Shown here piece after piece: positions 1 through 64,000 of a stretch of DNA of 64,000 bases; position 1 is the stretch's first letter; each line of letters starts with the position of its first letter. The translations under genes and the position numbers were made by a program. This DNA is from Hyphomicrobiales bacterium (lineage in GTDB: Bacteria > Pseudomonadota > Alphaproteobacteria > Rhizobiales > OSC116), in assembly GCA_013214705.1 (NCBI GenBank), contig JABSRZ010000005.1, positions 124,001-188,000 on the forward strand. Direction: 5' to 3'. The notes beneath the pieces were generated by a model, which saw only the letters and a list, made by a program, of their open reading frames with translations, was not told where the DNA came from and searched no databases.

Positions 1-944
1 CGATTGTCAAGATTTTCATAAATGCTTGGCAATACTTGTTTCATCCAATCATTGGTATTTACAACAAAGCCGGAACGCGTTGAATCCAGTGCAAAGCCAT
101 AGATCTCTACTTTTGAATTTGACCAATCCCAGATCAAATCTCTCCAATCTCTATGGACATAGCCACAAATGACATCAGGTTGAAAATCTACGATGGCAGA
201 ATGCAGGGCCATCGTTTCTTCTCTTGACTCCTGATTAACACTAATCTCTCTAACTTCCGCTTCCGGGTCGATAGATTTGTGCGCGTTCTTAAACGTCCTT
301 CGACGTGATAATTGTTCAGCTGATTTCAAAACTGAATCAAGATAAAGGTATTTTAATTTTTTACCTCGGACCTTATTAAACATTTCATAAAATGGGGTGC
401 CAAAGTCAATTTTGAAGCTGTTATATGGCAGGCCTTCTCTTAACACCTCGATCAAGCTTACTTGACTTGTCGTTGTGGACAATGAAGCAATGTCCGTTTC
501 ATTGGTTATGCCCGTTAGGACTACAGCGTCCAATGCATCCATTATATAGGTTGGCATTGATTTATTGGTAAAACTACCCAAAATAAATTCGTGCCCGTCT
601 GACACCACGCCTTTTTCAATCGCTATCACCAGCCTAGTGTAAAACGGATTGTCAAAAATGCCGCCACCGACAACATCGCGGTTGTAGAAAAAACCGACGC
701 GCCAATACGACTCGACCCAAGGCGTAGTAACTAAAAACGAACCCTTCCCGACCTGCCGCCGAATGATTCCTTCAGATTCGAGGTCCTTTAAGGTCTTTGT
801 GACTGTGATTAGCGAAAAGTCACAGAACTTAATGATTTCATTCTGGGATTCAATCTTATCGCCAACCTTAAGCCCGCCTGTTTTCCAACGCCGGAAAAGG
901 TCGGACCGTAATTGCAGATGACGAGGTGATAAATTTGTACTCAA
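1..944 (-). CDS. GntR-type regulator with LacI-like effector domain (partial)
   Basis: The reading frame runs off the left window edge, so the C-terminus is missing. The first ~75 residues form a GntR winged helix (LRSDLFRRW, then SLITVTKTLKDLESEGII and GKGSF). The rest resembles a periplasmic-binding/LacI-type sensor (DVVGGGIFDNPFY, DALDAVVLTGI, FQPDVICGYVHRDW). This GntR-LacI architecture is known for sugar-responsive repressors. The start chosen is TTG at 944, which overlaps the stop of the upstream SDR gene as TTGA; a GTG at 959 is an alternative. It probably controls the adjacent amino-sugar genes through the inverted repeat at 1731-1748 (inference). Confidence 0.8.
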   Translation of the reverse strand, partial: MSTNLSPRHLQLRSDLFRRWKTGGLKVGDKIESQNEIIKFCDFSLITVTKTLKDLESEGIIRRQVGKGSFLVTTPWVESYWRVGFFYNRDVVGGGIFDNPFYTRLVIAIEKGVVSDGHEFILGSFTNKSMPTYIMDALDAVVLTGITNETDIASLSTTTSQVSLIEVLREGLPYNSFKIDFGTPFYEMFNKVRGKKLKYLYLDSVLKSAEQLSRRRTFKNAHKSIDPEAEVREISVNQESREETMALHSAIVDFQPDVICGYVHRDWRDLIWDWSNSKVEIYGFALDSTRSGFVVNTNDWMKQVLPSIYENLDN

Positions 945-1702
945 GGCATTGGATCCCACGATAATTGGCGCGCAATAATTCCACCATCTATATACAACAT
1001 TTGACCGGAAATATAGCTCGCATTTGAAGACGCAAGAAACACGGCCGCGCCACCAATATTTTCTGGCTTACCAATAACGCCTAGAGGTATTTGCGCCACA
1101 AGGGCAGCACGTACCCCCGGTTGATCAAGTCCCAACTTGGTTAGTGGTGTTTCCACAATGCCAGGCCCAATTCCGTTCACCCGAATACCTCGGTCAGCGA
1201 GTGATATCGCCAAAGACCGAACCAGCATCAATATTGCGCCTTTACTGCTATCGTAAATAACGCTGTTTTTTTCTGCCGCTAACGAATTAGTTGAGCCGAT
1301 ACATATTATCGAAGCGCCTTTTTGTTCAGGCTTCACTTTGGCGGAAAATGCCTTTGCCGCAAAAAGGTACCCCTTAACGTTCAAATTATAGGCTCGATCA
1401 AACATTTGCTCTTCAAGATCATCAAAATCGACATCTGTGAACGTCCCGGCGTTGTTAACCAAAACATCTAGCTTACCAAGTAAACCGTATGCATTTTCGA
1501 TAAATGTGTTCGCACCAGATACACTGGACATATCCGCTTGTACGAAATGGCATTCCGTCATCTTCCCCAGCGTCTTTGCTGCTTTGGTGTCCGCCTCGTG
1601 AGAGTTAATAACCAGTCGCGCGCCTTCTTTCGCAAACGCTTCGGCAATCGCATAGCCAATGCCATGTGTGGAACCAGTTATGCAAACGCACTGCTTTGTC
1701 AT
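941..1702 (-). CDS. SDR family oxidoreductase
   Basis: A 253-residue classical short-chain dehydrogenase. Visible motifs are the NAD(P)-binding TGSTHGIG near residue 10, NNAG near residue 86, the catalytic Ser in IGSTNS and the YDSSK Tyr/Lys pair. The start ATG at 1702 has an AAGGG ribosome binding site and gives the normal N-terminus; a longer reading frame exists but adds 42 non-family residues. It is divergent from nagA across 64 bp and is followed, with a 4-base overlap, by the GntR-LacI regulator gene. The substrate is probably a sugar or sugar derivative handled by this cluster, but the sequence does not identify it. Confidence 0.85.
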   Translation of the reverse strand: MTKQCVCITGSTHGIGYAIAEAFAKEGARLVINSHEADTKAAKTLGKMTECHFVQADMSSVSGANTFIENAYGLLGKLDVLVNNAGTFTDVDFDDLEEQMFDRAYNLNVKGYLFAAKAFSAKVKPEQKGASIICIGSTNSLAAEKNSVIYDSSKGAILMLVRSLAISLADRGIRVNGIGPGIVETPLTKLGLDQPGVRAALVAQIPLGVIGKPENIGGAAVFLASSNASYISGQMLYIDGGIIARQLSWDPMP

Positions 1703-1730
1703 TAAAACACCCTTGAATAATTCAATTAGT

Positions 1731-1748
1731 TGATTATAATGGTAACAT
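1731..1748. promoter_or_regulatory. Putative operator shared with the M81 gene
   Basis: The core TTATAATGGTAACAT lies at 1734-1748, in the 64-bp divergent gap between the SDR gene and nagA. The same 15 bases with one change (A for G) occur at 11697-11711 before the M81 gene. The overall shape is an imperfect inverted repeat of ATGTTA and TAACAT with a 6-bp spacer. It fits a dimeric GntR/LacI-type repressor, probably the one encoded at 1-944. Confidence 0.5.
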
Positions 1749-1766
1749 AACAGGATGGATTGAATC

Positions 1767-2945
1767 ATGCAAGTCAAACAAAAATGGATTAACGTAGTAA
1801 TTGTAACTCCCGAAGGGGAAGTGAACAAAGATCTGTATGTTATAGGCGGCAGGATATCGGCGATCGAACACCCCGGAGCAGCGATCAGTTCGGACTGGAA
1901 AGTAATTGATGGCGGTGGCCAATTTCTATTCCCGGGAATGATAGATATTCTTCAACACGGATTTGACCTAAACTACTATAGCGAACCTACTGCTGGTTGT
2001 GTTGCGAGTAGCTCTGAATTGTTGCCCGCCCACGGTGTCACCGGTTTCTTACCTTCGATTTTATCGATGCCGCCCGGTAAAGCTGCAGGTGTATTGTCTG
2101 AATTGGCACAGCAATGTGATGAGGCCAAAGGGGCTAGAGCACTTGGTCTACATAGCGAGGGCCCTTGCTTTGGGGTTGCAGGCGCGCACAATCCAAAGAA
2201 TTTACAAGAACCGACGTTAGCACTTGCCGACGAATTACTAAATGCCGCAAATGGTAAGTTAAAAGCGGTGACCATTGCGCCGGAACTTAATGGTGCCGAA
2301 GCATTTATCAAGCATTTAAAACAATCCGGGACTTCCATCCATCTTGGCCACAGCGCTGCAATGGCAGAAAATATCTCGCGTTACGTATCTTGGGGGATTG
2401 ACGCTGTAACCCATATGTATGACGCTCTGCCAGGGCTTCCGCCCGATGGCAGTGGAGTGCATCTGCTCTCGTTGACTGACGCATTAATTGCAGAGCCAGA
2501 TTTACCACTTGGCATAATTTGTGATGGCATTCACGTTCATCCAAAGTTGGTCAAACTTTTGGCTCAACTTCAATCGTCGCGTGTCTTCCTTGAAACGGAC
2601 TCTGTCAAATATGCCGGACGCGGTGGTGCAAGATTTGAACCCTATCCCGGATACTGGGTAACAAGTGCCAAGGGAAAAGCTGTGCGAGACGACAATGGCG
2701 GGCTTTGCGGCTCCTCCCTGACGTCCCATGAGGCAATGTTAAACTATATGGATTTCACCGGCAGAGATCTGACACGCGCGGCAATAGCCAGCAGTTTAGT
2801 GCCTTCCCGCATTCTTGGCATGGAAGCCGATATAGGAAGTTTAGAAGTTGGTAAGCAGGCAGATTTCGTCATGCTAGACAAGAATACACTATCTGTTAAT
2901 GCTACCTATGTAAGCGGAAAACCTGTATATGAGCGTGTAGCATGA
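1767..2945 (+). CDS. nagA: N-acetylglucosamine-6-phosphate deacetylase
   Basis: A 392-residue amidohydrolase-superfamily protein of normal NagA length. It hydrolyses GlcNAc-6-P to GlcN-6-P and acetate in the cytoplasm. Family signatures run in order: FPGMIDI near residue 57, the metal/substrate segment HSEGPCF followed by GAHNP, GHSAA, THMYDAL, CDGIHVHP and the catalytic-Asp segment LETDSVKYAG. The C-terminus has GSLEVGKQADFVML, typical of the family. It starts a tight operon, with ATGA overlaps, of two ATC-hydrolase-like genes and a sialidase-like gene. With nanE and nanK at 15-16.6 kb it would complete ManNAc conversion to GlcN-6-P; nagB and nanA are not in the window. Confidence 0.92.
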   Translation: MQVKQKWINVVIVTPEGEVNKDLYVIGGRISAIEHPGAAISSDWKVIDGGGQFLFPGMIDILQHGFDLNYYSEPTAGCVASSSELLPAHGVTGFLPSILSMPPGKAAGVLSELAQQCDEAKGARALGLHSEGPCFGVAGAHNPKNLQEPTLALADELLNAANGKLKAVTIAPELNGAEAFIKHLKQSGTSIHLGHSAAMAENISRYVSWGIDAVTHMYDALPGLPPDGSGVHLLSLTDALIAEPDLPLGIICDGIHVHPKLVKLLAQLQSSRVFLETDSVKYAGRGGARFEPYPGYWVTSAKGKAVRDDNGGLCGSSLTSHEAMLNYMDFTGRDLTRAAIASSLVPSRILGMEADIGSLEVGKQADFVMLDKNTLSVNATYVSGKPVYERVA

Positions 2946-3403
2946 CTAAAAAAGATGACAGGCCCCTACGCTACAACGACGACGGAAACGTCCACATGGA
3001 TTTTCACGTGGCCACCAATACGACGATCGATTTCATCATCGAAAGGTTCGGCATGGAAGCCATGGACCAGATTTTTGAACGGGTTGGAAAGGATGTTTAC
3101 GCAAATCTTCGTGAACATCTGATGAATGGGAATTCAGCCGAACTGGTGAAACACTGGCGGCACTTCTTTGACCGAGAAAACGCGGAATACAGTATCGAAA
3201 TAACAGACGACGCAATCATCCTGATTGTTAACAAATGCACCGCGTATGAACATGTTCAAAAAACTGCCCCCAAAATTTCAAAATTCTTTTGCGATCAAAC
3301 GATAAAGACCAACGCAGCTTTGGCCGAAGGAACACCTTTCACGATAGATACTGAAATAACGGCACCTGGTTCGTGCCGCCAAATCATACGGAGACGGACA
3401 TGA
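2942..3403 (+). CDS. ATC-hydrolase-like protein, copy 1
   Basis: A 153-residue soluble protein translationally coupled to nagA (ATGA overlap). The C-terminal half has the pattern NKCTAYEHV, then KFFCDQTIKTN, then APGSCRQII. This resembles the L-2-amino-thiazoline-4-carboxylate hydrolase-like fold (PF14196) as I remember it; the assignment rests on pattern recognition and needs a profile search. The next gene has the same length class and cysteine layout, so the two look like diverged paralogues and may act as a heteromer. Placement between nagA and a sialidase-like gene implies a step in amino-sugar or sialoside use, but no reaction can be named. Confidence 0.6.
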   Translation: MTKKDDRPLRYNDDGNVHMDFHVATNTTIDFIIERFGMEAMDQIFERVGKDVYANLREHLMNGNSAELVKHWRHFFDRENAEYSIEITDDAIILIVNKCTAYEHVQKTAPKISKFFCDQTIKTNAALAEGTPFTIDTEITAPGSCRQIIRRRT

Positions 3404-3888
3404 TACCCAGCGACCATTTTACTCGTTTCTATAACGAGGTTTTCAAGTTTCTGGAAAAACAAGGTGAAGACGCCTTAAGGGCTTACTGGCTCGAAATTAG
3501 TAGGAATCAGAGCATGCTCACCTATGATTTATTTCAGCAAAAGGGGCTGGAAGGCATGTATGAGTATTGGGAAAATATCCGAATTGAAGAAAATTGCGAC
3601 ATGGATATGGATCTTCGTGAAGATCGTCTGGAGTTGAGGATGAATGTCTGTCCTAGCCTAAGTAAAGTGATGGACAATGACGCAGCCCCTATGGGCAGAT
3701 ATTGCGACCATTGTGCAGGATGGATTGGACCCATATTAGACAAGCTGGGGTATCACTTAGTTTACGATGTTATAGATAGACAACAACCCCAGTGCGTTAT
3801 GCGCATTTTCAAAGAAAAAGAAGCCGCGCTCGAGGCTGAAAAGCATGCTAAATTGCTGATGCGTTGGCACGGAAAACTAGAAGATTAA
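3400..3888 (+). CDS. ATC-hydrolase-like protein, copy 2
   Basis: A 162-residue protein. The ATG at 3400 overlaps the preceding stop as ATGA and follows a GGAG; an earlier in-frame ATG at 3373 lies inside the upstream gene and is less likely. Key segments are NVCPSLSKV, YCDHCAGWIGPIL and QPQCVMRIF, matching the spacing of NKC, FFC and GSC in copy 1. The C-terminal 25 residues are charged and helical. Proposed as the partner or a specialised duplicate of copy 1 in the PF14196-like family. The cysteine-rich YCDHC segment could be catalytic or metal-binding (inference). Confidence 0.6.
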   Translation: MIPSDHFTRFYNEVFKFLEKQGEDALRAYWLEISRNQSMLTYDLFQQKGLEGMYEYWENIRIEENCDMDMDLREDRLELRMNVCPSLSKVMDNDAAPMGRYCDHCAGWIGPILDKLGYHLVYDVIDRQQPQCVMRIFKEKEAALEAEKHAKLLMRWHGKLED

Positions 3889-3920
3889 GCTTAGAACATT
3901 TTAGTGTGAAAGTGGTTACG

Positions 3921-5042
3921 ATGAAGATCAAGAATACCGGTTATATTAGTCGCGCCGAAGCAGGCACCAATCGGGCCTGCCTAACTTTTGGAACAGTCAC
4001 TCAAATATCAGACGGCACGCTTCTTGCGACCGCCCGCGCTGGAAATGACAAAGACTCAGATAATGAGCTTATTGAATTCTATCGGTCAATCGATGACGGT
4101 AACAACTGGGGAGCCGCAACGACACCATTTCGCGATGTTTTCGTCGATGGAAAGTTTGGAACTTTAAAACTTTGTTACCTAACTGAACTTGCACCTGACC
4201 ATATATTGGCAGCGGCAATGTGGGTTGATCGAGAAAGCTATCCAGGGAAACCGCTTTTCAACTCAAAAACCGAAGGATGTTTGCCAATGGCTATTTTGTT
4301 GGCCAGCTCATCGGATAAGGGTGAAACATGGACAGAGTGGCGTTGCGTGCAAATGCCTGACGAACTCGGTCCACCAAGTCTAACAAATCCAATTCTAAAG
4401 ATGCCTGATGGATCACTGGCAATGAGCATTGAAACCAACAAGCATTACGACGACTATTCCGCATGGGAACAAAAAGCAGTGTTTCTTTATTCTCACGACA
4501 TGGGGAAAAGTTGGTCTCTGCCGGTCATAGCGGCAGAAGATTCCGCCGCAAAAATTTTCAACTGGGATCTACGTTGTGGCGTCGGATCGGACGGTCGTGT
4601 CGCCAGCTTCGCCTGGACCTATGACACACTTACCGGAAAATACTTAAACATTCATCGGCGAATAAGCGGTAATGGCGGGCATTCTTGGGACGCTGCGACA
4701 GATCTTGGCTTTGCAGATCAGGCAGGACCACCCGCGATGCTGCCAGACGGACGTGTGGTTTTGGCTTGGGTTGATCGCTTCGAGGGACGGAATATCCGTG
4801 CGCGCATTGCACCAGCGATTGACGCACCGTTTGACGCGAATAGTGAGGTTGTTTTGTACAATCATGACGATTCAAAAATGGAAGGGACTGACAATCTTGG
4901 CGATCTACTTGTCGGCATGGAAATGTGGAGCTTTGGCCTTCCTTTTGCTACCGCCCTCAATAATGGAGACGTATTGGTAACATACTACGCTGGTGACCGG
5001 CGAAGTATGGGGTTGTATTACGCAAAATTATCGACCTTATAG
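3921..5042 (+). CDS. Sialidase-like BNR-repeat protein 1
   Basis: A 373-residue six-bladed beta-propeller protein of the sialidase superfamily (BNR_2 type). Four Asp-box repeats are visible: SIDDGNNWG, SSDKGETWT, SHDMGKSWS and the degenerate GNGGHSWD. There is no signal peptide, so it should act in the cytoplasm on an imported substrate, unlike typical secreted sialidases. The usual N-terminal RIP-type arginine segment appears as NRACLTFG, so true exo-sialidase chemistry is uncertain. GTG codons at 3906 and 3912 are alternative starts. It is the last gene of the nagA operon and converges with the MFS-HEAT gene. Confidence 0.75.
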   Translation: MKIKNTGYISRAEAGTNRACLTFGTVTQISDGTLLATARAGNDKDSDNELIEFYRSIDDGNNWGAATTPFRDVFVDGKFGTLKLCYLTELAPDHILAAAMWVDRESYPGKPLFNSKTEGCLPMAILLASSSDKGETWTEWRCVQMPDELGPPSLTNPILKMPDGSLAMSIETNKHYDDYSAWEQKAVFLYSHDMGKSWSLPVIAAEDSAAKIFNWDLRCGVGSDGRVASFAWTYDTLTGKYLNIHRRISGNGGHSWDAATDLGFADQAGPPAMLPDGRVVLAWVDRFEGRNIRARIAPAIDAPFDANSEVVLYNHDDSKMEGTDNLGDLLVGMEMWSFGLPFATALNNGDVLVTYYAGDRRSMGLYYAKLSTL

Positions 5043-5090
5043 AGCTTACTCGAAACCTCAAAACCGTCGCCCCGCGCGGATTCAAAATGA

Positions 5091-7319
5091 TCAACCTTTT
5101 AAAATGCGCCGCAACACGACGGACAAAAACACCAAAAGTGCGGAATGGGGTTCGACGATTTCTTTGGTTATTTCCAGTACCTGCTCCGCTTCCAACGCGT
5201 CACGATGTGAATTACCTACTATTTTGGGACCTAATTGTTGGAGCGCTTGAAAAGCGGATCTGGCATCACCTTTAGCCAAGTCATCTGCAATATTTGGAAA
5301 CTTGCTAGCACTGGAGCCCACAATTCTATTGATCATCACATGCAATCTGAGCCCTGGATTTTTATTCTCCCGTTGCAATTCCTGTATAAACAACCCTTCA
5401 CAGCTCAATATTTTAGAAAGAGCAAGCAGAATTACTTTACAATTGGCGTCATCAATTACAGTTTTTTCTGGTATATCGAAACGACAATAATGTCGAACCA
5501 AAGAATTAAAACTTCGACGGTCCTGGAATTTTCCTACAGTAGACACCGCGGCCAACCAACAATTGATATCACTTTCGTTTTCTAACAGGTTTCGAATGTC
5601 CGCCAAATAGGTGTGATCTTTAATATCGCCAATTGCGCGGATAGCCCTAGCACGTAGCAATGGTTGTTCAGAATTTAGATACACCGCAATCTTTTTACTG
5701 CTACTTTTCGCGCCAATCCTCCCCAACGAAGTTATCGCGGCAAACTGCAATTCTAACATGTTCCCTGTGTCCAAACGGGCCTCCAAAGCTCTGACAATGA
5801 CGGGGCTCTTTGGCAGATGCCCCAGGGCAACGATGGCTTCATAACGCACATCAAAACTTGGGTCATCCAACGCATTCAACAGTTCTTCACGCGCCAACAA
5901 GCTCCCAGACCCGCCAAATTGGTGTGCGAGGTCGAGTCTCCGCTCTTCGGATAACCGCTGGCTATATCGGTGAATGCCCCACAACACCCCAATAGGGTTG
6001 CTGACGTAAAACTGTCGCACGAATTCTTTAAATCCAGTCGCGCCTTCTTCTTGTAAAAATGCATATGAGATAGTTGAAGCAACAATTGCGAGTGCACATA
6101 GCGCAAATAGTATTTCGTAACCCGCAGCGTTTACGCCTAATATTTGTAAATGATTATTTTGAAACCAGAAAATTAAGTAACCCGCACCAAAAGTAGCGAC
6201 ACCGCCAATAACACCGTCCATGCTGTAGGCTAATCCCATATAGCTTTCTTTGGCATCGCTAGGCACGTAATTTAGTAAATAGACGTTTCCCGCGGTAATG
6301 CTGGCGCCAAATAATATACCAAACCCCAAGAAAATAGCGCTAAGAACTGGCGTCGCCGCGAAGGCACCAACGGGTAGTATCACAACAAATAATAATGCCA
6401 CCTGCGCCACCTGCGCCACAATGCGAACGCCGCGCGAACCGTGGCGATCAACCAACCAACCGCCGCTATAACTTCCGATTGCACCTCCTATCAACGAAAT
6501 CGCAGTCATAAGAACCAACTGGCCCGCTGGCACACCAAATTTATCCTTGAAAAATAAAATCAAGAAAACGTTAATAATTACAAACACCAGATATTGTGTG
6601 CCGGTTGAAAATAAAAGGAGCAAAAAGTTTCGATCGCGCAGGGGCCTCAGTAGGCCGCGAAAGGATGCGACACCGCGCGTTTGAACCGCAATAGGACGCC
6701 CACCAGTAAGTTTTAGCAAGCTCATAGCGCCCGCAAGCCCTAGGAATATCGCAATCAAAAAAATTGGATAGAACCTGTCCAAACCGGTGCGACTGTCCAG
6801 CCAAAGTTTAGCAAAATAAGATGCAAATAAAGCGGCCGGCAAGACATATAACGATAGCTTTCCAAATACGCTGCCACGAATTGATCGTGGGATAATTTCT
6901 TGTGTCCATGGCACGAACGCAGCTTCGGCAATTGTTCGAGAAAGTGAAAATAATGCGATCGCCAGAAGCAAAATCCAAAACGCCGCGTCTGGATTTGAAT
7001 TAAAAACTGGTACCAACAAGAACAGTAAAATAAAAACGTAACGCCCACTATACGCTAATATCGAGATTTTCTTACTACCAAATTTGAGAATTACAGGCAA
7101 AAATACTATGCCAAATGCCTGGAAAAAGGGCATAATTCCACCTAAAATGCCAATTTGCTTCGATTCAAACCCCAATTCTGTAAGGTACAGTGTAAACGGT
7201 GCGCCTACTGCCAAAAGAAATGCCGTTCCAGTGAAAGTACTGAACAAATACAAAAATGGTAAACGGCGGATCTTATCGTAATCGGTTTCGGTGCTACCTG
7301 TTCGGGCTATATTTGACAT
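5091..7319 (-). CDS. MFS transporter fused to a C-terminal HEAT-repeat domain
   Basis: A 742-residue protein. Residues ~18-425 form a 12-helix major facilitator domain (for example the RHGSRGVR loop and GAIGSYSGGWLVD). Residues ~450-720 are soluble helical HEAT/armadillo-like repeats, seen as FDVRYEAIVALGHLPKSP, QFAAITSLGRIGAKSS and RARAIRAIGDIKDH. MFS proteins are normally ~400-450 residues, so the extra ~300 residues are unusual. The gene follows a sialidase-like gene by 27 bp and is probably the importer for the cluster substrate. The cytoplasmic HEAT array could dock the two signal-less sialidase-like enzymes or a regulator (inference). Confidence 0.85.
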   Translation of the reverse strand: MSNIARTGSTETDYDKIRRLPFLYLFSTFTGTAFLLAVGAPFTLYLTELGFESKQIGILGGIMPFFQAFGIVFLPVILKFGSKKISILAYSGRYVFILLFLLVPVFNSNPDAAFWILLLAIALFSLSRTIAEAAFVPWTQEIIPRSIRGSVFGKLSLYVLPAALFASYFAKLWLDSRTGLDRFYPIFLIAIFLGLAGAMSLLKLTGGRPIAVQTRGVASFRGLLRPLRDRNFLLLLFSTGTQYLVFVIINVFLILFFKDKFGVPAGQLVLMTAISLIGGAIGSYSGGWLVDRHGSRGVRIVAQVAQVALLFVVILPVGAFAATPVLSAIFLGFGILFGASITAGNVYLLNYVPSDAKESYMGLAYSMDGVIGGVATFGAGYLIFWFQNNHLQILGVNAAGYEILFALCALAIVASTISYAFLQEEGATGFKEFVRQFYVSNPIGVLWGIHRYSQRLSEERRLDLAHQFGGSGSLLAREELLNALDDPSFDVRYEAIVALGHLPKSPVIVRALEARLDTGNMLELQFAAITSLGRIGAKSSSKKIAVYLNSEQPLLRARAIRAIGDIKDHTYLADIRNLLENESDINCWLAAVSTVGKFQDRRSFNSLVRHYCRFDIPEKTVIDDANCKVILLALSKILSCEGLFIQELQRENKNPGLRLHVMINRIVGSSASKFPNIADDLAKGDARSAFQALQQLGPKIVGNSHRDALEAEQVLEITKEIVEPHSALLVFLSVVLRRILKG

Positions 7320-7346
7320 TGCAGCAAGTCCTCGACCAAACGGTCT

Positions 7347-8429
7347 CTATAGTTCCAAGAAATACGCTTTAATAACGTGTTGACCGTCTTCAACTGCCCA
7401 GCAAGTTGCCAAAAACTCATGCTTACCAATCTGTAATAAGGCGGGTTGCCCGAATTTGAGACTCCCAAACTGTTTGCTAATGTTTTTTGTGTCACTCGCC
7501 ACGCTCGCTTCAGGTAATAGATTTATGCCTTGCTCGATTGAAATATGGTCTCCAGAAACATCAATTACGCGTATCCACAATCCGACCGGATATTCCCGAT
7601 GCGAATGGATGGTTAATAATTTTCCGTCCCCGAGCCAAATTAAATTCGACGCTTGCGCCAAAATATTTGTATCTACGGCGCCTCCAAACGAAGCGCCACC
7701 ATCGTTAGAAAAAACAAGGTAGTTGGTCAGGTTTTCTTGATTTTTTGTGTCATACGCCCAAAATATTATTGCGACATGGTCTGGATCCATCTCAACGATG
7801 CGGCATTCCCATGGAGCGATTTCACCATTTTCCGATCTGTAAAATTCTGACAATTTACCCCAGTTTTTACCGTTATCATCGCTATAAACAACCCAGCCAG
7901 AATGCCCATCCGAGCCAAGATGAAACGGTGCACATGCACAGAGAATCCGGCCCGAAGCAAGCTGGATGCAAGGCCCCGACATCTCTAGTTGCGCACCTTC
8001 AATATTAACCTTCAGAGGCGTCGCCCATGTTTGCCCATTATCGGTTGAGCGCGTCATCAAGTTGTTGAGCGGTAGTATTTCAAAGGTTTTTGGATCCACA
8101 ATCGGGGTCAAAGGATCGGGTCGTACAAACCCATATCCAGTCGCAAGCAATGTTCCATCTGCTAATACCAGCGGCTTCAAAGTTTCTGAAATCTCATGTG
8201 GCTCAAACTCGTGATCGTGCATCCGCCGCGGTGAACTCCAAGTGCGACCCCGATCAGAACTTTTACATACATACATTCGCTGGTCTGCTGAATCGAATGC
8301 TTGCCCAATCGCAAACATCGCCAAAAAATCTCCATTTGGAAGCAGAACAACGCCCGGAAATATGGCTTGGCGGCTAACCAATAGTGGGTCTGGGTTTTGA
8401 TATATTATAACTTGATCAATGCACTTCAT
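7347..8429 (-). CDS. Sialidase-like BNR-repeat protein 2
   Basis: A 360-residue beta-propeller protein of the sialidase superfamily. Asp boxes are SSDRGRTWS, STDNGQTWA, SDDNGKNWG and a weaker SNDGGASFG. It lacks a signal peptide, so it should be cytoplasmic. The N-terminal arginine segment reads SRQAIFPG, again not the standard RIP motif. It is distinct from the protein at 3921-5042, not a recent duplicate. It sits between the AraC regulator gene (16 bp upstream) and the MFS-HEAT transporter gene (27 bp downstream) and is probably co-transcribed with both. Confidence 0.78.
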   Translation of the reverse strand: MKCIDQVIIYQNPDPLLVSRQAIFPGVVLLPNGDFLAMFAIGQAFDSADQRMYVCKSSDRGRTWSSPRRMHDHEFEPHEISETLKPLVLADGTLLATGYGFVRPDPLTPIVDPKTFEILPLNNLMTRSTDNGQTWATPLKVNIEGAQLEMSGPCIQLASGRILCACAPFHLGSDGHSGWVVYSDDNGKNWGKLSEFYRSENGEIAPWECRIVEMDPDHVAIIFWAYDTKNQENLTNYLVFSNDGGASFGGAVDTNILAQASNLIWLGDGKLLTIHSHREYPVGLWIRVIDVSGDHISIEQGINLLPEASVASDTKNISKQFGSLKFGQPALLQIGKHEFLATCWAVEDGQHVIKAYFLEL

Positions 8430-8445
8430 TATTTAATCCATTATG

Positions 8446-9252
8446 TTAGGCAAAAGGTTTCGACCGACGACGGTATTCTCCCGGTGTAATTCCACGGTTT
8501 TTTTTGAACGAGGCGAAAAATGATTCAGTATGACGGTATCCAATTTTTTGGGAAATTTCCGCTAAAGTAAAGCCAGTTGTCGCCAACAATTCTTCGGCCT
8601 TCTTTAGCCGCAGTTCTCGCAAATAATCGCCAGCCGAAGTCTTCCACTTGGTGCGATGTAAAGTGCGAAACCTACTTTCGTTTATACTTGCGAGTGCGGC
8701 AACATCGCTTAACGTTCGTATGGAATTCAAATTTTCGGCCGCAGCTTCCCACGCTGTGTTCAACCTATCATGTGAGTTGGGCAACCGGTCTGAATACCAG
8801 TGTTCCTGAGAGCCGAATCCATCAATTATGGCGTGAAGCGCACGCTGCCGTCTTGGTATATCTTTTGGGTCATTTCGTTTCGCCAAAAACATTGCCAGTC
8901 CAACTTGATTTTGAATGTGAATGCGTTCGGTATCTCTGACACTTTGATATCCTGGCCTCATAAATTCTGCACCGCAATCGCCGTTATATTCAAAATGGCA
9001 AATGGAAACAGTGGCAAATGAGTCAACGGTTCGGCCACTGAATTCAGTATTTGGCATTATCAAGACGCCAGATGGGGCATTAAGCATCACGGTCGAATTC
9101 TTTTCGGTAAATTTCAATTCAACCCCTCCCTGATGAACCCAAAACAAATCGTGGAATGGCCAAGTCGTTGGCGCAATATTCATACGTCGATCTATTCGCC
9201 CATAAAGATGCGTTTTCAGTTCGAGCTCTTGAGTCACTATTTCAATATTCAT
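8446..9252 (-). CDS. AraC family transcriptional regulator 1
   Basis: A 268-residue protein. An N-terminal cupin-like sensor (~1-130; WPFHDLFWVHQGGVEL, APSGVLIMPNTEF) precedes a C-terminal double helix-turn-helix (~165-262; LSDVAALASINESRFRTLHR, then LAEISQKIGYRHTESFFASF and GITPGEYRR). It is a clear paralogue of the regulator at 16883-17662, sharing the motifs RxDRR, HQG and ICHF. It is divergent from the PhyH gene at 9370 and likely controls both that gene and the downstream sialidase/MFS genes. The sensor probably binds a sugar derivative. Confidence 0.9.
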   Translation of the reverse strand: MNIEIVTQELELKTHLYGRIDRRMNIAPTTWPFHDLFWVHQGGVELKFTEKNSTVMLNAPSGVLIMPNTEFSGRTVDSFATVSICHFEYNGDCGAEFMRPGYQSVRDTERIHIQNQVGLAMFLAKRNDPKDIPRRQRALHAIIDGFGSQEHWYSDRLPNSHDRLNTAWEAAAENLNSIRTLSDVAALASINESRFRTLHRTKWKTSAGDYLRELRLKKAEELLATTGFTLAEISQKIGYRHTESFFASFKKNRGITPGEYRRRSKPFA

Positions 9253-9275
9253 AATAACTGTCCACCAATTAAATC

Positions 9276-9312
9276 TATTATCATCGATATTCCTAATAAT
9301 AAGTCGATAATA
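9276..9312. promoter_or_regulatory. Inverted repeat in the AraC/PhyH divergent promoter
   Basis: TATTATC followed by ATCGA at 9276-9287 is mirrored by TCGATAATA at 9304-9312. The ten bases AGTCGATAAT at 9302-9311 recur at 16846-16855 just before the paralogous AraC gene. This makes it a candidate AraC-type binding site, with the spacing needed for a dimer. Confidence 0.35.
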
Positions 9313-9369
9313 CTACAAGACAGTTTCTAAGCAATAGCGTTCAATATAGTCTGAAAATGGAGGTCAAGA

Positions 9370-10149
9370 ATGCAGAAAACAAATTTACAAGCTGTATTGT
9401 GCAATGCGAAAACCGATTATGATCGCGATGGATACATCGCTAGATATTCACTAATTGGCCCCAGTGAAATGGTTGAAATCAATACCCAGCTTGACCAATT
9501 TATCTTGAATTGCGTCCCACAAATGAGCAATACGGAGGTATACTATGAAGAGAAAGGTAACTCCGGCAACATCAAACAAATGATGAATATGAATAAACAT
9601 AGTGCCTATTTTCGCGATTTAGTCGAAAATAGCGTGATGCGGGATTTGGCGGCTGAGCTTCTTGGTGAAAATGTTCGGGCTGTTAATGTAGAATATTTCA
9701 ACAAACCTCCAGGAATAGGCAAGCCAACACCTGCACACCAAGATGGTTATTTCTTCCATCTCACGCCGTCCAAAGCAGTCACTTGTTGGCTAGCTCTTGA
9801 GGATGTTGATGACGAAAATGGCTGCATCCACTATGTTAGGGGCTCGCACAAAGCCGAAGGTTTTCGACAGCACAGTCGTTCTAATATTTTAGGTTTTTCA
9901 CAAGGGATGACAGATTTTGGTACCGCGTTAGATAAAGACAATACTGTTTCTTTTCCTTGCGGCGCCGGCACACTTCTTGCTCATGATTCAAAAACCGTTC
10001 ATTGGGCAGGGGCAAACCAATCAAATACCAGATCGCGCCGCGCACTTGGATTTGTCTATTTTGCAGAAAGTGCTAAGCACGACAAGATTGCGAGCGACGC
10101 GTATCAGGCGAAACTTCATGCCGACCTTAGAGATGCTAAAAAAATCTAG
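9370..10149 (+). CDS. Phytanoyl-CoA dioxygenase (PhyH) family protein 1
   Basis: A 259-residue Fe(II)/2-oxoglutarate-dependent oxygenase. The iron triad is visible: His123 and Asp125 in PAHQDGYFFH, and His211 in KTVHWAGA, with arginines at 221-224 (RSRR) to bind 2-oxoglutarate. The ribosome site GGAGG sits 7 bases before the ATG. It is a close paralogue of the protein at 14138-14917, sharing YFNKPxGIGxPTP, DENGCIHYV and GFSQGxTDFGT. Family members hydroxylate or demethylate small molecules; the link to an AraC regulator and amino-sugar genes suggests action on a substituted sugar or amine (inference). Confidence 0.9.
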   Translation: MQKTNLQAVLCNAKTDYDRDGYIARYSLIGPSEMVEINTQLDQFILNCVPQMSNTEVYYEEKGNSGNIKQMMNMNKHSAYFRDLVENSVMRDLAAELLGENVRAVNVEYFNKPPGIGKPTPAHQDGYFFHLTPSKAVTCWLALEDVDDENGCIHYVRGSHKAEGFRQHSRSNILGFSQGMTDFGTALDKDNTVSFPCGAGTLLAHDSKTVHWAGANQSNTRSRRALGFVYFAESAKHDKIASDAYQAKLHADLRDAKKI

Positions 10150-10157
10150 CTCTGTGG

Positions 10158-11669
10158 CTAGCGTGCTGATATCTGTTTCCCCTTCAGTTTTTTATACGGC
10201 AAACTCAATAGATTGCTCGTGCATAGTCCCGCGCTATCAACGTAATAGCTGGCAGCGGCAATCGGATCATAGGCATCTTTATGTGAGACCGCAGCTTTAA
10301 CAATTACCAAATCACCATTTTTGGGATAAATCCCTTGCGAATGGAGCTGCCCCAAATCCATAGGTGGTATTTTGAGACTCGTCAGCAGAATGGTGGCCTG
10401 CTCGTTCACAATTACCGCACATGGCCCCATTTCGATGTGAGATCCCATCATCGATGCAAGGTGGGATTGCTTGTTTTCTAACTCGAATTTTCCGTCAGAA
10501 AGATGAAGTATTTCTGCTTTGATTGGAACTGGCTGACCATGGTGCAAATCCGTTTTTGCCCCAACCATCAATTCAATCTTGCTACCAACCCCTGCCTTAT
10601 TGCATCGCATTGCAGACTCTGGGTCATTTATTACGGCTATAATATTTTTTCTTCTCATTATCAAAAGCGGACCTAAAATACCAGTTCCATCTCCTGGTGT
10701 GCCTCCGCCTATATTGTCAGCTGGTTCAATCAATAAAACCGGCCCATTTGGCCGTTTTTCTCTGTCTATGTGCTCTAACGCTTCGTCTAGCGATGACTCT
10801 ATTGGATAGACATCTGCCAGATGCTGCTCGAAAACTTCCAATAGTTCATCTAAGTATCCCTTTGCGACGGCTTCATCGCCTCGGGTGCAGCAATTCAAAC
10901 TGAATCCACAGTCAGTTATGTCCGCATAAGCGTAACCTCCCATGACATTTATACATAGTAAATCTGGGTCTTTGGTTTCGAGCATACGCGCATGTTTTAG
11001 CACACTTTTCATCGGATCTGCAGCTGTGCTTAAACCGGTTGGTGGCACCACATATTGTGTGGGAAGGTGGTGTTGGCTTATGCAAACCCGCTGTGCCATC
11101 GACACATCTAACCTTTTAGCGGCCTCAACGGCTGCCTCACGCGCATCGCTGTGGGGGTTTTTTCTGTATGAATACATACATGTGCTAAATTCCACCATAT
11201 CGTATGAAACATTGGCATGAAGGTCAATCACCGCGACAACGGGAATGTCTATTCCTTTGGCGGTTAACCTTTTTCGAATTTCGCGCAGTAATGTGCCTTC
11301 AACATCATCGTAGCTTTCGCAAACCATGGCGCCGTGCAACACAAGATAGACACCGTCGATTGAGTGGCACTCGCGCTCAAGAATTTTAAAAAAGTGGTTA
11401 GTGAAATAATTATATACCTCGTCGGTAACCGTCCCTGAAGGGCTGGCCGCCATCTGTATTGTGGGAATGATTTGCCAGTCATTTTCTTCGGCGTAGCTCA
11501 AAAAACCATCCATAGGCGAGCCATTTCCTTGGTTTCGCGAGATGATATCTTGGCCGATATTTATTCCAGTTTCGCGAAATTGATCCATTCCGGTTTTTTG
11601 GGACAAAAAAGTATGTGTCTCATGGAAGAGACCTGCCAACAAAATCTTCTTCTGGGCGGGCAAATTCAT
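10158..11669 (-). CDS. M81 family metallopeptidase (MlrC-like)
   Basis: A 503-residue protein of the MlrC/M81 family, of normal length. Visible segments are the metal-binding LLAGLFHETHTF at residues 10-21, YLVLHGAMV, VAVIDLHANVSYDMVEF, YRKNPHSDAREAA and the C-terminal-domain start LLIEPADNIGGGTPGDGT. Members are zinc-dependent amidohydrolase/peptidase-like enzymes, named for linearised microcystin breakdown but usually of unknown substrate. The GAAGGAG ribosome site is 9 bases before the ATG. The operator-like repeat at 11694-11711 ties its expression to the SDR/nagA promoter (inference). It converges with the PhyH gene, leaving 8 bp. Confidence 0.88.
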   Translation of the reverse strand: MNLPAQKKILLAGLFHETHTFLSQKTGMDQFRETGINIGQDIISRNQGNGSPMDGFLSYAEENDWQIIPTIQMAASPSGTVTDEVYNYFTNHFFKILERECHSIDGVYLVLHGAMVCESYDDVEGTLLREIRKRLTAKGIDIPVVAVIDLHANVSYDMVEFSTCMYSYRKNPHSDAREAAVEAAKRLDVSMAQRVCISQHHLPTQYVVPPTGLSTAADPMKSVLKHARMLETKDPDLLCINVMGGYAYADITDCGFSLNCCTRGDEAVAKGYLDELLEVFEQHLADVYPIESSLDEALEHIDREKRPNGPVLLIEPADNIGGGTPGDGTGILGPLLIMRRKNIIAVINDPESAMRCNKAGVGSKIELMVGAKTDLHHGQPVPIKAEILHLSDGKFELENKQSHLASMMGSHIEMGPCAVIVNEQATILLTSLKIPPMDLGQLHSQGIYPKNGDLVIVKAAVSHKDAYDPIAAASYYVDSAGLCTSNLLSLPYKKLKGKQISAR

Positions 11670-11693
11670 CGCGGTTATCTCCTTCTAGTTATC

Positions 11694-11711
11694 ATGTTAT
11701 AATAGTAACAT
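11694..11711. promoter_or_regulatory. Perfect inverted repeat before the M81 gene
   Basis: ATGTTA at 11694-11699 and TAACAT at 11706-11711 form a perfect inverted repeat with a 6-bp spacer. It starts 25 bp upstream of the M81 start. Fifteen bases (TTATAATAGTAACAT) match the SDR/nagA site at 1734-1748 with one difference. It is likely an operator for the regulator encoded at 1-944. The rest of 11712-11955 shows no other gene or clear signal. Confidence 0.55.
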
Positions 11712-11955
11712 TGTTTATTACTGTCAATCGACTCGTCTGCCTTTGAAATATTTCAAAGGGACGGAGGAAAACCTAGAGGCCATGAGTTTCAGACTGTGCT
11801 AAATCTTTGAGATTTATAGGATCAAGCCCATACATGGCATTAAACACAGAAAGGAATAAAGACATTGCAAATAAACAAAAACTGAACAAAATATCAACCC
11901 AGGACTCTATGCATAAATGGATCTAATATTGGGGCAGGTCAGAGAGGTTGTTCTG

Positions 11956-13056
11956 ATGTCAGAAAAAAGATCATTAACGTCTCTGTATAGGCGTTTGTGG
12001 TTGTATCCACAGCCTACGGGAGAGAATAAAATGGACGACGAACAATATGGCACTAAAGACAAACGTGGATTTTGGAAACCGCACAAATTAATCCGATACC
12101 CAGATGTTTTTGTATGGCCGCCAAATATTATCGCCATCGCCAAATGGTTGCCGAAATACCTCTTTCCGTGGGGCGTCACCTATGGGTTATTAGCGCTTCT
12201 GGTCTGGAGTTTTCTGACACCATCAGTTGAGCGCATGCAAACTCTGTCTTTTGATTGGGTTGCCCTGATTGCGCTGCGCAATATTGTGTTGTTAATCCTA
12301 ATCGTAGGCGGTCAGCATTACTGGCTCTATTCCAAACGGGCGCAAGGCACTTCATTTAAATATAATCGCAAATGGCCAGATGGCAAACGCGCTGATGGCA
12401 AACACCTTGGTTTTTCCTTTGGCACACAGCTACGCGACAACCTATTCTGGACATTTTGTAGCGGGCTGCCTATTTGGACCACTTGGGAAATAATGACGCT
12501 CTGGGCCTATTCCAACGGTTGGATTGCCGGGTTGGATATTGCCGCTCACCCATTCGGGTTCGCCTTGTTGTGGTTTTTTGTACCGTTTTTGCATGAATTA
12601 CATTTCTACTGTATTCACCGCTTGATCCATTGGCCCCCTATCTACGCCCGTGTGCATAAAATTCATCATCGCAATATCAATCCTGGCCCATGGTCGGGTA
12701 TATCCATGCATCCAGTAGAGCATTTGATTTATTTTTCAGGCTTCCTCATTTATTGGATCGTTCCGTCTCATCCGTTACATTTCATGCATCTGGGGCTGAT
12801 GGCTGGCCTTTCACCAGCCCAAGGTCACACAGGGTTTGACCGAATCGTGACTGGAAAAGAGAACAGCTTTCACCTGCCATATTACGCGCATTACCTGCAC
12901 CATCGCCTTTTTGAAGTGAACTATGCCGATGGCAGCATCCCACTGGATAAATGGTTTGGCTCATTTCATGATGGGTCGGATGTGTCGGATGACGCGCTTA
13001 AACTGCGACGGAAAAAAATGGCCACAAAACGTGCGGCAAAACGCGCTACAAAATGA
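11956..13056 (+). CDS. Sterol desaturase / fatty acid hydroxylase family membrane protein
   Basis: A 366-residue integral membrane di-iron enzyme. The histidine boxes are HELHFYCIHRLIH, HKIHHRN and the downstream YAHYLHHRLFEVNYAD. Hydrophobic helices precede them (around WGVTYGLLALLVWSFL and NIVLLILIVGGQHYW). The protein ends in a basic Lys/Arg/Ala tail. The ATG at 11956 has a GAGAGG site 8 bases upstream; an in-frame ATG at 11917 would add 13 residues. Family members hydroxylate or desaturate sterols, carotenoids or fatty acids. Nothing nearby identifies the lipid, and it appears transcriptionally independent of its neighbours. Confidence 0.85.
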   Translation: MSEKRSLTSLYRRLWLYPQPTGENKMDDEQYGTKDKRGFWKPHKLIRYPDVFVWPPNIIAIAKWLPKYLFPWGVTYGLLALLVWSFLTPSVERMQTLSFDWVALIALRNIVLLILIVGGQHYWLYSKRAQGTSFKYNRKWPDGKRADGKHLGFSFGTQLRDNLFWTFCSGLPIWTTWEIMTLWAYSNGWIAGLDIAAHPFGFALLWFFVPFLHELHFYCIHRLIHWPPIYARVHKIHHRNINPGPWSGISMHPVEHLIYFSGFLIYWIVPSHPLHFMHLGLMAGLSPAQGHTGFDRIVTGKENSFHLPYYAHYLHHRLFEVNYADGSIPLDKWFGSFHDGSDVSDDALKLRRKKMATKRAAKRATK

Positions 13057-13143
13057 AGCTTGTATACCCGTAGCGTTTACTAAAAATACAGCACAATCGC
13101 AACTTGCCGGACATTCGCGTTAGTTCTAATTTTTATTCTTTCG

Positions 13144-14118
13144 CTAGTCGTAGAAACTATGCGCCCACGCGTGTTTTTTGAGCGCGTGCACTAGTTCGGT
13201 TGGAAAAACATCACCATCCGCGTATTTAACATTCATATCCACTTCCTCACAATTGCGCATACCACAAGCCACCGTCGATACGCTTGGGTTGGATAGGCAA
13301 AACCGAAGTGCCGCCTCCGCAAGGTTTGTATAATAGGCTGCACATTCAGCTTTAACCGCTTCAACTCGTTTTAAAGTTTCTTCAAATCGGCCATTACGAT
13401 ACATCGAATGTCGCTTATCGGTTTTAGCCCACGACTTGTATGTGTCCTTTGACCAGCCACCGGTTAATGAGCCCGAATCAAACGGCACACGCGCAATGAA
13501 TGCTGTATTTGTATCACTGCCTGCGGGAAATAATGTCTCAGCAGGGGCTTGCTCAAAAATATTATATATTGTCTGTATTGAACTAACCAAGCCGGTTTTA
13601 GCCAAGCCAACTCCTGTTTCAGGCTTAATGTCAGCAAGTGAAACCCCAATCGCACCAACTTTGCCACTTATCATCAATGAGGCAAGACCTTCTAGCCACT
13701 CAAAACATTCAACACCATCCTCAATCCATAAATGCAGTTGCAGGAGGTCAATCCGTTCGGTTTTTAACCGTCTTAACGCCGCATCAACTTGGTCTTGCAC
13801 ATACCACGCCGGATATTGCCCCTTAATGCTATCAATATTTTGAATGCCGTGATTAACCCCAATGGGTAGTATTTTGGTGGCGACATAAATTTTTTCTGAT
13901 CTTCTACTGGCAATAGCTTTTCCGACCAATTCTTCGCTACGGCCGCCACCATAAGCCGCCGCTGTGTCGACCATGTTGATGCCATTGTCAAAGGCATATA
14001 AAAGTGTTGAAATGGCATCTTTCTCTGAAACTTGCCCCCAAGTGCCGCCCAATTGCCAAGCGCCAAAAGTAATCTCGCTAATGTCCCAAGGCGTACGGCC
14101 AAATTTCCTGTAACGCAT
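13144..14118 (-). CDS. Aldo/keto reductase (nanE-nanK-PhyH operon)
   Basis: A 324-residue TIM-barrel NAD(P)H-dependent oxidoreductase. Catalytic residues are visible in VDTAAAYGGGRSEE (Asp, Tyr), IYVATKI (Lys) and LLQLHLW (His). The start MRYRKFGRTPWDIS matches the usual family N-terminus; in-frame ATGs at 14133 and 14169 are less likely because they extend toward or into the PhyH gene. It is the last gene of the operon nanE-nanK-PhyH-AKR, 19 bp after the PhyH stop. It may reduce or oxidise the product of the oxygenase, such as an aldehyde released by oxidative demethylation (inference). Confidence 0.85.
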   Translation of the reverse strand: MRYRKFGRTPWDISEITFGAWQLGGTWGQVSEKDAISTLLYAFDNGINMVDTAAAYGGGRSEELVGKAIASRRSEKIYVATKILPIGVNHGIQNIDSIKGQYPAWYVQDQVDAALRRLKTERIDLLQLHLWIEDGVECFEWLEGLASLMISGKVGAIGVSLADIKPETGVGLAKTGLVSSIQTIYNIFEQAPAETLFPAGSDTNTAFIARVPFDSGSLTGGWSKDTYKSWAKTDKRHSMYRNGRFEETLKRVEAVKAECAAYYTNLAEAALRFCLSNPSVSTVACGMRNCEEVDMNVKYADGDVFPTELVHALKKHAWAHSFYD

Positions 14119-14137
14119 ATCACACCAACCCATTTGA

Positions 14138-14917
14138 TTAGATTTTATTCGAATTCTTAAGTTGCTCATCTAGGGTTTTTTGGTATATCTGTTTTGTGGC
14201 TACATCTAGTTTTGCACTCGCACCATAATAAATAAAACCTAAGGCACGCCGAGACCTTGTTAGAGATTTGTTAGCGCCTGCCCAGTGAATGGTTCTTGCA
14301 TGATGCATTAAAAATGTGCCGGCCTGACCTGGAAATGAAACTTCATTAGCAAGGTCATCTGCTGTTCCAAAATCGGTTATACCTTGCGAAAACCCAAGAA
14401 CTCCGGTTTGCCCATGTTTTCTAAATTCCTGTTTATTGTGAGAGCCATTAACATAGTGAATACAGCCATTTTCTTCGTCCACTTCTTCAAGAGCTAACCA
14501 ACCTGTTACCGCTTCACAGGGAGTTAAATGGAAATAATATCCATCTTGGTGCGGTGGAGTTGGCTGGCCAATTCCGGCAGGTTTATTGAAATATTGCATG
14601 TTAACGGCAACAACCTCATCTTGAAGCAATTCTTCAGCGATCTTCCTCGCAGGTCCGTTCATCATCATGTCTTTGAAATATTCGTCATATTCAAACATTT
14701 TTTGCAATTGTTTTAATGAGGATCTATCATTTTTGTCCTCAAAATAGACTTGCGCATCGGGCATCGTTGGAACAACATCTTTTATGAACCTTGCAACCTG
14801 AGTGTTTATCTCAGCCATTTCTGTGGAGTTGTAGAGCGGCTTAACACAAACATATCCGTCTTTTGTAAATTCATTCAAAAGATTCTGCGGTTTTGTTTTA
14901 TTTTCTATTTTCGGCAT
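14138..14917 (-). CDS. Phytanoyl-CoA dioxygenase (PhyH) family protein 2
   Basis: A 259-residue Fe(II)/2-oxoglutarate oxygenase, the same length as its paralogue at 9370-10149. The iron ligands lie in PPHQDGYYFH (His-x-Asp) and ARTIHWAGA (His), with LTRSRRALG supplying the 2-oxoglutarate arginine. The motifs YFNKPAGIGQPTP, EENGCIHYV and GFSQGITDFGT are shared with copy 1. A good ribosome site (AAGGAAA) precedes the ATG. It lies 140 bp after nanK, with an aldo/keto reductase gene directly behind it. Duplication of this enzyme beside two amino-sugar clusters suggests two related substituted substrates. Confidence 0.9.
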   Translation of the reverse strand: MPKIENKTKPQNLLNEFTKDGYVCVKPLYNSTEMAEINTQVARFIKDVVPTMPDAQVYFEDKNDRSSLKQLQKMFEYDEYFKDMMMNGPARKIAEELLQDEVVAVNMQYFNKPAGIGQPTPPHQDGYYFHLTPCEAVTGWLALEEVDEENGCIHYVNGSHNKQEFRKHGQTGVLGFSQGITDFGTADDLANEVSFPGQAGTFLMHHARTIHWAGANKSLTRSRRALGFIYYGASAKLDVATKQIYQKTLDEQLKNSNKI

Positions 14918-15057
14918 AGTATTTCCTTTAGAATGTTTAATTGGTCCATGCCATGGTAAACTAGATACCGTGTGCGTAGGAACAGAGCAAATAGACTATT
15001 GTTTAGGAAAACCGATCATAATTTATTGCGAAAGTTATCTGAGTTTATAGATTGGGG

Positions 15058-15966
15058 CTAATAGACATCTGCAAGTATGCCCAATAATGCCGCGTTGCGA
15101 CCTAGTTCTGCTTTTACTAGTTTTGGTCTAAAAATCTCAGGTTCTTGTTTTTGCGCTTGCTGTACTAACGCTAAATAGCCTTCAGCCAAGCCAACACTAC
15201 CGCCAATAGTGATAATGTCTAAACCCAATATAGACGTTAGATTGGCACATAGCTCCGAAATCACTTCTGCTGATGAAGTGATGATTTTTGTTGCCCAAAC
15301 TTCGCCGGCTAAATGTGCTTCAAATACTGCCTTGCCGTCTTTAACTGCATGGCCATTTTTTTGAGCAATGGCAGCAATTGCGTTGCCAGATGCCACCGAC
15401 TCGACGGTTTTTTGGCGCCCACTGCCACATATTTCTGTCGCTGAACGAGATGTTGTAAAACCAATATGGCCTGCTAATCCTGTTTCGGAAATCATCGGCC
15501 TACCGCCAAGTATAATTCCTCCGCCGACACCGGTGGATATGGTGATAAATGCCGCACGGTCATAACCTTTTGCTGCCCCCAATATATATTCACCCACCAC
15601 CGCCGCTGTTGCATCATTTTGAATATTTACAGGGCGAGAAAGTTTATTCTCTAAAATCTGTTTGAGCGGCACATTGCCAATGTCACTCAATGTTTTGCTA
15701 TTTACGGCTTGCCATACACCTTGCTTGGTAACCCGACCAGCCAGCGCCACAGCTATTTTGTCGTTAGCTGTTATGCCAAGCCGATCCAGTAAATTGATGA
15801 TTTGTGCTATTTGGGAGTCTATAGCAGCGCCGCCGTCGGTTTTGCTTTCCAAATAGTCAGCAATTTGACCCCTAACGACCCGCGCGGCTGAAATTTTAGT
15901 GCCGCCAAAATCAACCGATAAACCATTAAGTTGTTCTGGGTTTTGTAGTTTATTTAAATTGGGCAT
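15058..15966 (-). CDS. nanK: N-acetylmannosamine kinase (ROK family)
   Basis: A 302-residue ROK-family kinase that phosphorylates ManNAc to ManNAc-6-P in the cytoplasm. The phosphate-binding segment VDFGGTKISAA, the catalytic NIQNDATAAVVGE and ISTGVGGGI are present. Identity is set by coupling to nanE (the nanE stop and the nanK start overlap as TAATG). The zinc site of ROK proteins (CxCGxxGCxE) reads ICGSGRQKTVES: one cysteine remains and two are replaced by Ser and Thr. Zinc-free NanK proteins are known in some bacteria, so activity is still plausible. A glucose or GlcNAc kinase role is the alternative. Confidence 0.87.
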   Translation of the reverse strand: MPNLNKLQNPEQLNGLSVDFGGTKISAARVVRGQIADYLESKTDGGAAIDSQIAQIINLLDRLGITANDKIAVALAGRVTKQGVWQAVNSKTLSDIGNVPLKQILENKLSRPVNIQNDATAAVVGEYILGAAKGYDRAAFITISTGVGGGIILGGRPMISETGLAGHIGFTTSRSATEICGSGRQKTVESVASGNAIAAIAQKNGHAVKDGKAVFEAHLAGEVWATKIITSSAEVISELCANLTSILGLDIITIGGSVGLAEGYLALVQQAQKQEPEIFRPKLVKAELGRNAALLGILADVY

Positions 15967-16655
15967 TAATTTTCCGCATTATTTTCATTTTCAATTTGAT
16001 CGACAAACCACGAGGTTATATTTTCCACGCGGGTTATCGCACTGCCTACGGTAACTGCATTTGCGCCACATTGCATGGCTTTTTTTGCTAGGTGAGGGCT
16101 GTTAAAACGTCCTTCTGCCATTACAAAACAGTTTAATGTGGTAAATTGTTTAATAAGTTCAAAGTCAGGCAATGCGTCTGAACTAACCTCGTCATAAGCA
16201 TATCCAGAAAGCGTTGTACCTATAATATCAGCACCATCTTTTATCGCTTGGATGGCATCCGCCATCGATGCGCAATCAGCCATTGCAATGCAATTGTTTA
16301 ATTTTATTTCTGCAACTAAATCAGTTGTCGAAACGGGGCGGGGTCTATTTGTGGCATCATACGCAATTATATCGGCGCCGTTTTTGGCAAGTTTTGTAAC
16401 ATCTTCAATAAACGGGGTGATGCGAACAGAGCTGTCTAAAAGATCACGCTTAAGTAAACCTATAATGGGCAGGTCAATTGCTCGCGAAACAGCTTCTAGG
16501 TTTTTAATGCCCTCAATTCTTAACGCTCCAGCGCCGCCAATTTGTGCCGCCTGCGCCATAGACAATACGATATCAGGGCGGTCCATCGGGCCATTATCGA
16601 CAGGTTGGCATGAAGCAATTAACCGGCGGTTTATTTTAGTTAAAATGTCCAACAT
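15966..16655 (-). CDS. nanE: N-acetylmannosamine-6-phosphate 2-epimerase
   Basis: A 229-residue TIM-barrel enzyme converting ManNAc-6-P to GlcNAc-6-P, the substrate of NagA at 1767-2945. Signature segments match the family throughout: GLLKRDLLDSSVRITPF, IIAYDATNRPRP, MADCASMADA, IIGTTLSGYAYDE, VMAEGRFNSP and AVTVGSAITRVE. The ATG at 16655 has AGAGGA 8 bases upstream. It is the first gene of the nanE-nanK-PhyH-AKR operon, divergent from an AraC regulator. A neuraminate lyase (nanA) is not visible in the window, so ManNAc may come from a lyase elsewhere or from another precursor. Confidence 0.94.
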   Translation of the reverse strand: MLDILTKINRRLIASCQPVDNGPMDRPDIVLSMAQAAQIGGAGALRIEGIKNLEAVSRAIDLPIIGLLKRDLLDSSVRITPFIEDVTKLAKNGADIIAYDATNRPRPVSTTDLVAEIKLNNCIAMADCASMADAIQAIKDGADIIGTTLSGYAYDEVSSDALPDFELIKQFTTLNCFVMAEGRFNSPHLAKKAMQCGANAVTVGSAITRVENITSWFVDQIENENNAEN

Positions 16656-16740
16656 ATTCGGATTCCTCTAGGTCTTGCTGAATTGTAATGATATCAGATT
16701 CAATGTTTTTGTAAGCCAAAATTATGTATTAATACACCGA

Positions 16741-16855
16741 CTATTATACTTCTAACTAGATATTGTTATATGAACCCTAAATCATCAAAGAGAAAATTTG
16801 AGTATAATAGAATTGAAATTTTATTTTAAAGTGATACCTTAGGATAGTCGATAAT
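16741..16855. promoter_or_regulatory. nanE/AraC divergent control region
   Basis: CTATTATACT at 16741-16750 and its exact reverse complement AGTATAATAG at 16801-16810 lie 60 bp apart, about six helical turns. AGTCGATAAT at 16846-16855 is identical to bases 9302-9311 in the other AraC/PhyH promoter. These are candidate sites for the AraC regulator encoded next door, possibly with looping. No experimental consensus is available. Confidence 0.35.
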
Positions 16856-16882
16856 TTTTCGGCCACAACCCATGTATTTTAT

Positions 16883-17662
16883 ATGAATAGCGATGATAAC
16901 TATACCGTAAATATAATTAGGCAGGCATCTGGTCGCTTTGATCGCAGACATATTGTTGGGCCAATTGACTGGCCGCATTTTGATTTGCTGTGGATTCACC
17001 AAGGAAGCGTTATTTTGCAAATTGGTGATGAGCCAAATAGGTTAACTCTACAAGCCCCTACTGGTATATTAATTTGCCCCAATACATATTTCAAAGGCCG
17101 CGCGATTGATCAATTTGCACTGGCTTCAATTTGTCATTTCAGTGCAACTTTTCCTATAAAGCAACATCAGACTCATTTTTTACCTAATAAACAAGATGAA
17201 TTGCATTTGCAAAATTTGGTACAGCTATCTTTGAATTATAATAACCGCAAAACACCAGAGCTGATAAGGCATAGGCTATTGCAAACTATAATTGATAATT
17301 TTCTGGTAGAAGATATCGGTTTTGACAGTGATATTGATGGTCGGGTTGAACAAGCTTGGCTTCATGCTCTTCAACATTTGGATAAAATTCGTAGTTTGAC
17401 AGATGTTGCAAATGTTATCGATCTATCAGAAAGTAGTTTTCGCGCGCTGCATTCCAATATGAGTCCAACCTCGGCTGGAAGATATCTTCAAAATATGCGG
17501 CTGGATAAAGCCGAGCAGTTATTAATGACAACGGGTGATAAGATAGTCGAAATTGCGAGTGCTGTTGGATATTCACATGCTGAGAGTTTTTCAAGCGCTT
17601 TTACAAAGTCAAGAGGACTATCACCAACAAAATATCGTAAATCAGGGAAAATATTTGCCTAA
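16883..17662 (+). CDS. AraC family transcriptional regulator 2
   Basis: A 259-residue AraC regulator. The N-terminal cupin-like sensor (RFDRRHIVGPIDWPHFDLLW, HQGSVIL, APTGILICPNTYF) is followed by a double helix-turn-helix (LTDVANVIDLSESSFRALHS; IVEIASAVGYSHAESFSSAF; GLSPTKYRK). It is paralogous along its whole length to the protein at 8446-9252. It is divergent from nanE across 227 bp and is the likely activator of nanE-nanK-PhyH-AKR. No strong ribosome site is seen before the ATG. Confidence 0.88.
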   Translation: MNSDDNYTVNIIRQASGRFDRRHIVGPIDWPHFDLLWIHQGSVILQIGDEPNRLTLQAPTGILICPNTYFKGRAIDQFALASICHFSATFPIKQHQTHFLPNKQDELHLQNLVQLSLNYNNRKTPELIRHRLLQTIIDNFLVEDIGFDSDIDGRVEQAWLHALQHLDKIRSLTDVANVIDLSESSFRALHSNMSPTSAGRYLQNMRLDKAEQLLMTTGDKIVEIASAVGYSHAESFSSAFTKSRGLSPTKYRKSGKIFA

Positions 17663-17714
17663 AAATTTAGACTAGATAGGAACCGACTTTCAAATTTCTC
17701 AGAGGTTGGTTACC

Positions 17715-17918
17715 TCATTCTGTATCCTCCCCATCCACGATCTTGCTCTTTTTGAGAAGACGAAGTTCTGGAGTCTGTTAGGCTATAGCTGCCTTTAAAT
17801 CAGGGGATTCACGGCGCAGAGCCCTCACTTCATCCGTCGATGTTAATCTAGCTGTGGCGCTAACCAATCGGTGTTTACCCGCCTTAAAAAACTCTTTCGA
17901 CCACTCATACAATATGAC
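17715..17918 (-). pseudogene. IS3-family transposase orfA remnant
   Basis: Read leftward, the frame gives YEWSKEFFKAGKHRL, TSTDEVRALRRESPDLKAAI, an in-frame TAA, then QTPELRLLKKSKI and DGEDTE with a stop. This is the C-terminal coiled region of an IS3-type OrfA. The first part of the protein is missing and there is an internal stop, so it is a dead fragment. Confidence 0.8.
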
Positions 17919-18017
17919 TAATTGAAATATACAATATATTTAGAAAATATTATTTTCTAATCCACCTTCTAGAGTGGCTTTTTCCGACGGAAATAGAACA
18001 ATCAGAATAAACTTTTA

Positions 18018-18122
18018 AATATTTTCGAACAGTAAAGCATCAGGTTTATCTCTGCGTAACTGCTTCTTTGGCCTGATAAGAAGATTAAACTCCAACTCAC
18101 AATATATACGGTATGTTTTCCA
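18018..18122 (-). pseudogene. IS3-family transposase orfB fragment
   Basis: Read leftward: WKTYRIYCELEFNLLIRPKK, then QLRRDKPDALLF, then a stop. This matches the segment before the DDE core of IS3-type OrfB (typically YRIYRELELNLRIKPRKRL). Both ends are lost. In the reading direction it lies upstream of the orfA fragment, opposite to an intact IS3 element, so the two come from separate or rearranged copies. Confidence 0.7.
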
Positions 18123-18162
18123 TGTTTAGATCAACAGAGCCTGAGTTTGCATTATTGGAGCG

Positions 18163-18204
18163 TGTCACTGCTCGGCAATCTCATGCCACTACCCGACAAT
18201 CTAA
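18163..18204. repeat. Tandem 21-bp imperfect repeat, IS-end-like
   Basis: Bases 18163-18183 and 18184-18204 are two 21-bp units sharing the frame TGYCACTRCYCGRCAATCT. Multiple short terminal repeats of this style are typical of IS21-family ends (recollection, not searched). No IS21 gene is nearby, so this is probably a solo end left by decay. Confidence 0.4.
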
Positions 18205-18378
18205 AGGGACCGAATGGCGATAATTAGAGATCTCAATTTCGCGTTTAAGTTTGGTTTTTATTTATTATTTTGGCATTGGTTTTTAATAAGATGACCTATT
18301 AATTATATCAATATCTAGTGCCAATGCTCTTTCTGGCATCTGGTTTTTGTGGGTTTTAAAGTAACGCCTGTTGTAAAT

Positions 18379-18530
18379 TTATTCGTAGAATTTTAGTTTG
18401 CTTACCTTTCCAATGCCTGGGTTAAGGCAATTGGTTGGGTCGAGTTGTTGATAGAAATTAGCAAGATCTGGTTTGGCTTTTATAAACATGAGCAACATTG
18501 TGTTCGGCGGGATATTCAGCGCCTTTTTTA
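18379..18530 (-). pseudogene. dld: C-terminal remnant of quinone-dependent D-lactate dehydrogenase
   Basis: Read leftward: KKGAEYPAEHNVAHVY, a one-base frameshift in an A run, then AKPDLANFYQQLDPTNCLNP, GIGKVSKLKFYE and TAA. This is the conserved C-terminus of the membrane-binding domain of Dld (family text: YPAEHNVGHLY, DPTNSMNPGIGK). Everything upstream is gone. The stretch 18205-18378 shows nothing recognisable. Confidence 0.8.
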
Positions 18531-18599
18531 ACCAATATTGGCAAGACATATAAGTATTTAACAGCCTATATTGTTATTTTCCTAAGGCTCAGGCTTGGT

Positions 18600-19571
18600 T
18601 TATGGATAGGAATGGTTTGCAATATTAAGAGCATTTAGGTTTCGCTCCAATGAGGATTTTTTTGCTGTACCGATTAGCACACTCGATACGATTTGTTTAG
18701 ATAGTCCGAATTGCATTGCAGCGGTTGCAAGAGGCGTATTTTGTTTTGCATAATGCTCTTCGAGCAGGCGTGTGCGCTGTAATACTTCCTCTGAGGCAAC
18801 TTCATAGTCGTAATGCGCACCTTTTGTTGGACCTGTTGCCAATATGCCAGAATTAAAAATTCCGCCCAAAACCAAACTTGTATTTCCTGATAAACAAAGA
18901 GGCAACAATTCTTTTTCAGCGGAATTGTCAAGTAAAGTCCACCTGCCTGCCAGAAGGATCACATCCAAATTATGGAGTTTCAAAACATCGACACACACTT
19001 CGCATTCATTTACCCCTAAACCATAGGCGCCAATTATCCCCTGTTTTTTTAATGTTTCCAGCATTGGCAAGCCCGTTGATAGCAAATCATTTAAATGTTT
19101 TTGGTTGTTTTCACCATGAGTTAATGAGCCAATATCGTGGACATAAACAATGTCGACTTTGTCAACACCAAGCCGCTTATAACTGCCTTCTAAGCTTTCT
19201 AAAATTCCATCCGCAGAATAGTCGTAATGCACATCATTTGCCAGTGGATTGATAAAGCCATCAGCTTTTAGTTGTTTTTGCCCTGGTCGCAAAACACGAC
19301 CAACTTTGGTTGATATCAGGGCCTCATCGCGAGGTGTGGTTTTTAAAAACTCACCAAGTCTTGTTTCAGAAAGTCCACGCCCATAGTGGGGTGCAGTGTC
19401 AAAATATCGGATGCCTTCTTGCCAAGCATAGGCCAGCAAATCTTGTGTGGCCTGTTCGGTAACTTCATTATATAAATTGCCAATACCCGCACAACCCAAT
19501 GATATGCGGCTAACAGAAACATTTGTGTCGGCAATGGTGCGGGGCTTCAAAAGTTTATTAATGTCGGTCAT
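18600..19571 (-). CDS. Aldo/keto reductase, aldose (L-galactose/L-fucose) 1-dehydrogenase type
   Basis: A 323-residue aldo/keto reductase of the family holding L-fucose, D-threo-aldose and plant-type L-galactose 1-dehydrogenases. Catalytic elements: FDTAPHYGRGLSETRLG (Asp, Tyr), LISTKVGRVL (Lys) and VDIVYVHDIG (His). It would oxidise the aldose to its lactone. The GGAGA site before the ATG is good, and it follows the uxaA-like pair by 14 bp in the same operon. Together with the lactonase at 26982 and the galactonate-type dehydrogenase at 24166, it fits the first step of L-galactose (or L-fucose) breakdown. Which sugar is real is inferred from the downstream genes. Confidence 0.82.
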   Translation of the reverse strand: MTDINKLLKPRTIADTNVSVSRISLGCAGIGNLYNEVTEQATQDLLAYAWQEGIRYFDTAPHYGRGLSETRLGEFLKTTPRDEALISTKVGRVLRPGQKQLKADGFINPLANDVHYDYSADGILESLEGSYKRLGVDKVDIVYVHDIGSLTHGENNQKHLNDLLSTGLPMLETLKKQGIIGAYGLGVNECEVCVDVLKLHNLDVILLAGRWTLLDNSAEKELLPLCLSGNTSLVLGGIFNSGILATGPTKGAHYDYEVASEEVLQRTRLLEEHYAKQNTPLATAAMQFGLSKQIVSSVLIGTAKKSSLERNLNALNIANHSYP

Positions 19572-19585
19572 TTTTAATCTCCGTA

Positions 19586-20794
19586 TTAGGCTAAGCAGTT
19601 CGGGCCAATAGGGTCCAAAGTTTTGTATGTTAACACAAATTCTTGATGGCCAAGTTTTTCAGAAGCTGTTCTCTGACCCTGACACAAATTTATAATTTTG
19701 TCATAAATTTCATTTCCGACTTCGTCTAGCGGTGTATTTTCAGACAAAATCCGGCCTGCATTGACATCCATGTCATCGGGCATGTTTTTATAGGTGTTGG
19801 CGTTGGCACAAATTTTCAAAACCGGAGAAATTGCGGACCCCACCACTGAGCCACGACCGGTTACAAAAATGACTGCATGTGCACCACATGAAATGAGTTC
19901 AATAATTTCAGCGTTATCATTGATGTTCGGGAAACCAAATTTCGGTGCACCATCTGGTACAACGTCTAACAAATATAGCCCGCCCTTCGGCGGTTGAATG
20001 CAAGGCTTAATAATGCCACTAATTTGCGAAGAACCCGATTTGGCATAAGCTCCAAGTGATTTTTCTTCGATTGTAGATAACCCACCTTCGGCATTGCCTT
20101 GAGAAAAAGACCCATAGCCCATAGCTGCATAGTAAGTTTCAGCTTTTTGCACTGTTTTGACAATGTTATTCGCAAGCTCCGGGGTTATCGCGCGTTCGGC
20201 CATGACATGTTCACAACCTATTAACTCACCGGTTTCTTCAAATATACAGGTTGCGCCAATCTCTATTAACTTATCAAACGCTAGCCCTGCGGCGGGGTTG
20301 CCGGTGATGCCAGATGTAGCATCGCTACCACCACATATTGTACCTATAACCAGTTCAGATGGGTGCATTTTAACTTTTGGTAGTTCCGATAAACTGAGAA
20401 GGGCATTTTGAACCCATTGCCGCCCCGACTCTACAGACGTATTTGTACCGCCTGATTTTTGAATTGTTAGAAGCTCTACTGGCCGGCCGGTAGTTTCTAT
20501 AAGTGCTTGCAACTGTTTTTTACGAAAGTTTTCACAGCCTAATGAAACCAGTAGAACGGCACCAACATTCGGGTGTGTACACAGGTTTTCCATCATTTTT
20601 TGCGCATAATCGTTCGGAAAACAACCCGGGAAGCCGATCACGTGGACATCATCACCCTCAAATGGGCGAACAATTTGGCGCGCAACATGATGTGCACATT
20701 CCACCAAATAGGCAACTAGAACTGTGTTTCGAATTCCTTTGCGGCCATCACTACGCGGCCAAGCGGAAATTACTTCGGTTGCAATATTGTTCAT
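19586..20794 (-). CDS. Altronate dehydratase-like, catalytic (UxaA C-terminal) subunit
   Basis: A 402-residue protein of the UxaA/GarD family large domain. Features include HVIGFPGCFPND, VLLVSLGCEN, TICGGSDATSGITGNPA, FEETGELIGCEHVMAERA and GRGSVVGSAISPVLKI. The family dehydrates sugar acids such as D-altronate to 2-keto-3-deoxygluconate, using Fe(II). The N-terminal SAF domain of single-chain UxaA is encoded separately just upstream with an ATGA overlap, so this is the split form. With KDG kinase and KDPG aldolase genes downstream, altronate to KDG is the most economical assignment; fuconate or galactarate are alternatives. Confidence 0.85.
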   Translation of the reverse strand: MNNIATEVISAWPRSDGRKGIRNTVLVAYLVECAHHVARQIVRPFEGDDVHVIGFPGCFPNDYAQKMMENLCTHPNVGAVLLVSLGCENFRKKQLQALIETTGRPVELLTIQKSGGTNTSVESGRQWVQNALLSLSELPKVKMHPSELVIGTICGGSDATSGITGNPAAGLAFDKLIEIGATCIFEETGELIGCEHVMAERAITPELANNIVKTVQKAETYYAAMGYGSFSQGNAEGGLSTIEEKSLGAYAKSGSSQISGIIKPCIQPPKGGLYLLDVVPDGAPKFGFPNINDNAEIIELISCGAHAVIFVTGRGSVVGSAISPVLKICANANTYKNMPDDMDVNAGRILSENTPLDEVGNEIYDKIINLCQGQRTASEKLGHQEFVLTYKTLDPIGPNCLA

Positions 20795-21102
20795 TTTTGA
20801 GTTGCCTCCATATTTTCAACTATTGTATAGCGGCTTGTGAGGTTGTGAATATGGACATGTTCCCCAGTAGCAATATTTTGGGCAGCAAAACCAATGGAAG
20901 CCCCGTATTTCAAAATAGTTTCACCTATTTTAATCGGACGAATAGCTATTTTATGCCCCATATCAAGAGATTTTGAAAAAATGAATTGTTCGTCTTGAAT
21001 CATGTTGCTGCTGCCCTCTTTTACCGCCCTTTTTAATATGGCAACATTATCTGCAGGGTTAAGAATAAGCAGATTTATTGACGTTGTGTCGGTGTGTTTC
21101 AT
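20791..21102 (-). CDS. Altronate dehydratase-like, SAF-domain (UxaA N-terminal) subunit
   Basis: A 103-residue SAF-domain protein corresponding to the N-terminal lobe of UxaA. Key segments are ILNPADNVAIL, GHKIAIRPIKIGETILKYG, IGFAAQNIATGEHVHIHNL. The ATG at 21102 fits the family start; the open frame extends further upstream into the AT-rich promoter region, which I do not include. It overlaps the catalytic-subunit gene as ATGA, implying equimolar translation. It is the first gene of the leftward operon, divergent from the sugar ABC importer. Confidence 0.85.
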   Translation of the reverse strand: MKHTDTTSINLLILNPADNVAILKRAVKEGSSNMIQDEQFIFSKSLDMGHKIAIRPIKIGETILKYGASIGFAAQNIATGEHVHIHNLTSRYTIVENMEATQK

Positions 21103-21123
21103 ATCGAATTTCTTCCCATATAT

Positions 21124-21143
21124 TTGCATTGTATTATATGCAA
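21124..21143. promoter_or_regulatory. Putative operator between the dehydratase operon and ABC importer
   Basis: TTGCAT at 21124-21129 and ATGCAA at 21138-21143 form an inverted repeat with an 8-bp spacer. A further ATGCAA half-site follows about 70 bp downstream (in TATTAAATGCAAA). It sits 22 bp before the leftward start codon and inside the shared divergent promoter. It is a plausible target for the GntR regulator at 26083-26985. Confidence 0.4.
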
Positions 21144-21290
21144 TAAAAACATATTGAAGCAAGGGAAAATACAATTTAGCAAACATTTATGTATTAAATG
21201 CAAAAAAAACAATTGACATCGAAAGCAAAATGTTTTTAATAGATAAAAAACAAATGTTCCATAATTGGAATCAAACCACGGGAGGGGTTT

Positions 21291-22085
21291 TTGGAAAAAA
21301 ACGAAATTAAACACCTGCAAAAGGCCAAAAATATTTTGGAGGCCCGTGGGATTAGCAAGCATTACGGCGGCATTAAAGCCCTTGATGATGTTGATCTTGT
21401 CCTACGTGATGGCGAAGTTTTGGCAGTCGTGGGCGACAACGGAGCCGGAAAATCTACATTGGTAAAAGCCATTACAGGCGCTATATCGAGAACCAGCGGC
21501 ACTATCCTATTTGATGGTGAAGAAGTTAGAATCGATAGCCCTACCGACGCAAAAGCCGTTGGAATTGAAACGGTTTATCAAGATCTAGCACTCGTAAATG
21601 AGATTTCAATTACCAAAAATATTTTTCTAGGCCGCGAAATTGTCAAGGACAATATTTTAGGGCGCGTATTTGGTGTTCTTGATTTCAAGAAAATGGATAC
21701 CGAAACCCGAGATTTATTTAAAAAGTTGGATATTCGGATTGCAGATATTTATCGTGATGCACAAGCGTTTTCAGGTGGGCAGCGCCAGGCTGTTGCTTTA
21801 TCCAAAACTGTGCTGTTTGGGAAGCGTATCGCCATTCTTGATGAGCCAACAGCTGCACTGGGCGTGCGCGAAAGTAAAATGGCGATGGATCTGGTTGCGT
21901 CGCTCAAGGATCACGGCCTGTCGGTCATAATGATCACACACAATATGCAACATGTAATGAATTATTGCGATCGCGTTATGGTGCTCAGGCTTGGGCGTTT
22001 GGTAGCAGTTCGTGATGTAAAAGACGTCGATGGCGACACACTTGTCGGCCTGATAACCGGTGCAAATAAATCGAAAGTCGCCTGA
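21291..22085 (+). CDS. Sugar ABC transporter ATP-binding protein (FrcA type)
   Basis: A 264-residue single-cassette ATPase of the CUT2 class. Walker A is GDNGAGKST, the signature is FSGGQRQ, Walker B is IAILDEPTAAL and the switch His is in MITHNMQHV. CUT2 ATPases are often double-length (RbsA-like); this is the short FrcA-like form. The start is a TTG at 21291 directly behind GGAGGGG; no ATG is suitably placed. The permease gene follows one base after its stop, then the binding-protein gene. It energises uptake of the island sugar. Confidence 0.9.
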   Translation: MEKNEIKHLQKAKNILEARGISKHYGGIKALDDVDLVLRDGEVLAVVGDNGAGKSTLVKAITGAISRTSGTILFDGEEVRIDSPTDAKAVGIETVYQDLALVNEISITKNIFLGREIVKDNILGRVFGVLDFKKMDTETRDLFKKLDIRIADIYRDAQAFSGGQRQAVALSKTVLFGKRIAILDEPTAALGVRESKMAMDLVASLKDHGLSVIMITHNMQHVMNYCDRVMVLRLGRLVAVRDVKDVDGDTLVGLITGANKSKVA

Positions 22086-22086
22086 T

Positions 22087-23097
22087 ATGACGAATACACC
22101 AAAAAATAGTTCAACCCCCAATTCAAGTCCGACAATGACCTCAACCCCCAATTCAAGTTCAACAAACTGGGACGCCATGAAACACCAGTTCATGCAGATA
22201 TGGCAGGTGCTTGCTGCACTTGTGCTGATCTATATGGTGTTTTTTATCCTTTCTCCGCCATTTCGTAATATCGATACGCTGTTGTCTATCTTTGGGCAGG
22301 CTTCCATTTTGGCAATCCTAGCGTGCGGTACTACCGTTGTACTAATCTCGGGTGGACTTGATCTATCGGTCGGTTCGATTTTTGCGGTCGTTGGTGTGGT
22401 GGTTGGAATTGCGTTAGCTGAATATGAATTGCCGGTATATGCTGCTGTGCTGATCGGGCTCGCAGTTGGGACGCTTCTTGGCGCGTTCAACGGCATCGTA
22501 CAAGTTGTGACCGGTGTTCCCGCATTCATTGTAACGCTCGGGGGACTGACCGCTTACAAGGGTTTTGCCGAGATTTTGGCCAGTGGTCGCGATCTTTCTC
22601 GCTTTCCCGATAGCTTTAAAGTCCTAGGGTCAGGTTATCTGATGCCTATGATTATCATGTTTGGTGCGGCGTTAATCATCGGCCTTTTCCTGACCAAAAC
22701 CCGTCTAGGTAACCACACTTTCGCCATTGGTGGTAACGAAGAAGTCGCACGCCTATCTGGTGTGAAAATCGCAAAAAGCCGAATTTATTACTATATGATC
22801 GGCGGCTTGATGGCTGCAACAGCCGCCATACTCGAAGTTTCCAAGCTTAATTTTGCAATGCCAGCCCGCGGGCAAAGCTACGAATTGTTTGCGATTGCTG
22901 CGGTGGTAATCGGTGGAACAAGTCTGTTTGGTGGCCGCGGTGGTGTCGGTAAAACAATTATCGGCATGCTAATAATGCAAACAATTAATGTTGGGCTTGC
23001 CTATATGGGCGTTGGCACTTCGGTGCAACGCATAGCCATCGGCGCAATCATCATACTTGCAGTATATTGGGACGTTTCGCGCCGCCGCTCTCGCTAA
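22087..23097 (+). CDS. Sugar ABC transporter permease (CUT2)
   Basis: A 336-residue RbsC/FrcB-like inner-membrane permease with about eight to ten hydrophobic helices. The conserved stretch GGLDLSVGSIFAVVGVVVG and the late AIAAVVIGGTSLFGGRGG are family hallmarks. The N-terminus is odd: about 25 residues rich in Ser, Thr, Asn and Pro, built from a repeated element (TPNSS twice; the DNA unit TCAACCCCCAATTCAAGT recurs 30 bp apart). The ATG at 22087 lies one base after the ATPase stop. Confidence 0.9.
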   Translation: MTNTPKNSSTPNSSPTMTSTPNSSSTNWDAMKHQFMQIWQVLAALVLIYMVFFILSPPFRNIDTLLSIFGQASILAILACGTTVVLISGGLDLSVGSIFAVVGVVVGIALAEYELPVYAAVLIGLAVGTLLGAFNGIVQVVTGVPAFIVTLGGLTAYKGFAEILASGRDLSRFPDSFKVLGSGYLMPMIIMFGAALIIGLFLTKTRLGNHTFAIGGNEEVARLSGVKIAKSRIYYYMIGGLMAATAAILEVSKLNFAMPARGQSYELFAIAAVVIGGTSLFGGRGGVGKTIIGMLIMQTINVGLAYMGVGTSVQRIAIGAIIILAVYWDVSRRRSR

Positions 23098-23109
23098 TTT
23101 ATCAGAATT

Positions 23110-23138
23110 GCTTTGGGTAAATAGGGTTACCCAAAAGC
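23110..23138 (+). repeat. Intercistronic stem-loop before the binding-protein gene
   Basis: GCTTTGGGTAA at 23110-23120 pairs with TTACCCAAAAGC at 23127-23138 with one bulged base. It lies between permease and binding-protein genes without a U-tract. Such hairpins usually stabilise or partly separate the message of the abundant binding protein. Confidence 0.5.
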
Positions 23139-23181
23139 TTTGCCGCCCGCAATGGGCAAAACATTAAACTGGAGGAATATA

Positions 23182-24093
23182 ATGATAATTTCTAAACTCA
23201 AAAGGTTCGCACTGACGGCGACCTTGATTGCAGCATCGTCTGTAAGCACATATGCAGCAGATCTTCGCATCGCTTACACTGGATTCTCGACCGACAATAC
23301 TTTCTGGATCGGTGTTGCGAATGCAGCTGCGGCTCAAGCCGAGAAAATGGGTGTTGAATTCATCGATATGACTGCGTCGTCACCTGATGCCGCTGCTCAA
23401 AAAGATGCTGTGGATCGCGCAATCAATATGGGCGTTGATGGCATCATCATCGGTTCTGTAGACAACCGCGCTTTTGATGCTTCTCTCGATATGGCAGCTG
23501 CAAAAGGCATTTCTGTTGTTGCGGTGGATACCGGCATCGAACATGACCAAGTTAAAAGCTTAGTGCAAACAGATAATTTGGCTGCTGCTAGTATTGCAGG
23601 CGATTATATCGTTAGCCAAATTGAAAGTGGAACAATTTTGATCCTCGGTGGATCTGCTGGCCACCAAACCGGTAACGCACGTCGCGACGGCGTGTTGAAC
23701 GCAGGTGAAGCCGCTGGCCACGAAGTCATCTTCCATATCTGTGATTGGGCAGATGCTTGTGCCTACGAGACAACTGTTAACTTCCTACAGTCTAACCCAG
23801 ACATCTCTGCTATCTTCGCAGCATGGGACCCGGGTGCACTTGCTGCCGTTTCAGCAGCTAACTCACTAGGTCGTACTGATGATCTCGTGATTGTTGGTTT
23901 TGATGGCAATCCAGCCAACCTTGTTTCGATTGCAGCCGGTGAGCAGAGTGCCACAATCAAACAAGACAATGTGCGCATGGGTACAGAAGCCGTTATCAAC
24001 CTTGTTGGTTTGATTAATGGTGATGAAGTTCCGGCATTTACACCTATTGACGGAATTCTGATCACTTCGGAAAACGTAAGCGATTTCCAATAA
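23182..24093 (+). CDS. Sugar ABC transporter substrate-binding protein
   Basis: A 303-residue periplasmic sugar-binding protein (RbsB/Peripla_BP_4 type). Residues 1-23 are a Sec signal peptide with a likely cut after STYA-A. The mature part shows DNTFWIGVANAAAAQAEKMG, DGIIIGSVDNRAF, VVAVDTGIEHD and VIVGFDGNPANLVSI. The ATG at 23182 is chosen for its GGAGGAA site and signal peptide; an upstream frame extension is not supported. A strong terminator follows, ending the importer transcript. The proposed ligand is the sugar oxidised by the surrounding enzymes. Confidence 0.92.
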   Translation: MIISKLKRFALTATLIAASSVSTYAADLRIAYTGFSTDNTFWIGVANAAAAQAEKMGVEFIDMTASSPDAAAQKDAVDRAINMGVDGIIIGSVDNRAFDASLDMAAAKGISVVAVDTGIEHDQVKSLVQTDNLAAASIAGDYIVSQIESGTILILGGSAGHQTGNARRDGVLNAGEAAGHEVIFHICDWADACAYETTVNFLQSNPDISAIFAAWDPGALAAVSAANSLGRTDDLVIVGFDGNPANLVSIAAGEQSATIKQDNVRMGTEAVINLVGLINGDEVPAFTPIDGILITSENVSDFQ

Positions 24094-24104
24094 TCGTCCC
24101 CCTG

Positions 24105-24137
24105 GACCGCTCGTTAAAAACGAGCGGTCTTTGTTAA
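24105..24137 (+). terminator. Rho-independent terminator after the sugar importer
   Basis: GACCGCTCGTT at 24105-24115 and AACGAGCGGTC at 24119-24129 form an 11-bp perfect stem with a 3-base loop, followed by a T-rich tail (TTTGTT). It ends the ABC importer operon before the dehydrogenase gene at 24166. Confidence 0.88.
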
Positions 24138-24165
24138 TAATTTATGAATAGGATATAGCAGGGTT

Positions 24166-25188
24166 ATGAAAGCCTTAGTCATAGACAAAAAAAATCATAC
24201 CAAATTTTGCGACATTGATACGCCAAAAATAGCTGATGATGAAATTCTTATAGATGTGGATTATGTTGGCATATGCGGCAGTGATTTAAACACCTTTCGT
24301 GGCCTCAATCCATTGGTAACATTGCCACGTATCCCCGGGCACGAAATTGGCGGTGTAATTGCAAAAAAGGGCACAAATGTGCCAAACGAATTCAACCTAG
24401 GTGATAGAGCCATTGTTATACCCTATTCAACCTGCGGTAAATGTTCTTCATGCCTTTCTGGTAGGGTTAATGCTTGCAAGTTTAATCAAACATTAGGCGT
24501 GCAAAAAGATGGTGGCATGTGTTCACAAATTGCCGTTCATTACGACCGTTTAATTTTAAATAAATCATTGCGTTCAACTCATTTGGCTTTAGTAGAGCCG
24601 CTATCAGTCGGGTTTCATGCGGTTGCGCGCGGGCGTGTTAGTTCAAGTGATACAGTTGTTATATTGGGCGGTGGAATGATCGGCGTTGGCGCAATATTGG
24701 CCAGCTTAGCAGCGGGAGCCCGCGTTATTGTGTCTGAAGTCAGCACTGTTAAACATAAATTACTAAAAGAAATCGGGGTTGAGACCGTCATTAACCCACA
24801 AACAAGTGACCTTGAAAATGAGATAAAATTATTAACCGATGGTCATGGTGCAAATGTGGTGATTGAAGCCGTGGGTCTGCCTGAAACATTCGTCCAAGCC
24901 GTTGATTTAACCTGCTTCACAGGTCGTGTGGTTTATGTAGGCTATGCAAAGGACAATGTGAGCTACAACACTTCCTTATTCAATTTAAAAGAGTTGGATA
25001 TTATGGGTTCACGCAACGCCACGCGTGTAGATTTTGAAGCGGTGATAGAATTTTTGGAACATAATTCAGATCTCGCCAACAATCTAATATCTAAGATTTT
25101 TTCTTGGGCAGATGCCGATCAAGCATTTGATTATTGGGAGAAAAATCGAAATGAGACTTTTAAAATTATGGTCGATATGAAGGGGTGA
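24166..25188 (+). CDS. Zinc-dependent alcohol dehydrogenase, L-galactonate 5-dehydrogenase-like
   Basis: A 340-residue medium-chain dehydrogenase. Catalytic zinc ligands lie in VGICGSDLNTF and PGHEIGG; the structural zinc cysteines are in CGKCSSCLSGRVNAC; the NAD site is ILGGGMIGVGA. It aligns by eye with E. coli LgoD (YjjN), including the late MGSRNAT motif and the IPYSTC region. LgoD oxidises L-galactonate to D-tagaturonate. It is the first gene of a run of seven co-directional genes (dehydrogenase, SDR, regulator, lactonase, mutarotase, kinase, aldolase). Other sugar-acid dehydrogenases of this family are possible. Confidence 0.8.
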   Translation: MKALVIDKKNHTKFCDIDTPKIADDEILIDVDYVGICGSDLNTFRGLNPLVTLPRIPGHEIGGVIAKKGTNVPNEFNLGDRAIVIPYSTCGKCSSCLSGRVNACKFNQTLGVQKDGGMCSQIAVHYDRLILNKSLRSTHLALVEPLSVGFHAVARGRVSSSDTVVILGGGMIGVGAILASLAAGARVIVSEVSTVKHKLLKEIGVETVINPQTSDLENEIKLLTDGHGANVVIEAVGLPETFVQAVDLTCFTGRVVYVGYAKDNVSYNTSLFNLKELDIMGSRNATRVDFEAVIEFLEHNSDLANNLISKIFSWADADQAFDYWEKNRNETFKIMVDMKG

Positions 25189-25193
25189 ATTTT

Positions 25194-25964
25194 ATGAAAC
25201 AATTGGGCGATATATACGGCCTAGCTGGCAAAACAGCTCTGGTTACAGGCGGTGGAACTGGCATAGGTCTGGCCATTGCAAAATGTCTTGCAGACAGCGG
25301 TGCAAAGGTAGTTATTGCTGGGCGTCGAGAAAACATATTGGCAAAATCTAGCGATGAAATTGGCAATAATTGCCAGTATTTGAAGTTGGATTTGCAAAAT
25401 ATAGATAGCATAAAGTCATTTGAAGAAGAAGTTAATAACCAATTTGGCTCAATAGATATTTTGGTCAATAATGCAGGCAATACATTAAAAAAACCATTTG
25501 AAGAGTCTAACTTAGATGAGTTTGACAACATATTTGATGTGCATGTCAGAGGGGCGTTAGAGCTTAGTCGTGCCGTTGTGAAAAGGATGTTGGCTAACAA
25601 CCAAATTGGTTCGATATTATTCATCTCATCGATGACGGCATATATTGGCCAGCCAAATGTATCTGGCTACACAATTTCTAAAACCGCAATAAATGGCGTA
25701 ATTAGAGGCCTGTCCGCTGAGTTTGCAGGGCGCGGAATACGATTTAATGGGGTTGCTCCGGGCTGGATTGATACCGAGCTATATAGAAACGCCACAAAAG
25801 GCGACTTGGCGCGCCAGACTAAAATTTTGAGCCGCATACCGATGGGTAGTTTGGGTGAACCAGAAGATATTGGTTGGACCTGTGCTTTTTTGGCCTCTCC
25901 AGCCGCAAAATATATTACCGGACAAGTAATATTGGTTGATGGCGGCGGCGCAACTGGATTTTAA
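25194..25964 (+). CDS. SDR family oxidoreductase (sugar-acid type)
   Basis: A 256-residue short-chain dehydrogenase similar to gluconate 5-dehydrogenases. Motifs are TGGGTGIG, NNAG, the SSMTAYIG Ser and the YTISK Tyr/Lys, with PGWIDTE. The ATG at 25194 sits 8 bases behind AGGGG; a GTG at 25185 that overlaps the previous stop is the alternative. In the pathway proposed here it would interconvert keto- and hydroxy-hexonates, for example tagaturonate to altronate, a step usually done by UxaB, which is absent. That role is inference. Confidence 0.83.
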   Translation: MKQLGDIYGLAGKTALVTGGGTGIGLAIAKCLADSGAKVVIAGRRENILAKSSDEIGNNCQYLKLDLQNIDSIKSFEEEVNNQFGSIDILVNNAGNTLKKPFEESNLDEFDNIFDVHVRGALELSRAVVKRMLANNQIGSILFISSMTAYIGQPNVSGYTISKTAINGVIRGLSAEFAGRGIRFNGVAPGWIDTELYRNATKGDLARQTKILSRIPMGSLGEPEDIGWTCAFLASPAAKYITGQVILVDGGGATGF

Positions 25965-26082
25965 GACGAGATTTTATAATGACCAAGCGGTTTGTTGCCG
26001 GTCAGGAATCCCTTAAAAATTTTGGCATGATGTAAGAAAACCTGTTATAAATCAAGAGAACGCAATATATTGAGGGTGAATA

Positions 26083-26985
26083 ATGTCTCGTGATAATTCC
26101 ATGTATAAGGAGATTTTTAATCTTGGCCTAGACTATGTTAAAAGTCTGGGCATTGATTCTTTGTTGCCCTCAGAGGTTGAATTATCAAAAAAGTGGAAAA
26201 TAAGCAGAACAACAGTCCGCGCTGTGTTAACCCATCTGGTTGAAAATGACATAATTAGTTGGCAAGGCCGAAAAAAAAACATACTCCGTTTGCCCAAGAA
26301 AACTGACTATTTTGCACATGCAGAAACCATTTCAAAAAGCGAAACAGTCGAAACACAATTTATGGAATATATTTTGGGTGGCGACTTAAAACCCGGAGCA
26401 ATTATACGCGAGAGCGAGCTTGTGCGAGAGTTTGGAGCGAGCACCTCCGTAGTGCGTGAATTTTTGAATTTATTTTCACGTTTCGGCCTGATAGAAAAAA
26501 AACCAAATAGGCATTGGGTGTTGCGCGGTTTCACCAGAGAATTCGCGGTTGAATTGTTTGACATGCGTGAAATGTTCGAGGATCGAGCACTCAAAAATTT
26601 ACTCTCACAAGATTCGACTAGCAAATTACATCAAAACTTACTCGACTTGGAAAAAGATCATCTAAAAATTATCGATGATATAGAAACAGAATATTTGAAT
26701 TTTCCTCGGCTAGATGAGCGCTTCCATCGCGTGATCGTATCGGATCTTAAGAACCGATTTATAGATGACTTTTTTGAACTGGTGTCGGTAATTTTTCACT
26801 ATCATTATCGGTGGAACAAGCGAGATGAGAAAGAGCGTAATTTTAACGCTGCTCATCAGCATTTGGCCATAATTCAAGCCGTAAAAGCCGATGATCACGA
26901 GAAAATTATCTCTACTTTTGAGCATCACATTGCAGATGCAAGACTTACGTTACTAAATTCAATAGCATGGGATAACAAAGAGTGA
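26083..26985 (+). CDS. GntR/FCD regulator with two winged-helix domains
   Basis: A 300-residue regulator with an unusual layout. A first GntR-type winged helix occupies ~5-70 (LLPSEVELSKKWKISRTTVR, ENDIISWQGRKKN). A second lies at ~88-150 (LKPGAIIRESELVREFGAST, SVVREFLNLFSRFGLI, RHWVLRGF). An all-helical FCD ligand domain fills ~155-295 (FDMREMFEDRAL, DERFHRVIV, HQHLAIIQAV, FEHHIADAR). Standard members have only one winged helix. It is embedded in the catabolic run and overlaps the lactonase gene as GTGA. It presumably represses the island in response to a sugar acid. Confidence 0.85.
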   Translation: MSRDNSMYKEIFNLGLDYVKSLGIDSLLPSEVELSKKWKISRTTVRAVLTHLVENDIISWQGRKKNILRLPKKTDYFAHAETISKSETVETQFMEYILGGDLKPGAIIRESELVREFGASTSVVREFLNLFSRFGLIEKKPNRHWVLRGFTREFAVELFDMREMFEDRALKNLLSQDSTSKLHQNLLDLEKDHLKIIDDIETEYLNFPRLDERFHRVIVSDLKNRFIDDFFELVSVIFHYHYRWNKRDEKERNFNAAHQHLAIIQAVKADDHEKIISTFEHHIADARLTLLNSIAWDNKE

Positions 26986-27818
26986 TTGTAGATGCTCATC
27001 AACATTTTTGGCGCATCGATAGAGGTGTGTATGATTGGATTGACGATTCCATTCCAGCACTTCGGCGCGATTATATGCCCGAGCATCTACAAGCCCACCT
27101 TAAGCTAAATAATGTCAGTAAAACAATTCTAGTTCAGGCTTCTGAAACGGACGAAGAAAATATTTTTTTGATTTCTTTGGCGCAAAATTTTGATTTTGTT
27201 GGCGGAATAATCGCTTGGGTAGATTTAGATGCACCCGGTGCAATTAGCATATTACAAGATTTGGCAAAAAATCCGCTCATTAAAGGAATTCGCCCGGTGT
27301 TGCAGGCTATTGAAGATAGTCACTGGATATTGAAAGACAATGTGATGGCATGTTTGCGAGAATTGCCAAAACTCGGTTTAAGATTTGATGCTTTGATACA
27401 GGCTCGCCATATTGGTGCAATTGTCACTCTGGCTCAAAAAATTCCAGAATTAAATATTGTTATTGATCATGCGAGTAAACCAAGCTTTAAAAATGGAATT
27501 GGCATCGCCCCAGTTTGGCGTGATCAAATAAAGCAGTTTGCGGATCTACCACAAGTCTATTGTAAAATGTCAGGATTAATAACCGAATATGGTGCCGGTT
27601 GGTCGGTTAATTCTTTGCAGTCTGTTGTCGATCATATTTTGGATGTTTTTTCGCCTTCTCGGATAATGTGGGGCAGCGATTGGCCGGTATTAGAACTAGA
27701 TGCTACATATTCTGAGTGGTTTGAAAGCACACAGAAACTCATTAAAAAATGTTCGCCGGCTGATAAAGAAGAGATAATGGGCGGAACCGCAAGCAGATTT
27801 TACGGGTTGAATGAGTGA
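26982..27818 (+). CDS. Amidohydrolase-2 family sugar lactonase
   Basis: A 278-residue TIM-barrel hydrolase like L-fucono- and L-galactono-1,5-lactonases. Metal-site motifs are VDAHQHFW at residue 3, VIDHASKP and MWGSDWPV. It starts with GTG, overlapping the regulator stop by 4 bases (GTGA). It would open the lactone made by the aldose dehydrogenase at 18600-19571. Close relatives act on L-galactono-, L-fucono- or L-rhamnono-lactones, so this gene alone does not settle the sugar. Confidence 0.85.
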   Translation: MIVDAHQHFWRIDRGVYDWIDDSIPALRRDYMPEHLQAHLKLNNVSKTILVQASETDEENIFLISLAQNFDFVGGIIAWVDLDAPGAISILQDLAKNPLIKGIRPVLQAIEDSHWILKDNVMACLRELPKLGLRFDALIQARHIGAIVTLAQKIPELNIVIDHASKPSFKNGIGIAPVWRDQIKQFADLPQVYCKMSGLITEYGAGWSVNSLQSVVDHILDVFSPSRIMWGSDWPVLELDATYSEWFESTQKLIKKCSPADKEEIMGGTASRFYGLNE

Positions 27819-27866
27819 GCGGACTTTTGGATATTAATTGAATTTCATGAAGCAAAAGGCAGTAAA

Positions 27867-28196
27867 ATGAAGAGATATGCGTCAATCATTGGCATTAACG
27901 AGAATGATATTGCGGAATATAAGCGTTTGCATGCAAATGTGTGGCCGGAAATATTAGATAGGTTGAGCAAAAGCAATATAACCAATTATTCAATATTTTT
28001 GAAACAGCCTGAGAATTTATTATTTAGCTATTACGAATATTTGGGTACAGATCATAAATCAGACCAAGACGCCATCGCAAAGGATACAAAAACCCAAAAG
28101 TGGTGGGCAATTTGTGGCCCCAAGCAAAATGCGTTGGCAAGCCGTGCCGAAGGTGAATGGTGGGCTAGTCTGGAAGAGGTGTTCCATTTAGATTAA
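27867..28196 (+). CDS. L-rhamnose mutarotase family protein (RhaM/L-fucose mutarotase type)
   Basis: A 109-residue small alpha/beta-barrel protein of the RhaM family. Conserved points are YKRLHANVWPEI (catalytic His), NYSIFL (Tyr) and KWWAICGPKQ. It interconverts alpha and beta anomers of a 6-carbon L-sugar, giving the aldose dehydrogenase the right anomer. This favours an L-configured sugar as the pathway substrate. It lies 48 bp after the lactonase gene. Confidence 0.88.
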   Translation: MKRYASIIGINENDIAEYKRLHANVWPEILDRLSKSNITNYSIFLKQPENLLFSYYEYLGTDHKSDQDAIAKDTKTQKWWAICGPKQNALASRAEGEWWASLEEVFHLD

Positions 28197-28243
28197 AATT
28201 CGACAATATGTTTATTTAAATAAGATTAGCGGTTAGGGCAGCA

Positions 28244-29131
28244 ATGGTTAAATTACTTTGCATAGGTGAAATTATGCTTGAGTTTTCGCAAATTTCAGAA
28301 AATTTATACCGAAAAAGCTTCGCCGGCGATACATTTAACGTCGCACATTATGCATCAATTGTCGGCGGTTCAAGTGTAGAAGTTGATTACTTAACGGCAA
28401 TCGGCACAGATGAGAATAGTGATCAATGCCAAAGCTTTATTGAACGTAATAAAGTAGGGGTTAAGAAAATTCACCGAGACGAAATACACTCTATAGGCTT
28501 GTTCAATCTCTCCAATAATGATGCCGGCGAGAAGCGATATACCTATTGGCGAAGTGATTCAGCAGCCAGACATTTATTTGAGCAAAAAATAGATTTATCT
28601 GGTTATGATTTTGTATATATCTCGGGCATAACAGCAGCAATAACCATTCATAAAACTAATCTTATTGATGCTTTGCTGAAAGCCAAAAACAAGGGGGCTA
28701 AAATTGTTTTTGATTTCAATTATCGGCCTCAATTATGGGCTGCAGACGAAGCCAAGGAATTTTCGCTAAAACTATTACCCTTGGTGGATATCCTCAAAAT
28801 TTCGGATGAGGAATTTGAAATATTATTTCCTTGCAAAACGATGTCTGATTTTTCTCGCGAAAACCATGAAGCAGAACTGATATTCACTTGTGGTGGACAA
28901 AAAGCAGAAGTCTGGCAAGCAGGCAATTTATTGGCGCAAGAGTTTTTCGAAGCTTCAACGAAGGTTATAGATAGCAGTGCAGCCGGAGATAGCTTTTTGG
29001 GAGCTTACTTGGCATCATATTCAAAATTTGATGCATCACAGCGGCTTAAGCGCGCTCATAGAATTGCAGTGCAGGTAATTGCGCATAAAGGCTCAATTGC
29101 ACCTATAGACATTAAAAAATTGGAGATATAA
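28244..29131 (+). CDS. 2-keto-3-deoxygluconate kinase (PfkB family)
   Basis: A 295-residue ribokinase-fold sugar kinase. The N-terminal GEIMLEFSQ and FAGDTFNVAHYAS and the C-terminal anion-hole/catalytic motif DSSAAGDSFLGAYLA are typical of KDG kinases. It would phosphorylate KDG from the altronate dehydratase to KDPG. The aldolase gene starts 2 bp after its stop, reinforcing this assignment. Confidence 0.9.
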   Translation: MVKLLCIGEIMLEFSQISENLYRKSFAGDTFNVAHYASIVGGSSVEVDYLTAIGTDENSDQCQSFIERNKVGVKKIHRDEIHSIGLFNLSNNDAGEKRYTYWRSDSAARHLFEQKIDLSGYDFVYISGITAAITIHKTNLIDALLKAKNKGAKIVFDFNYRPQLWAADEAKEFSLKLLPLVDILKISDEEFEILFPCKTMSDFSRENHEAELIFTCGGQKAEVWQAGNLLAQEFFEASTKVIDSSAAGDSFLGAYLASYSKFDASQRLKRAHRIAVQVIAHKGSIAPIDIKKLEI

Positions 29132-29133
29132 AT

Positions 29134-29760
29134 ATGCAAGATATTTTTACTAAAATTGCACAAATGCCACTAATAGCTATTTTAAGGGGCATAGAACCCC
29201 AAGAGGCAGGTGGGGTTTCCACCGCCTTAGTTAACGGTGGGATAAAGTTTATGGAAGTCACTCTAAACAGCCCAGACTGGCAATCAAGTTTAGAAATCAT
29301 GAATGACAAGCATGGCGATGAAATTATACTAGGTGCCGGTACAGTGATACAGGTCGAACAGGTTGAGAGATTGGCCGACATAGGCGTTAAAGTTATTATT
29401 TCTCCAAATATGGATGCTGATATAATCAAAGCAACTAAAGCGCGCGGCATGTTGTCGATGCCGGGTTGCTATACCCCAAGTGAGTGTTTTCAAGCGCTTA
29501 AATTTGGTGCAGATATTTTAAAAATATTCCCTGCAGACAATTTGGGGGTGTCACATATAAATGCACTACAAGCTGTGTTACCAAAGGGCACCAGAATTTG
29601 CCCAACAGGTGGTGTTAGCCTTAGTAATATGCAGAGTTTCCAAAAGGCGGGAGTATTTGCAATGGGCATGGGTTCTGCACTTTACAAACCTAAAAAACCC
29701 ACAGAGGAAGTTGAAGAAGCTGCCAAACAATTTGTTTCGGCATATCAATCGGCACTATAA
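29134..29760 (+). CDS. KDPG/KDPGal aldolase
   Basis: A 208-residue class I aldolase that splits KDPG into pyruvate and glyceraldehyde-3-phosphate. The general-base segment FMEVTLNS, the site ISPNMDADII, MPGCYTPSE and the Schiff-base lysine in ILKIFPADNLG are all present, as is PTGGVS. It is the last gene of the island. A DgoA-type preference for the galacto isomer cannot be excluded. Confidence 0.93.
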   Translation: MQDIFTKIAQMPLIAILRGIEPQEAGGVSTALVNGGIKFMEVTLNSPDWQSSLEIMNDKHGDEIILGAGTVIQVEQVERLADIGVKVIISPNMDADIIKATKARGMLSMPGCYTPSECFQALKFGADILKIFPADNLGVSHINALQAVLPKGTRICPTGGVSLSNMQSFQKAGVFAMGMGSALYKPKKPTEEVEEAAKQFVSAYQSAL

Positions 29761-29821
29761 GTAGCAATCGTGCGCATAAATATTATGGAAGCTCCCAAAT
29801 GTTCAGCAAATCAGCTGCTAT

Positions 29822-31015
29822 TCAGCTTTCTTTAACTCCAAGGTTTAGAATTTTTGTTAAAGCATCGACTAAACAATTAGCTTCTTCTCTGGTGTTATAA
29901 ACTTGCACTGAAATTCTAACTATACAATGGCCTCTCCATCGAAAGACCGGAATTTCGATGTTGAATTCTTCGTATAATCTTCGTTTCAAATTATCCACGT
30001 CACATTCTGGCAATGGAATGGCAATCATTTGGGGCGCACAAAATTCTGGGCTACTAAATAAAGGTAACTGAGTTAAATTACTGATGGTTTGAGCGGTTTC
30101 TCTGGCTAAAGCGTCTGCGTGCTTTACTTTTTCACTCCAGTTGTGCAACTTCGCAAATTTAATGGCATCTTGGGTTGCTAACCATGCCGATGGGTCACGC
30201 GTTCCGCGAATTTCAAAACAATCTAAAAACCGGCTATTCCCAAAAATCCCCTGTTGCTCTGGCCCGCCTGACTGCGCCGTCCATCCGTGGCTGACCACCA
30301 ATGGTTCAAGTAATGGTTGCACTTGTTTTCTAGCCCACAAAAAAGCCGACCCTTTGGGAGCCATCATCCATTTATGGCAATTCCCGCTATAAAAATCTGC
30401 ACCCAGAGCGTCTAAATTCAAATCAATTAAACCTGGCGCGTGTGCACCATCGATTATACTTATAATGCCCCTTTTGCGAGCTTCAGCCACAACATCTTCA
30501 ATTGGAAATAACAATGCAGTTGGCGAAGAAATATGGCTCAAAAATAATATTTTAGTTTTTTCAGTCATTGCATTAATTAACGCATCGACAAATTGTTCTT
30601 TGCTTACAAGAGGCAATGGAATTTCCACCTCCACAACTTTTGCGCCAGATCGCTCTGTTACCAACTCCCAAGTTTTTTCCAGTGCACCATATTCGTGGTT
30701 GATGGTAAGAATTTCATCGCCTGGCTGAAGTTTTAGCGAGTGAGCAACAATATTCAGCCCTTCGGTTGCATTGGTAACGCCCACTAGATCTTCGCTTGAT
30801 GCACCCAACTCGTTAGCCACTGCTATTCTGACAGGTTTCAGATTACTAATAATGTCGCGTGATTGATCCAGAAAAGCGACGGGTTGTCGCTCTAATTTGA
30901 GTTGCCATGCCTGATATGCTTCAAATACGGGCTTTGGGCATGCGCCAAATGAGCCATGATTTAAGAACACCAGATCTTGTTTAAGGAGAAATAATTCGCG
31001 AATTTTATTGGTCAA
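29822..31015 (-). CDS. Class V aminotransferase (CefD/isopenicillin-N-epimerase-like)
   Basis: A 397-residue PLP enzyme. The N-terminal FLNHGSFGACP, the substrate/PLP segment VTNATEGLNIV, IDGAHAPGLIDL and the Schiff-base lysine in GNCHKWMMAPKGSAFLW are characteristic. Family members are cysteine desulfurase-fold epimerases or lyases with varied amino-acid or peptide substrates. It is the last gene of a peptide-type ABC importer operon, 4 bp after the DppC-like gene, so it probably acts on the imported compound. No specific reaction can be assigned. Confidence 0.85.
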   Translation of the reverse strand: MTNKIRELFLLKQDLVFLNHGSFGACPKPVFEAYQAWQLKLERQPVAFLDQSRDIISNLKPVRIAVANELGASSEDLVGVTNATEGLNIVAHSLKLQPGDEILTINHEYGALEKTWELVTERSGAKVVEVEIPLPLVSKEQFVDALINAMTEKTKILFLSHISSPTALLFPIEDVVAEARKRGIISIIDGAHAPGLIDLNLDALGADFYSGNCHKWMMAPKGSAFLWARKQVQPLLEPLVVSHGWTAQSGGPEQQGIFGNSRFLDCFEIRGTRDPSAWLATQDAIKFAKLHNWSEKVKHADALARETAQTISNLTQLPLFSSPEFCAPQMIAIPLPECDVDNLKRRLYEEFNIEIPVFRWRGHCIVRISVQVYNTREEANCLVDALTKILNLGVKES

Positions 31016-31019
31016 TTTA

Positions 31020-31943
31020 TTACCCTTTTAAAGTTGGATCAAGCGCGTCTCTTAATCCATCGCCAAATAATGTTGTAGATAGCACAGTAATTGCCAGTGC
31101 CAAAGTTGGAAACAGCGCAAGATGCCAATAAAAGAACATAAAATTGATACCTATATTAATCATTTGCCCCCAACTCGGAAGCGGTGGCGCAATTCCGACA
31201 CCTAAAAAACTTAAACCTGCTTCTAACATCATTGCAAGTGGAATGGCCTGAACAAAGCCAACAATAACTGGAGAAATTGAGTTTGGAATGAGATGTTTGA
31301 AAATTACATATTGATGAGAACCACCAAGTGCTTTTGCAGCTCGAATAAACTCTGTATTGCGTAATGCCATTACCTGCCCCCTCACTAGCAAACAAACTTG
31401 TACCCAACCAAATAAAGCCGCAATTGCCACGATGCTTAAAAACCCACCGTCTGTAAGCGCGGCCAAAAGCAATGCAGCCATCAAAGGCGGGACAACAGAA
31501 AATATTTCCACTATCCGCATAACGAACCAATCAACACTGCCTCCATAATATCCAGAAAGTGCGCCGAGTGGCAGACCTATAAATACGCTGAATGTGGCTG
31601 CGATAAATCCAATGCTAAGAGAAATACGCGCACCATAAACAATACGGGCGTAAAAATCTCTGCCCAAATCATCCACCCCAAACCAATGCTCCCAAGAAGG
31701 AAAGCCTAAGTTTTCACTGAGGAATTTCTGTTCTTCATAACTTGTTGGCGTGATATACGGTGCAACTATGGCCATCAAAATGATGATTGATAGGATGCTC
31801 CCAGCCACGACTGCGCCTCTATTCGCGATAAATCGACGCCATGCATAATATAACGGATTTCTAGCGACTGGTAAGGTTCCAGTTGTTTCCACACTCGAAT
31901 TGGTTTTTTTTGTTTCGGGCTGCGTTGTGTTTGAATTCGTCAT
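31020..31943 (-). CDS. Peptide-type ABC transporter permease (DppC-like)
   Basis: A 307-residue inner-membrane permease with about six helices. The N-terminal helix (GAVVAGSILSIIILMAIVAP) and the EAA loop (IRAAKALGGSHQYVIFKHLI) are typical of DppC. A Ser/Thr/Asn-rich cytoplasmic leader of ~30 residues precedes the first helix. It overlaps the DppB-like gene by 4 bp. It forms the channel with DppB for the substrate caught by the binding protein at 34897-36501. Confidence 0.92.
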   Translation of the reverse strand: MTNSNTTQPETKKTNSSVETTGTLPVARNPLYYAWRRFIANRGAVVAGSILSIIILMAIVAPYITPTSYEEQKFLSENLGFPSWEHWFGVDDLGRDFYARIVYGARISLSIGFIAATFSVFIGLPLGALSGYYGGSVDWFVMRIVEIFSVVPPLMAALLLAALTDGGFLSIVAIAALFGWVQVCLLVRGQVMALRNTEFIRAAKALGGSHQYVIFKHLIPNSISPVIVGFVQAIPLAMMLEAGLSFLGVGIAPPLPSWGQMINIGINFMFFYWHLALFPTLALAITVLSTTLFGDGLRDALDPTLKG

Positions 31944-32875
31944 TTAATAACTTTCCCTCCCAATCTAATTTTTGGGTTTAACATTGCGTAGACGATGTCT
32001 GTTATAAAAAATGCAAAGCAGAACATAACCGTAATCATGAGAATTAAAGCCATCTCTAACGGGTAATCTCGCGTTCTAATACTTGAAACAAAATAAGCAC
32101 CAAGTCCCGGCACTCGGAACATTGCCTCTACGAAAATACTACCGGTTGCCGTTCCAATAAACATTGGTAAAAATACAGTAACCATTGGAATTGCTGAATT
32201 GCGTAAAACATGCTGAAAAATTACTTTTCGCTCCGGCAAACCTTTGGCACGTAACACCATAACAAAAGGCTTGTTAAGCGTATCGAGCATTGCTGATCTG
32301 GCATATCGCGCGTAGGTGGCTGTCGGAATTGCAGCATAAGCAATAATGGGCAATATCCATTTTTTCGGCTCGCCCCATCCGCTAGCTGGCAACCAGTCTA
32401 ACCAAACCGCAAAAACTAATATTAGCAGCATACTTGTAACAAATACGGGAATTGTAAGGCCAAGCGTTGAAATGCCTGAGGCTACATAATCTATCCAAGT
32501 GTTCCGGTTTAAGGCGGCTAATATTCCTAACATGATGCCGAGCGGCGTACCAATAAGCACGCCTCCACCACCCAATACAAGACTTGGCACCCAAGCCCGC
32601 CCAAGTAGTTCCAAAACTGTCTCGCCTGGGCTTTGAAAAGGAACACCAAAGTCAAAGTGTAAAACCCCCCACATATATTTCAAATATTGAATATATAGGG
32701 GTTGATCTAGCCCGTATTTCGCCATTATTGTGGCTTTGGCTGCTTCCGATAACGGCATATCTGTTGCGTCAAATGGACCACCAGGGATGGAGTGCATCAT
32801 TATAAACAGCAGGATCGAAACGATTGTGAAGGTGGCACAAATTGAAAGCAGGCGCCGTATAACATATCCGAGCAT
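31940..32875 (-). CDS. Peptide-type ABC transporter permease (DppB-like)
   Basis: A 311-residue permease. The start MLGYVIRRLLSICATFTIVS is the classic DppB N-terminus, followed by HSIPGGPFD. The EAA loop region VLRAKGLPERKVIFQHVLRN is complete, and the C-terminus has DIVYAMLNPKIRL. It partners with the DppC-like gene, which overlaps it by 4 bp. Confidence 0.93.
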   Translation of the reverse strand: MLGYVIRRLLSICATFTIVSILLFIMMHSIPGGPFDATDMPLSEAAKATIMAKYGLDQPLYIQYLKYMWGVLHFDFGVPFQSPGETVLELLGRAWVPSLVLGGGGVLIGTPLGIMLGILAALNRNTWIDYVASGISTLGLTIPVFVTSMLLILVFAVWLDWLPASGWGEPKKWILPIIAYAAIPTATYARYARSAMLDTLNKPFVMVLRAKGLPERKVIFQHVLRNSAIPMVTVFLPMFIGTATGSIFVEAMFRVPGLGAYFVSSIRTRDYPLEMALILMITVMFCFAFFITDIVYAMLNPKIRLGGKVIK

Positions 32876-32886
32876 ACTAATTTCTC

Positions 32887-33852
32887 CTATTCTTTAATAA
32901 AGGCTTCAACGAAATGTCCATCGGAAATTTCAACAAGGTGTGGACCCAGCCCATCTAATTGTTTGTCAGTGGATATTTCACCTCTTCTAAATACCGGGAT
33001 TTGTTCATTTATCTGAGCAGGTGTTATAAAAGTTTTTTGCGAACGTTGTTTTGGGTCTAGTGATGGAATGGCATTCAATAATGATTTTGTGTAGGGATGT
33101 CTAGCATTTTGAAATATGGTTTCGGTTGGGGCTTGTTCGACAATATGGCCTCTATACATAACCGCAATCTCATCTGCTAATGAGCGAATAACGTTAAGCT
33201 CATGACTAATAAATAAAATTGATAACCCCATCTCTTGCTGTAAATCATGCAATAAGTTGATGACTTGGGCTTTAACCGAAACGTCAAGCGCAGAAGTTGG
33301 TTCATCGGCCACCAAAATATTTGGCTTTAGCGCCAGCGCTCGCGCAATTGATACCCGTTGCCGCTGCCCACCAGAAAGTTCATGGGCGTATCGATTGCCA
33401 TAGCTGCGATCTAACCCAACCATTTCAAGCAAATCACCCGCCAACTCAACCCGTTCCCGGCGCGTATGCATATCGTGAATAACATATGGCTCTGCAATAA
33501 TTTGAGTTAAGGTCATCATTGGGTTTAAAGATTCATAACTATTTTGAAAAATGATCTGCATTTGCCGCCGTATTGGCTTCAGTTTAGCGTGGTCAAAATT
33601 AGTAACATCCTGACCATTAACAAATATTTGCCCTTGGGTTGCCTCAAGCAACCTCATCGCCATTAAACCACAAGTTGACTTGCCTGACCCAGATTCTCCA
33701 ACTAACCCCAAAACCGTTTTCGGTTTTAAGCATAATGTCACATTATTTACGGCAATATGAGCTTCTGTTTTGCCACCAAATAAAGTTTTCAACCCACCTT
33801 TAATTGGGAAACTTTTATATATTTGGCGCAGTTCAAGCGCTGGTGTTATCAT
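32887..33852 (-). CDS. Peptide-type ABC transporter ATPase (DppF/OppF-like)
   Basis: A 321-residue ATPase. Walker A is GESGSGKST, the signature LSGGQRQR and Walker B ILVADEPTSALD. The C-terminal oligopeptide-family extension is present (HPYTKSLLNAIPSLDP). The ATG at 33852 overlaps the preceding stop as ATGA; an in-frame start at 33867 would lie deeper inside the DppD-like gene. Confidence 0.92.
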   Translation of the reverse strand: MITPALELRQIYKSFPIKGGLKTLFGGKTEAHIAVNNVTLCLKPKTVLGLVGESGSGKSTCGLMAMRLLEATQGQIFVNGQDVTNFDHAKLKPIRRQMQIIFQNSYESLNPMMTLTQIIAEPYVIHDMHTRRERVELAGDLLEMVGLDRSYGNRYAHELSGGQRQRVSIARALALKPNILVADEPTSALDVSVKAQVINLLHDLQQEMGLSILFISHELNVIRSLADEIAVMYRGHIVEQAPTETIFQNARHPYTKSLLNAIPSLDPKQRSQKTFITPAQINEQIPVFRRGEISTDKQLDGLGPHLVEISDGHFVEAFIKE

Positions 33853-34811
33853 TTCACTTGCCAACATGCTGCAGCTCTCCCATTTTCATATGTTAGTAAT
33901 TCCGGCATTTCAGCGACACATTTCGCATCGGCTTGACTACATCGAGGGTGAAAGGGACATCCTGAAGGCGGCGCAAGCGCATTGGGTGACGCACCCTTAA
34001 TTTCCTTCAATTTTTGTTTTCCTGCCTCCCGACCGGGGATGCTTTCGATCAACGCTTTTGTATAGGGATGCTTAGGTGATTCAAACATTGAAATCGTGTC
34101 GGAAATTTCCATCACACGTCCGCCATACATGACAACAACTCTGTCTACAGTTTCGGCGATGACGCCAAGATCATGAGTGATCATGATCAAACTCATACCC
34201 GTTTCAGTTTGAATATTTGTAATTAGCTGCAGGATTTGAGCTTGAACCGTTACATCAAGTGCTGTTGTCGGTTCATCAGCAATCAAAATTTGTGGGTCGC
34301 AAGAAAGTGCCATGGCAATCATAGCGCGCTGCAACATGCCACCAGATAATTGATGAGGGTAATATTTTAAAACTTGGTCAGGATTGGTGATTTCTACGCG
34401 CACTAGCAGGTCACGTGCTTTCGCGAGTGCCGCTTTTTTTCTCATCGGATTGTGCACTTGAATGGTTTCGACTATTTGATGTCCAATGGTAAAAAGAGGA
34501 TCAAATGACGCCATGGGGTCTTGAAATATCATCGACACTATATTGCCACGGATATTTGAAAGGCTACGATTGTCAACGTTAAGTAAATCAGTATTTTGCA
34601 GCACCAATTTGTCTGCTTTTATAGTGGCGAAAGGTGCCTGCAACAACTTCATAAATGCCAAAAAAGTAACAGATTTGCCTGATCCAGATTCGCCAACGAT
34701 GCCTAGACTTTCTCCAGCAAAAAGTTCAAGTGATACGCCACGAACTGCTTTAATGGTCCCATCATGATGTTGAAAACTTACATGTAGGTTTTCTATATCA
34801 ACAATTTTCAT
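33849..34811 (-). CDS. Peptide-type ABC transporter ATPase (DppD/OppD-like)
   Basis: A 320-residue ATPase. Walker A is GESGSGKSV, the signature LSGGMLQR and Walker B ILIADEPTTALD. The C-terminal cysteine cluster (GCPFHPRCSQADAKC) matches the 4Fe-4S-binding tail of DppD/OppD proteins. It lies downstream of the binding-protein gene, separated by the hairpin at 34848-34880. Confidence 0.93.
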   Translation of the reverse strand: MKIVDIENLHVSFQHHDGTIKAVRGVSLELFAGESLGIVGESGSGKSVTFLAFMKLLQAPFATIKADKLVLQNTDLLNVDNRSLSNIRGNIVSMIFQDPMASFDPLFTIGHQIVETIQVHNPMRKKAALAKARDLLVRVEITNPDQVLKYYPHQLSGGMLQRAMIAMALSCDPQILIADEPTTALDVTVQAQILQLITNIQTETGMSLIMITHDLGVIAETVDRVVVMYGGRVMEISDTISMFESPKHPYTKALIESIPGREAGKQKLKEIKGASPNALAPPSGCPFHPRCSQADAKCVAEMPELLTYENGRAAACWQVK

Positions 34812-34847
34812 TACATCAACTTTACAATTAATATTAATTATTTAAAT

Positions 34848-34880
34848 ATCGCCGCCTGCCAAATTTAGGCAGGCGGCGAT
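34848..34880 (-). terminator. Strong GC-rich hairpin after the binding-protein gene
   Basis: ATCGCCGCCTGCC at 34848-34860 pairs perfectly with 34868-34880 (13 bp) around a 7-base AT loop. In the transcribed direction it lies between the binding-protein stop and the DppD-like start, and has only a weak T-run. It probably gives partial termination or 3'-end protection, so that binding protein exceeds the membrane parts. Confidence 0.7.
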
Positions 34881-34896
34881 ACAAGGGGAGAAAGTC

Positions 34897-36501
34897 TTAT
34901 TTCTCGATGTGTGTATAGAAATATAGAGCAGGAGCCAACGGGGCAAAGCCTAGCTTGTTATTCGTTGTTCCTTCACCTTTAAGTGTATCTTTAACAAGTG
35001 ATGTTGTGATTGGATGCATCAAAGGCACAATAGATGCATTATTGATCAATTCCATTTCAGCTTGTTCATATAACTCTAGGCGCTTATCCCAATCTGAGCT
35101 GGCATCAGCTTCGGCAACCAAAACATCATAAGATTCTAGCTTATGGCTGTGACGGCCTCCATCATAAAAGATACCGAAGAAATTACTTGGATCTAAGTAA
35201 TCATATTCATAAGGCGATAAAAACAAGTTGTTTTTATTGTTTGTAAGCGCATCATACCAATCACTTGTAGACATGATTTTGATGCCCATATCAATGTTTA
35301 GATGCTCTTTAAACTCGGCTTGTAAATATTGCAACATAGGCCCAGTAATCGCACCATTGTAACCACCTTGATCGCGATACCAAATCTCGATTGGTGGGAA
35401 ATCTTTGCCATCTGGATAGCCAGCAGCAGCCAAATATTCACGAGCTTTTTCAGGGTCGAAAACAGCTAGATCGGCGATCTTCTCATTATAGCCAGGGAAA
35501 CCTGGTGCTAACAATGAACGTCCTGGCAATGCAAGGTTTTTCAACACTGTACTTGTCATTTCATCACGATCAATTGCATACCACAATGCTTTACGAACAT
35601 CAATATTGTCAAATGGCGCTACGGTCATATCATAAGAAATATACGACACTGCAAAAATCGGGTTTTTACGAATCTGGTCAGCAAATTTAGCTTCTGCATA
35701 AGGAATTTGACCAGCATTTAACGCCGTAAGATCGACATCGCCAGCTAGATATGCAGGGAAGCCAACTTCTGGGGCACCAAGTGTTGGGTCAAGCACAAGC
35801 TTATCTACCATTGCAGGCCATGGGCCAGTGTAAGTGGGGCTTTTTGCTAAAACCATACGGTTGTTAGATTTTTCCCAGCTTTCAAGAATGAACGGTCCTG
35901 AGGTGACCATCGTATCAACATTTGCGGCATATTCATCACCAAATTTATTCCATTGATGTTCTGGCACAGGATACCAAAGTGACACAACGCTTGGCAAGTA
36001 AGGCTTAACTGTTTTAGTGTCTACTTCTATGGTAGTTGCATCCGTAGCACGAATTCCGAGTTCTTCAATTCCCATGGTTCCGTCGACAATTTCTTTCCAA
36101 TTCTTAACACCACCGGCAAAATCCCAGTACCAACCAAAATCATAACCAGAAGTTGCGGCGCGTTTCATGGCGAAAACATAATCGCTTGCTTTCAGTGGTT
36201 CGCCGTCGCTCCAAACTAGGTCTTTTCTTAGATTAAACGTCCAAGTCAGCCCGTCTGTTGATTGGCTCCAATTTTCTGCAGCCAATCCATGCAGCTCAAA
36301 ATCTTTGTCAAAAGAGGTTAAAGGTAGTGACATCACCTCTGGTTTACCAGCGCGTGCGTAGACTGTTTTCATGTAATCTACGTAACTACCAGAGGTAGAA
36401 TCGTGGGTGCCGTATGCAGTGGTCTCTGCAAAGGCTGTCCCTGTTGATATTGTTGAAACCACGGCCGCAAATGCAGCGATGATTTTATTTATTGACTTCA
36501 T
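34897..36501 (-). CDS. Peptide-type ABC transporter substrate-binding protein (DppA-like)
   Basis: A 534-residue SBP_bac_5 family protein. A Sec signal peptide ends near TGTAFA-E (residue ~25). Family landmarks are LAAENWSQSTDGLTWTFNLR with DLVWSDGEPLKASDYVFAMK, SGPFILESW, and VRKALWYAIDRDEM. These proteins bind peptides, opines or sugars; the specificity is not evident. It is the first structural gene after the GntR regulator and the most strongly expressed part of the operon if the hairpin at 34848 works as proposed. Confidence 0.93.
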   Translation of the reverse strand: MKSINKIIAAFAAVVSTISTGTAFAETTAYGTHDSTSGSYVDYMKTVYARAGKPEVMSLPLTSFDKDFELHGLAAENWSQSTDGLTWTFNLRKDLVWSDGEPLKASDYVFAMKRAATSGYDFGWYWDFAGGVKNWKEIVDGTMGIEELGIRATDATTIEVDTKTVKPYLPSVVSLWYPVPEHQWNKFGDEYAANVDTMVTSGPFILESWEKSNNRMVLAKSPTYTGPWPAMVDKLVLDPTLGAPEVGFPAYLAGDVDLTALNAGQIPYAEAKFADQIRKNPIFAVSYISYDMTVAPFDNIDVRKALWYAIDRDEMTSTVLKNLALPGRSLLAPGFPGYNEKIADLAVFDPEKAREYLAAAGYPDGKDFPPIEIWYRDQGGYNGAITGPMLQYLQAEFKEHLNIDMGIKIMSTSDWYDALTNNKNNLFLSPYEYDYLDPSNFFGIFYDGGRHSHKLESYDVLVAEADASSDWDKRLELYEQAEMELINNASIVPLMHPITTSLVKDTLKGEGTTNNKLGFAPLAPALYFYTHIEK

Positions 36502-36546
36502 TTTACCCTCCCTCGGGTTTGTTAGGTTCTACTTCATTTTACTACT

Positions 36547-37314
36547 TCATTTATCCGTTTCCGACATTTCGCGAATTTCGTCGACAACATGATCTAATAT
36601 TATGGAAATTGCTTGAACTGCAGCTTCTGGTTCTCCTGCAACAATTGCATTGCATAAATCTCCATGAGCCATGACCGAACGAATACCGAATTCTGGGCTA
36701 TCTAGAGGCGAGTCTCTATATTTTGCCGCATGATAAGCGTCATCTAAATCGAATATAATTCGTCCAAAAATCGCATTTCCACTTGCTTCATAAATCTCTG
36801 TATGGAATGCGTGATCGACCTCTCGCCACATTAAACCCGAAGCTACAACAACGTTCAATTTCTCAAAACTAGATTTAATTCGTTGCTTTTGTGCTTCAGT
36901 TGCATTTATTGCCGCTCTACGCACAACTTCAACCTCAAGAATGCGGCGGACATCAATGATCCTTAATAAACCTTCCGACTCCAGCGTTGTCTCGGTTGAA
37001 ACCAATCCGCGTGCAGGACGAATATTAGCCGTTAAATACGTGCCCGAACCGCGCCGACGTTTAACCAGACCTAACCCTTCCCATCGGTTCAACGCTTCTC
37101 GAATGGTTGAGCGGCTAACACCGAGTTGTTCACTTAATACTGTCTCGCCCGGAAGTTGGTCCCCAATTCCCAAACCCGCTTCCACAATCATCCCAACGAG
37201 TGCCTCTAGAACTTCTTGTGTGCGACTTTTTGCACGAATTGGCGTCAATAATTTTGCGACATCTTTATAGCTATCTACATTTTTTATTTGGGTAGTTATT
37301 TTAGTTTTTTGCAT
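36547..37314 (-). CDS. GntR/FCD (FadR-type) transcriptional regulator
   Basis: A 255-residue regulator. The winged helix at ~30-95 shows GDQLPGETVLSEQLGVSRST, IREALNRWEGLGLV and KRRRGSGTYL; the FCD domain follows (IDVRRILEVEVVRRA, DHAFHTEIYEASGN, MAHGDLCNAI). The open frame extends 57 residues further, but that stretch is the repeated operator DNA at 37353-37422, so I take the ATG at 37314. It very likely regulates itself and the peptide-type importer operon that starts 46 bp downstream. Confidence 0.88.
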   Translation of the reverse strand: MQKTKITTQIKNVDSYKDVAKLLTPIRAKSRTQEVLEALVGMIVEAGLGIGDQLPGETVLSEQLGVSRSTIREALNRWEGLGLVKRRRGSGTYLTANIRPARGLVSTETTLESEGLLRIIDVRRILEVEVVRRAAINATEAQKQRIKSSFEKLNVVVASGLMWREVDHAFHTEIYEASGNAIFGRIIFDLDDAYHAAKYRDSPLDSPEFGIRSVMAHGDLCNAIVAGEPEAAVQAISIILDHVVDEIREMSETDK

Positions 37315-37352
37315 CGGTTTCCAATCTATATCTGGACAGTAAACCAGTATTA

Positions 37353-37422
37353 TCAGATGTCTGACAACTTGTAAAGTCAGATGTCTGACAACTTTCAAAG
37401 TTTCTTGTCTGAGAACTGACAA
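37353..37422. promoter_or_regulatory. Tandem GntR/FCD operators
   Basis: Two identical 18-mers, TCAGATGTCTGACAACTT, lie at 37353-37370 and 37377-37394. Each contains the palindrome TGTCTGACA (37358-37366 and 37382-37390), which fits the FadR-subfamily form TGT-N3-ACA. A third, weaker inverted repeat TTGTC-N8-GACAA lies at 37405-37422. They stand 39 bp or more upstream of the regulator start, with 24-bp spacing. Confidence 0.7.
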
Positions 37423-37568
37423 ATCTTTTGTTGAGAACCTGAAAGGCCTAATCTGATTGGTCATGAGGCCGATGATCATCCACAAATATAATTCTAATAT
37501 TTAGAAAGTTTTAGAATAAATTACGTCCGAATCATGGATTTAATTATATTTTGTTGATCAATTTCTGG

Positions 37569-39974
37569 TTATGTTGACGTTTTGGATAATGCGGTTAAAT
37601 AACGAACAGGCCTACCTTTGACGACAGAATTAGCGGCATGAGCAATCGCGTTGGCATCCAACCCATAATAGTGATACAGCTCCGCCACTGTGCCGGTTTG
37701 GCCAAAATGCTCTACACCGAGAGATTTGACTTTGTGGCCCAACACAGCCCCTATCCAGCTCAAAGTTAAGGGGTGGCCATCTACCACGGTAACCATGCCT
37801 GCATCGCGCGGCACTTGACTGAGTAATTTCTCAATATGCGATATTGCACCCTCATTGCCACGCTGGCGCGCACGCTCGGCAGCATGCCACCCAGCCGAAG
37901 CCCGATCGGCAGAGGTAATGGCGAGCACGGCGACATTGCGCCGATCTTCTCCAATCAACCCCGCGGCCTCGATGGCTTCCGGTGCTACCGCGCCGGTATA
38001 GGCTATCACCACTTCCGTGGCTGTGGAAGGCGGTCTTAACCAATAGGCTCCATCTAATATGGATTGTTTGAAATTGTTATCTAATACGCGGTTTATTTGT
38101 TCCAGAGGGCGTGTGGTCAACCGCAAATACACACTACCACCGGTTTCATCACGCAACCACGATTGTTCTTTTTCGGTCGGCTGGCTACCATCGCGCTGCA
38201 TATAATCAAAGCTCCAAGCCATTATGGTTGCCAATTCATCGGCAAAAGCCGGTTCAAAATAGGCCAAACCATCTTGAGATATACCAATTAACGGCGTGCC
38301 AATAGACTGGTGAGCGCCACCTTCAGGCGCCAAAGATATACCCGAAGGCGTGCCAACAAGTAAAAAACGCGCGCCCTGATAACAGGCATAATTTAGCTGA
38401 TCCAACGCTCTTGCTACAAATGGGTCATATACCGTGCCTATCGGGAACAATCGCTCGCCGTGTAAGCTGTGCGTAAGCCCCATGGCAGAAAGGTTAAGCA
38501 TTAAATTGCTTTCGGCGATGCCAAGCTCAATATGTTGCCCGGATTTATTCATCCCCCATTTTTGGGTTGAGACAATTTTATTGTCGGCAAAAATATCGGC
38601 AATGACCCGATGGTCAAACAGGCCTTTGCGGTTAATCCAACCTGCAAGGCCGGTTGATACTGATACGTCTGGCGAGGTGGTGACCACACGCCCCGCAAAT
38701 TCATCATCCATTTTGCCGATATTGTCCATGATCTTACCAAAAGCTTCTTGGGTGGATTGATGCCGGCCAGATGGTATTGTTAACTCGTTTGGTACATTAA
38801 TATAGGGCGCTGTTGTGCGCCTTTTGCCGTTTTTATTAAATGAAGCCCTGTCAATAAATCCTTGTAAACTTTCGGCATCGCTGTCTAAGCCTTCAAATAA
38901 TTCCCATTCATGGCCTTCTCGAATGTTGTTTAAATCTCGAAACCTATTCATTTGAGTTACATTCATTAAACCCGAATGATTGTCTTTATGCCCCGCGAAT
39001 GGCAAGCCATATCCTTTGATTGTATAGGCGATAAAACACACCGGCCTATCATGGTCTATATTGTTAAAAGTCTTAGTCAATAATTCTAGGTCATGACCAC
39101 CCAAATTGGTCATAAGTGCGTCTAGTTCAGCATCTGAGCGTTTGGCAACCAATGCCATAAATTCTGGATGTTCAGAATAATTTTCAGCAAAATGCGCATG
39201 CCAAGCGGATGCACCCTGAAAGGTTAGCGCGCTATAGGTAGCATTTTCGCAATCATCAATAAAATCTTTTAAAACCGCTCCACCAGGCTCTTTAAACGCG
39301 GCTTGTTGCAGTGAGCCGTATTTTAGAATAATTACGTCCCAGCCATAATTTTCAAAAGCACCTATAAATTTATCATTCAACCCCTCACGAATCGTTGCAT
39401 CCAAACTTTGGCGATTATAATCAATAATCCACCAACAGTTTTTAAGGTCATGCTTATAGCCTTCGATTAGAGCTTCATAGACATTACCCTCATCAAGTTC
39501 GGCGTCACCAACCAACGCAACCATACGGCCGCGCACAACATTTTGGCCAAATTTTTTGGCCTTGATATAATCTTGAATCAAACTAGAAAACAAAGTTTGT
39601 GCCACGCCCAAACCCACAGACCCAGTCGAAAAATCTACATCATCTATGTCTTTGGTGCGCGACGGGTAAGATTGTGCACCACCAAAACCACGTAAATTTG
39701 CAATTTTTTCCTGAGTCTGGTTGCCAAACAAATATTGAATGGCATGAAACACCGGTGAAGCATGGGGTTTCACCGCCACTCTATCTTCGGGGTTTAATAC
39801 ATTTAAATAAAGTGACGTCATAATGGTGGTTATAGATGCACAGGAAGCTTGATGCCCGCCAATTTTAATTTTATCGGCTTTTGGTCGAATATGGTTGGCA
39901 TTATGAATCATCCATGATGAAAGCCATAAAATTTTACGTTCAAACTGTTTTAATAATTCTAGTTGGTTGTTCAT
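37569..39974 (-). CDS. AceE/MdeB-like homodimeric 2-oxoacid dehydrogenase E1 (transketolase-like)
   Basis: An 801-residue thiamine-diphosphate enzyme resembling homodimeric pyruvate dehydrogenase E1 (AceE, ~890 residues) and MdeB. Landmarks are GGHQASCASITTIMTSLYLN, FSTGSVGLGVAQT, the ThDP motif region GDAELDEGNVYEA ending in IIDYNRQSLD, and ELGIAESNLMLNLSA. The N-terminal E2-binding tail of AceE looks short. An AsnC/Lrp regulator gene is divergent 116 bp away, the same pairing as MdeR-MdeB, so an amino-acid-derived 2-oxoacid such as 2-oxobutyrate is a reasonable substrate. No E2 or E3 gene is present. Confidence 0.8.
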   Translation of the reverse strand: MNNQLELLKQFERKILWLSSWMIHNANHIRPKADKIKIGGHQASCASITTIMTSLYLNVLNPEDRVAVKPHASPVFHAIQYLFGNQTQEKIANLRGFGGAQSYPSRTKDIDDVDFSTGSVGLGVAQTLFSSLIQDYIKAKKFGQNVVRGRMVALVGDAELDEGNVYEALIEGYKHDLKNCWWIIDYNRQSLDATIREGLNDKFIGAFENYGWDVIILKYGSLQQAAFKEPGGAVLKDFIDDCENATYSALTFQGASAWHAHFAENYSEHPEFMALVAKRSDAELDALMTNLGGHDLELLTKTFNNIDHDRPVCFIAYTIKGYGLPFAGHKDNHSGLMNVTQMNRFRDLNNIREGHEWELFEGLDSDAESLQGFIDRASFNKNGKRRTTAPYINVPNELTIPSGRHQSTQEAFGKIMDNIGKMDDEFAGRVVTTSPDVSVSTGLAGWINRKGLFDHRVIADIFADNKIVSTQKWGMNKSGQHIELGIAESNLMLNLSAMGLTHSLHGERLFPIGTVYDPFVARALDQLNYACYQGARFLLVGTPSGISLAPEGGAHQSIGTPLIGISQDGLAYFEPAFADELATIMAWSFDYMQRDGSQPTEKEQSWLRDETGGSVYLRLTTRPLEQINRVLDNNFKQSILDGAYWLRPPSTATEVVIAYTGAVAPEAIEAAGLIGEDRRNVAVLAITSADRASAGWHAAERARQRGNEGAISHIEKLLSQVPRDAGMVTVVDGHPLTLSWIGAVLGHKVKSLGVEHFGQTGTVAELYHYYGLDANAIAHAANSVVKGRPVRYLTALSKTST

Positions 39975-40090
39975 TTTTCTCTCACAATAATTTCTGATAC
40001 TATAATTCAGAATTAAAATAGATATCTTGCGTTTTTATGCTCAATTTCCTACTATTTTGAAAGATATAACTAAAATAATATGGAAAACTC

Positions 40091-40561
40091 ATGGAATCTT
40101 CCAATATTGACAAAATTGATCGTTTGATTCTCAAACAACTTTTAGCCAATAGCCGCATCACAAATCAAGAACTTAGCGAACGAGTTGGGTTAAGCCCGTC
40201 GCCCTGTTTTCGCCGCGTAAAAGTTTTGGAAGATAAAGGTGTCATCACCGGCTATTCAGCCACGTTAAACGAAAAAGCCATTGGGCTTTCGGTAGCGGTA
40301 TTTATGCAAATAAAACTCGAACGACAAGTGGATTCTGAGCTTAATCGTTTTGAAGAAGCAATTGCTATGCTGCCTGAAGTTGCAGATTGTTGGCTGATGA
40401 CCGGTGATAATGACTATTTATTGCGTATTTTGGTGCCCGATTTAACCGAATATGAGAATTTTCTCACCGGCACCTTAACTAAAATCCCAGGCATTGCCTC
40501 CATTCAGTCCTCAGTCTCGCTGAGGCGCATAAAATCATCAGACTCCAAATATAATTTATAA
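40091..40561 (+). CDS. Lrp/AsnC family transcriptional regulator
   Basis: A 156-residue regulator. The N-terminal helix-turn-helix (DRLILKQLLANSRITNQELS, VGLSPSPCFRRVKVLEDKGV) is followed by a RAM ligand domain (MLPEVADCWLMTGDNDYLLR, LTKIPGIASIQSSVSL). It is divergent from the AceE/MdeB-like gene and probably controls it in response to an amino acid, as MdeR does for mdeAB in pseudomonads. Confidence 0.93.
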   Translation: MESSNIDKIDRLILKQLLANSRITNQELSERVGLSPSPCFRRVKVLEDKGVITGYSATLNEKAIGLSVAVFMQIKLERQVDSELNRFEEAIAMLPEVADCWLMTGDNDYLLRILVPDLTEYENFLTGTLTKIPGIASIQSSVSLRRIKSSDSKYNL

Positions 40562-40965
40562 TTAAATTTAAACATCATCCTGAAACGCCTTCAGATTAGG
40601 AGACGCCGTACCAAATCTAACCGCTGTTTTAAGGCGACTTATTGAAGCTGAAACGGGTGAAGGATGGTTTAGGTCAAACGCCCATCAAATGTAGATTATT
40701 AAATTCCATCTAATGCATCCCTAGAGGCAATAAGCGCATAGTAACAACCTTTTTACCAGAAAATATAACGCTTGGATTTGGTTCAATATTCATTACAAAC
40801 ATCGGAACAATTTTTTCCTGTGGTTCTAATAGTAATGCAATAGATGGTCACATAAAAGCAGCCGGGAAACCTTGCCTGATTTTGAGTGCAAGCGATTTGT
40901 TTCTAGTCCTAATTTCAGACAATCAATCAATTCACCAGTTTATTTAGATAACGGGATTTATTTAG
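40562..40965. other. Non-coding stretch with no recognised gene
   Basis: About 400 bp between the AsnC gene and the phoB relic. Short broken frames exist on both strands (for example a minus-strand frame ending SPNLKAFQDDV at ~40573), but none matches a family I recognise and none has a start with a ribosome site. It is probably decayed DNA continuous with the phoB relic. Confidence 0.5.
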
Positions 40966-41460
40966 CTAATTGAGGCCAAAAATATAGCCAGTGCCGCGAA
41001 TAGTGCGTATCGGGCTAGGTATGATTTCATGTACTTTTAATGATTTTCCTAGTCTACCCATATGCACGCCAACATTACGTTCATCTACATAGACTTCCTG
41101 CCCCAGACATTGTCTAAAAATTGCTCTCGCGAGAATACTCGTCTCTGTCGTTGCTAAAAAAATGAAGCAATTTAAATTCAGTTGAGGCTAAATCTATGGT
41201 TATTTTACTTATCTCTATCTTGGGGTTGAGGCGTTCAGCACTATATCTCTGACAATTAACTGTTCGGCCATTTGAGATGGCGCGTCCTTTTTAACACCGC
41301 TTTAACGCGTGCTACGGGCTCTTTCATGGCAAAATGTTTCGACGAGATCGCCACGGGTGCACAGCCGCACCTCAAAACCTACTGCTTCCAAATTACAGGT
41401 CAGCAATATGCCTAAGCTGTCTTCATCTTCAACAATAAGAATGGAAGGCTTCTTAGCTAT
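40966..41460 (-). pseudogene. phoB: Decayed phosphate response regulator phoB
   Basis: Directly after phoU. Read leftward: a receiver start (KKPSILIVEDEDSLGILLTC, NLEAVGFEV), a deletion removing the phospho-acceptor Asp region, then a shifted frame MKEPVARVKAVLKRT, several stops, and an almost intact DNA-binding end (VFSREQFLDNVWGQEVYVDE, RNVGVHMGRLGK, PIRTIRGTGYIF). The start codon is ATA. Normal PhoB is ~230 residues; about 60 receiver residues are missing. The gene order pstSCAB-phoU-phoB is standard in alphaproteobacteria, so this is a local loss and not an insertion. Confidence 0.88.
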
Positions 41461-42179
41461 TTATCGGTATTTTCATCAAATTTGTAGTTTGAGATGCTGG
41501 TCATATCTGATTTTGGGCGCTCACCACTGATAAGTTCACCTTCAACCATATAATGAATATTTTCTGCAATATTAGTAGCATGATCGCCAATACGTTCAAT
41601 GTTTTTTGCGCCAAACAGTAAATGGGTGGAAAAACTTATATTGTGTTTATCTACCATCATATAAATTAACAATTCACCAAAAACGCTATTGTAAAGCCTA
41701 TCCAATTCTGCGTCACGCCGCCATACTTGAAGGGCTTGTTGTACATTGTCATGGGCGTAGGCATTGAGTATATCTTTAAGCAACTGCTGCGCAAGATCGC
41801 TCATGGCATCCAAACCGGATATCAAATATTGGGGGGCACGGCCACTAATTGCAATGACACGTTTTGCTAGGTTTTTTGCCAAGTCACCAATGCGTTCTAT
41901 GTCACCACTTATGCGGATGGTCACTATGACGCGGCGTAAATCTAATGCCATCGGCTGGCGTTTGGCAATGATCAGAATGGCCAGCTCTTCTATCTCAAGC
42001 TCCAATTTGTCCAACTCTGCATCTGCTGTGATGGTTTTTTTTGCCAATTCAAAGTCATTGGTTTTTAGCGCCTGAATGGCCATTCGCAGCTGGGATTCTG
42101 CCATGCCGCCCATCTTTAATATCTTATTTTTTAAACTGTTTAACTCACATTCAAATGCGCTAACAATATGTTCCTGCAT
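41457..42179 (-). CDS. phoU: Phosphate transport regulator PhoU
   Basis: A 240-residue all-helical protein made of two PhoU repeats, each with an E/D-rich metal motif: RRVIVTIRISGDIERIGDLA and FGAKNIERIGDHATNIAENI. It links Pst transporter activity to the PhoR/PhoB system and restrains phosphate uptake. It lies 16 bp after pstB. Its stop is immediately followed by the phoB relic. Confidence 0.95.
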   Translation of the reverse strand: MQEHIVSAFECELNSLKNKILKMGGMAESQLRMAIQALKTNDFELAKKTITADAELDKLELEIEELAILIIAKRQPMALDLRRVIVTIRISGDIERIGDLAKNLAKRVIAISGRAPQYLISGLDAMSDLAQQLLKDILNAYAHDNVQQALQVWRRDAELDRLYNSVFGELLIYMMVDKHNISFSTHLLFGAKNIERIGDHATNIAENIHYMVEGELISGERPKSDMTSISNYKFDENTDK

Positions 42180-42195
42180 GCTATTCTCCTAAAAA

Positions 42196-42972
42196 TCAAC
42201 CATATCGACCAGTGATGTAATCTTGGGTTTGTTGGTTCTGTGGGTTGGTGAATATTTGGTCAGTATCGCCAAATTCTACCAAACTGCCCAAATGAAAAAA
42301 TGCGGTTTTTTGCGACACTCTTGCGGCTTGCTGCATACTGTGAGTTACGATGACGATGGTAAATTTTTGTTTCAATTCATCTATTAATTGTTCGATTATG
42401 GCTGTGGCAATTGGGTCTAGAGCGCTACATGGCTCGTCCATTAAGATCACTTCAGGGTTAACCGCAATGGCACGAGCAATGCACAAACGTTGCTGCTGCC
42501 CACCGGAAAGACCGGTGCCCGGCGCAGCCAGGCGATCTTTCACCTCTTGCCATAAGCCAGCTTTTTTTAAGCTGGTTTCGACTATTTCATCGGCGTCAGA
42601 TTTTTGATCTATCATGCCGTGAATTTTGGGGCCATAGGCCACATTATCGTAAATAGATTTTGGAAATGGGTTAGGTTTTTGAAACACCATGCCCACTCTG
42701 GCGCGCAATTCAACGACATCTATACCATCATCGTAAATATCTTGACCATCGAGCCTAATACTGCCCTTGACGCTGCAAATATCGATAACATCATTCATGC
42801 GGTTAAGGCAGCGTAACAAAGTCGACTTTCCACAACCAGAAGGGCCAATCAATGAGGTCACCTGATTTTCCATGATGTCCAGATTAATGCCGAATAAAGC
42901 TTGTTTATCAGCATAATAAACATCCAGATTTTTTGCGGCATATTTGGCCCGCAAAATTGAATTTTCTTGCAT
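42196..42972 (-). CDS. pstB: Phosphate ABC transporter ATPase PstB
   Basis: A 258-residue ATPase of normal PstB length. Walker A is GPSGCGKST, the signature LSGGQQQR and Walker [29 protein letters not shown] with GRYG closes the protein. The ATG at 42972 has GAGGA 7 bases upstream; an in-frame GTG at 43011 that overlaps pstA is less likely. It hydrolyses ATP to drive phosphate import through PstC/PstA. Confidence 0.95.
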
Positions 42973-43004
42973 ATGATTTTCCTCTAATAGCGTGTTGATC
43001 ATGA

Positions 43005-44285
43005 TTACCACCTTCTTTCATACTTACGGCGCAACAATACGGCTAAGCCGTTCATAACAATGAGGAAAAATAGTAACACTAATATGGCGGCACTCATTTT
43101 ACTTTCAAATGCCCGCTCGGGGCTGTCCGCCCAAATGTAGATTTGAACCGGCAAAACGGTGGCCGGGTCATTAATATTTGTGGGTATATCGGCAATGAAT
43201 GCCACCATGCCTATCATCAGTAATGGCGCTGTTTCGCCCAAGGCTCTGGCCATGCCAATGATAGCGCCGGTGAGCGCGCCCGGCATGGCCAGCGGCAGTA
43301 CATGATGCAAAATGGTTTGCATTTTGGAAGCGCCGATGCCTAATGCCGCTTCGCGTATGGACGGCGGGACAGACTTTAGCGCGGCGCGGGTGGTGATGAT
43401 GACCGTTGGCAAAGTCATAAGCGACAAAACCAGACCACCAACAAGTGGTGAGCTACGGGACATTCCAAAAATATTGAGGAATAACGCCAAGCCAAGCAAA
43501 CCAAACACAATGGAAGGTATCGCAGCCAAATTATTTATATTCACTCCAATGAAATCTGTTATACGGCCGGGTTTTGCATATTCCTCTAAATAAATTGCAG
43601 CAAATACACCTAATGGAAAACTCAACATTAGCGTGATGGCCAGAGTGAATAATGACCCCATGACTGCACCGCGAATACCCGCATCTTCTGGTGAACGGCT
43701 GTCGGCAAATTTAAAAAAATCCCAATTAAACCGGGTTTCTAGTTTTCCATCTGCAATTAGGCTGTCAATCCAGCCAATTTGTTGGTCATTCAAACGCCGG
43801 TTGATCTCATCCACCTCGCGCGAAATAAAGTCCTTAATAAAGCTATCCACATCGTCTGAGGATTTTACCCATATGGCGGCTGATGTACCAATGAAGTTTA
43901 AATCTGTTGTTTCAGCGGCCAATAAATCACGTGATAAGTGGTAACCTGCCTCGCTCGAAACAAGTTTTTTCAGGTGTTTCTTATCTTGGCGCTTGTTTGC
44001 CGCCGGAAATTCTGCATAGAGCGCTTCACGTATAATTTTTTGAAAATCGGCTCTGGCAATTTGTTTTACATCACGTTTATTGTCTACATCTAAAATTTTG
44101 GCACTAAATTCTACGGTAAGCTGAATATAGGTTTGAGTGAATGCTGGTATGGCACGCAACGCGATTGTGCTTAACATCAGGCCAAGGAAACCAAGCGCAA
44201 ACATAATTGCCAGCAGGCCGTAGATTTTAAATCTACGTTCGGCCTGATAACGTTTTTTTGTGTGTCGAGACATTTTATCAATCAT
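43005..44285 (-). CDS. pstA: Phosphate ABC transporter permease PstA (long form)
   Basis: A 426-residue permease. After one N-terminal helix (~20-45) comes a soluble insert of ~150 residues (~50-205; DUF3333-like), then the five-helix permease domain ([35 protein letters not shown] loop [20 protein letters not shown]). This long form is common in alphaproteobacteria; E. coli PstA has 296 residues. The start overlaps the pstC end by 8 bp (ATGATTGA). Confidence 0.94.
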
Positions 44286-45525
44286 ATTTTTCTCTGTATT
44301 TATTGACTATTTTGAGCGCCAATATATTCAACCCCAAAGTGAGTAAAAACAGCACAAAACCCAAGGCGAATGCCGCCAAAGTTTTGGGGCTGTCAAATTC
44401 TTGATCGCCCACCAAAAGGGTTAAAATTTGCACGGTAACGGTGGTGACGGCTTGGAACGGGTTTGCGGTTAAATTGGCGGCCAAACCTGCTGCCATAACC
44501 ACAATCATGGTTTCGCCAATAGCCCGTGAGGTGGCCAGCAGCACCGAGCTCACAATGCCAGGCAGCGCTGCAGGCAGCAAAACCAATCTGATGGTTTCAC
44601 TTTTTGTCGCGCCTAAAGCGGCCGACCCATCGCGCAAGGTCTGAGGCACTGCATTGATGACATCATCAGACAAGGAAGATACGAATGGAATGATCATAAC
44701 GCCCATAACCAAACCGGCTGCCATTGCGCTTTCTGACGAAATTTCCAGCCCCAACTCAAAACCCCAATTGCGCATAAATGGGGCAATGGTCAGGGCGGCA
44801 AAAAACCCATAAACCACGGTCGGAATGCCTGCCAAAATCTCGAGCAATGGTTTTGCCCAAGTTCTGAATTTAGGCGTGGCATATTCTGACATGTAAATTG
44901 CCGAAAACAAGCCAATGGGCACAGCAATAAGCATCGCAATTGCGGTGATTAGCAACGTACCAGCAAATATGGACACGGCACCAAATGAACCACTACTTGC
45001 CACTTGGTCGGCACGCAAAGCAATCTGTGGTGACCAATGCAGACCAAATAGAAATTCTGATACCGATACTTTTGAGAAAAACCGCATAGTTTCGAAAACC
45101 AGCGAAACAACCACACCGAAGGTGGTAAAAACCGCAACCAAAGATGACAACAGCATGACCAAAGAAAATGCGGTCTCGACTTTGTGACGCGCTTTAAAAC
45201 GGCTTGCAATGCGTTTTTGAGCGAAAAATAGACCCAATATGCCAGCAGAAATCAACAATACCAAGCCCGCCATATCTTGTGCTAACCATTGCGGTAAAAA
45301 ATTTGGACGAAGGGTTTGCCAAGCAACAAACAAAACCAAGCTAGGAATTGCGCACCAAATGGCAACATATGCACCATGAAAACCTGGCAAGCTATGAAAT
45401 TTAACCTGAGTTGATAGGGCTGTTTGTGAACGTTTTGTGGCAATTGCTCGTTTCACACCCCAAAAATAGGCGGTGACAAGCAAGCAAAGCGAAACAAATA
45501 TAGAAATAGTGGTTGTGTAGGGCAT
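44278..45525 (-). CDS. pstC: Phosphate ABC transporter permease PstC
   Basis: A 415-residue permease, longer than E. coli PstC (319) owing to an N-terminal extension with two or three extra helices. The core shows SVSEFLFGLHWSPQ, IGLFSAIYMSEYATPKFRTW, IPTVVYGFFAALTIAP and the EAA loop RDGSAALGATKSETIRLVLL. It lies 56 bp after pstS. Confidence 0.94.
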   Translation of the reverse strand: MPYTTTISIFVSLCLLVTAYFWGVKRAIATKRSQTALSTQVKFHSLPGFHGAYVAIWCAIPSLVLFVAWQTLRPNFLPQWLAQDMAGLVLLISAGILGLFFAQKRIASRFKARHKVETAFSLVMLLSSLVAVFTTFGVVVSLVFETMRFFSKVSVSEFLFGLHWSPQIALRADQVASSGSFGAVSIFAGTLLITAIAMLIAVPIGLFSAIYMSEYATPKFRTWAKPLLEILAGIPTVVYGFFAALTIAPFMRNWGFELGLEISSESAMAAGLVMGVMIIPFVSSLSDDVINAVPQTLRDGSAALGATKSETIRLVLLPAALPGIVSSVLLATSRAIGETMIVVMAAGLAANLTANPFQAVTTVTVQILTLLVGDQEFDSPKTLAAFALGFVLFLLTLGLNILALKIVNKYREKYD

Positions 45526-45581
45526 GGCGTTTTATTTGATAGAGAAAAACGAGGATTGCAAATACAACCCTCGTTTTGCAA

Positions 45582-46625
45582 CTATTCCGCAGATAAATTT
45601 ACAGGTGTTAAGTTATTTGCTGCCGCAACGGATTTCGCTAAGGCTTCTTCCGCCAAGGGAATGAGGCCTTTATCAAGCAAATAACCGTCTTCACCCATGG
45701 CTTTTTCGCTCAAAAATTCTTCAGTAAATTCTCTTAGTCCTGCAATGGTATCGACATGTTGTTTTTTAACATAATAATAAAGTGAACGAGATATACCATA
45801 GCTGCCGTCAGCGATATTTTCGAAATTTGGCACTGCGCCATCAATTATTGCACCTTTAATTTGGGCGCGATTTTGATCGAGAAAAGAGAAGCCAAAAATT
45901 CCGAGGGCATTATGGTTGGTTTTAAGTTTTTGAACAATTAGATTGTCATTTTCGCCAGCCTCAATATAAGCACCATCTTCACGAATGCTGTGGGCGATAG
46001 CCTTGAATTTATTCTTATTTGTTTTGCGAATTGCCACCAAACTTTCAAATGTCTTGGCGCCGCCTTCCATGGCAATTTCTACAAAAGCGTCACGCGTGCC
46101 TGAGGTTGGTGGCGGGCCCAATACCTCGATTTTTAACGCAGGCAAGCTTGGGTCTATATCCGACCATTTCACATAAGGGTTGTCGACAAGTTCACCAGTA
46201 GCGGTTGGCACTTTGGCCGCCAAGGCCATATAAATTTGCCGTTTTGTCAACGAAAAAACTGCCGCGTTTGACGCATTTGCTAACACAATGCCATCAAAGC
46301 CGACTTTAATCTCAACAGGATCAATGCCATTTGCCGCACAATTTTCGATTTCCTTGGGCTTAATGCGTCTAGAAGCATTCGCAATGTCTGGAAAACGCTC
46401 GCCAATGCCAGCACAAAATAACTTCATGCCGCCACCGGTGCCGGTAGATTCCACCACAGGAGTTTTGAAATCAGTCGATTTGCCGAATTTTTCAGCGACG
46501 ATTGAAGAAAATGGAAAAACTGTTGAAGAACCAACAATTTGAATTTGGTCACGCGCAATGGCTATGCTTGATAAGAGCGGCAAGGTGATCGCCGCTATTG
46601 TAAATAGCTTTATCGATTTTTTCAT
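45582..46625 (-). CDS. pstS: Phosphate-binding protein PstS
   Basis: A 347-residue periplasmic phosphate-binding protein. A signal peptide ends near SIAIA-R (~residue 24). Binding-loop motifs are VGSSTVFPFSSIVAEKF, ESTGTGGGMKLFCAG, DIANASRRIKP and PPPTSGTRDAFVEI. It is the first gene of the pst operon, with a Pho box 61 bp upstream, so phosphate starvation should induce it. Confidence 0.95.
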   Translation of the reverse strand: MKKSIKLFTIAAITLPLLSSIAIARDQIQIVGSSTVFPFSSIVAEKFGKSTDFKTPVVESTGTGGGMKLFCAGIGERFPDIANASRRIKPKEIENCAANGIDPVEIKVGFDGIVLANASNAAVFSLTKRQIYMALAAKVPTATGELVDNPYVKWSDIDPSLPALKIEVLGPPPTSGTRDAFVEIAMEGGAKTFESLVAIRKTNKNKFKAIAHSIREDGAYIEAGENDNLIVQKLKTNHNALGIFGFSFLDQNRAQIKGAIIDGAVPNFENIADGSYGISRSLYYYVKKQHVDTIAGLREFTEEFLSEKAMGEDGYLLDKGLIPLAEEALAKSVAAANNLTPVNLSAE

Positions 46626-46685
46626 AACGATATTTCCTATAACATTTGAGTTTAATAACTTACAAATTTTTTATAGGCTGCTTAT

Positions 46686-46703
46686 GTTACAGTTAGGTGA
46701 CAG
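46686..46703 (-). promoter_or_regulatory. Pho box upstream of pstS
   Basis: On the minus strand the sequence reads CTGTCAC-ctaa-CTGTAAC, two direct 7-bp repeats with 11-bp periodicity. This matches the PhoB site consensus CTGTCAT-N4-CTGTCAT with two mismatches. It lies 61 bp before the pstS start. A functional PhoB must therefore be encoded outside this window. Confidence 0.75.
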
Positions 46704-46807
46704 TGGGTTTGCCAAATTTTATCGAAACTCACATGTCCGTCATCAAAATTTTCTGCGGATACGGTTTCAGTTTCTGGTGGGTTGAGAGACAATGAGAAAA
46801 CCTGTGG

Positions 46808-46954
46808 TTAGCATTTTGTGCCTCTGGCAACGGTTTGGGCTTCTTTTATCGCACCTAATACATCGCTGGCAATAAAACCGCACACTTGATGCACTTCAAT
46901 ATGTTCATGAATATGTTCATTTTCTTGTTTGAGGAGGTGCTGCCCAAAATTCAT
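46808..46954 (-). CDS. Small hypothetical protein
   Basis: A 48-residue frame starting MNFGQHLLKQENEH and ending QTVARGTKC, His/Glu-rich in the middle. AGAGG precedes the ATG. A longer frame starts at 46990 and overlaps the upstream small frame by 4 bp. I recognise no family. It could be genuine or a leftover; the only support is the ribosome site and tight packing. Confidence 0.3.
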   Translation of the reverse strand: MNFGQHLLKQENEHIHEHIEVHQVCGFIASDVLGAIKEAQTVARGTKC

Positions 46955-46986
46955 AGCCCCGCCTCTTTGGCAAACTTTGAGAATCA

Positions 46987-47212
46987 TCAACTTAGTCCCA
47001 ACGCTTGGAAAAGCATATTGCGGATGCTTGAAATATCTTTGACTGCTTTTACTAATTTAGATTCTGTCTCAGGAGTGATTGGCAAACTTCCGTCTTGTGC
47101 GGCTTTTGCAAGAGATGCAAGGTTAGGAACAATCTGCGACTGTTCTAATTCGCCCAGCCGGGGCTGACAGCTCCCACACTTCACGCATAGCATCGATAGG
47201 TTTGGTTTCCAT
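46987..47212 (-). pseudogene. Small hypothetical gene, possibly frameshifted
   Basis: One frame starts at 47212 with METKPIDAMREVWEL and stops at 47123. Another, open from 47193 to 46987, continues as GELEQSQIVPNLASLAKAAQ and ends SSIRNMLFQALGLS. Reading the first into the second around 47160 gives one plausible ~75-residue helical protein, suggesting a single indel. The family is unknown. The alternative is that the 68-residue frame alone is the gene. Confidence 0.3.
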
Positions 47213-47295
47213 ATTTAAACTATATGGCTGGAAATATTCAGCGCTAGCCTATTTAGGCGGATATTTGTAATGTGAGCCACAAAACCTGATTTGGC

Positions 47296-47934
47296 TCATC
47301 GTGTCAGGTAGAAAAACGCTGGCACAGGCAATACGGCTATGCAAATGGCCATTATATAGCCGCCATAGGAAAACATCCGGCTGACGCCGGCAATAAAGGC
47401 GATGCCACCACCTCCGCCAATGAGCGAATTGCCCGGTAAATTCAAGGTCAGTGCCAATATCAGATATCGATGGCGCAATAAAAATGGCGAATATCGTGAC
47501 GAGTCTTTGCCCGTTAACAACGCCATTCGTTGTTCAGAATTTAACGTTGCAAGTTTCATAATAAATTTATTGGCGCGTTTTAAGCCGATAAATTGAGTGA
47601 TCTGGGCAACAAATGACAACGGCACCAAACGTCCGACCAAAAATGCCAACAAGAGCGCAAACACCATACCAGCATACACCAGAACCGCAATTTTACCGCC
47701 AAATAGCATGATAAACCCAAAGCCGATTTCTGCGCCGGGTACAAAAGGAATGGCCGACGCCAAAATAAAAACCACCATCATCGTCATAATGGCGTTGTGG
47801 ATCATCGGCTCACTAGATGGGGTTATATTCAAATCTATTAAGTTCGGCAGCCATTGCCCGAGCAGCCAACCTCCGCCCAAAATAACCAGGTAAAATGTCG
47901 AAATAATTAGCCAAGCTCGATAATTTTTCACCAA
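47296..47934 (-). CDS. VTT/DedA-like small membrane protein
   Basis: A 212-residue integral membrane protein with about five hydrophobic helices. The segments FVPGAEIGFGFIMLFGGKIA and LNLPGNSLIGGGGGIAFIAG resemble the two re-entrant motifs of VTT-domain (DedA/TVP38-like) proteins. These are proposed lipid or ion transporters. It overlaps the upstream exported-protein gene by 7 bp, so the two are a unit. The exact role is unknown. Confidence 0.6.
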   Translation of the reverse strand: MVKNYRAWLIISTFYLVILGGGWLLGQWLPNLIDLNITPSSEPMIHNAIMTMMVVFILASAIPFVPGAEIGFGFIMLFGGKIAVLVYAGMVFALLLAFLVGRLVPLSFVAQITQFIGLKRANKFIMKLATLNSEQRMALLTGKDSSRYSPFLLRHRYLILALTLNLPGNSLIGGGGGIAFIAGVSRMFSYGGYIMAICIAVLPVPAFFYLTR

Positions 47935-48437
47935 CAGAAATCCGGTAAATCGCCTTGCAAAGCTTTTATCGAAATTTGCACGGCCTCATTGGCAGGATAT
48001 GGGCTTTGGCCAGCTATTGTGCTGCCTTCGAATGCCAGCGTGCGCCCGCTTGTCCAATACCAGCGTTGTTTTTTCCAAATCACTTCTACAATCGCTTGGC
48101 CATCAATAATCCGGCCTTCATAGACAAATTCTCCGAAACCGCCTTGCAGCTCACCCCGAAAATGAATGCCATCTGCTTCGGTGCGAGTCCAATATTTGCC
48201 GGGCTTAAACCCACATCTGATGCAAATTTCAGACCAAAACTGACCATTGGCAAATGACAATTTGTCATCATAGGCCGCTTCGCCGCTTACCCCCATTTGC
48301 CCGATAAACACCATCCCGTCAAGGATGCCGCTGGCTTTGTTTTGCTCGGCACTCACAATGTAAACTGATGTAAAACTGAGCATCACCAGCAGCGCGAAAG
48401 CTAGGTTTAATCTGAAGGTTTTGGGCATGCCCCGCAT
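47928..48437 (-). CDS. Hypothetical exported protein
   Basis: A 169-residue protein with an N-terminal signal sequence or anchor (~residues 9-30, hydrophobic, ending near VSA). The remainder is beta-rich with many aromatic residues (GGFGEFVYEG, WKKQRWYWTSGR). Two cysteines lie at ICIRCG. I do not recognise a family. It overlaps the VTT-like membrane gene and probably works with it at the envelope. Confidence 0.55.
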   Translation of the reverse strand: MRGMPKTFRLNLAFALLVMLSFTSVYIVSAEQNKASGILDGMVFIGQMGVSGEAAYDDKLSFANGQFWSEICIRCGFKPGKYWTRTEADGIHFRGELQGGFGEFVYEGRIIDGQAIVEVIWKKQRWYWTSGRTLAFEGSTIAGQSPYPANEAVQISIKALQGDLPDFCW

Positions 48438-48570
48438 AAATGCTCCAATCGGTGATGGATTGATGCTAAAAACATACCATATTTTCAGTGATGGGACAAT
48501 GTTAGGTGTTATTTGCTAACTATTCAACCCATTCTAATGCCGGTAGGCGCCGGTAACCGCACACGAAATA

Positions 48571-48690
48571 TCAATTTCTCAGATATTTTATCAGCGCGGC
48601 TATGCTCAATAATACCAAAACCCCGATCAACAGCATGCCTATGCCGCCAATCCACATCCCATTGCCTGCCATCATGCCATTATTCATCAT
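48571..48690 (-). CDS. 39-residue methionine-rich membrane peptide
   Basis: The frame starts MMNNGMMAGNGMWIGG, continues with a single hydrophobic helix (MLLIGVLVLLSIAALIKYL) and ends RN. GAGGAG stands 7 bases before the ATG, an excellent ribosome site. Small Met-rich single-pass proteins of this shape are common beside metal or respiratory genes. It faces ubiT across a 212-bp gap that holds an FNR-like box, so it may share that control. Confidence 0.6.
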   Translation of the reverse strand: MMNNGMMAGNGMWIGGIGMLLIGVLVLLSIAALIKYLRN

Positions 48691-48795
48691 AGTTCTGCTC
48701 CTCATTGGGTTTAGCTGATTGATAAATACTGAACTGCAAATTTTGCTCTTTCTACCAATCTACGACCATTCTATCGCATCTTTCATTCACCATAC

Positions 48796-48809
48796 ATGAT
48801 GCATATCAA
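48796..48809. promoter_or_regulatory. FNR-type box upstream of ubiT
   Basis: ATGAT-GCAT-ATCAA differs from the consensus TTGAT-N4-ATCAA only at the first base. It lies 94 bp before the ubiT start and 106 bp before the divergent small membrane gene. ubiT and ubiUV are FNR-controlled in E. coli, so an oxygen-responsive promoter is expected here. Confidence 0.6.
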
Positions 48810-48902
48810 TATTCAAAACAAACAGCCGGTTTTTAAAAACTCGCCTCCAATCTATGCATAATGGCCTAAAATTACCCACGTAATATTGAGGTGAAACTGC
48901 CC

Positions 48903-49406
48903 ATGCCCCTGCCCAAGCATATGCCCAAATTTGAGAAATTACCCGCTTTACTGCTAAAACCTGTGCCTTTGTTTTTGTTACGCCCCATTGCGCAACACAT
49001 CACCACCAAAATTGGCAAAAAACACCCGCATTTATTTGCCCGATTGGGCAAACATACCAGCACCCGATATTTAATCAAACCGACCAACATACCGCTGGTG
49101 GCTTTGCTAATTCCCAACCAACAAACTCCAACCATGCAAATTTTCAAACCATCGCAAACCCCAGCGCATGATGCGGTGATAGAAGGCAAATTTTTGTTTT
49201 TACTCAGCATGTTAGATGGCACATCCGATGGTGATGCCCTGTTTTTTAACCGCGAGCTGACCATTGGCGGCGATACCGAAGCGGTGGTTTGTTTGCGCAA
49301 CGCATTAGATGATGTCGAGGGCAGTGTGGCGGCCGATATTGCCGACGTATTCGGCCCTGCTGGCCGCACTATTTTGGGGTTTTTACGCCGCAAAGAAGCG
49401 CAATAG
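48903..49406 (+). CDS. ubiT: SCP2-domain accessory factor UbiT
   Basis: A 167-residue SCP2 sterol-carrier-type protein. The segment LLLKPVPLFLLRPIAQHIT is the hydrophobic N-terminal part; the lipid-binding core includes DAVIEGKFLFLLSMLDGTSD, DALFFNRELTIGGDTEAVVC and LRNALD. UbiT carries the hydrophobic ubiquinone precursors in the oxygen-independent pathway. The ATG at 48903 is chosen, with GAGG 11 bases upstream; a GTG at 48891 is the alternative. ubiU and ubiV follow in the same direction. Confidence 0.88.
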   Translation: MPLPKHMPKFEKLPALLLKPVPLFLLRPIAQHITTKIGKKHPHLFARLGKHTSTRYLIKPTNIPLVALLIPNQQTPTMQIFKPSQTPAHDAVIEGKFLFLLSMLDGTSDGDALFFNRELTIGGDTEAVVCLRNALDDVEGSVAADIADVFGPAGRTILGFLRRKEAQ

Positions 49407-49432
49407 TCCACATCAGATCATCGAGGATTTCC

Positions 49433-50464
49433 ATGACCATAAAAATGAAACCCAAAGCCAACAAATTTACCAAACCCGAGCTGGTTTGCCCGGCAGGTAC
49501 GCCAGCGTCTATGCGCACCGCGGTCGAGGCGGGGGCAGACGCGGTCTATTGTGGGTTTCAAAACGCCACCAATGCGCGCAATTTTCCGGGCTTAAATTTC
49601 ACCCCGGATGAGATGCAAAAATCCATCATTCACGCGCATAAGAATGACACCAAAATATTGTTGGCCATCAACACCAACCCACCTGCGGGCAAAATTCAAC
49701 TGTGGAAGGACGCTGTCGATTTAGGGGCAAAATTTGGCGTCGATGCCTTTATTGTTGCCGATATGGGCGTGGCCAGTTATATCGCCGCCCACCACCCCAA
49801 TATACGCCTGCATCTGTCGGTTCAAGCCGCGGCATCCACCCCCGAAGCGCTAAATTATTATTGCCAACAATTTGGCGTAAAGCGCGTGGTATTGCCGCGC
49901 ATTCTGACCATTGCCGAAATCAAAGCCATTATGCAGCAAGTCGAATGCGAGGTGGAGACATTTATATTTGGCAACCATGGTTTAATGGTAGAGGGGCGGT
50001 GCAGCTTAACCAATTATGTCACCGGTCTTTCGACCAATATGGACGGCGTATGCTCGCCCGCTAGCCAAGTGAAATATGAGCAAGATGAAGACAAAAACCT
50101 ATCGACAATATTGGGCGAATATACCATCGATTGTTTTGACAAAGGCGAAAATGCTGGCTACCCGACCATTTGCAAAGGCCGCTATCGCACTCCGGTTAGA
50201 GATGCTGGCTATTACGCATTCGAAGAACCGCTCAGCCTAAATGTATCTAATTTATTGCCAGAATTAATGCAAATTGGCGTCAGTGCCTTAAAAATAGAAG
50301 GCCGCCAACGGAGCCGCGCTTATGTTAAAAAAGTTGTCTCTTCGTTTCGGGCGGCGGTGGATAATATAATGCAGGGCGGCACGGCCGACATTGCCAGCCT
50401 CATCGCGTTAACCGAAGGCCATAAGCAAACCGAAGGCGCGTTTAAAAGTAAAAAATGGAGATAA
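49433..50464 (+). CDS. ubiU: Oxygen-independent ubiquinone hydroxylase subunit UbiU
   Basis: A 343-residue peptidase-U32-fold protein. PELVCPAGTPASMRTAVEAG, GADAVYCGFQNATNARNFPG, GENAGYPTICKGRY and ALKIEGRQRS match UbiU along its length. With UbiV it forms the Fe-S hydroxylase that replaces the O2-dependent monooxygenases. Three of the four cluster cysteines are visible (GRCSL, GVCSP, TICKG). The first, in the E. coli context FGSLCIMSEGRC, reads FGNHGLMVEGRC here, so that ligand is replaced or shifted. GAGG stands 6 bases before the ATG. Confidence 0.92.
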   Translation: MTIKMKPKANKFTKPELVCPAGTPASMRTAVEAGADAVYCGFQNATNARNFPGLNFTPDEMQKSIIHAHKNDTKILLAINTNPPAGKIQLWKDAVDLGAKFGVDAFIVADMGVASYIAAHHPNIRLHLSVQAAASTPEALNYYCQQFGVKRVVLPRILTIAEIKAIMQQVECEVETFIFGNHGLMVEGRCSLTNYVTGLSTNMDGVCSPASQVKYEQDEDKNLSTILGEYTIDCFDKGENAGYPTICKGRYRTPVRDAGYYAFEEPLSLNVSNLLPELMQIGVSALKIEGRQRSRAYVKKVVSSFRAAVDNIMQGGTADIASLIALTEGHKQTEGAFKSKKWR

Positions 50465-50465
50465 G

Positions 50466-51383
50466 ATGCAACCAAAACTCACCATAGGGCCGATATTATT
50501 TCATTGGTCTGTCGATCAGAAATTAGATTTTTATAAAAAAATTGCCGATGAAACCGATATAGACACAGTTTATTTGGGCGAAATTATTTGTTCAAAACGC
50601 GCAGTGTTTTTTGATCAATATTACGAACAAGTGGCAGATAAATTAAAACGTGCTGGCAAAAAAGTGGTCTATTCTACCTTGGCTGAAGTGCTGATAAAAC
50701 GCGACCGCAACATCATTCAAGATTTTTGTGACATGAGCGAAACCGAAGAAATCGAAGTTAATGACGCTTCGGCTTTGCTACATATATCTGGCAAAGCCCA
50801 TCGCCTCGGGCCGATGATGAATGTATATAATGAGGACACCTTGGCGCATTTGGCGGCTCAAGGCGCATATCATGCGAGCTTGCCATGTGAGCTGCCGCGT
50901 CAATCTATTAAAATTATGGCGGTGCATGCCAAAAAACTGGGTGTGTCGTTAGAAATGCAGGTTTTTGGCCGCATGCCGCTGGCATTATCAGCAAGGTGCT
51001 ACCACGCCCGCGCCCATAAATTAACCAAAGATGGTTGCCAATTTGTCTGCGAGCAGGACCCCGATGGCATGGTGCTTAAAACCTTGGACAATAAAGAGTT
51101 TCTGGCCATAAATGGCATCCAGACCTTGTCATATAGCTTTCTAAACCTAACCAATGAATTGAAACAATTGCAAAATTTGGGGGTTGAATATTTTAGGCTC
51201 TCGCCGCATACCAACGACATGGTGGCAACCGCCAACGTTTTTAACCAGCTGTTGAATGACACAATTAGCCCGCGTGAAGCCATGTTTAAAATTCGCGATA
51301 CCGGGGTAAAAGAGCCGTTTGCCAATGGCTTTTACCATCAAAAAGCTGGCAATCAATGGGTTATAACGCAGAATGGGTCATAA
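50466..51383 (+). CDS. ubiV: Oxygen-independent ubiquinone hydroxylase subunit UbiV
   Basis: A 305-residue U32-fold partner of UbiU. All four expected cluster cysteines are visible: EIICSKR near residue 40, SARCYHARAHKLTKDGCQFVC providing the other three. FGRMPLALSARCY is the family hallmark. The gene starts one base after the ubiU stop, so the subunits are co-translated. Confidence 0.94.
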   Translation: MQPKLTIGPILFHWSVDQKLDFYKKIADETDIDTVYLGEIICSKRAVFFDQYYEQVADKLKRAGKKVVYSTLAEVLIKRDRNIIQDFCDMSETEEIEVNDASALLHISGKAHRLGPMMNVYNEDTLAHLAAQGAYHASLPCELPRQSIKIMAVHAKKLGVSLEMQVFGRMPLALSARCYHARAHKLTKDGCQFVCEQDPDGMVLKTLDNKEFLAINGIQTLSYSFLNLTNELKQLQNLGVEYFRLSPHTNDMVATANVFNQLLNDTISPREAMFKIRDTGVKEPFANGFYHQKAGNQWVITQNGS

Positions 51384-51394
51384 CAGCGGCATAA

Positions 51395-52744
51395 TTAGCG
51401 CCGTTGAAAATCATACACTGCGCCCAATTTCATAATTTTGGTCAGCTCATCCAAAGCCGCGCAACACTCATGGTAAAACCCGATATCAGCCATATCGGCA
51501 ATTTCCAAACGGTCGCGATAATGTTTATGCACCCATGTCACCAAATCGGCATATAGGTCATCATCTAACAACACCCGCGCGTTAATCGCTTTCACTTGCG
51601 CGTCATTCATCAGCACCCGCAAGCGCAAACAGGCTGGCCCGCCGCCATTTTGCATGCTTTGTTTGACGTCAAAATATTTAACCGCGTTGACCGGACCATT
51701 GTCGGCTAGAATTTTACCGATAACTGCGCTAACTTGGCGGTTTTTGGTGCATTCTTCAGGCGCAATTAGGGTCATGCCATTTTTTGCATTGCCAATGATT
51801 TGACTGTTAAATAGGTAAGATGAAACCACATCTTTTATCGGCAAATCTTGTTGGCTCACCTCATGAACAAATAATTTTGCTCCCAATGCAGCTTCAATAT
51901 CGGCATATATTTTTTGGTTATCGACAAATGCCAACTCATGGCACAGAATAAAATTGCCATGCCCCACCGCAATCACATCATTATGAAACACCCCGGCGTC
52001 AATCGCATCTGGGTTTTGTTGCCCAAACACAGTTTTTAGCTCTGGCAACCCGTGTTGCCGGGCTATAATGCGCGAGGCTTCTAAGGTTTGCCGCGCCGGG
52101 TATCTTTGCGGTTTTATGCCTGTTGCCAAAGCGTCAGCACCAAAGGTAAAAAACTCAACACCTTGGTGATTAATGTCATCAAAAAACCGCGTATGGTTGG
52201 CCGCGCCTTCATCGCCAAAAATAATATTTTGCGGCAAAGCGGCATGATGATCAAAATGCGCCGGGTCGGCAAAAATGCTTTTCAGCACCCGCCCGGTGAC
52301 CACATGTTCAACCGATCGATGATACATAGCCACCAGATTGGCCGGGGTAAAATGCAATTTGCCATTATGTGTGTCTAATGAGGGCGATATGGTGGCAGCA
52401 TTGGCCGTCCACATGCTGGCGGCACTGCAACATTTGGCAAATATTTGCGGGTGATGTTTGGCCGCTTGTTCAATAATTTCGGCATCATTGCCCGCAAAGC
52501 CCAATTGGCGCAACGCTGGCATAAATGGCCTTTCTTGCGGGGGTAAAATAGCCTGCCCCCAGAGCCCATTTTCAAGCCCCATATCGGCCAGTGTTTTGGC
52601 CTTTAGCAAGCCCTGTAACGCCGCTTGTTTCGGGTTCGAAACCAATGCTGCATTGCCACTAGATGCCACGTTGCCAAAGCTATGCCCACCATAATGGTGC
52701 GACAGGCCAACTAAACCATCAAAATTATATTCTTTAAATGTCAT
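51395..52744 (-). CDS. astB: N-succinylarginine dihydrolase
   Basis: A 449-residue guanidino-group hydrolase that converts succinylarginine to succinylornithine, ammonia and CO2. Family segments are FDGLVGLSHHYGGHSFGN, MWTANAATISPSLDT, HNDVIAVGHGNFILCHE and the catalytic-Cys context MQNGGGPACLRLRV. It is the last gene of the operon, with an 11-bp overlap with astD. It converges with ubiV, 11 bp apart. Confidence 0.95.
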   Translation of the reverse strand: MTFKEYNFDGLVGLSHHYGGHSFGNVASSGNAALVSNPKQAALQGLLKAKTLADMGLENGLWGQAILPPQERPFMPALRQLGFAGNDAEIIEQAAKHHPQIFAKCCSAASMWTANAATISPSLDTHNGKLHFTPANLVAMYHRSVEHVVTGRVLKSIFADPAHFDHHAALPQNIIFGDEGAANHTRFFDDINHQGVEFFTFGADALATGIKPQRYPARQTLEASRIIARQHGLPELKTVFGQQNPDAIDAGVFHNDVIAVGHGNFILCHELAFVDNQKIYADIEAALGAKLFVHEVSQQDLPIKDVVSSYLFNSQIIGNAKNGMTLIAPEECTKNRQVSAVIGKILADNGPVNAVKYFDVKQSMQNGGGPACLRLRVLMNDAQVKAINARVLLDDDLYADLVTWVHKHYRDRLEIADMADIGFYHECCAALDELTKIMKLGAVYDFQRR

Positions 52745-54221
52745 CGTTCACCTGTTGGCGGTTAAAGCCCACTGGTAGATTTGCCGGCAATACGGGTTTT
52801 TCAGCTTCCATCGAGGCGATGGGGTAGGCGCAATAATCGGCCGCATAAAAAGCGCTTGGCCGGTGGTTGCCACTGCAGCCAACACCGCCAAATGGCGCTG
52901 CGCCCGATGCCCCCGTGGTCTGGCGGTTAAAATTGATAATGCCCGCGTTAGAGGAGGCTAAAAATCGCTCATAAAGCCCGCGGTCATCCGATATCACCCC
53001 GGCCGAAAGTCCATATTTGGTATTGTTGGCAAGCTCAATGGCGGCGGCAAAATCATCAACTCTATAGACTTGCAATAACGGCGCAAATATCTCTTCATCT
53101 TCTATCAGTTGGGCATTTGTCACGTCGATAATGGCCGGCGTCACCAAGGCCTCAATGTCTCTTAACCGCTGGGGCATTAATATCGGGACGCCGCCATTTT
53201 GCACCAATTGCTCACAGGCCAACATATAATTAGTCGCCACCTTGCCGCTGACCAAAGCGCTCATATATGGCGGTTGCTCATCATCCCACAAGCCAATGGT
53301 TAGGTTGCTAGTCATTTGGGTTAATGTCGCCAATATCTCATCGGCTTTATCGGTCTCTATAATAAGCCTGCGGGCGCAGGTGCAGCGCTGACCGGACGAG
53401 ATAAATGCCGATTGAATGATGTGATAACAAACGGCTTCCACATCTTTAACATCCCACACAATCAGAGGGTTATTGCCGCCCATTTCTAACGCCAACATCA
53501 CCTCTGGCCGCCCTCCAAATTGTTGATGAATTAACTTGCCAGTGGCAGATGAGCCGGTGAAAAACAAGCCATTAATATCGGCTTTGGCCAACGCCATGCC
53601 AACAGATTTTTCACCTTGCAATAGGTTCATGACCCCGTTTGGCAGGCCAGCCTGATGCCATAAATCCACCATCAGCCCGCCAGTTTTGGGGGTGATTTCA
53701 CTAGGTTTGAACAAGATGCAATTGCCAGCCAACAGCGCTGGCACTATGTGGCCGTTGGGCAGATGGCAGGGGAAATTATATGGCCCAAACACCGCCACCA
53801 CGCCATGGGCTTTGTGTCGCAAAGCGCTGCTAAAACCATCAAATTGTTTGGTTTCATGGCCGGTACGTTGGCCATATGAGCTTTCACTTAAGGCTATTTT
53901 ACCAATCATCGCACCCACTTCGCCCAAACTATCCCATAAGGCTTTGCCGGTTTCAATGCTGATGGATTTGGCAATTTTGGGCTTGTGCAGCTCTATTAAA
54001 TTTCGAAATTTTCTGACAATCTTGGCCCGCTTTTCATAGCCCAATTGCCCCCATTTATTTTGCGCTGCATGCGCCGCTTGGCAGGCTAGGTCAACTTGCT
54101 TGGAACTGGCGGCATGGCCTTGCCAAACAACCGCCTCGCGAGATGGGTCAATAGAGCTAAAAACCTCGCCTTCACCCTGCACCCATTGGCCATTTATATA
54201 GCAGTCAGTTTCATAACTCAT
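52734..54221 (-). CDS. astD: Succinylglutamate-semialdehyde dehydrogenase
   Basis: A 495-residue aldehyde dehydrogenase. The catalytic cysteine is in SGQRCTCARRL and the catalytic Glu in LALEMGGNNPLIVWDV; GVVAVFGPYNFPCHLPNGHI is diagnostic of AstD. It oxidises succinylglutamate semialdehyde to succinylglutamate with NAD. Its ATG overlaps the astA stop (ATGA). Confidence 0.95.
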   Translation of the reverse strand: MSYETDCYINGQWVQGEGEVFSSIDPSREAVVWQGHAASSKQVDLACQAAHAAQNKWGQLGYEKRAKIVRKFRNLIELHKPKIAKSISIETGKALWDSLGEVGAMIGKIALSESSYGQRTGHETKQFDGFSSALRHKAHGVVAVFGPYNFPCHLPNGHIVPALLAGNCILFKPSEITPKTGGLMVDLWHQAGLPNGVMNLLQGEKSVGMALAKADINGLFFTGSSATGKLIHQQFGGRPEVMLALEMGGNNPLIVWDVKDVEAVCYHIIQSAFISSGQRCTCARRLIIETDKADEILATLTQMTSNLTIGLWDDEQPPYMSALVSGKVATNYMLACEQLVQNGGVPILMPQRLRDIEALVTPAIIDVTNAQLIEDEEIFAPLLQVYRVDDFAAAIELANNTKYGLSAGVISDDRGLYERFLASSNAGIINFNRQTTGASGAAPFGGVGCSGNHRPSAFYAADYCAYPIASMEAEKPVLPANLPVGFNRQQVNDDI

Positions 54222-55273
54222 TGGTTTTTGACTCCAAATTTATGGTTATTCACCACCCGGCCGGGCGCCACTTTTATCCTGTCACCAATTTTTAGCCCCA
54301 AAATGTCGGCCAAATTTTGGTTTATTTTAATCCGCGGCCCGTCTTCTTCCACATCGGCTAAGCAACATTTAAAATCGGCCAAACCTTCGGTGGCGATTAA
54401 TTGTTTATTCTTGGTTTCGGGCAAATCACTAAACCCAGATATCCGCCGCGTTTGGGTTTGCCTGATGGTATAAATATCCTGCGTATAAGCTTCAACCGTC
54501 GGGCCGCCATCAAAAATATCAACATAATTGGTAAATTTAAAACCTTCTTTTTCGAGCATTTTTAACGCGGGCATACTGGCCGGAAACGGCACCCCAATGG
54601 CCTCTTGTGCGGCTTTAGGCAATAGGTCGATATAGATCGGGTATTTAGGCATTAAGTCAGATATAAAGCGTTTATCGCTGACGCCAGACATAATATCGGC
54701 CTCGTCAAACGCAATGCCGAAGAATTTTTTGCCCAATTGCTCCCACACCGGTGATTGGTCATTTTCGTCTCTAAAACCGCGCATTTCGGCAATGGTTTTT
54801 TCGCCAAATCTTTCCGGTCGGTTGCCCATCAACATGTAGCGCGCGCGCGATAATAATGAGCCATTGCCACTTATTCTAAATTCAGGCAATAAGAATAATG
54901 AGCCTATCTCGGTCGACCCGGTAAAATCATTGGTCAAGGTGAGCAGGCGAGTTTCTTGAATATGGTCAAGCTCGGGGCAGCGTTGCATCACCCGCAAAAC
55001 TTTATAAGTGTAAAATGGCAGGTTTAGCCCAACATTGGTATACACCGCCGAGGTGCCGACCAAGTCACCGGTTTCGACATCTTCTAACACCATAAAATAG
55101 GTAGCCACGTCTTTGTCGGTAAATTTAGTCCCGCAGGCCTTCACACTATCGGCAATGCGTTTGGCCAATAATTTTAGATCCGCTGGCATGCTGGTCATGC
55201 CGCCGCCCGTTTTTTTGGCCAGCCGCATTAAATTGTCTAGGTCTGCTGTTTGCACCGGTCTTACAATTTGCAT
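54218..55273 (-). CDS. astA: Arginine N-succinyltransferase
   Basis: A 351-residue GNAT-like enzyme that starts arginine breakdown by succinylating arginine from succinyl-CoA. The start MQIVRPVQTADLDNLMRLA, GGGMTSMPAD, STEIGSLFLLPEFR and YVDIFDGGPTVEAYTQDI are family signatures. AGAGGT precedes the ATG. It lies 2 bp after the M20 hydrolase gene. Confidence 0.95.
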   Translation of the reverse strand: MQIVRPVQTADLDNLMRLAKKTGGGMTSMPADLKLLAKRIADSVKACGTKFTDKDVATYFMVLEDVETGDLVGTSAVYTNVGLNLPFYTYKVLRVMQRCPELDHIQETRLLTLTNDFTGSTEIGSLFLLPEFRISGNGSLLSRARYMLMGNRPERFGEKTIAEMRGFRDENDQSPVWEQLGKKFFGIAFDEADIMSGVSDKRFISDLMPKYPIYIDLLPKAAQEAIGVPFPASMPALKMLEKEGFKFTNYVDIFDGGPTVEAYTQDIYTIRQTQTRRISGFSDLPETKNKQLIATEGLADFKCCLADVEEDGPRIKINQNLADILGLKIGDRIKVAPGRVVNNHKFGVKNQ

Positions 55274-55275
55274 AT

Positions 55276-56517
55276 CTACCTCTTTTTTTCCACATCGCGA
55301 ATATAGTTAAATTCGCCTGCCGCCATACGCATTAAAATGAGTGCCAAAAATTCGGCACGTTCAGTTAAACTTTCAATAATCATATATTCGTTAGGGCTGT
55401 GTATGCTGCCGCCACGCACGCCCAATGTATCTACATTCGGCAACCCGGCTTGCGCCATATTATTACCATCGCACACCCCGCCAGTATGTTTAAACGCCAC
55501 GTCCATGGCCAATTGATTGCCAGTATCGGTTATAAAATTTTGTAAATTCCTATTGGCCTTGGTTGCTGGTTTTGGGTTGCGGGTCATGCCGCCAAACAGG
55601 CTCACCTCGTAACCAGATTGCTGGTTATATTCTGCCACAATATTTTGTAGCTCTTGGGTAAACCATGCCGAGTCTGGCTTGGTATTTAAGCGGCAATTAA
55701 ACCGGCCAACCGCCATATCGGGCACCGTGTTTAGCGCCCCACCACCGACAATTTGGGCAATGTTAATTGTCAATTCATTCCGCGCACCATTTAACGCTTC
55801 TATCTCGGTTAAAACCTGCATTAAATGCACCAACGCATTGCGGCCAAGCTCAATTTCGCGCCCCGCATGGGCAGCGCGGCCTTTAACCCGCAGGCTAAAA
55901 TTACCCGAGCCTTTGCGAGCGCCAACCAATGTGCCATCGGCCAACGCTGGCTCGACAATAAACCCAACATCATGATATTGCGCCCGCTCGGTTATATAAG
56001 CGCCAGAGGCTGGCGAGCCTATTTCTTCATCAGGGTTGAGCAATATTTCGATGCCCAGCTCATCCATCAAGCCAGATTTTTGCAACGCCTGCAATGCATA
56101 AAGCATCACCACCATGCCGCCTTTAAGGTCGGCAACGCCGGGGCCATTTAGCTGGCCGTCACTAATTTCGCAGGTTTGGAAACTGTCATTAATGGCATAT
56201 ACAGTGTCATAATGGGCAACTAGTAAAACAGACCGCTTACCGGGGTTTGGCCTGTTTATGCGCAATATTGGCGGGCTTTTATGGCTGGTTTCTACCCCCG
56301 TATCACTAAGCATTATGCGTTCTGGCAGCTCAATCTGTTCCACTTCACCCAAGCAAGAAAATTCGGTTCGCAGCATATCTGCAAAGCTCATCAAGCCTGT
56401 ATAATTGCCACTACCAGTGTTTATATTTGCCCATTTTATGGTTTTGGCCAGCATCTCAGCTTGCTGGTTTTGCAACCAGTCAAATGTCTTTTGGTGGCTA
56501 AGCTTTAAATCGCTCAT
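55276..56517 (-). CDS. M20 family metallohydrolase in the ast operon
   Basis: A 413-residue zinc peptidase of the M20 (carboxypeptidase G2-like) family. Metal and catalytic residues are seen in VAHYDTVYA, GPGVADLKGG, NPDEEIGSP and the C-terminal GSIHSPNEYM; the dimerisation domain is at ~190-300. It is the first gene of the ast operon. The classical succinylglutamate desuccinylase AstE (M14-like) is missing, so this enzyme may hydrolyse succinylglutamate to glutamate and succinate. That substitution is inferred from position and from M20 chemistry on N-acyl glutamates. Confidence 0.85.
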   Translation of the reverse strand: MSDLKLSHQKTFDWLQNQQAEMLAKTIKWANINTGSGNYTGLMSFADMLRTEFSCLGEVEQIELPERIMLSDTGVETSHKSPPILRINRPNPGKRSVLLVAHYDTVYAINDSFQTCEISDGQLNGPGVADLKGGMVVMLYALQALQKSGLMDELGIEILLNPDEEIGSPASGAYITERAQYHDVGFIVEPALADGTLVGARKGSGNFSLRVKGRAAHAGREIELGRNALVHLMQVLTEIEALNGARNELTINIAQIVGGGALNTVPDMAVGRFNCRLNTKPDSAWFTQELQNIVAEYNQQSGYEVSLFGGMTRNPKPATKANRNLQNFITDTGNQLAMDVAFKHTGGVCDGNNMAQAGLPNVDTLGVRGGSIHSPNEYMIIESLTERAEFLALILMRMAAGEFNYIRDVEKKR

Positions 56518-56730
56518 AATGGCCTTTTTTTATTTCTATCATCATTCAATGCAGCTTAGCTCAATGCCGCAGCAGATTCTGCTTTAGTTCTTTTTTTAAA
56601 AGCAGCAACCATTGAATTTTTATCGATTTTCAAAAATTAATTGCACAAACATCTGGCATAATGAAAATTAACTGCAATGATCAAAATAATGGTTCAGGCA
56701 AATTTCAAAAGCCATATATGAGGAGTGATT

Positions 56731-58113
56731 ATGACCACCGATAAATATAGCAAATTGGTAGAGACCAACAAAAACACCATATTCCATCCGGCATCATCTA
56801 TTTCAGATGTGCTCAATAATGGCACCACAATTTTCACCACCGGCAATGGTGCCAGAATCACCACCCATAATGAAGGTGAATTTATCGACGGCATGGCCGG
56901 CCTATGGTGCATGAATATTGGCTATGGCCGCCAGGAAATAGGCGAAACCATGTTAAATGCCGCCACAAATTTAGGCTATGCTCAAACATTTGCCGCCACC
57001 TCCAACCAGCCACAAATTGAATTGTCCGAAAAATTATTGCAGCTGACTAAAGGCGTATTTTCGCGGGTGCATTATGGCCTGTCTGGCTCAGATTGCAATG
57101 ACACCGCGTTTAAACTGATAAGGTTGTATAATAATTTACGCGGCAAACCCAATAAAAAGCACATGATGGCCAGGGTCAACGCCTATCACGGCACCACGGT
57201 GGCTGCGGCCAGCCTAACTGGCATACCCTCGTTTCACACTGCGTTTGACCTGCCAATAGACGGCATATTGCGCGCCCCGAAACCACATTTTTATGCCGAT
57301 GGCTTGGCCGGTGAAACCGAGCCACAATTCACCCAGCGGATGATGGATGAGATTGAAAAAATCATCATCGATGCTGGCGGTGCAGATTATGTTGCGGCGT
57401 TTTTTGCCGAACCTATTTATGGCGCGGGCGGGGTGATAACCCCACCACAAGGCTATTTTGTGGCGTTGCGTAAATTATGCGACAGATATGATATTTTGCT
57501 GGTTGCCGATGAGGTGATAACTGGTTTTGGCCGCACCGGCGAGTGGTTTGCCCACCAATATTATGGTTTCAAACCCGATTTAATGACCACCGCTAAAGGG
57601 TTAACATCCGGCTATTTTCCGCTTTCGGCATTATTCATTGGCCCCAAAGTTTGGGACGTTATGGTGCAAGAAGCCGACCAATTGGCGGCGTTTTTTCATG
57701 GCTTTACTTATGGCGGACACCCGACCGGCTGCGCGGTGGCGCTAAAGAATTTAGAAATTATCGAGCGCGAAAACCTAGTTGAGCGAGCAAAAACCATGGG
57801 CGATTATTTACACCGCGAATTGCGCAACCGCCTACAAGGCAGCCAAATTATTGGCGAAATAAGAGGCGCTGGCTTGCTTGCCGGTTTGCAACTTGTCAAA
57901 AGCCAAGACCTCAAACAGTTTTTCGCTAAATCCGACAAAGCGGCGGTAAAACTGCAAGCGGCCGTACGCAAGCATAAAGTGTTGTTGCGCGGCCTGCCAA
58001 CCGCCGATGCGCTGGCCATCAGCCCAAGTTTTGTCATCAAACAATCCGAAATAGATAGCTTGGTGAGCGCAGTGGTCGCCGGGGTCGAGGAAATAGAGAA
58101 CATTTTGTTATAG
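56731..58113 (+). CDS. Class III (omega) aminotransferase
   Basis: A 460-residue PLP aminotransferase of the putrescine/beta-alanine:pyruvate type. Features: DGMAGLWCMNIGYGRQEIGE, NAYHGTTVAAASLTG, LLVADEVITGFGRTGEWF and the Schiff-base lysine in MTTAKGLTSGYFPLSA. The ATG at 56731 has AGGAG directly upstream; a GTG six bases earlier is possible. It is divergent from the ast operon, where the succinylornithine aminotransferase astC is absent, so it might fill that role; polyamine transamination is the alternative. Confidence 0.87.
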   Translation: MTTDKYSKLVETNKNTIFHPASSISDVLNNGTTIFTTGNGARITTHNEGEFIDGMAGLWCMNIGYGRQEIGETMLNAATNLGYAQTFAATSNQPQIELSEKLLQLTKGVFSRVHYGLSGSDCNDTAFKLIRLYNNLRGKPNKKHMMARVNAYHGTTVAAASLTGIPSFHTAFDLPIDGILRAPKPHFYADGLAGETEPQFTQRMMDEIEKIIIDAGGADYVAAFFAEPIYGAGGVITPPQGYFVALRKLCDRYDILLVADEVITGFGRTGEWFAHQYYGFKPDLMTTAKGLTSGYFPLSALFIGPKVWDVMVQEADQLAAFFHGFTYGGHPTGCAVALKNLEIIERENLVERAKTMGDYLHRELRNRLQGSQIIGEIRGAGLLAGLQLVKSQDLKQFFAKSDKAAVKLQAAVRKHKVLLRGLPTADALAISPSFVIKQSEIDSLVSAVVAGVEEIENILL

Positions 58114-58171
58114 ATTTCATAGCAAAAATCCCGCTATCATAAGGCCACAATAAAGTGAGGGCAATATAGTG

Positions 58172-59128
58172 ATGCAGGCATTGGTTTATAACAGATATGG
58201 CACACCAGATGTGCTTAGCATGCGGGATGTGCCAATACCCACACCAAAAGATTATGAAGTGCAACTCAAAATTCACGCTGCGTCGCTAAATTCATGGGAT
58301 TGGGATAAGCTAACCGGCAAACTCACGCCCGGCCGCAAACCCAGCCACCCGATATTAGGCGCAGATATGGCCGGCATTGTCACCGCCATCGGCAGCAAGG
58401 TTAGCCAGTTTAACCTCGGCGACGCGGTATTTGGCGACAATTCGGGCGGCAATTGGGGCGGTTTTGCGCAATATGCCTGCATGCCCGAAAATATGCTGGT
58501 TTTAAAACCTTCTAACATGAGCTTTGCGCAAGCGGCCGCCATACCACAAGCCGCAACTTTGGCAATTCAGGCGTTAAACGACAGCGGCAGCATCGTGGCC
58601 GGGCAGAAAATTCTCATCAATGGCGCTGGCGGTGGGGTGGGTACATTCGCCTTGCAAATGGCCAAGGCTTCGGGCGCGCATGTGACCTGTGTCGACAAAG
58701 CCGAAAAATTAGCCATGTTGCAAAAATTGGGCGCAGATGTGGTGATAGACTATCGCAACCAAGATTTTACCGCCAATGGCCAAACCTATGACATGGTGTT
58801 AGACGTGATGGCCAACCACAGCCTGTCAGTGTTAAAAAACTGCTTAAAACCTCAAGGCCGCTATATAATTGTTGGCGGTGCGACTTGGCTTATTATGAAA
58901 TGTATAGCTTTATACCCGCTCATCGGGCGTGGAAAAAGCAAAAAACTGAAACTATTGTGGCACCGGCCAAACCAAACAGATTTGCAACGGCTCAAAACAT
59001 TGTTTGACAATGGCACTTTCAAGCCAATTATCGACACTGTCTACCCACTAGCAGATGCCGCTGAGGCCTTTGCCAAAATTGGCGCGGGGCAGGTGCAAGG
59101 CAAATTGATCATCAGTATAGATCATTAA
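58172..59128 (+). CDS. NAD(P)-dependent quinone oxidoreductase-like MDR protein
   Basis: A 318-residue zinc-free medium-chain reductase. The start MQALVYNRYGTPDVLSMRDV, HPILGADMAGIV and the NADPH site ILINGAGGGVGTFALQMAKA are typical; the zinc-binding residues are absent. The C-terminus KIGAGQVQGKLIIS is standard. The physiological substrate (quinone or enone) is unknown. A GTG directly before the ATG is an alternative start. It lies 58 bp after the aminotransferase and could be co-transcribed. Confidence 0.85.
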   Translation: MQALVYNRYGTPDVLSMRDVPIPTPKDYEVQLKIHAASLNSWDWDKLTGKLTPGRKPSHPILGADMAGIVTAIGSKVSQFNLGDAVFGDNSGGNWGGFAQYACMPENMLVLKPSNMSFAQAAAIPQAATLAIQALNDSGSIVAGQKILINGAGGGVGTFALQMAKASGAHVTCVDKAEKLAMLQKLGADVVIDYRNQDFTANGQTYDMVLDVMANHSLSVLKNCLKPQGRYIIVGGATWLIMKCIALYPLIGRGKSKKLKLLWHRPNQTDLQRLKTLFDNGTFKPIIDTVYPLADAAEAFAKIGAGQVQGKLIISIDH

Positions 59129-59129
59129 C

Positions 59130-59465
59130 TTAGCGGTTAAATTTTGCTTTATTTTGCCGGGCATATACCACCACATCATAAGCATCAAACGCCAAACTCA
59201 CCAGTGTGACCGCCACAGAAACCATAAGCCAAAGCCAACCAAGGGCTGTGCATCAGCCCCATCAATTTAGAAAATCCGGTCATATACACAATCAGATAGC
59301 CGATGGGCATGCCGATGGCGGCGCTAAAAAATGTTAGCTGTGCTACCATATGACCTAAAAAAATAGCGGCACAATGGCATTTACCAACACCATAAAGCCA
59401 AACCAAATTTGCACCCATAAGGGCATGGCCAGCAAACCCCGCCCCATCAATACCAATGTTCGCAT
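59130..59465 (-). pseudogene. Frameshifted small integral membrane protein
   Basis: The start at 59465 has a strong AGGAGGG site. The frame begins MRTLVLMGRGLLAMPLWVQI and breaks at a run of seven T (around 59350). It continues one frame over as FLGHMVAQLTFFSAAIGMPI, and after a second shift ends as LVSLAFDAYDVVVYARQNK. Corrected, it is a ~112-residue four-helix protein of a conserved but uncharacterised alphaproteobacterial type. Either two indels inactivate it or the homopolymer is a sequencing error. Confidence 0.65.
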
Positions 59466-59657
59466 AAGTTTACCCTCCTGCTTGAATTGTAGCGTAACTA
59501 TTAACAATTGCAAAATGTCTAAATATAATTATGGCCGCAACATTGCTTTTTAGCCGCCGCAATGGTTACATAGCGATGGAGGATAAGATCAATTATCATC
59601 GGCTTACGCATTATTCATTTCTTAAATACCCATTCACAAAACTATAAAGGCAGATCT

Positions 59658-59999
59658 ATGAAACATTTTAAAACTCTAAAAAACTTAGCCGCTGGCTTGG
59701 CTTTGGGCATATTGATAGCGGTATTTGGCTCATTCAATCTGGCAAATGCCGAAACCTATAATATTGACATTAAGGGCTTTGCTTTTTCTGAAGAAATATT
59801 AGAAGTTAAAGTTGGCGATATCATCATCTGGACCAACCAAGATGGCGCACCGCATACCGCCACTGCTGATGACAGAAGCTGGGACACTGGTCGCTTAAAT
59901 AAGGGCCAGTCCTTCAACATCACCGTTACTACAGACATGGTGTTAAGCTATTTCTGCAATTTTCATCGGAATATGAAGGCTAAAATAGTCATTAACTAG
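59658..59999 (+). CDS. Cupredoxin (amicyanin/plastocyanin-like)
   Basis: A 113-residue periplasmic blue-copper protein. The signal peptide spans ~1-31 (cut near ANA-E). The copper ligands are the His in GAPHTATADD and the Cys, His and Met in YFCNFHRNM. It should shuttle electrons in the periplasm. It stands alone, with its own downstream terminator. Its redox partner is not evident in the window. Confidence 0.92.
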   Translation: MKHFKTLKNLAAGLALGILIAVFGSFNLANAETYNIDIKGFAFSEEILEVKVGDIIIWTNQDGAPHTATADDRSWDTGRLNKGQSFNITVTTDMVLSYFCNFHRNMKAKIVIN

Positions 60000-60013
60000 A
60001 CCAAAATCTAGCT

Positions 60014-60040
60014 GGCGGTTGCAAAACCGCCGCTTTTTTT
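60014..60040 (+). terminator. Rho-independent terminator after the cupredoxin gene
   Basis: GGCGGTT at 60014-60020 pairs with AACCGCC ending at 60032, followed by a run of seven T at 60034-60040. It lies 15 bp after the cupredoxin stop. Confidence 0.85.
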
Positions 60041-60075
60041 GCCCATCAGTTTTTGCGCCTATTTAGCCATTGAAT

Positions 60076-61062
60076 TTAAGCCGAGCAAGACCCGCCGCCC
60101 AATACACAGAATTTGGCACAATGTTGGTGGTTAAGTTTAACCGCGCCGCCTTTGAAATTGCCGCCATTGGCAGTTAGGCTTTGTTTAAGGCTGGTGCCCA
60201 TATCAAATTCTTCATCAAATGCAATCAATGTGCAAGGCACAATTTTCATATTGTCCTCGCCCTTACGGTGCACAACCATGCGGCTGGAGGCGCACATTAT
60301 ATCGGTTGGGTCTAAACCCAAAATATCCCAACATTCTGTGGTTATTTCGGGCACATCTACCTGCTCGTCCATTTCAGGAAATATCACCAATTCGGCGCCA
60401 CTATAAGCATCAATCTGATAATTTCGGGCTTTAAATAACGCCGCAAACGCATCTCTTGCCGTGGTTTCATCTTCATTCCAAATAGAGCGGGCGGCAATGT
60501 TGAGTTTAAACCCGTTTTGGCTTAGCCAATCTATGCCCTCGAGCGCCTTGGTAAAATTACCCAAGCCTCGCTCTTTGTCATGATATTCTGCACTATGATG
60601 GTCGAGCGACACCCGCAGGGTGAGCTTGTCGCCAAATTCGCGCTTAATTTTTAGCAATTCTTGTTTCACATTTGGCCGCAATAATGGTTGAGTTGCGTTG
60701 GTCAGTACCAAAACTTCAAACCCATGGCTCAGCGCCATTTTTATCATTTCATTCATTTGCGGGTTCATAAACGGCTCGCCGCCGGTAAAACCAATTTCGC
60801 GGGTTGCCAGTTTCTGAGTTTTAATTTCATCAATTAGGCTTTGTAATTCGGTCGCGGTGAAATATTGCAAATCATCATTTGTCGGGCTGGAAAATATATA
60901 GCAATTCTCGCAGGTAATGTTGCATAATGTGCCGGTATTCACCCACAATGTGTCGAGTTTGGTCAAGGACACAGTCGCCCGTTCATCGCCTTTGGCGGTA
61001 AAATCTGGGTTGCGAAATTTTTGGGTCGCCAGTGCGGGGCTGTTTTTGTCGGTTGTTAGCAT
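60076..61062 (-). CDS. Radical SAM protein
   Basis: A 328-residue radical SAM enzyme. The 4Fe-4S motif is CNITCENC near residue 50 (C-x3-C-x2-C), followed by GFTGGEPFMNPQM and VLTNAT. The C-terminal tail carries extra cysteines (MCASSR, VPCTL, HCAKFCVLGGGSC), suggesting a SPASM-like auxiliary cluster. The product is unknown, and no peptide precursor gene is visible beside it. It shares orientation with the glycosyltransferase gene 55 bp upstream. Confidence 0.85.
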   Translation of the reverse strand: MLTTDKNSPALATQKFRNPDFTAKGDERATVSLTKLDTLWVNTGTLCNITCENCYIFSSPTNDDLQYFTATELQSLIDEIKTQKLATREIGFTGGEPFMNPQMNEMIKMALSHGFEVLVLTNATQPLLRPNVKQELLKIKREFGDKLTLRVSLDHHSAEYHDKERGLGNFTKALEGIDWLSQNGFKLNIAARSIWNEDETTARDAFAALFKARNYQIDAYSGAELVIFPEMDEQVDVPEITTECWDILGLDPTDIMCASSRMVVHRKGEDNMKIVPCTLIAFDEEFDMGTSLKQSLTANGGNFKGGAVKLNHQHCAKFCVLGGGSCSA

Positions 61063-61117
61063 GGCCTTAACATAGTAATTTATTCAATTAATTCCACTTT
61101 TATTTGCCAATATCACA

Positions 61118-63025
61118 TTAATTTGTTTGCGAGTTTATTTTTACTTCGATTAATTTTGACATGCCATGTTCGGTCTTCGCCCAATAAAATGGCCGCCGGA
61201 TATAGTCTATTATGGCGGCATAGGCGGCAATAGAAATGAGCAACCAATACAGGTGGGCGGTCAGCAATGTCAGCACCAATTTCCAGCGTTTAAATTCGGC
61301 AATGGCTTGGTAATTCGCCATTAAGCTAGCGCCGTGGCCAATTAACAAAGCAGCGCAACTGACCACAAATAAGCTCATATCCCAAGGCGAATTCATCAGG
61401 CTCATATAATCGAAATTATAATATAAAATGACCGGCAGAACCAAAGTAAGCGGGTGCAATAATGCCGCCAAAATCATGTTTAACATTATAATGGTTAGCC
61501 CGATATAGCGCCAAGCGCCAAGCTTGGCCAACAGGTGTTTGGGGTGGCGGCTATGCACAATGGCGGTTTGCAACCAACCTTTTAGCCACCTTGTGCGTTG
61601 CTGCAGCCACGGTATTAAACGGTGGTTAGCTTCTTCTAAAGTCATACTATCTAACACCGCCGCCCGATAGCCCGATAAAGTCAACCGGATGCCTAAATCG
61701 GCATCTTCAGTTACATTATAGGCGTCCCAGCCGTAAATTTCGCGCAAAATGTCGGTTTCAAAATGGTTAGATGTGCCGCCCAAAGGCAAAGGCAATCTTA
61801 AACTTTCAAAACAGGGCAATAGACGGTTAAACTGGGTGGCATATTCGATAAAAAAATGTCTAGACAACCAATTTTCATCCCAATTTTCATATTCTAAACT
61901 GGCTTGCAGGCAGGCAATTTCAGGCGCAGAGCTTCTAAATTTGGCTACAGCTTTTAACAATTGGTCTGGTTGTGGTTTGTCCTCGGCATCATAAATGGTG
62001 ACATATTCACCTTTCACAAATGGCAAAGCAAAATTCATCGCCTTGGGTTTGGTTTTGGGGTTAGATTCATGGATCACCAAAAATTCGAAACATTCCGGCA
62101 AATTCAATGCCTTTGCGGCGGCCAGCGTTTCGGCATCATCATGTTCGAACAATAATTTTATGTCCAATTTCGAGCGCGGATAATCTAAATTCAGTAAGTT
62201 ATTGGTCAGCCGTTCAATAATTCTGGCTTCTTTATATAACGGCACCAATATCGAATAGACCGGCAAGTCGGCTGCATTTAATTTCTGCGCGGCTTGGCTA
62301 TTGGCGGTATCTTGTTTGCGGGGCAAAAACAAACTGTATATTTTTAAGGTCGATGCGATGATGAATAACAATGATAACCCAATGCCAACAACATATAGGC
62401 TGGCAATGGGCGCGGTAAATAGCCCAACAAAAATGGCGCTTAATAACCCCAGCAATATGACTTTTTGGCTTAGATTTAACCCATGTTTGGCGGTTAATTG
62501 CGGCGCTTGGTCGCCCAATAAGTTGGCGGCTTGATGGCACAGCGCAGTTTGATTTTTTTTCATGAATAAATGTCTAAAATCCCGCGCGGTGACGAAAGCC
62601 TGCCTCTGTAGAGTGTCCTTATAACCGACATTTTCGCTAAACCCAGCTTGCGGAATCGGCAGTGGTACCACATCTGGCATCGAGCCATAAACCGCATTGA
62701 GGCCGCCATAATTGTCTATAAGTTGGTAACCATTTTGTGGATCTAGCTGTTGTTCTAATTGGTATAGATTTTCTGGGTTTTTGGCATTTGCCAGATTTAA
62801 AAACTCGAGCTTAATATTGTGCGCCGTGGCGATTGCCATTTGCAGGGGTTTATGGGCAATCAAACCAGTTTTGTACAAATATTCGCCAATATTCTGGCCT
62901 TCACTGTCGGCCTGCTTAACACTTTCATCATATTGGGTTTCGGTCAATAACTGGCGGCTAAGTAATATATCTTTTAAGCTCGGCGAAAATTGTTTGTATT
63001 GGTTGCTGTCAGGATCAATATTCAT
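61118..63025 (-). CDS. GT2 glycosyltransferase with N-terminal T2SSE-N-like domain
   Basis: A 635-residue membrane glycosyltransferase. Residues ~12-90 resemble the MshEN/T2SSE N-terminal domain (LSRQLLTETQYDESVKQADS, IGEYLYKTGLI). Two helices follow (~190-235). The GT2 catalytic part shows VPLYKEARIIERL, DAEDKPQPDQL, TEDADLGIRL and the QQRTRWLKGW (Q-x2-RW) motif of processive synthases. Four C-terminal helices complete it. It probably builds a surface polysaccharide or glycolipid; MshEN domains often bind cyclic di-GMP, so regulation by it is plausible. Confidence 0.85.
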   Translation of the reverse strand: MNIDPDSNQYKQFSPSLKDILLSRQLLTETQYDESVKQADSEGQNIGEYLYKTGLIAHKPLQMAIATAHNIKLEFLNLANAKNPENLYQLEQQLDPQNGYQLIDNYGGLNAVYGSMPDVVPLPIPQAGFSENVGYKDTLQRQAFVTARDFRHLFMKKNQTALCHQAANLLGDQAPQLTAKHGLNLSQKVILLGLLSAIFVGLFTAPIASLYVVGIGLSLLFIIASTLKIYSLFLPRKQDTANSQAAQKLNAADLPVYSILVPLYKEARIIERLTNNLLNLDYPRSKLDIKLLFEHDDAETLAAAKALNLPECFEFLVIHESNPKTKPKAMNFALPFVKGEYVTIYDAEDKPQPDQLLKAVAKFRSSAPEIACLQASLEYENWDENWLSRHFFIEYATQFNRLLPCFESLRLPLPLGGTSNHFETDILREIYGWDAYNVTEDADLGIRLTLSGYRAAVLDSMTLEEANHRLIPWLQQRTRWLKGWLQTAIVHSRHPKHLLAKLGAWRYIGLTIIMLNMILAALLHPLTLVLPVILYYNFDYMSLMNSPWDMSLFVVSCAALLIGHGASLMANYQAIAEFKRWKLVLTLLTAHLYWLLISIAAYAAIIDYIRRPFYWAKTEHGMSKLIEVKINSQTN

Positions 63026-63215
63026 AAATTCCGGAGCTATATTAAATGTTTACACCAATATAGGTGAATTTAGCGGCGGCAAAACCAACTAAAAAGTTAA
63101 TAATGAGCATTACAATTTATGCGTGTGCAGACGAAATGAAAAATGCTTTGAATTTAATGCAATTTTTGCATATACATAAGAAAGACCGATATTTTAGGCA
63201 ATTTATAAGAATGAT

Positions 63216-64000
63216 ATGAAAATAATTTCAAAATCTATGTTTATTATCGGCGTTTTGGCGGCCTGTTATGGGTTTGCAGCGGCACAAGATGGAGGCATAC
63301 ACAGCCCAGATAACCTTGTTTTGGCTCAAAATAAACCGCTAACAATTTCTGTCATCGGTTTTGGTTATTTTAAAAAACCCAGCCTTGCGCCCCTGCCGCG
63401 CCGCACCTATCGGATATTGGTTGGCAAGGATTACCCGCCCTTTAACTACCGAGACAGCCAAGGCAAAATTACCGGCTTTAATGTCGAAATTGCGCATGCG
63501 CTGTGTGTTGAGCTAAACTTAGCCTGCCAAATTGTGGCCAAAAACTGGCCGACGATAGAGGCCGATTTAGCCAATGACCGCGCCGATTTTGCCGTGGCTT
63601 CACTGTCGATATCACGCAAAAACCTCACCAAGTTCGAAATGACCGGCAAATATTACGATATGCCTGCTAGATTTGTGATCCGCAAAAACAGCAGCTTTGA
63701 TGGCAATGATTTAAGCCAGTTGCGAAATAAAAATATTGGTGTGGTGGCCAATAGCGCGCATGAAGCTTATGCCCAAAGATATTTTTCTGAGGCCAACATC
63801 ACCAGTTATCCAGATTTGAATGTCGCGTTGGACAAGCTAGTGTCGGGCAAATTGCTAACTGTTTTTGCCGATGCCCTCACCACCAAAAATTGGCTGGGCG
63901 GCGAAAACAGCCTCAATTGTTGCGAATATACCGGCGATGATTTTTACGAGCCGCAATTTTTTGGCCAAGGTGCGGCCATCGCATTGCCAAAGGGCAAAAT
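63216..64000 (+). CDS. Amino-acid-type substrate-binding protein (partial)
   Basis: The frame is cut by the right window edge. A signal peptide (MKIISKSMFIIGVLAACYGF, cut near AAA-Q) is followed by a poorly conserved ~45-residue linker and an SBP_bac_3 domain: RILVGKDYPPFNYRDSQGKI, GFNVEIAHALCVEL, RADFAVASLSISRKN. It resembles polar amino-acid binding proteins but could be a sensor or enzyme-linked module. No transporter gene is visible within the window. Confidence 0.8.
   Translation, partial: MKIISKSMFIIGVLAACYGFAAAQDGGIHSPDNLVLAQNKPLTISVIGFGYFKKPSLAPLPRRTYRILVGKDYPPFNYRDSQGKITGFNVEIAHALCVELNLACQIVAKNWPTIEADLANDRADFAVASLSISRKNLTKFEMTGKYYDMPARFVIRKNSSFDGNDLSQLRNKNIGVVANSAHEAYAQRYFSEANITSYPDLNVALDKLVSGKLLTVFADALTTKNWLGGENSLNCCEYTGDDFYEPQFFGQGAAIALPKGK

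Follow-up and report, generated by a model that had tools for sequence, protein, structure and literature searches.

Here we describe a pair of adjacent genes, hereafter A and B, that recurs as a unit in distant bacterial lineages, in most cases together with an aldolase of the pyruvate-dependent type. To judge from sequence and gene context, the two products would form an obligate heteromer in which B holds a cysteine-ligated centre and which acts one step before that aldolase, a reading to which we give a probability of about one in two. The genes lie in a stretch of 64,000 nucleotides, the whole of which is called here the window (Table 1).

A, B and the upstream nagA-like gene are chained to one another by ATGA overlaps, in agreement with a first-pass annotation of this DNA, which had described two adjacent overlapping genes coupled to nagA, and both A and B are intact open reading frames. 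The listing of open reading frames gives an alternative GTG start for B at 3373, which is less likely than the ATG at 3400 because relatives begin with MIPSDHF at that ATG. Among the best 80 of 120 loci retained in the scan for relatives, dozens from Alphaproteobacteria match B over almost its whole length, at 61–77% identity, and those from Lentisphaeria, Phycisphaerae and a spirochaete match it at 52–64%. From these sequence features, it is certain that A and B are real coding genes.

Table 1. Features of the window around the A–B pair
Feature	Position	Strand	Remarks
SDR oxidoreductase, divergent from nagA	941–1702	−	conserved in at least 55 of 59 alphaproteobacterial loci
NagA-like amidohydrolase	1767–2945	+	metal/catalytic residues E, H, H, D kept; Asp for Asn, no Arg
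nagA-like stop / A start overlap (ATGA)	2942–2945	+	translational coupling
Gene A	2942–3403	+	153 aa; predicted PF14196/V4R-like fold; C99, C117, C145; H18-x-D20-F21-H22 motif
A stop / B start overlap (ATGA)	3400–3403	+	identical 4-bp overlap in 70 of 82 loci
Gene B	3400–3888	+	162 aa from ATG 3400; predicted fold as A; C66, C84-P-S, C102-x-H104-C105, C132
BNR1, Asp-box propeller	3921–5042	+	BNR_2 below Pfam cut-off only
MFS transporter fused to HEAT repeats	5091–7319	−	
BNR2, BNR_2 Asp-box propeller	7347–8429	−	over Pfam cut-off; distant to sialidases
AraC-type regulator of cluster	8446–9252	−	

The association between the two genes is strict. In all 82 loci having both of them A lies directly upstream of B, the 4-bp overlap being exact in 70, and these loci belong to Alphaproteobacteria (SAR11 included), Lentisphaeria, Phycisphaerae and one spirochaete. 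Moreover, in 16 whole genomes each A match is accompanied by a B match, and the pair is kept in a more diverged clade (clade 2). A search for solo genes found B alone within the stretch read at L144/L173 and L146/L163, where A has possibly diverged or was missed. The spread of the pair is nonetheless patchy: it is absent from 100 sampled relatives of the window, five of the same genus among them, and within the window's class it turned up in 2 of 385 genomes (the window's own included) and within its phylum in 1 of 398 (the window's own), against 28 of 240 in the phylum to which the Lentisphaeria locus L070 belongs. This pattern suggests horizontal transfer; no relative of B was found in the plasmid and viral collections.

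Two variations of the pair deserve mention. In five loci (L061, L064, L076, L077 and L137) the order is A-B-B, with B duplicated in tandem and A single. Furthermore, some Lentisphaeria-phylum genomes (L062/G483:C42, L132/G696:C31, L155/G639:C86) have B matches that cross one in-frame stop, near the C-terminus where looked at, which may represent a true end, a sequencing error or decay.

Profile-profile comparison (hhalign) of an alignment of 41 A sequences with one of 34 B sequences gave a probability of 93.5 and an E-value of 2.3e-7, and placed C99, C117 and C145 of A on C84, C102 and C132 of B; in whole genomes, the A HMM matched B down to E 6.3e-8 and the B HMM matched A at E 1.4e-7. Chance similarity is ruled out by these comparisons, and at the level of sequence A and B are paralogues rather than members of unrelated families. 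The likeness in length and cysteine layout pointed out in the first-pass annotation holds for the layout and only approximately for the length (153 versus 162 aa), and its list of B cysteines (NVC/YCDHC/PQC) was incomplete, as B also has C66 and C105, the latter within YCDHC. In a tree with PF14196 as outgroup, the B sequences of both clades stand together (support 1.0) and A of clade 1 is joined to clade 2a (0.94), while A of clade 2b has an uncertain position next to B (0.65); the duplication is therefore probably older than the split of the clades.

The two paralogues differ in what they conserve. In B, residues C84, C102, H104, C105 and C132 are invariant in every aligned sequence, so that C84-P-S, Y101-C102-x-H104-C105 and C132 are all kept in both clades; S4, D5, H6 and C66 are replaced in clade 2. 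In A the D20-F21 motif is kept, and C117 and C145 are missing in L061, L070, L074 and clade 2a, and C99 in L155 and L156. Into the idea of a cysteine-rich heteromer an asymmetry has therefore to be introduced, since the cysteines of A are dispensable: B would bear the metal or catalytic cysteines and A would be its partner.

The defining partner of the pair is a pyruvate aldolase, not nagA. In clade 1 outside the Alphaproteobacteria, such an aldolase occurs in 19 of 22 loci, being DHDPS/NanA-like in 18 and HpcH in the spirochaete. In 16 of those 18 the DHDPS gene is co-directional and no more than 60 bp from the pair, the distance being taken from one profile match to the next; eleven of these non-alphaproteobacterial genomes hold 2–9 DHDPS genes each, which makes a chance adjacency unlikely, with the proviso that these are related loci rather than independent cases. 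In Alphaproteobacteria the aldolase is of the HpcH/HpaI type, and in the clade-2 locus L164 an HpcH gene lies directly upstream of A. The gene order is aldolase-A-B-SDR-AKR in L070 and in L171, which belongs to clade 2, and A-B-aldolase-SDR-AKR in L083. The pair is hence no random neighbour: its invariant pairing goes with an aldolase and sugar-acid context, in catabolic clusters with BNR, NanA-like and NanM-like proteins, and the sialoside setting proposed beforehand is likely.

In the minimal operon the dehydrogenase, the aldolase and the aldo-keto reductase have assigned roles. Since A and B are its sole members without one, and since the step that yields a 2-oxo-3-deoxy acid is without an assigned enzyme, a dehydration or a hydrolytic ring opening before the aldolase is favoured. 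As the invariant adjacency and overlap suggest, A and B would each supply one subunit of an obligate heteromeric enzyme with the HNOB/V4R/ATC-hydrolase fold. Its chemical centre would be made up in B by C84, C102, C105 and C132, with H104, most simply around Zn and possibly around an Fe-S cluster, and A would be the paralogous partner completing either this site or the interface. Acting one step ahead of the DHDPS/NanA-type or HpcH/HpaI-type aldolase, the enzyme would take a sugar acid that probably originates from a sialic-acid-like or amino-sugar unit and turn this intermediate into the 2-oxo-3-deoxy acid for the aldolase to cleave. A sialic-acid-like sugar is a likely candidate, favoured by the NanM-, NanA- and BNR-like neighbours, but on inspection neither BNR protein of the window shows the sialidase R-I-P motif. 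Against a dehydration, islands of Alphaproteobacteria also contain a D-serine-dehydratase-like PLP enzyme and RidA, which could supply it, and for a true ulosonic acid as substrate (Neu5Ac-like) the pathway would require no dehydratase.

In the strongest alternative the pair would act on a sialic-acid-like ulosonate as ring-opening hydrolase or mutarotase (similar to NanM or NanQ, or opening a lactone, anhydro or oxazoline form) and pass it, once open, to a NanA-type lyase. A DHDPS/NanA-like lyase does adjoin the pair in most non-alphaproteobacterial loci, a NanM-like kelch protein adjoins B in three clade-2 loci (L162–L164) and BNR_2 proteins are near; the island of the window has, in the 20 kb upstream, a NanA that exceeds one NCBIfam cut-off (PRK04147, 290 versus 281 bits), and NanE and a NanK-like kinase downstream. 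Furthermore, ring opening is the reaction of the sole characterised PF14196 enzyme (PMC5847659). On the other side, the alphaproteobacterial combination of HpcH/HpaI with SDR, Gfo/Idh and PLP enzymes is no classical Neu5Ac route, the NanM-like gene of L164 stands alongside A and B and would then be redundant, and the pair-linked DHDPS proteins score far under the NanA cut-offs. We consider this alternative rather unlikely.

Concerning the fold, AF2 models of A and B (pLDDT 90.8 and 87.1) resemble best the TRAPP subunits (Bet3), BcsD, the V4R domains of PoxR and MopR, and H-NOX. The VIA lists contain TRAPP, BcsD, V4R (for B) and H-NOX, with Z up to 8.5–8.6 over about 125–136 aligned residues at 3.8–4.5 Å rmsd, and a Foldseek match for A reached E 6.4e-4; as a Z near 8 is modest by itself, it is the consistency of the fold class which leads us to conclude that, as modelled, both proteins have an HNOB/V4R/TRAPP-type fold. 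At the sequence level, Pfam and NCBIfam gave nothing useful for the single A and B of the window, neither of which matches PF14196 (ATC hydrolase) at E ≤ 1; this family surfaced from scanning the alignments member by member, with weak matches in 19 of 41 A relatives (E ≤ 0.5, best 2.9e-4) and in 2 of 34 B relatives (best 0.054). The curated cut-off of 28.1 bits is not reached, and we therefore claim a superfamily relation and not membership of the family. C99, C117 and C145 of A align with the cysteines of PF14196, although the last two are absent in some A lineages. The weakness of the A matches, together with the lack of a match between B and the PF14196 profile in hhalign (probability 0.1), counts against our preferred reading. 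A also matches MsvR weakly (E 0.006); weak matches of B to KARI_C, RNA_helicase_helical and AVR-Pik were judged to be chance, and PDB sequence searches returned nothing or chance matches, including designed repeat proteins. The genome carries, unlinked to A and B, a second and canonical PF14196 protein (123 bits; G000:C45:157337-157762, L103:1465-1944).

As the fold and the weak PF14196 matches of the A relatives indicate, the initial guess of an ATC-hydrolase-like family was right at the superfamily level. This superfamily is already known, because HNOB, V4R and ATC hydrolase have been related through their fold and a three-cysteine cluster (PMC5847659); the novelty thus likely lies in a paired subfamily whose enzymatic role is probably new, and not in a categorically new fold. 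No paper describing the pair was found in the literature, in line with what had been assumed, and the only one found to mention PF14196 reports one characterised enzyme of the family, a ring-opening one (PMC5847659). PF14196 ATC hydrolases resemble A and B in size, fold class and three-cysteine layout, and differ in that A and B form a constant paralogue pair in a sugar-acid rather than a thiazoline/cysteine context, which argues for a substrate other than 2-aminothiazoline-4-carboxylate. The archaeal MetOD1 domain, related to the same three families and with three conserved cysteines, belongs to sensor histidine kinases (PMC5847659), whereas A and B are paired stand-alone metabolic genes. Similarly, V4R (PF02830) and the sensor domains of MsvR, PoxR and MopR have the fold and the cysteine cluster in common with A and B, which stand alone without output domains. 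The spacing of the cysteines appears to differ from that of the MopR site. Finally, TRAPP Bet3/Trs33 form paralogous heterodimers with this fold, but they are eukaryotic trafficking proteins without a metabolic operon.

Such resemblances could also be taken to mean that A and B are a non-catalytic sensor, chaperone or scaffold, similar to V4R sensors, TRAPP or BcsD, that binds an intermediate or assembles the aldolase, given that the nearest solved folds (phenol sensors among them) are mostly non-enzymes and that paralogue pairs are typical of TRAPP. We find this improbable, since neither protein has an effector or DNA-binding domain, the polar and cysteine residues of B are strongly invariant, the operon with the aldolase is tight and the ATC-hydrolase branch is enzymatic.

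In turn, the survey does not support nagA as the defining partner: a nagA-like gene accompanies the pair in at least 54 of 59 alphaproteobacterial loci versus 1 of 22 others, the spirochaete. The remaining members of the alphaproteobacterial loci are SDR (at least 55), the D-serine-dehydratase-like PLP enzyme (48 or more), RidA (46 or more), BNR (at least 42), M81 (32 or more), and HpcH/HpaI and a second SDR (at least 31 each), all of them minimum counts because many of the loci are truncated. That A and B hydrolyse a cyclic or N-substituted amino-sugar intermediate tied directly to the NagA step, as first proposed, is thus very improbable: in spite of the translational coupling in the window and the alphaproteobacterial and spirochaete counts, 21 of the 22 other loci have no nagA next to the pair, and the gene is also missing in the Devosia-type L021, L025, L026 and L040, in which SDR-A-B persists.

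The window is itself taken from an alphaproteobacterial island of this kind, whose 20 kb upstream contain Gfo/Idh, SDR, HpcH, PLP enzyme and RidA genes and, by inspection, an Opp-type ABC transporter. The NagA-like protein scores 201.2 bits against the NagA equivalog TIGR00221, short of the cut-off of 225.65, and the Asn and Arg of E. coli NagA, taken to be its phosphate binders, are replaced. Moreover, no NagB-type (PF01182) gene was found in the genome, and this absence and the changed phosphate-site residues fit a non-phosphorylated route. The expression nagA-sialidase operon is loose, as inspection revealed neither the R-[IVL]-P sialidase motif nor an evident signal peptide in BNR1 or BNR2, and BNR1 falls under the BNR_2 cut-off.

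Returning to the heteromer acting before the aldolase, its most specific form is a new two-subunit sugar-acid dehydratase or ring-opening enzyme with an H-NOX/TRAPP-like fold and Zn or Fe-S in B, with which SAR11, roseobacters, Devosia and Lentisphaeria of the gut would degrade sialic-acid-like sugars by a non-phosphorylative route; so detailed a proposal is tentative, and we hold it to be doubtful as a whole. If true, a fold mainly associated with sensors (V4R, H-NOX) and vesicle-tethering proteins (TRAPP) would have become a two-subunit catabolic enzyme that abundant marine bacteria share with Lentisphaeria of the gut, and a missing step of a widespread sugar-acid pathway would be supplied. 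The aldolase-A-B-SDR-AKR operon, with five small proteins, makes this directly testable.

Some other features of the window and of its relatives are worth recording. The C-terminal HEAT repeats of the MFS transporter are an unusual fusion, and the transporter of relatives in marine single-cell genomes is shorter, with about 441 aa. PhyH-family genes occur near M81 metallopeptidase-family genes in the window (9370–10149, 14138–14917) and, two of them adjacent, in a marine relative (L020:13822-15362); 9370–10149 has a Pfam match and the other open reading frames are similar by eye. The same relative has two tandem genes (L020:12035-13725), of which the one scanned is a homologue of ketopantoate hydroxymethyltransferase (PanB) and the second is similar by eye. 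Finally, positions 24166–29760 of the window hold, by inspection, a further sugar-acid cluster with a zinc-type dehydrogenase, SDR, GntR, amidohydrolase, sugar kinase and KDPG-type aldolase.
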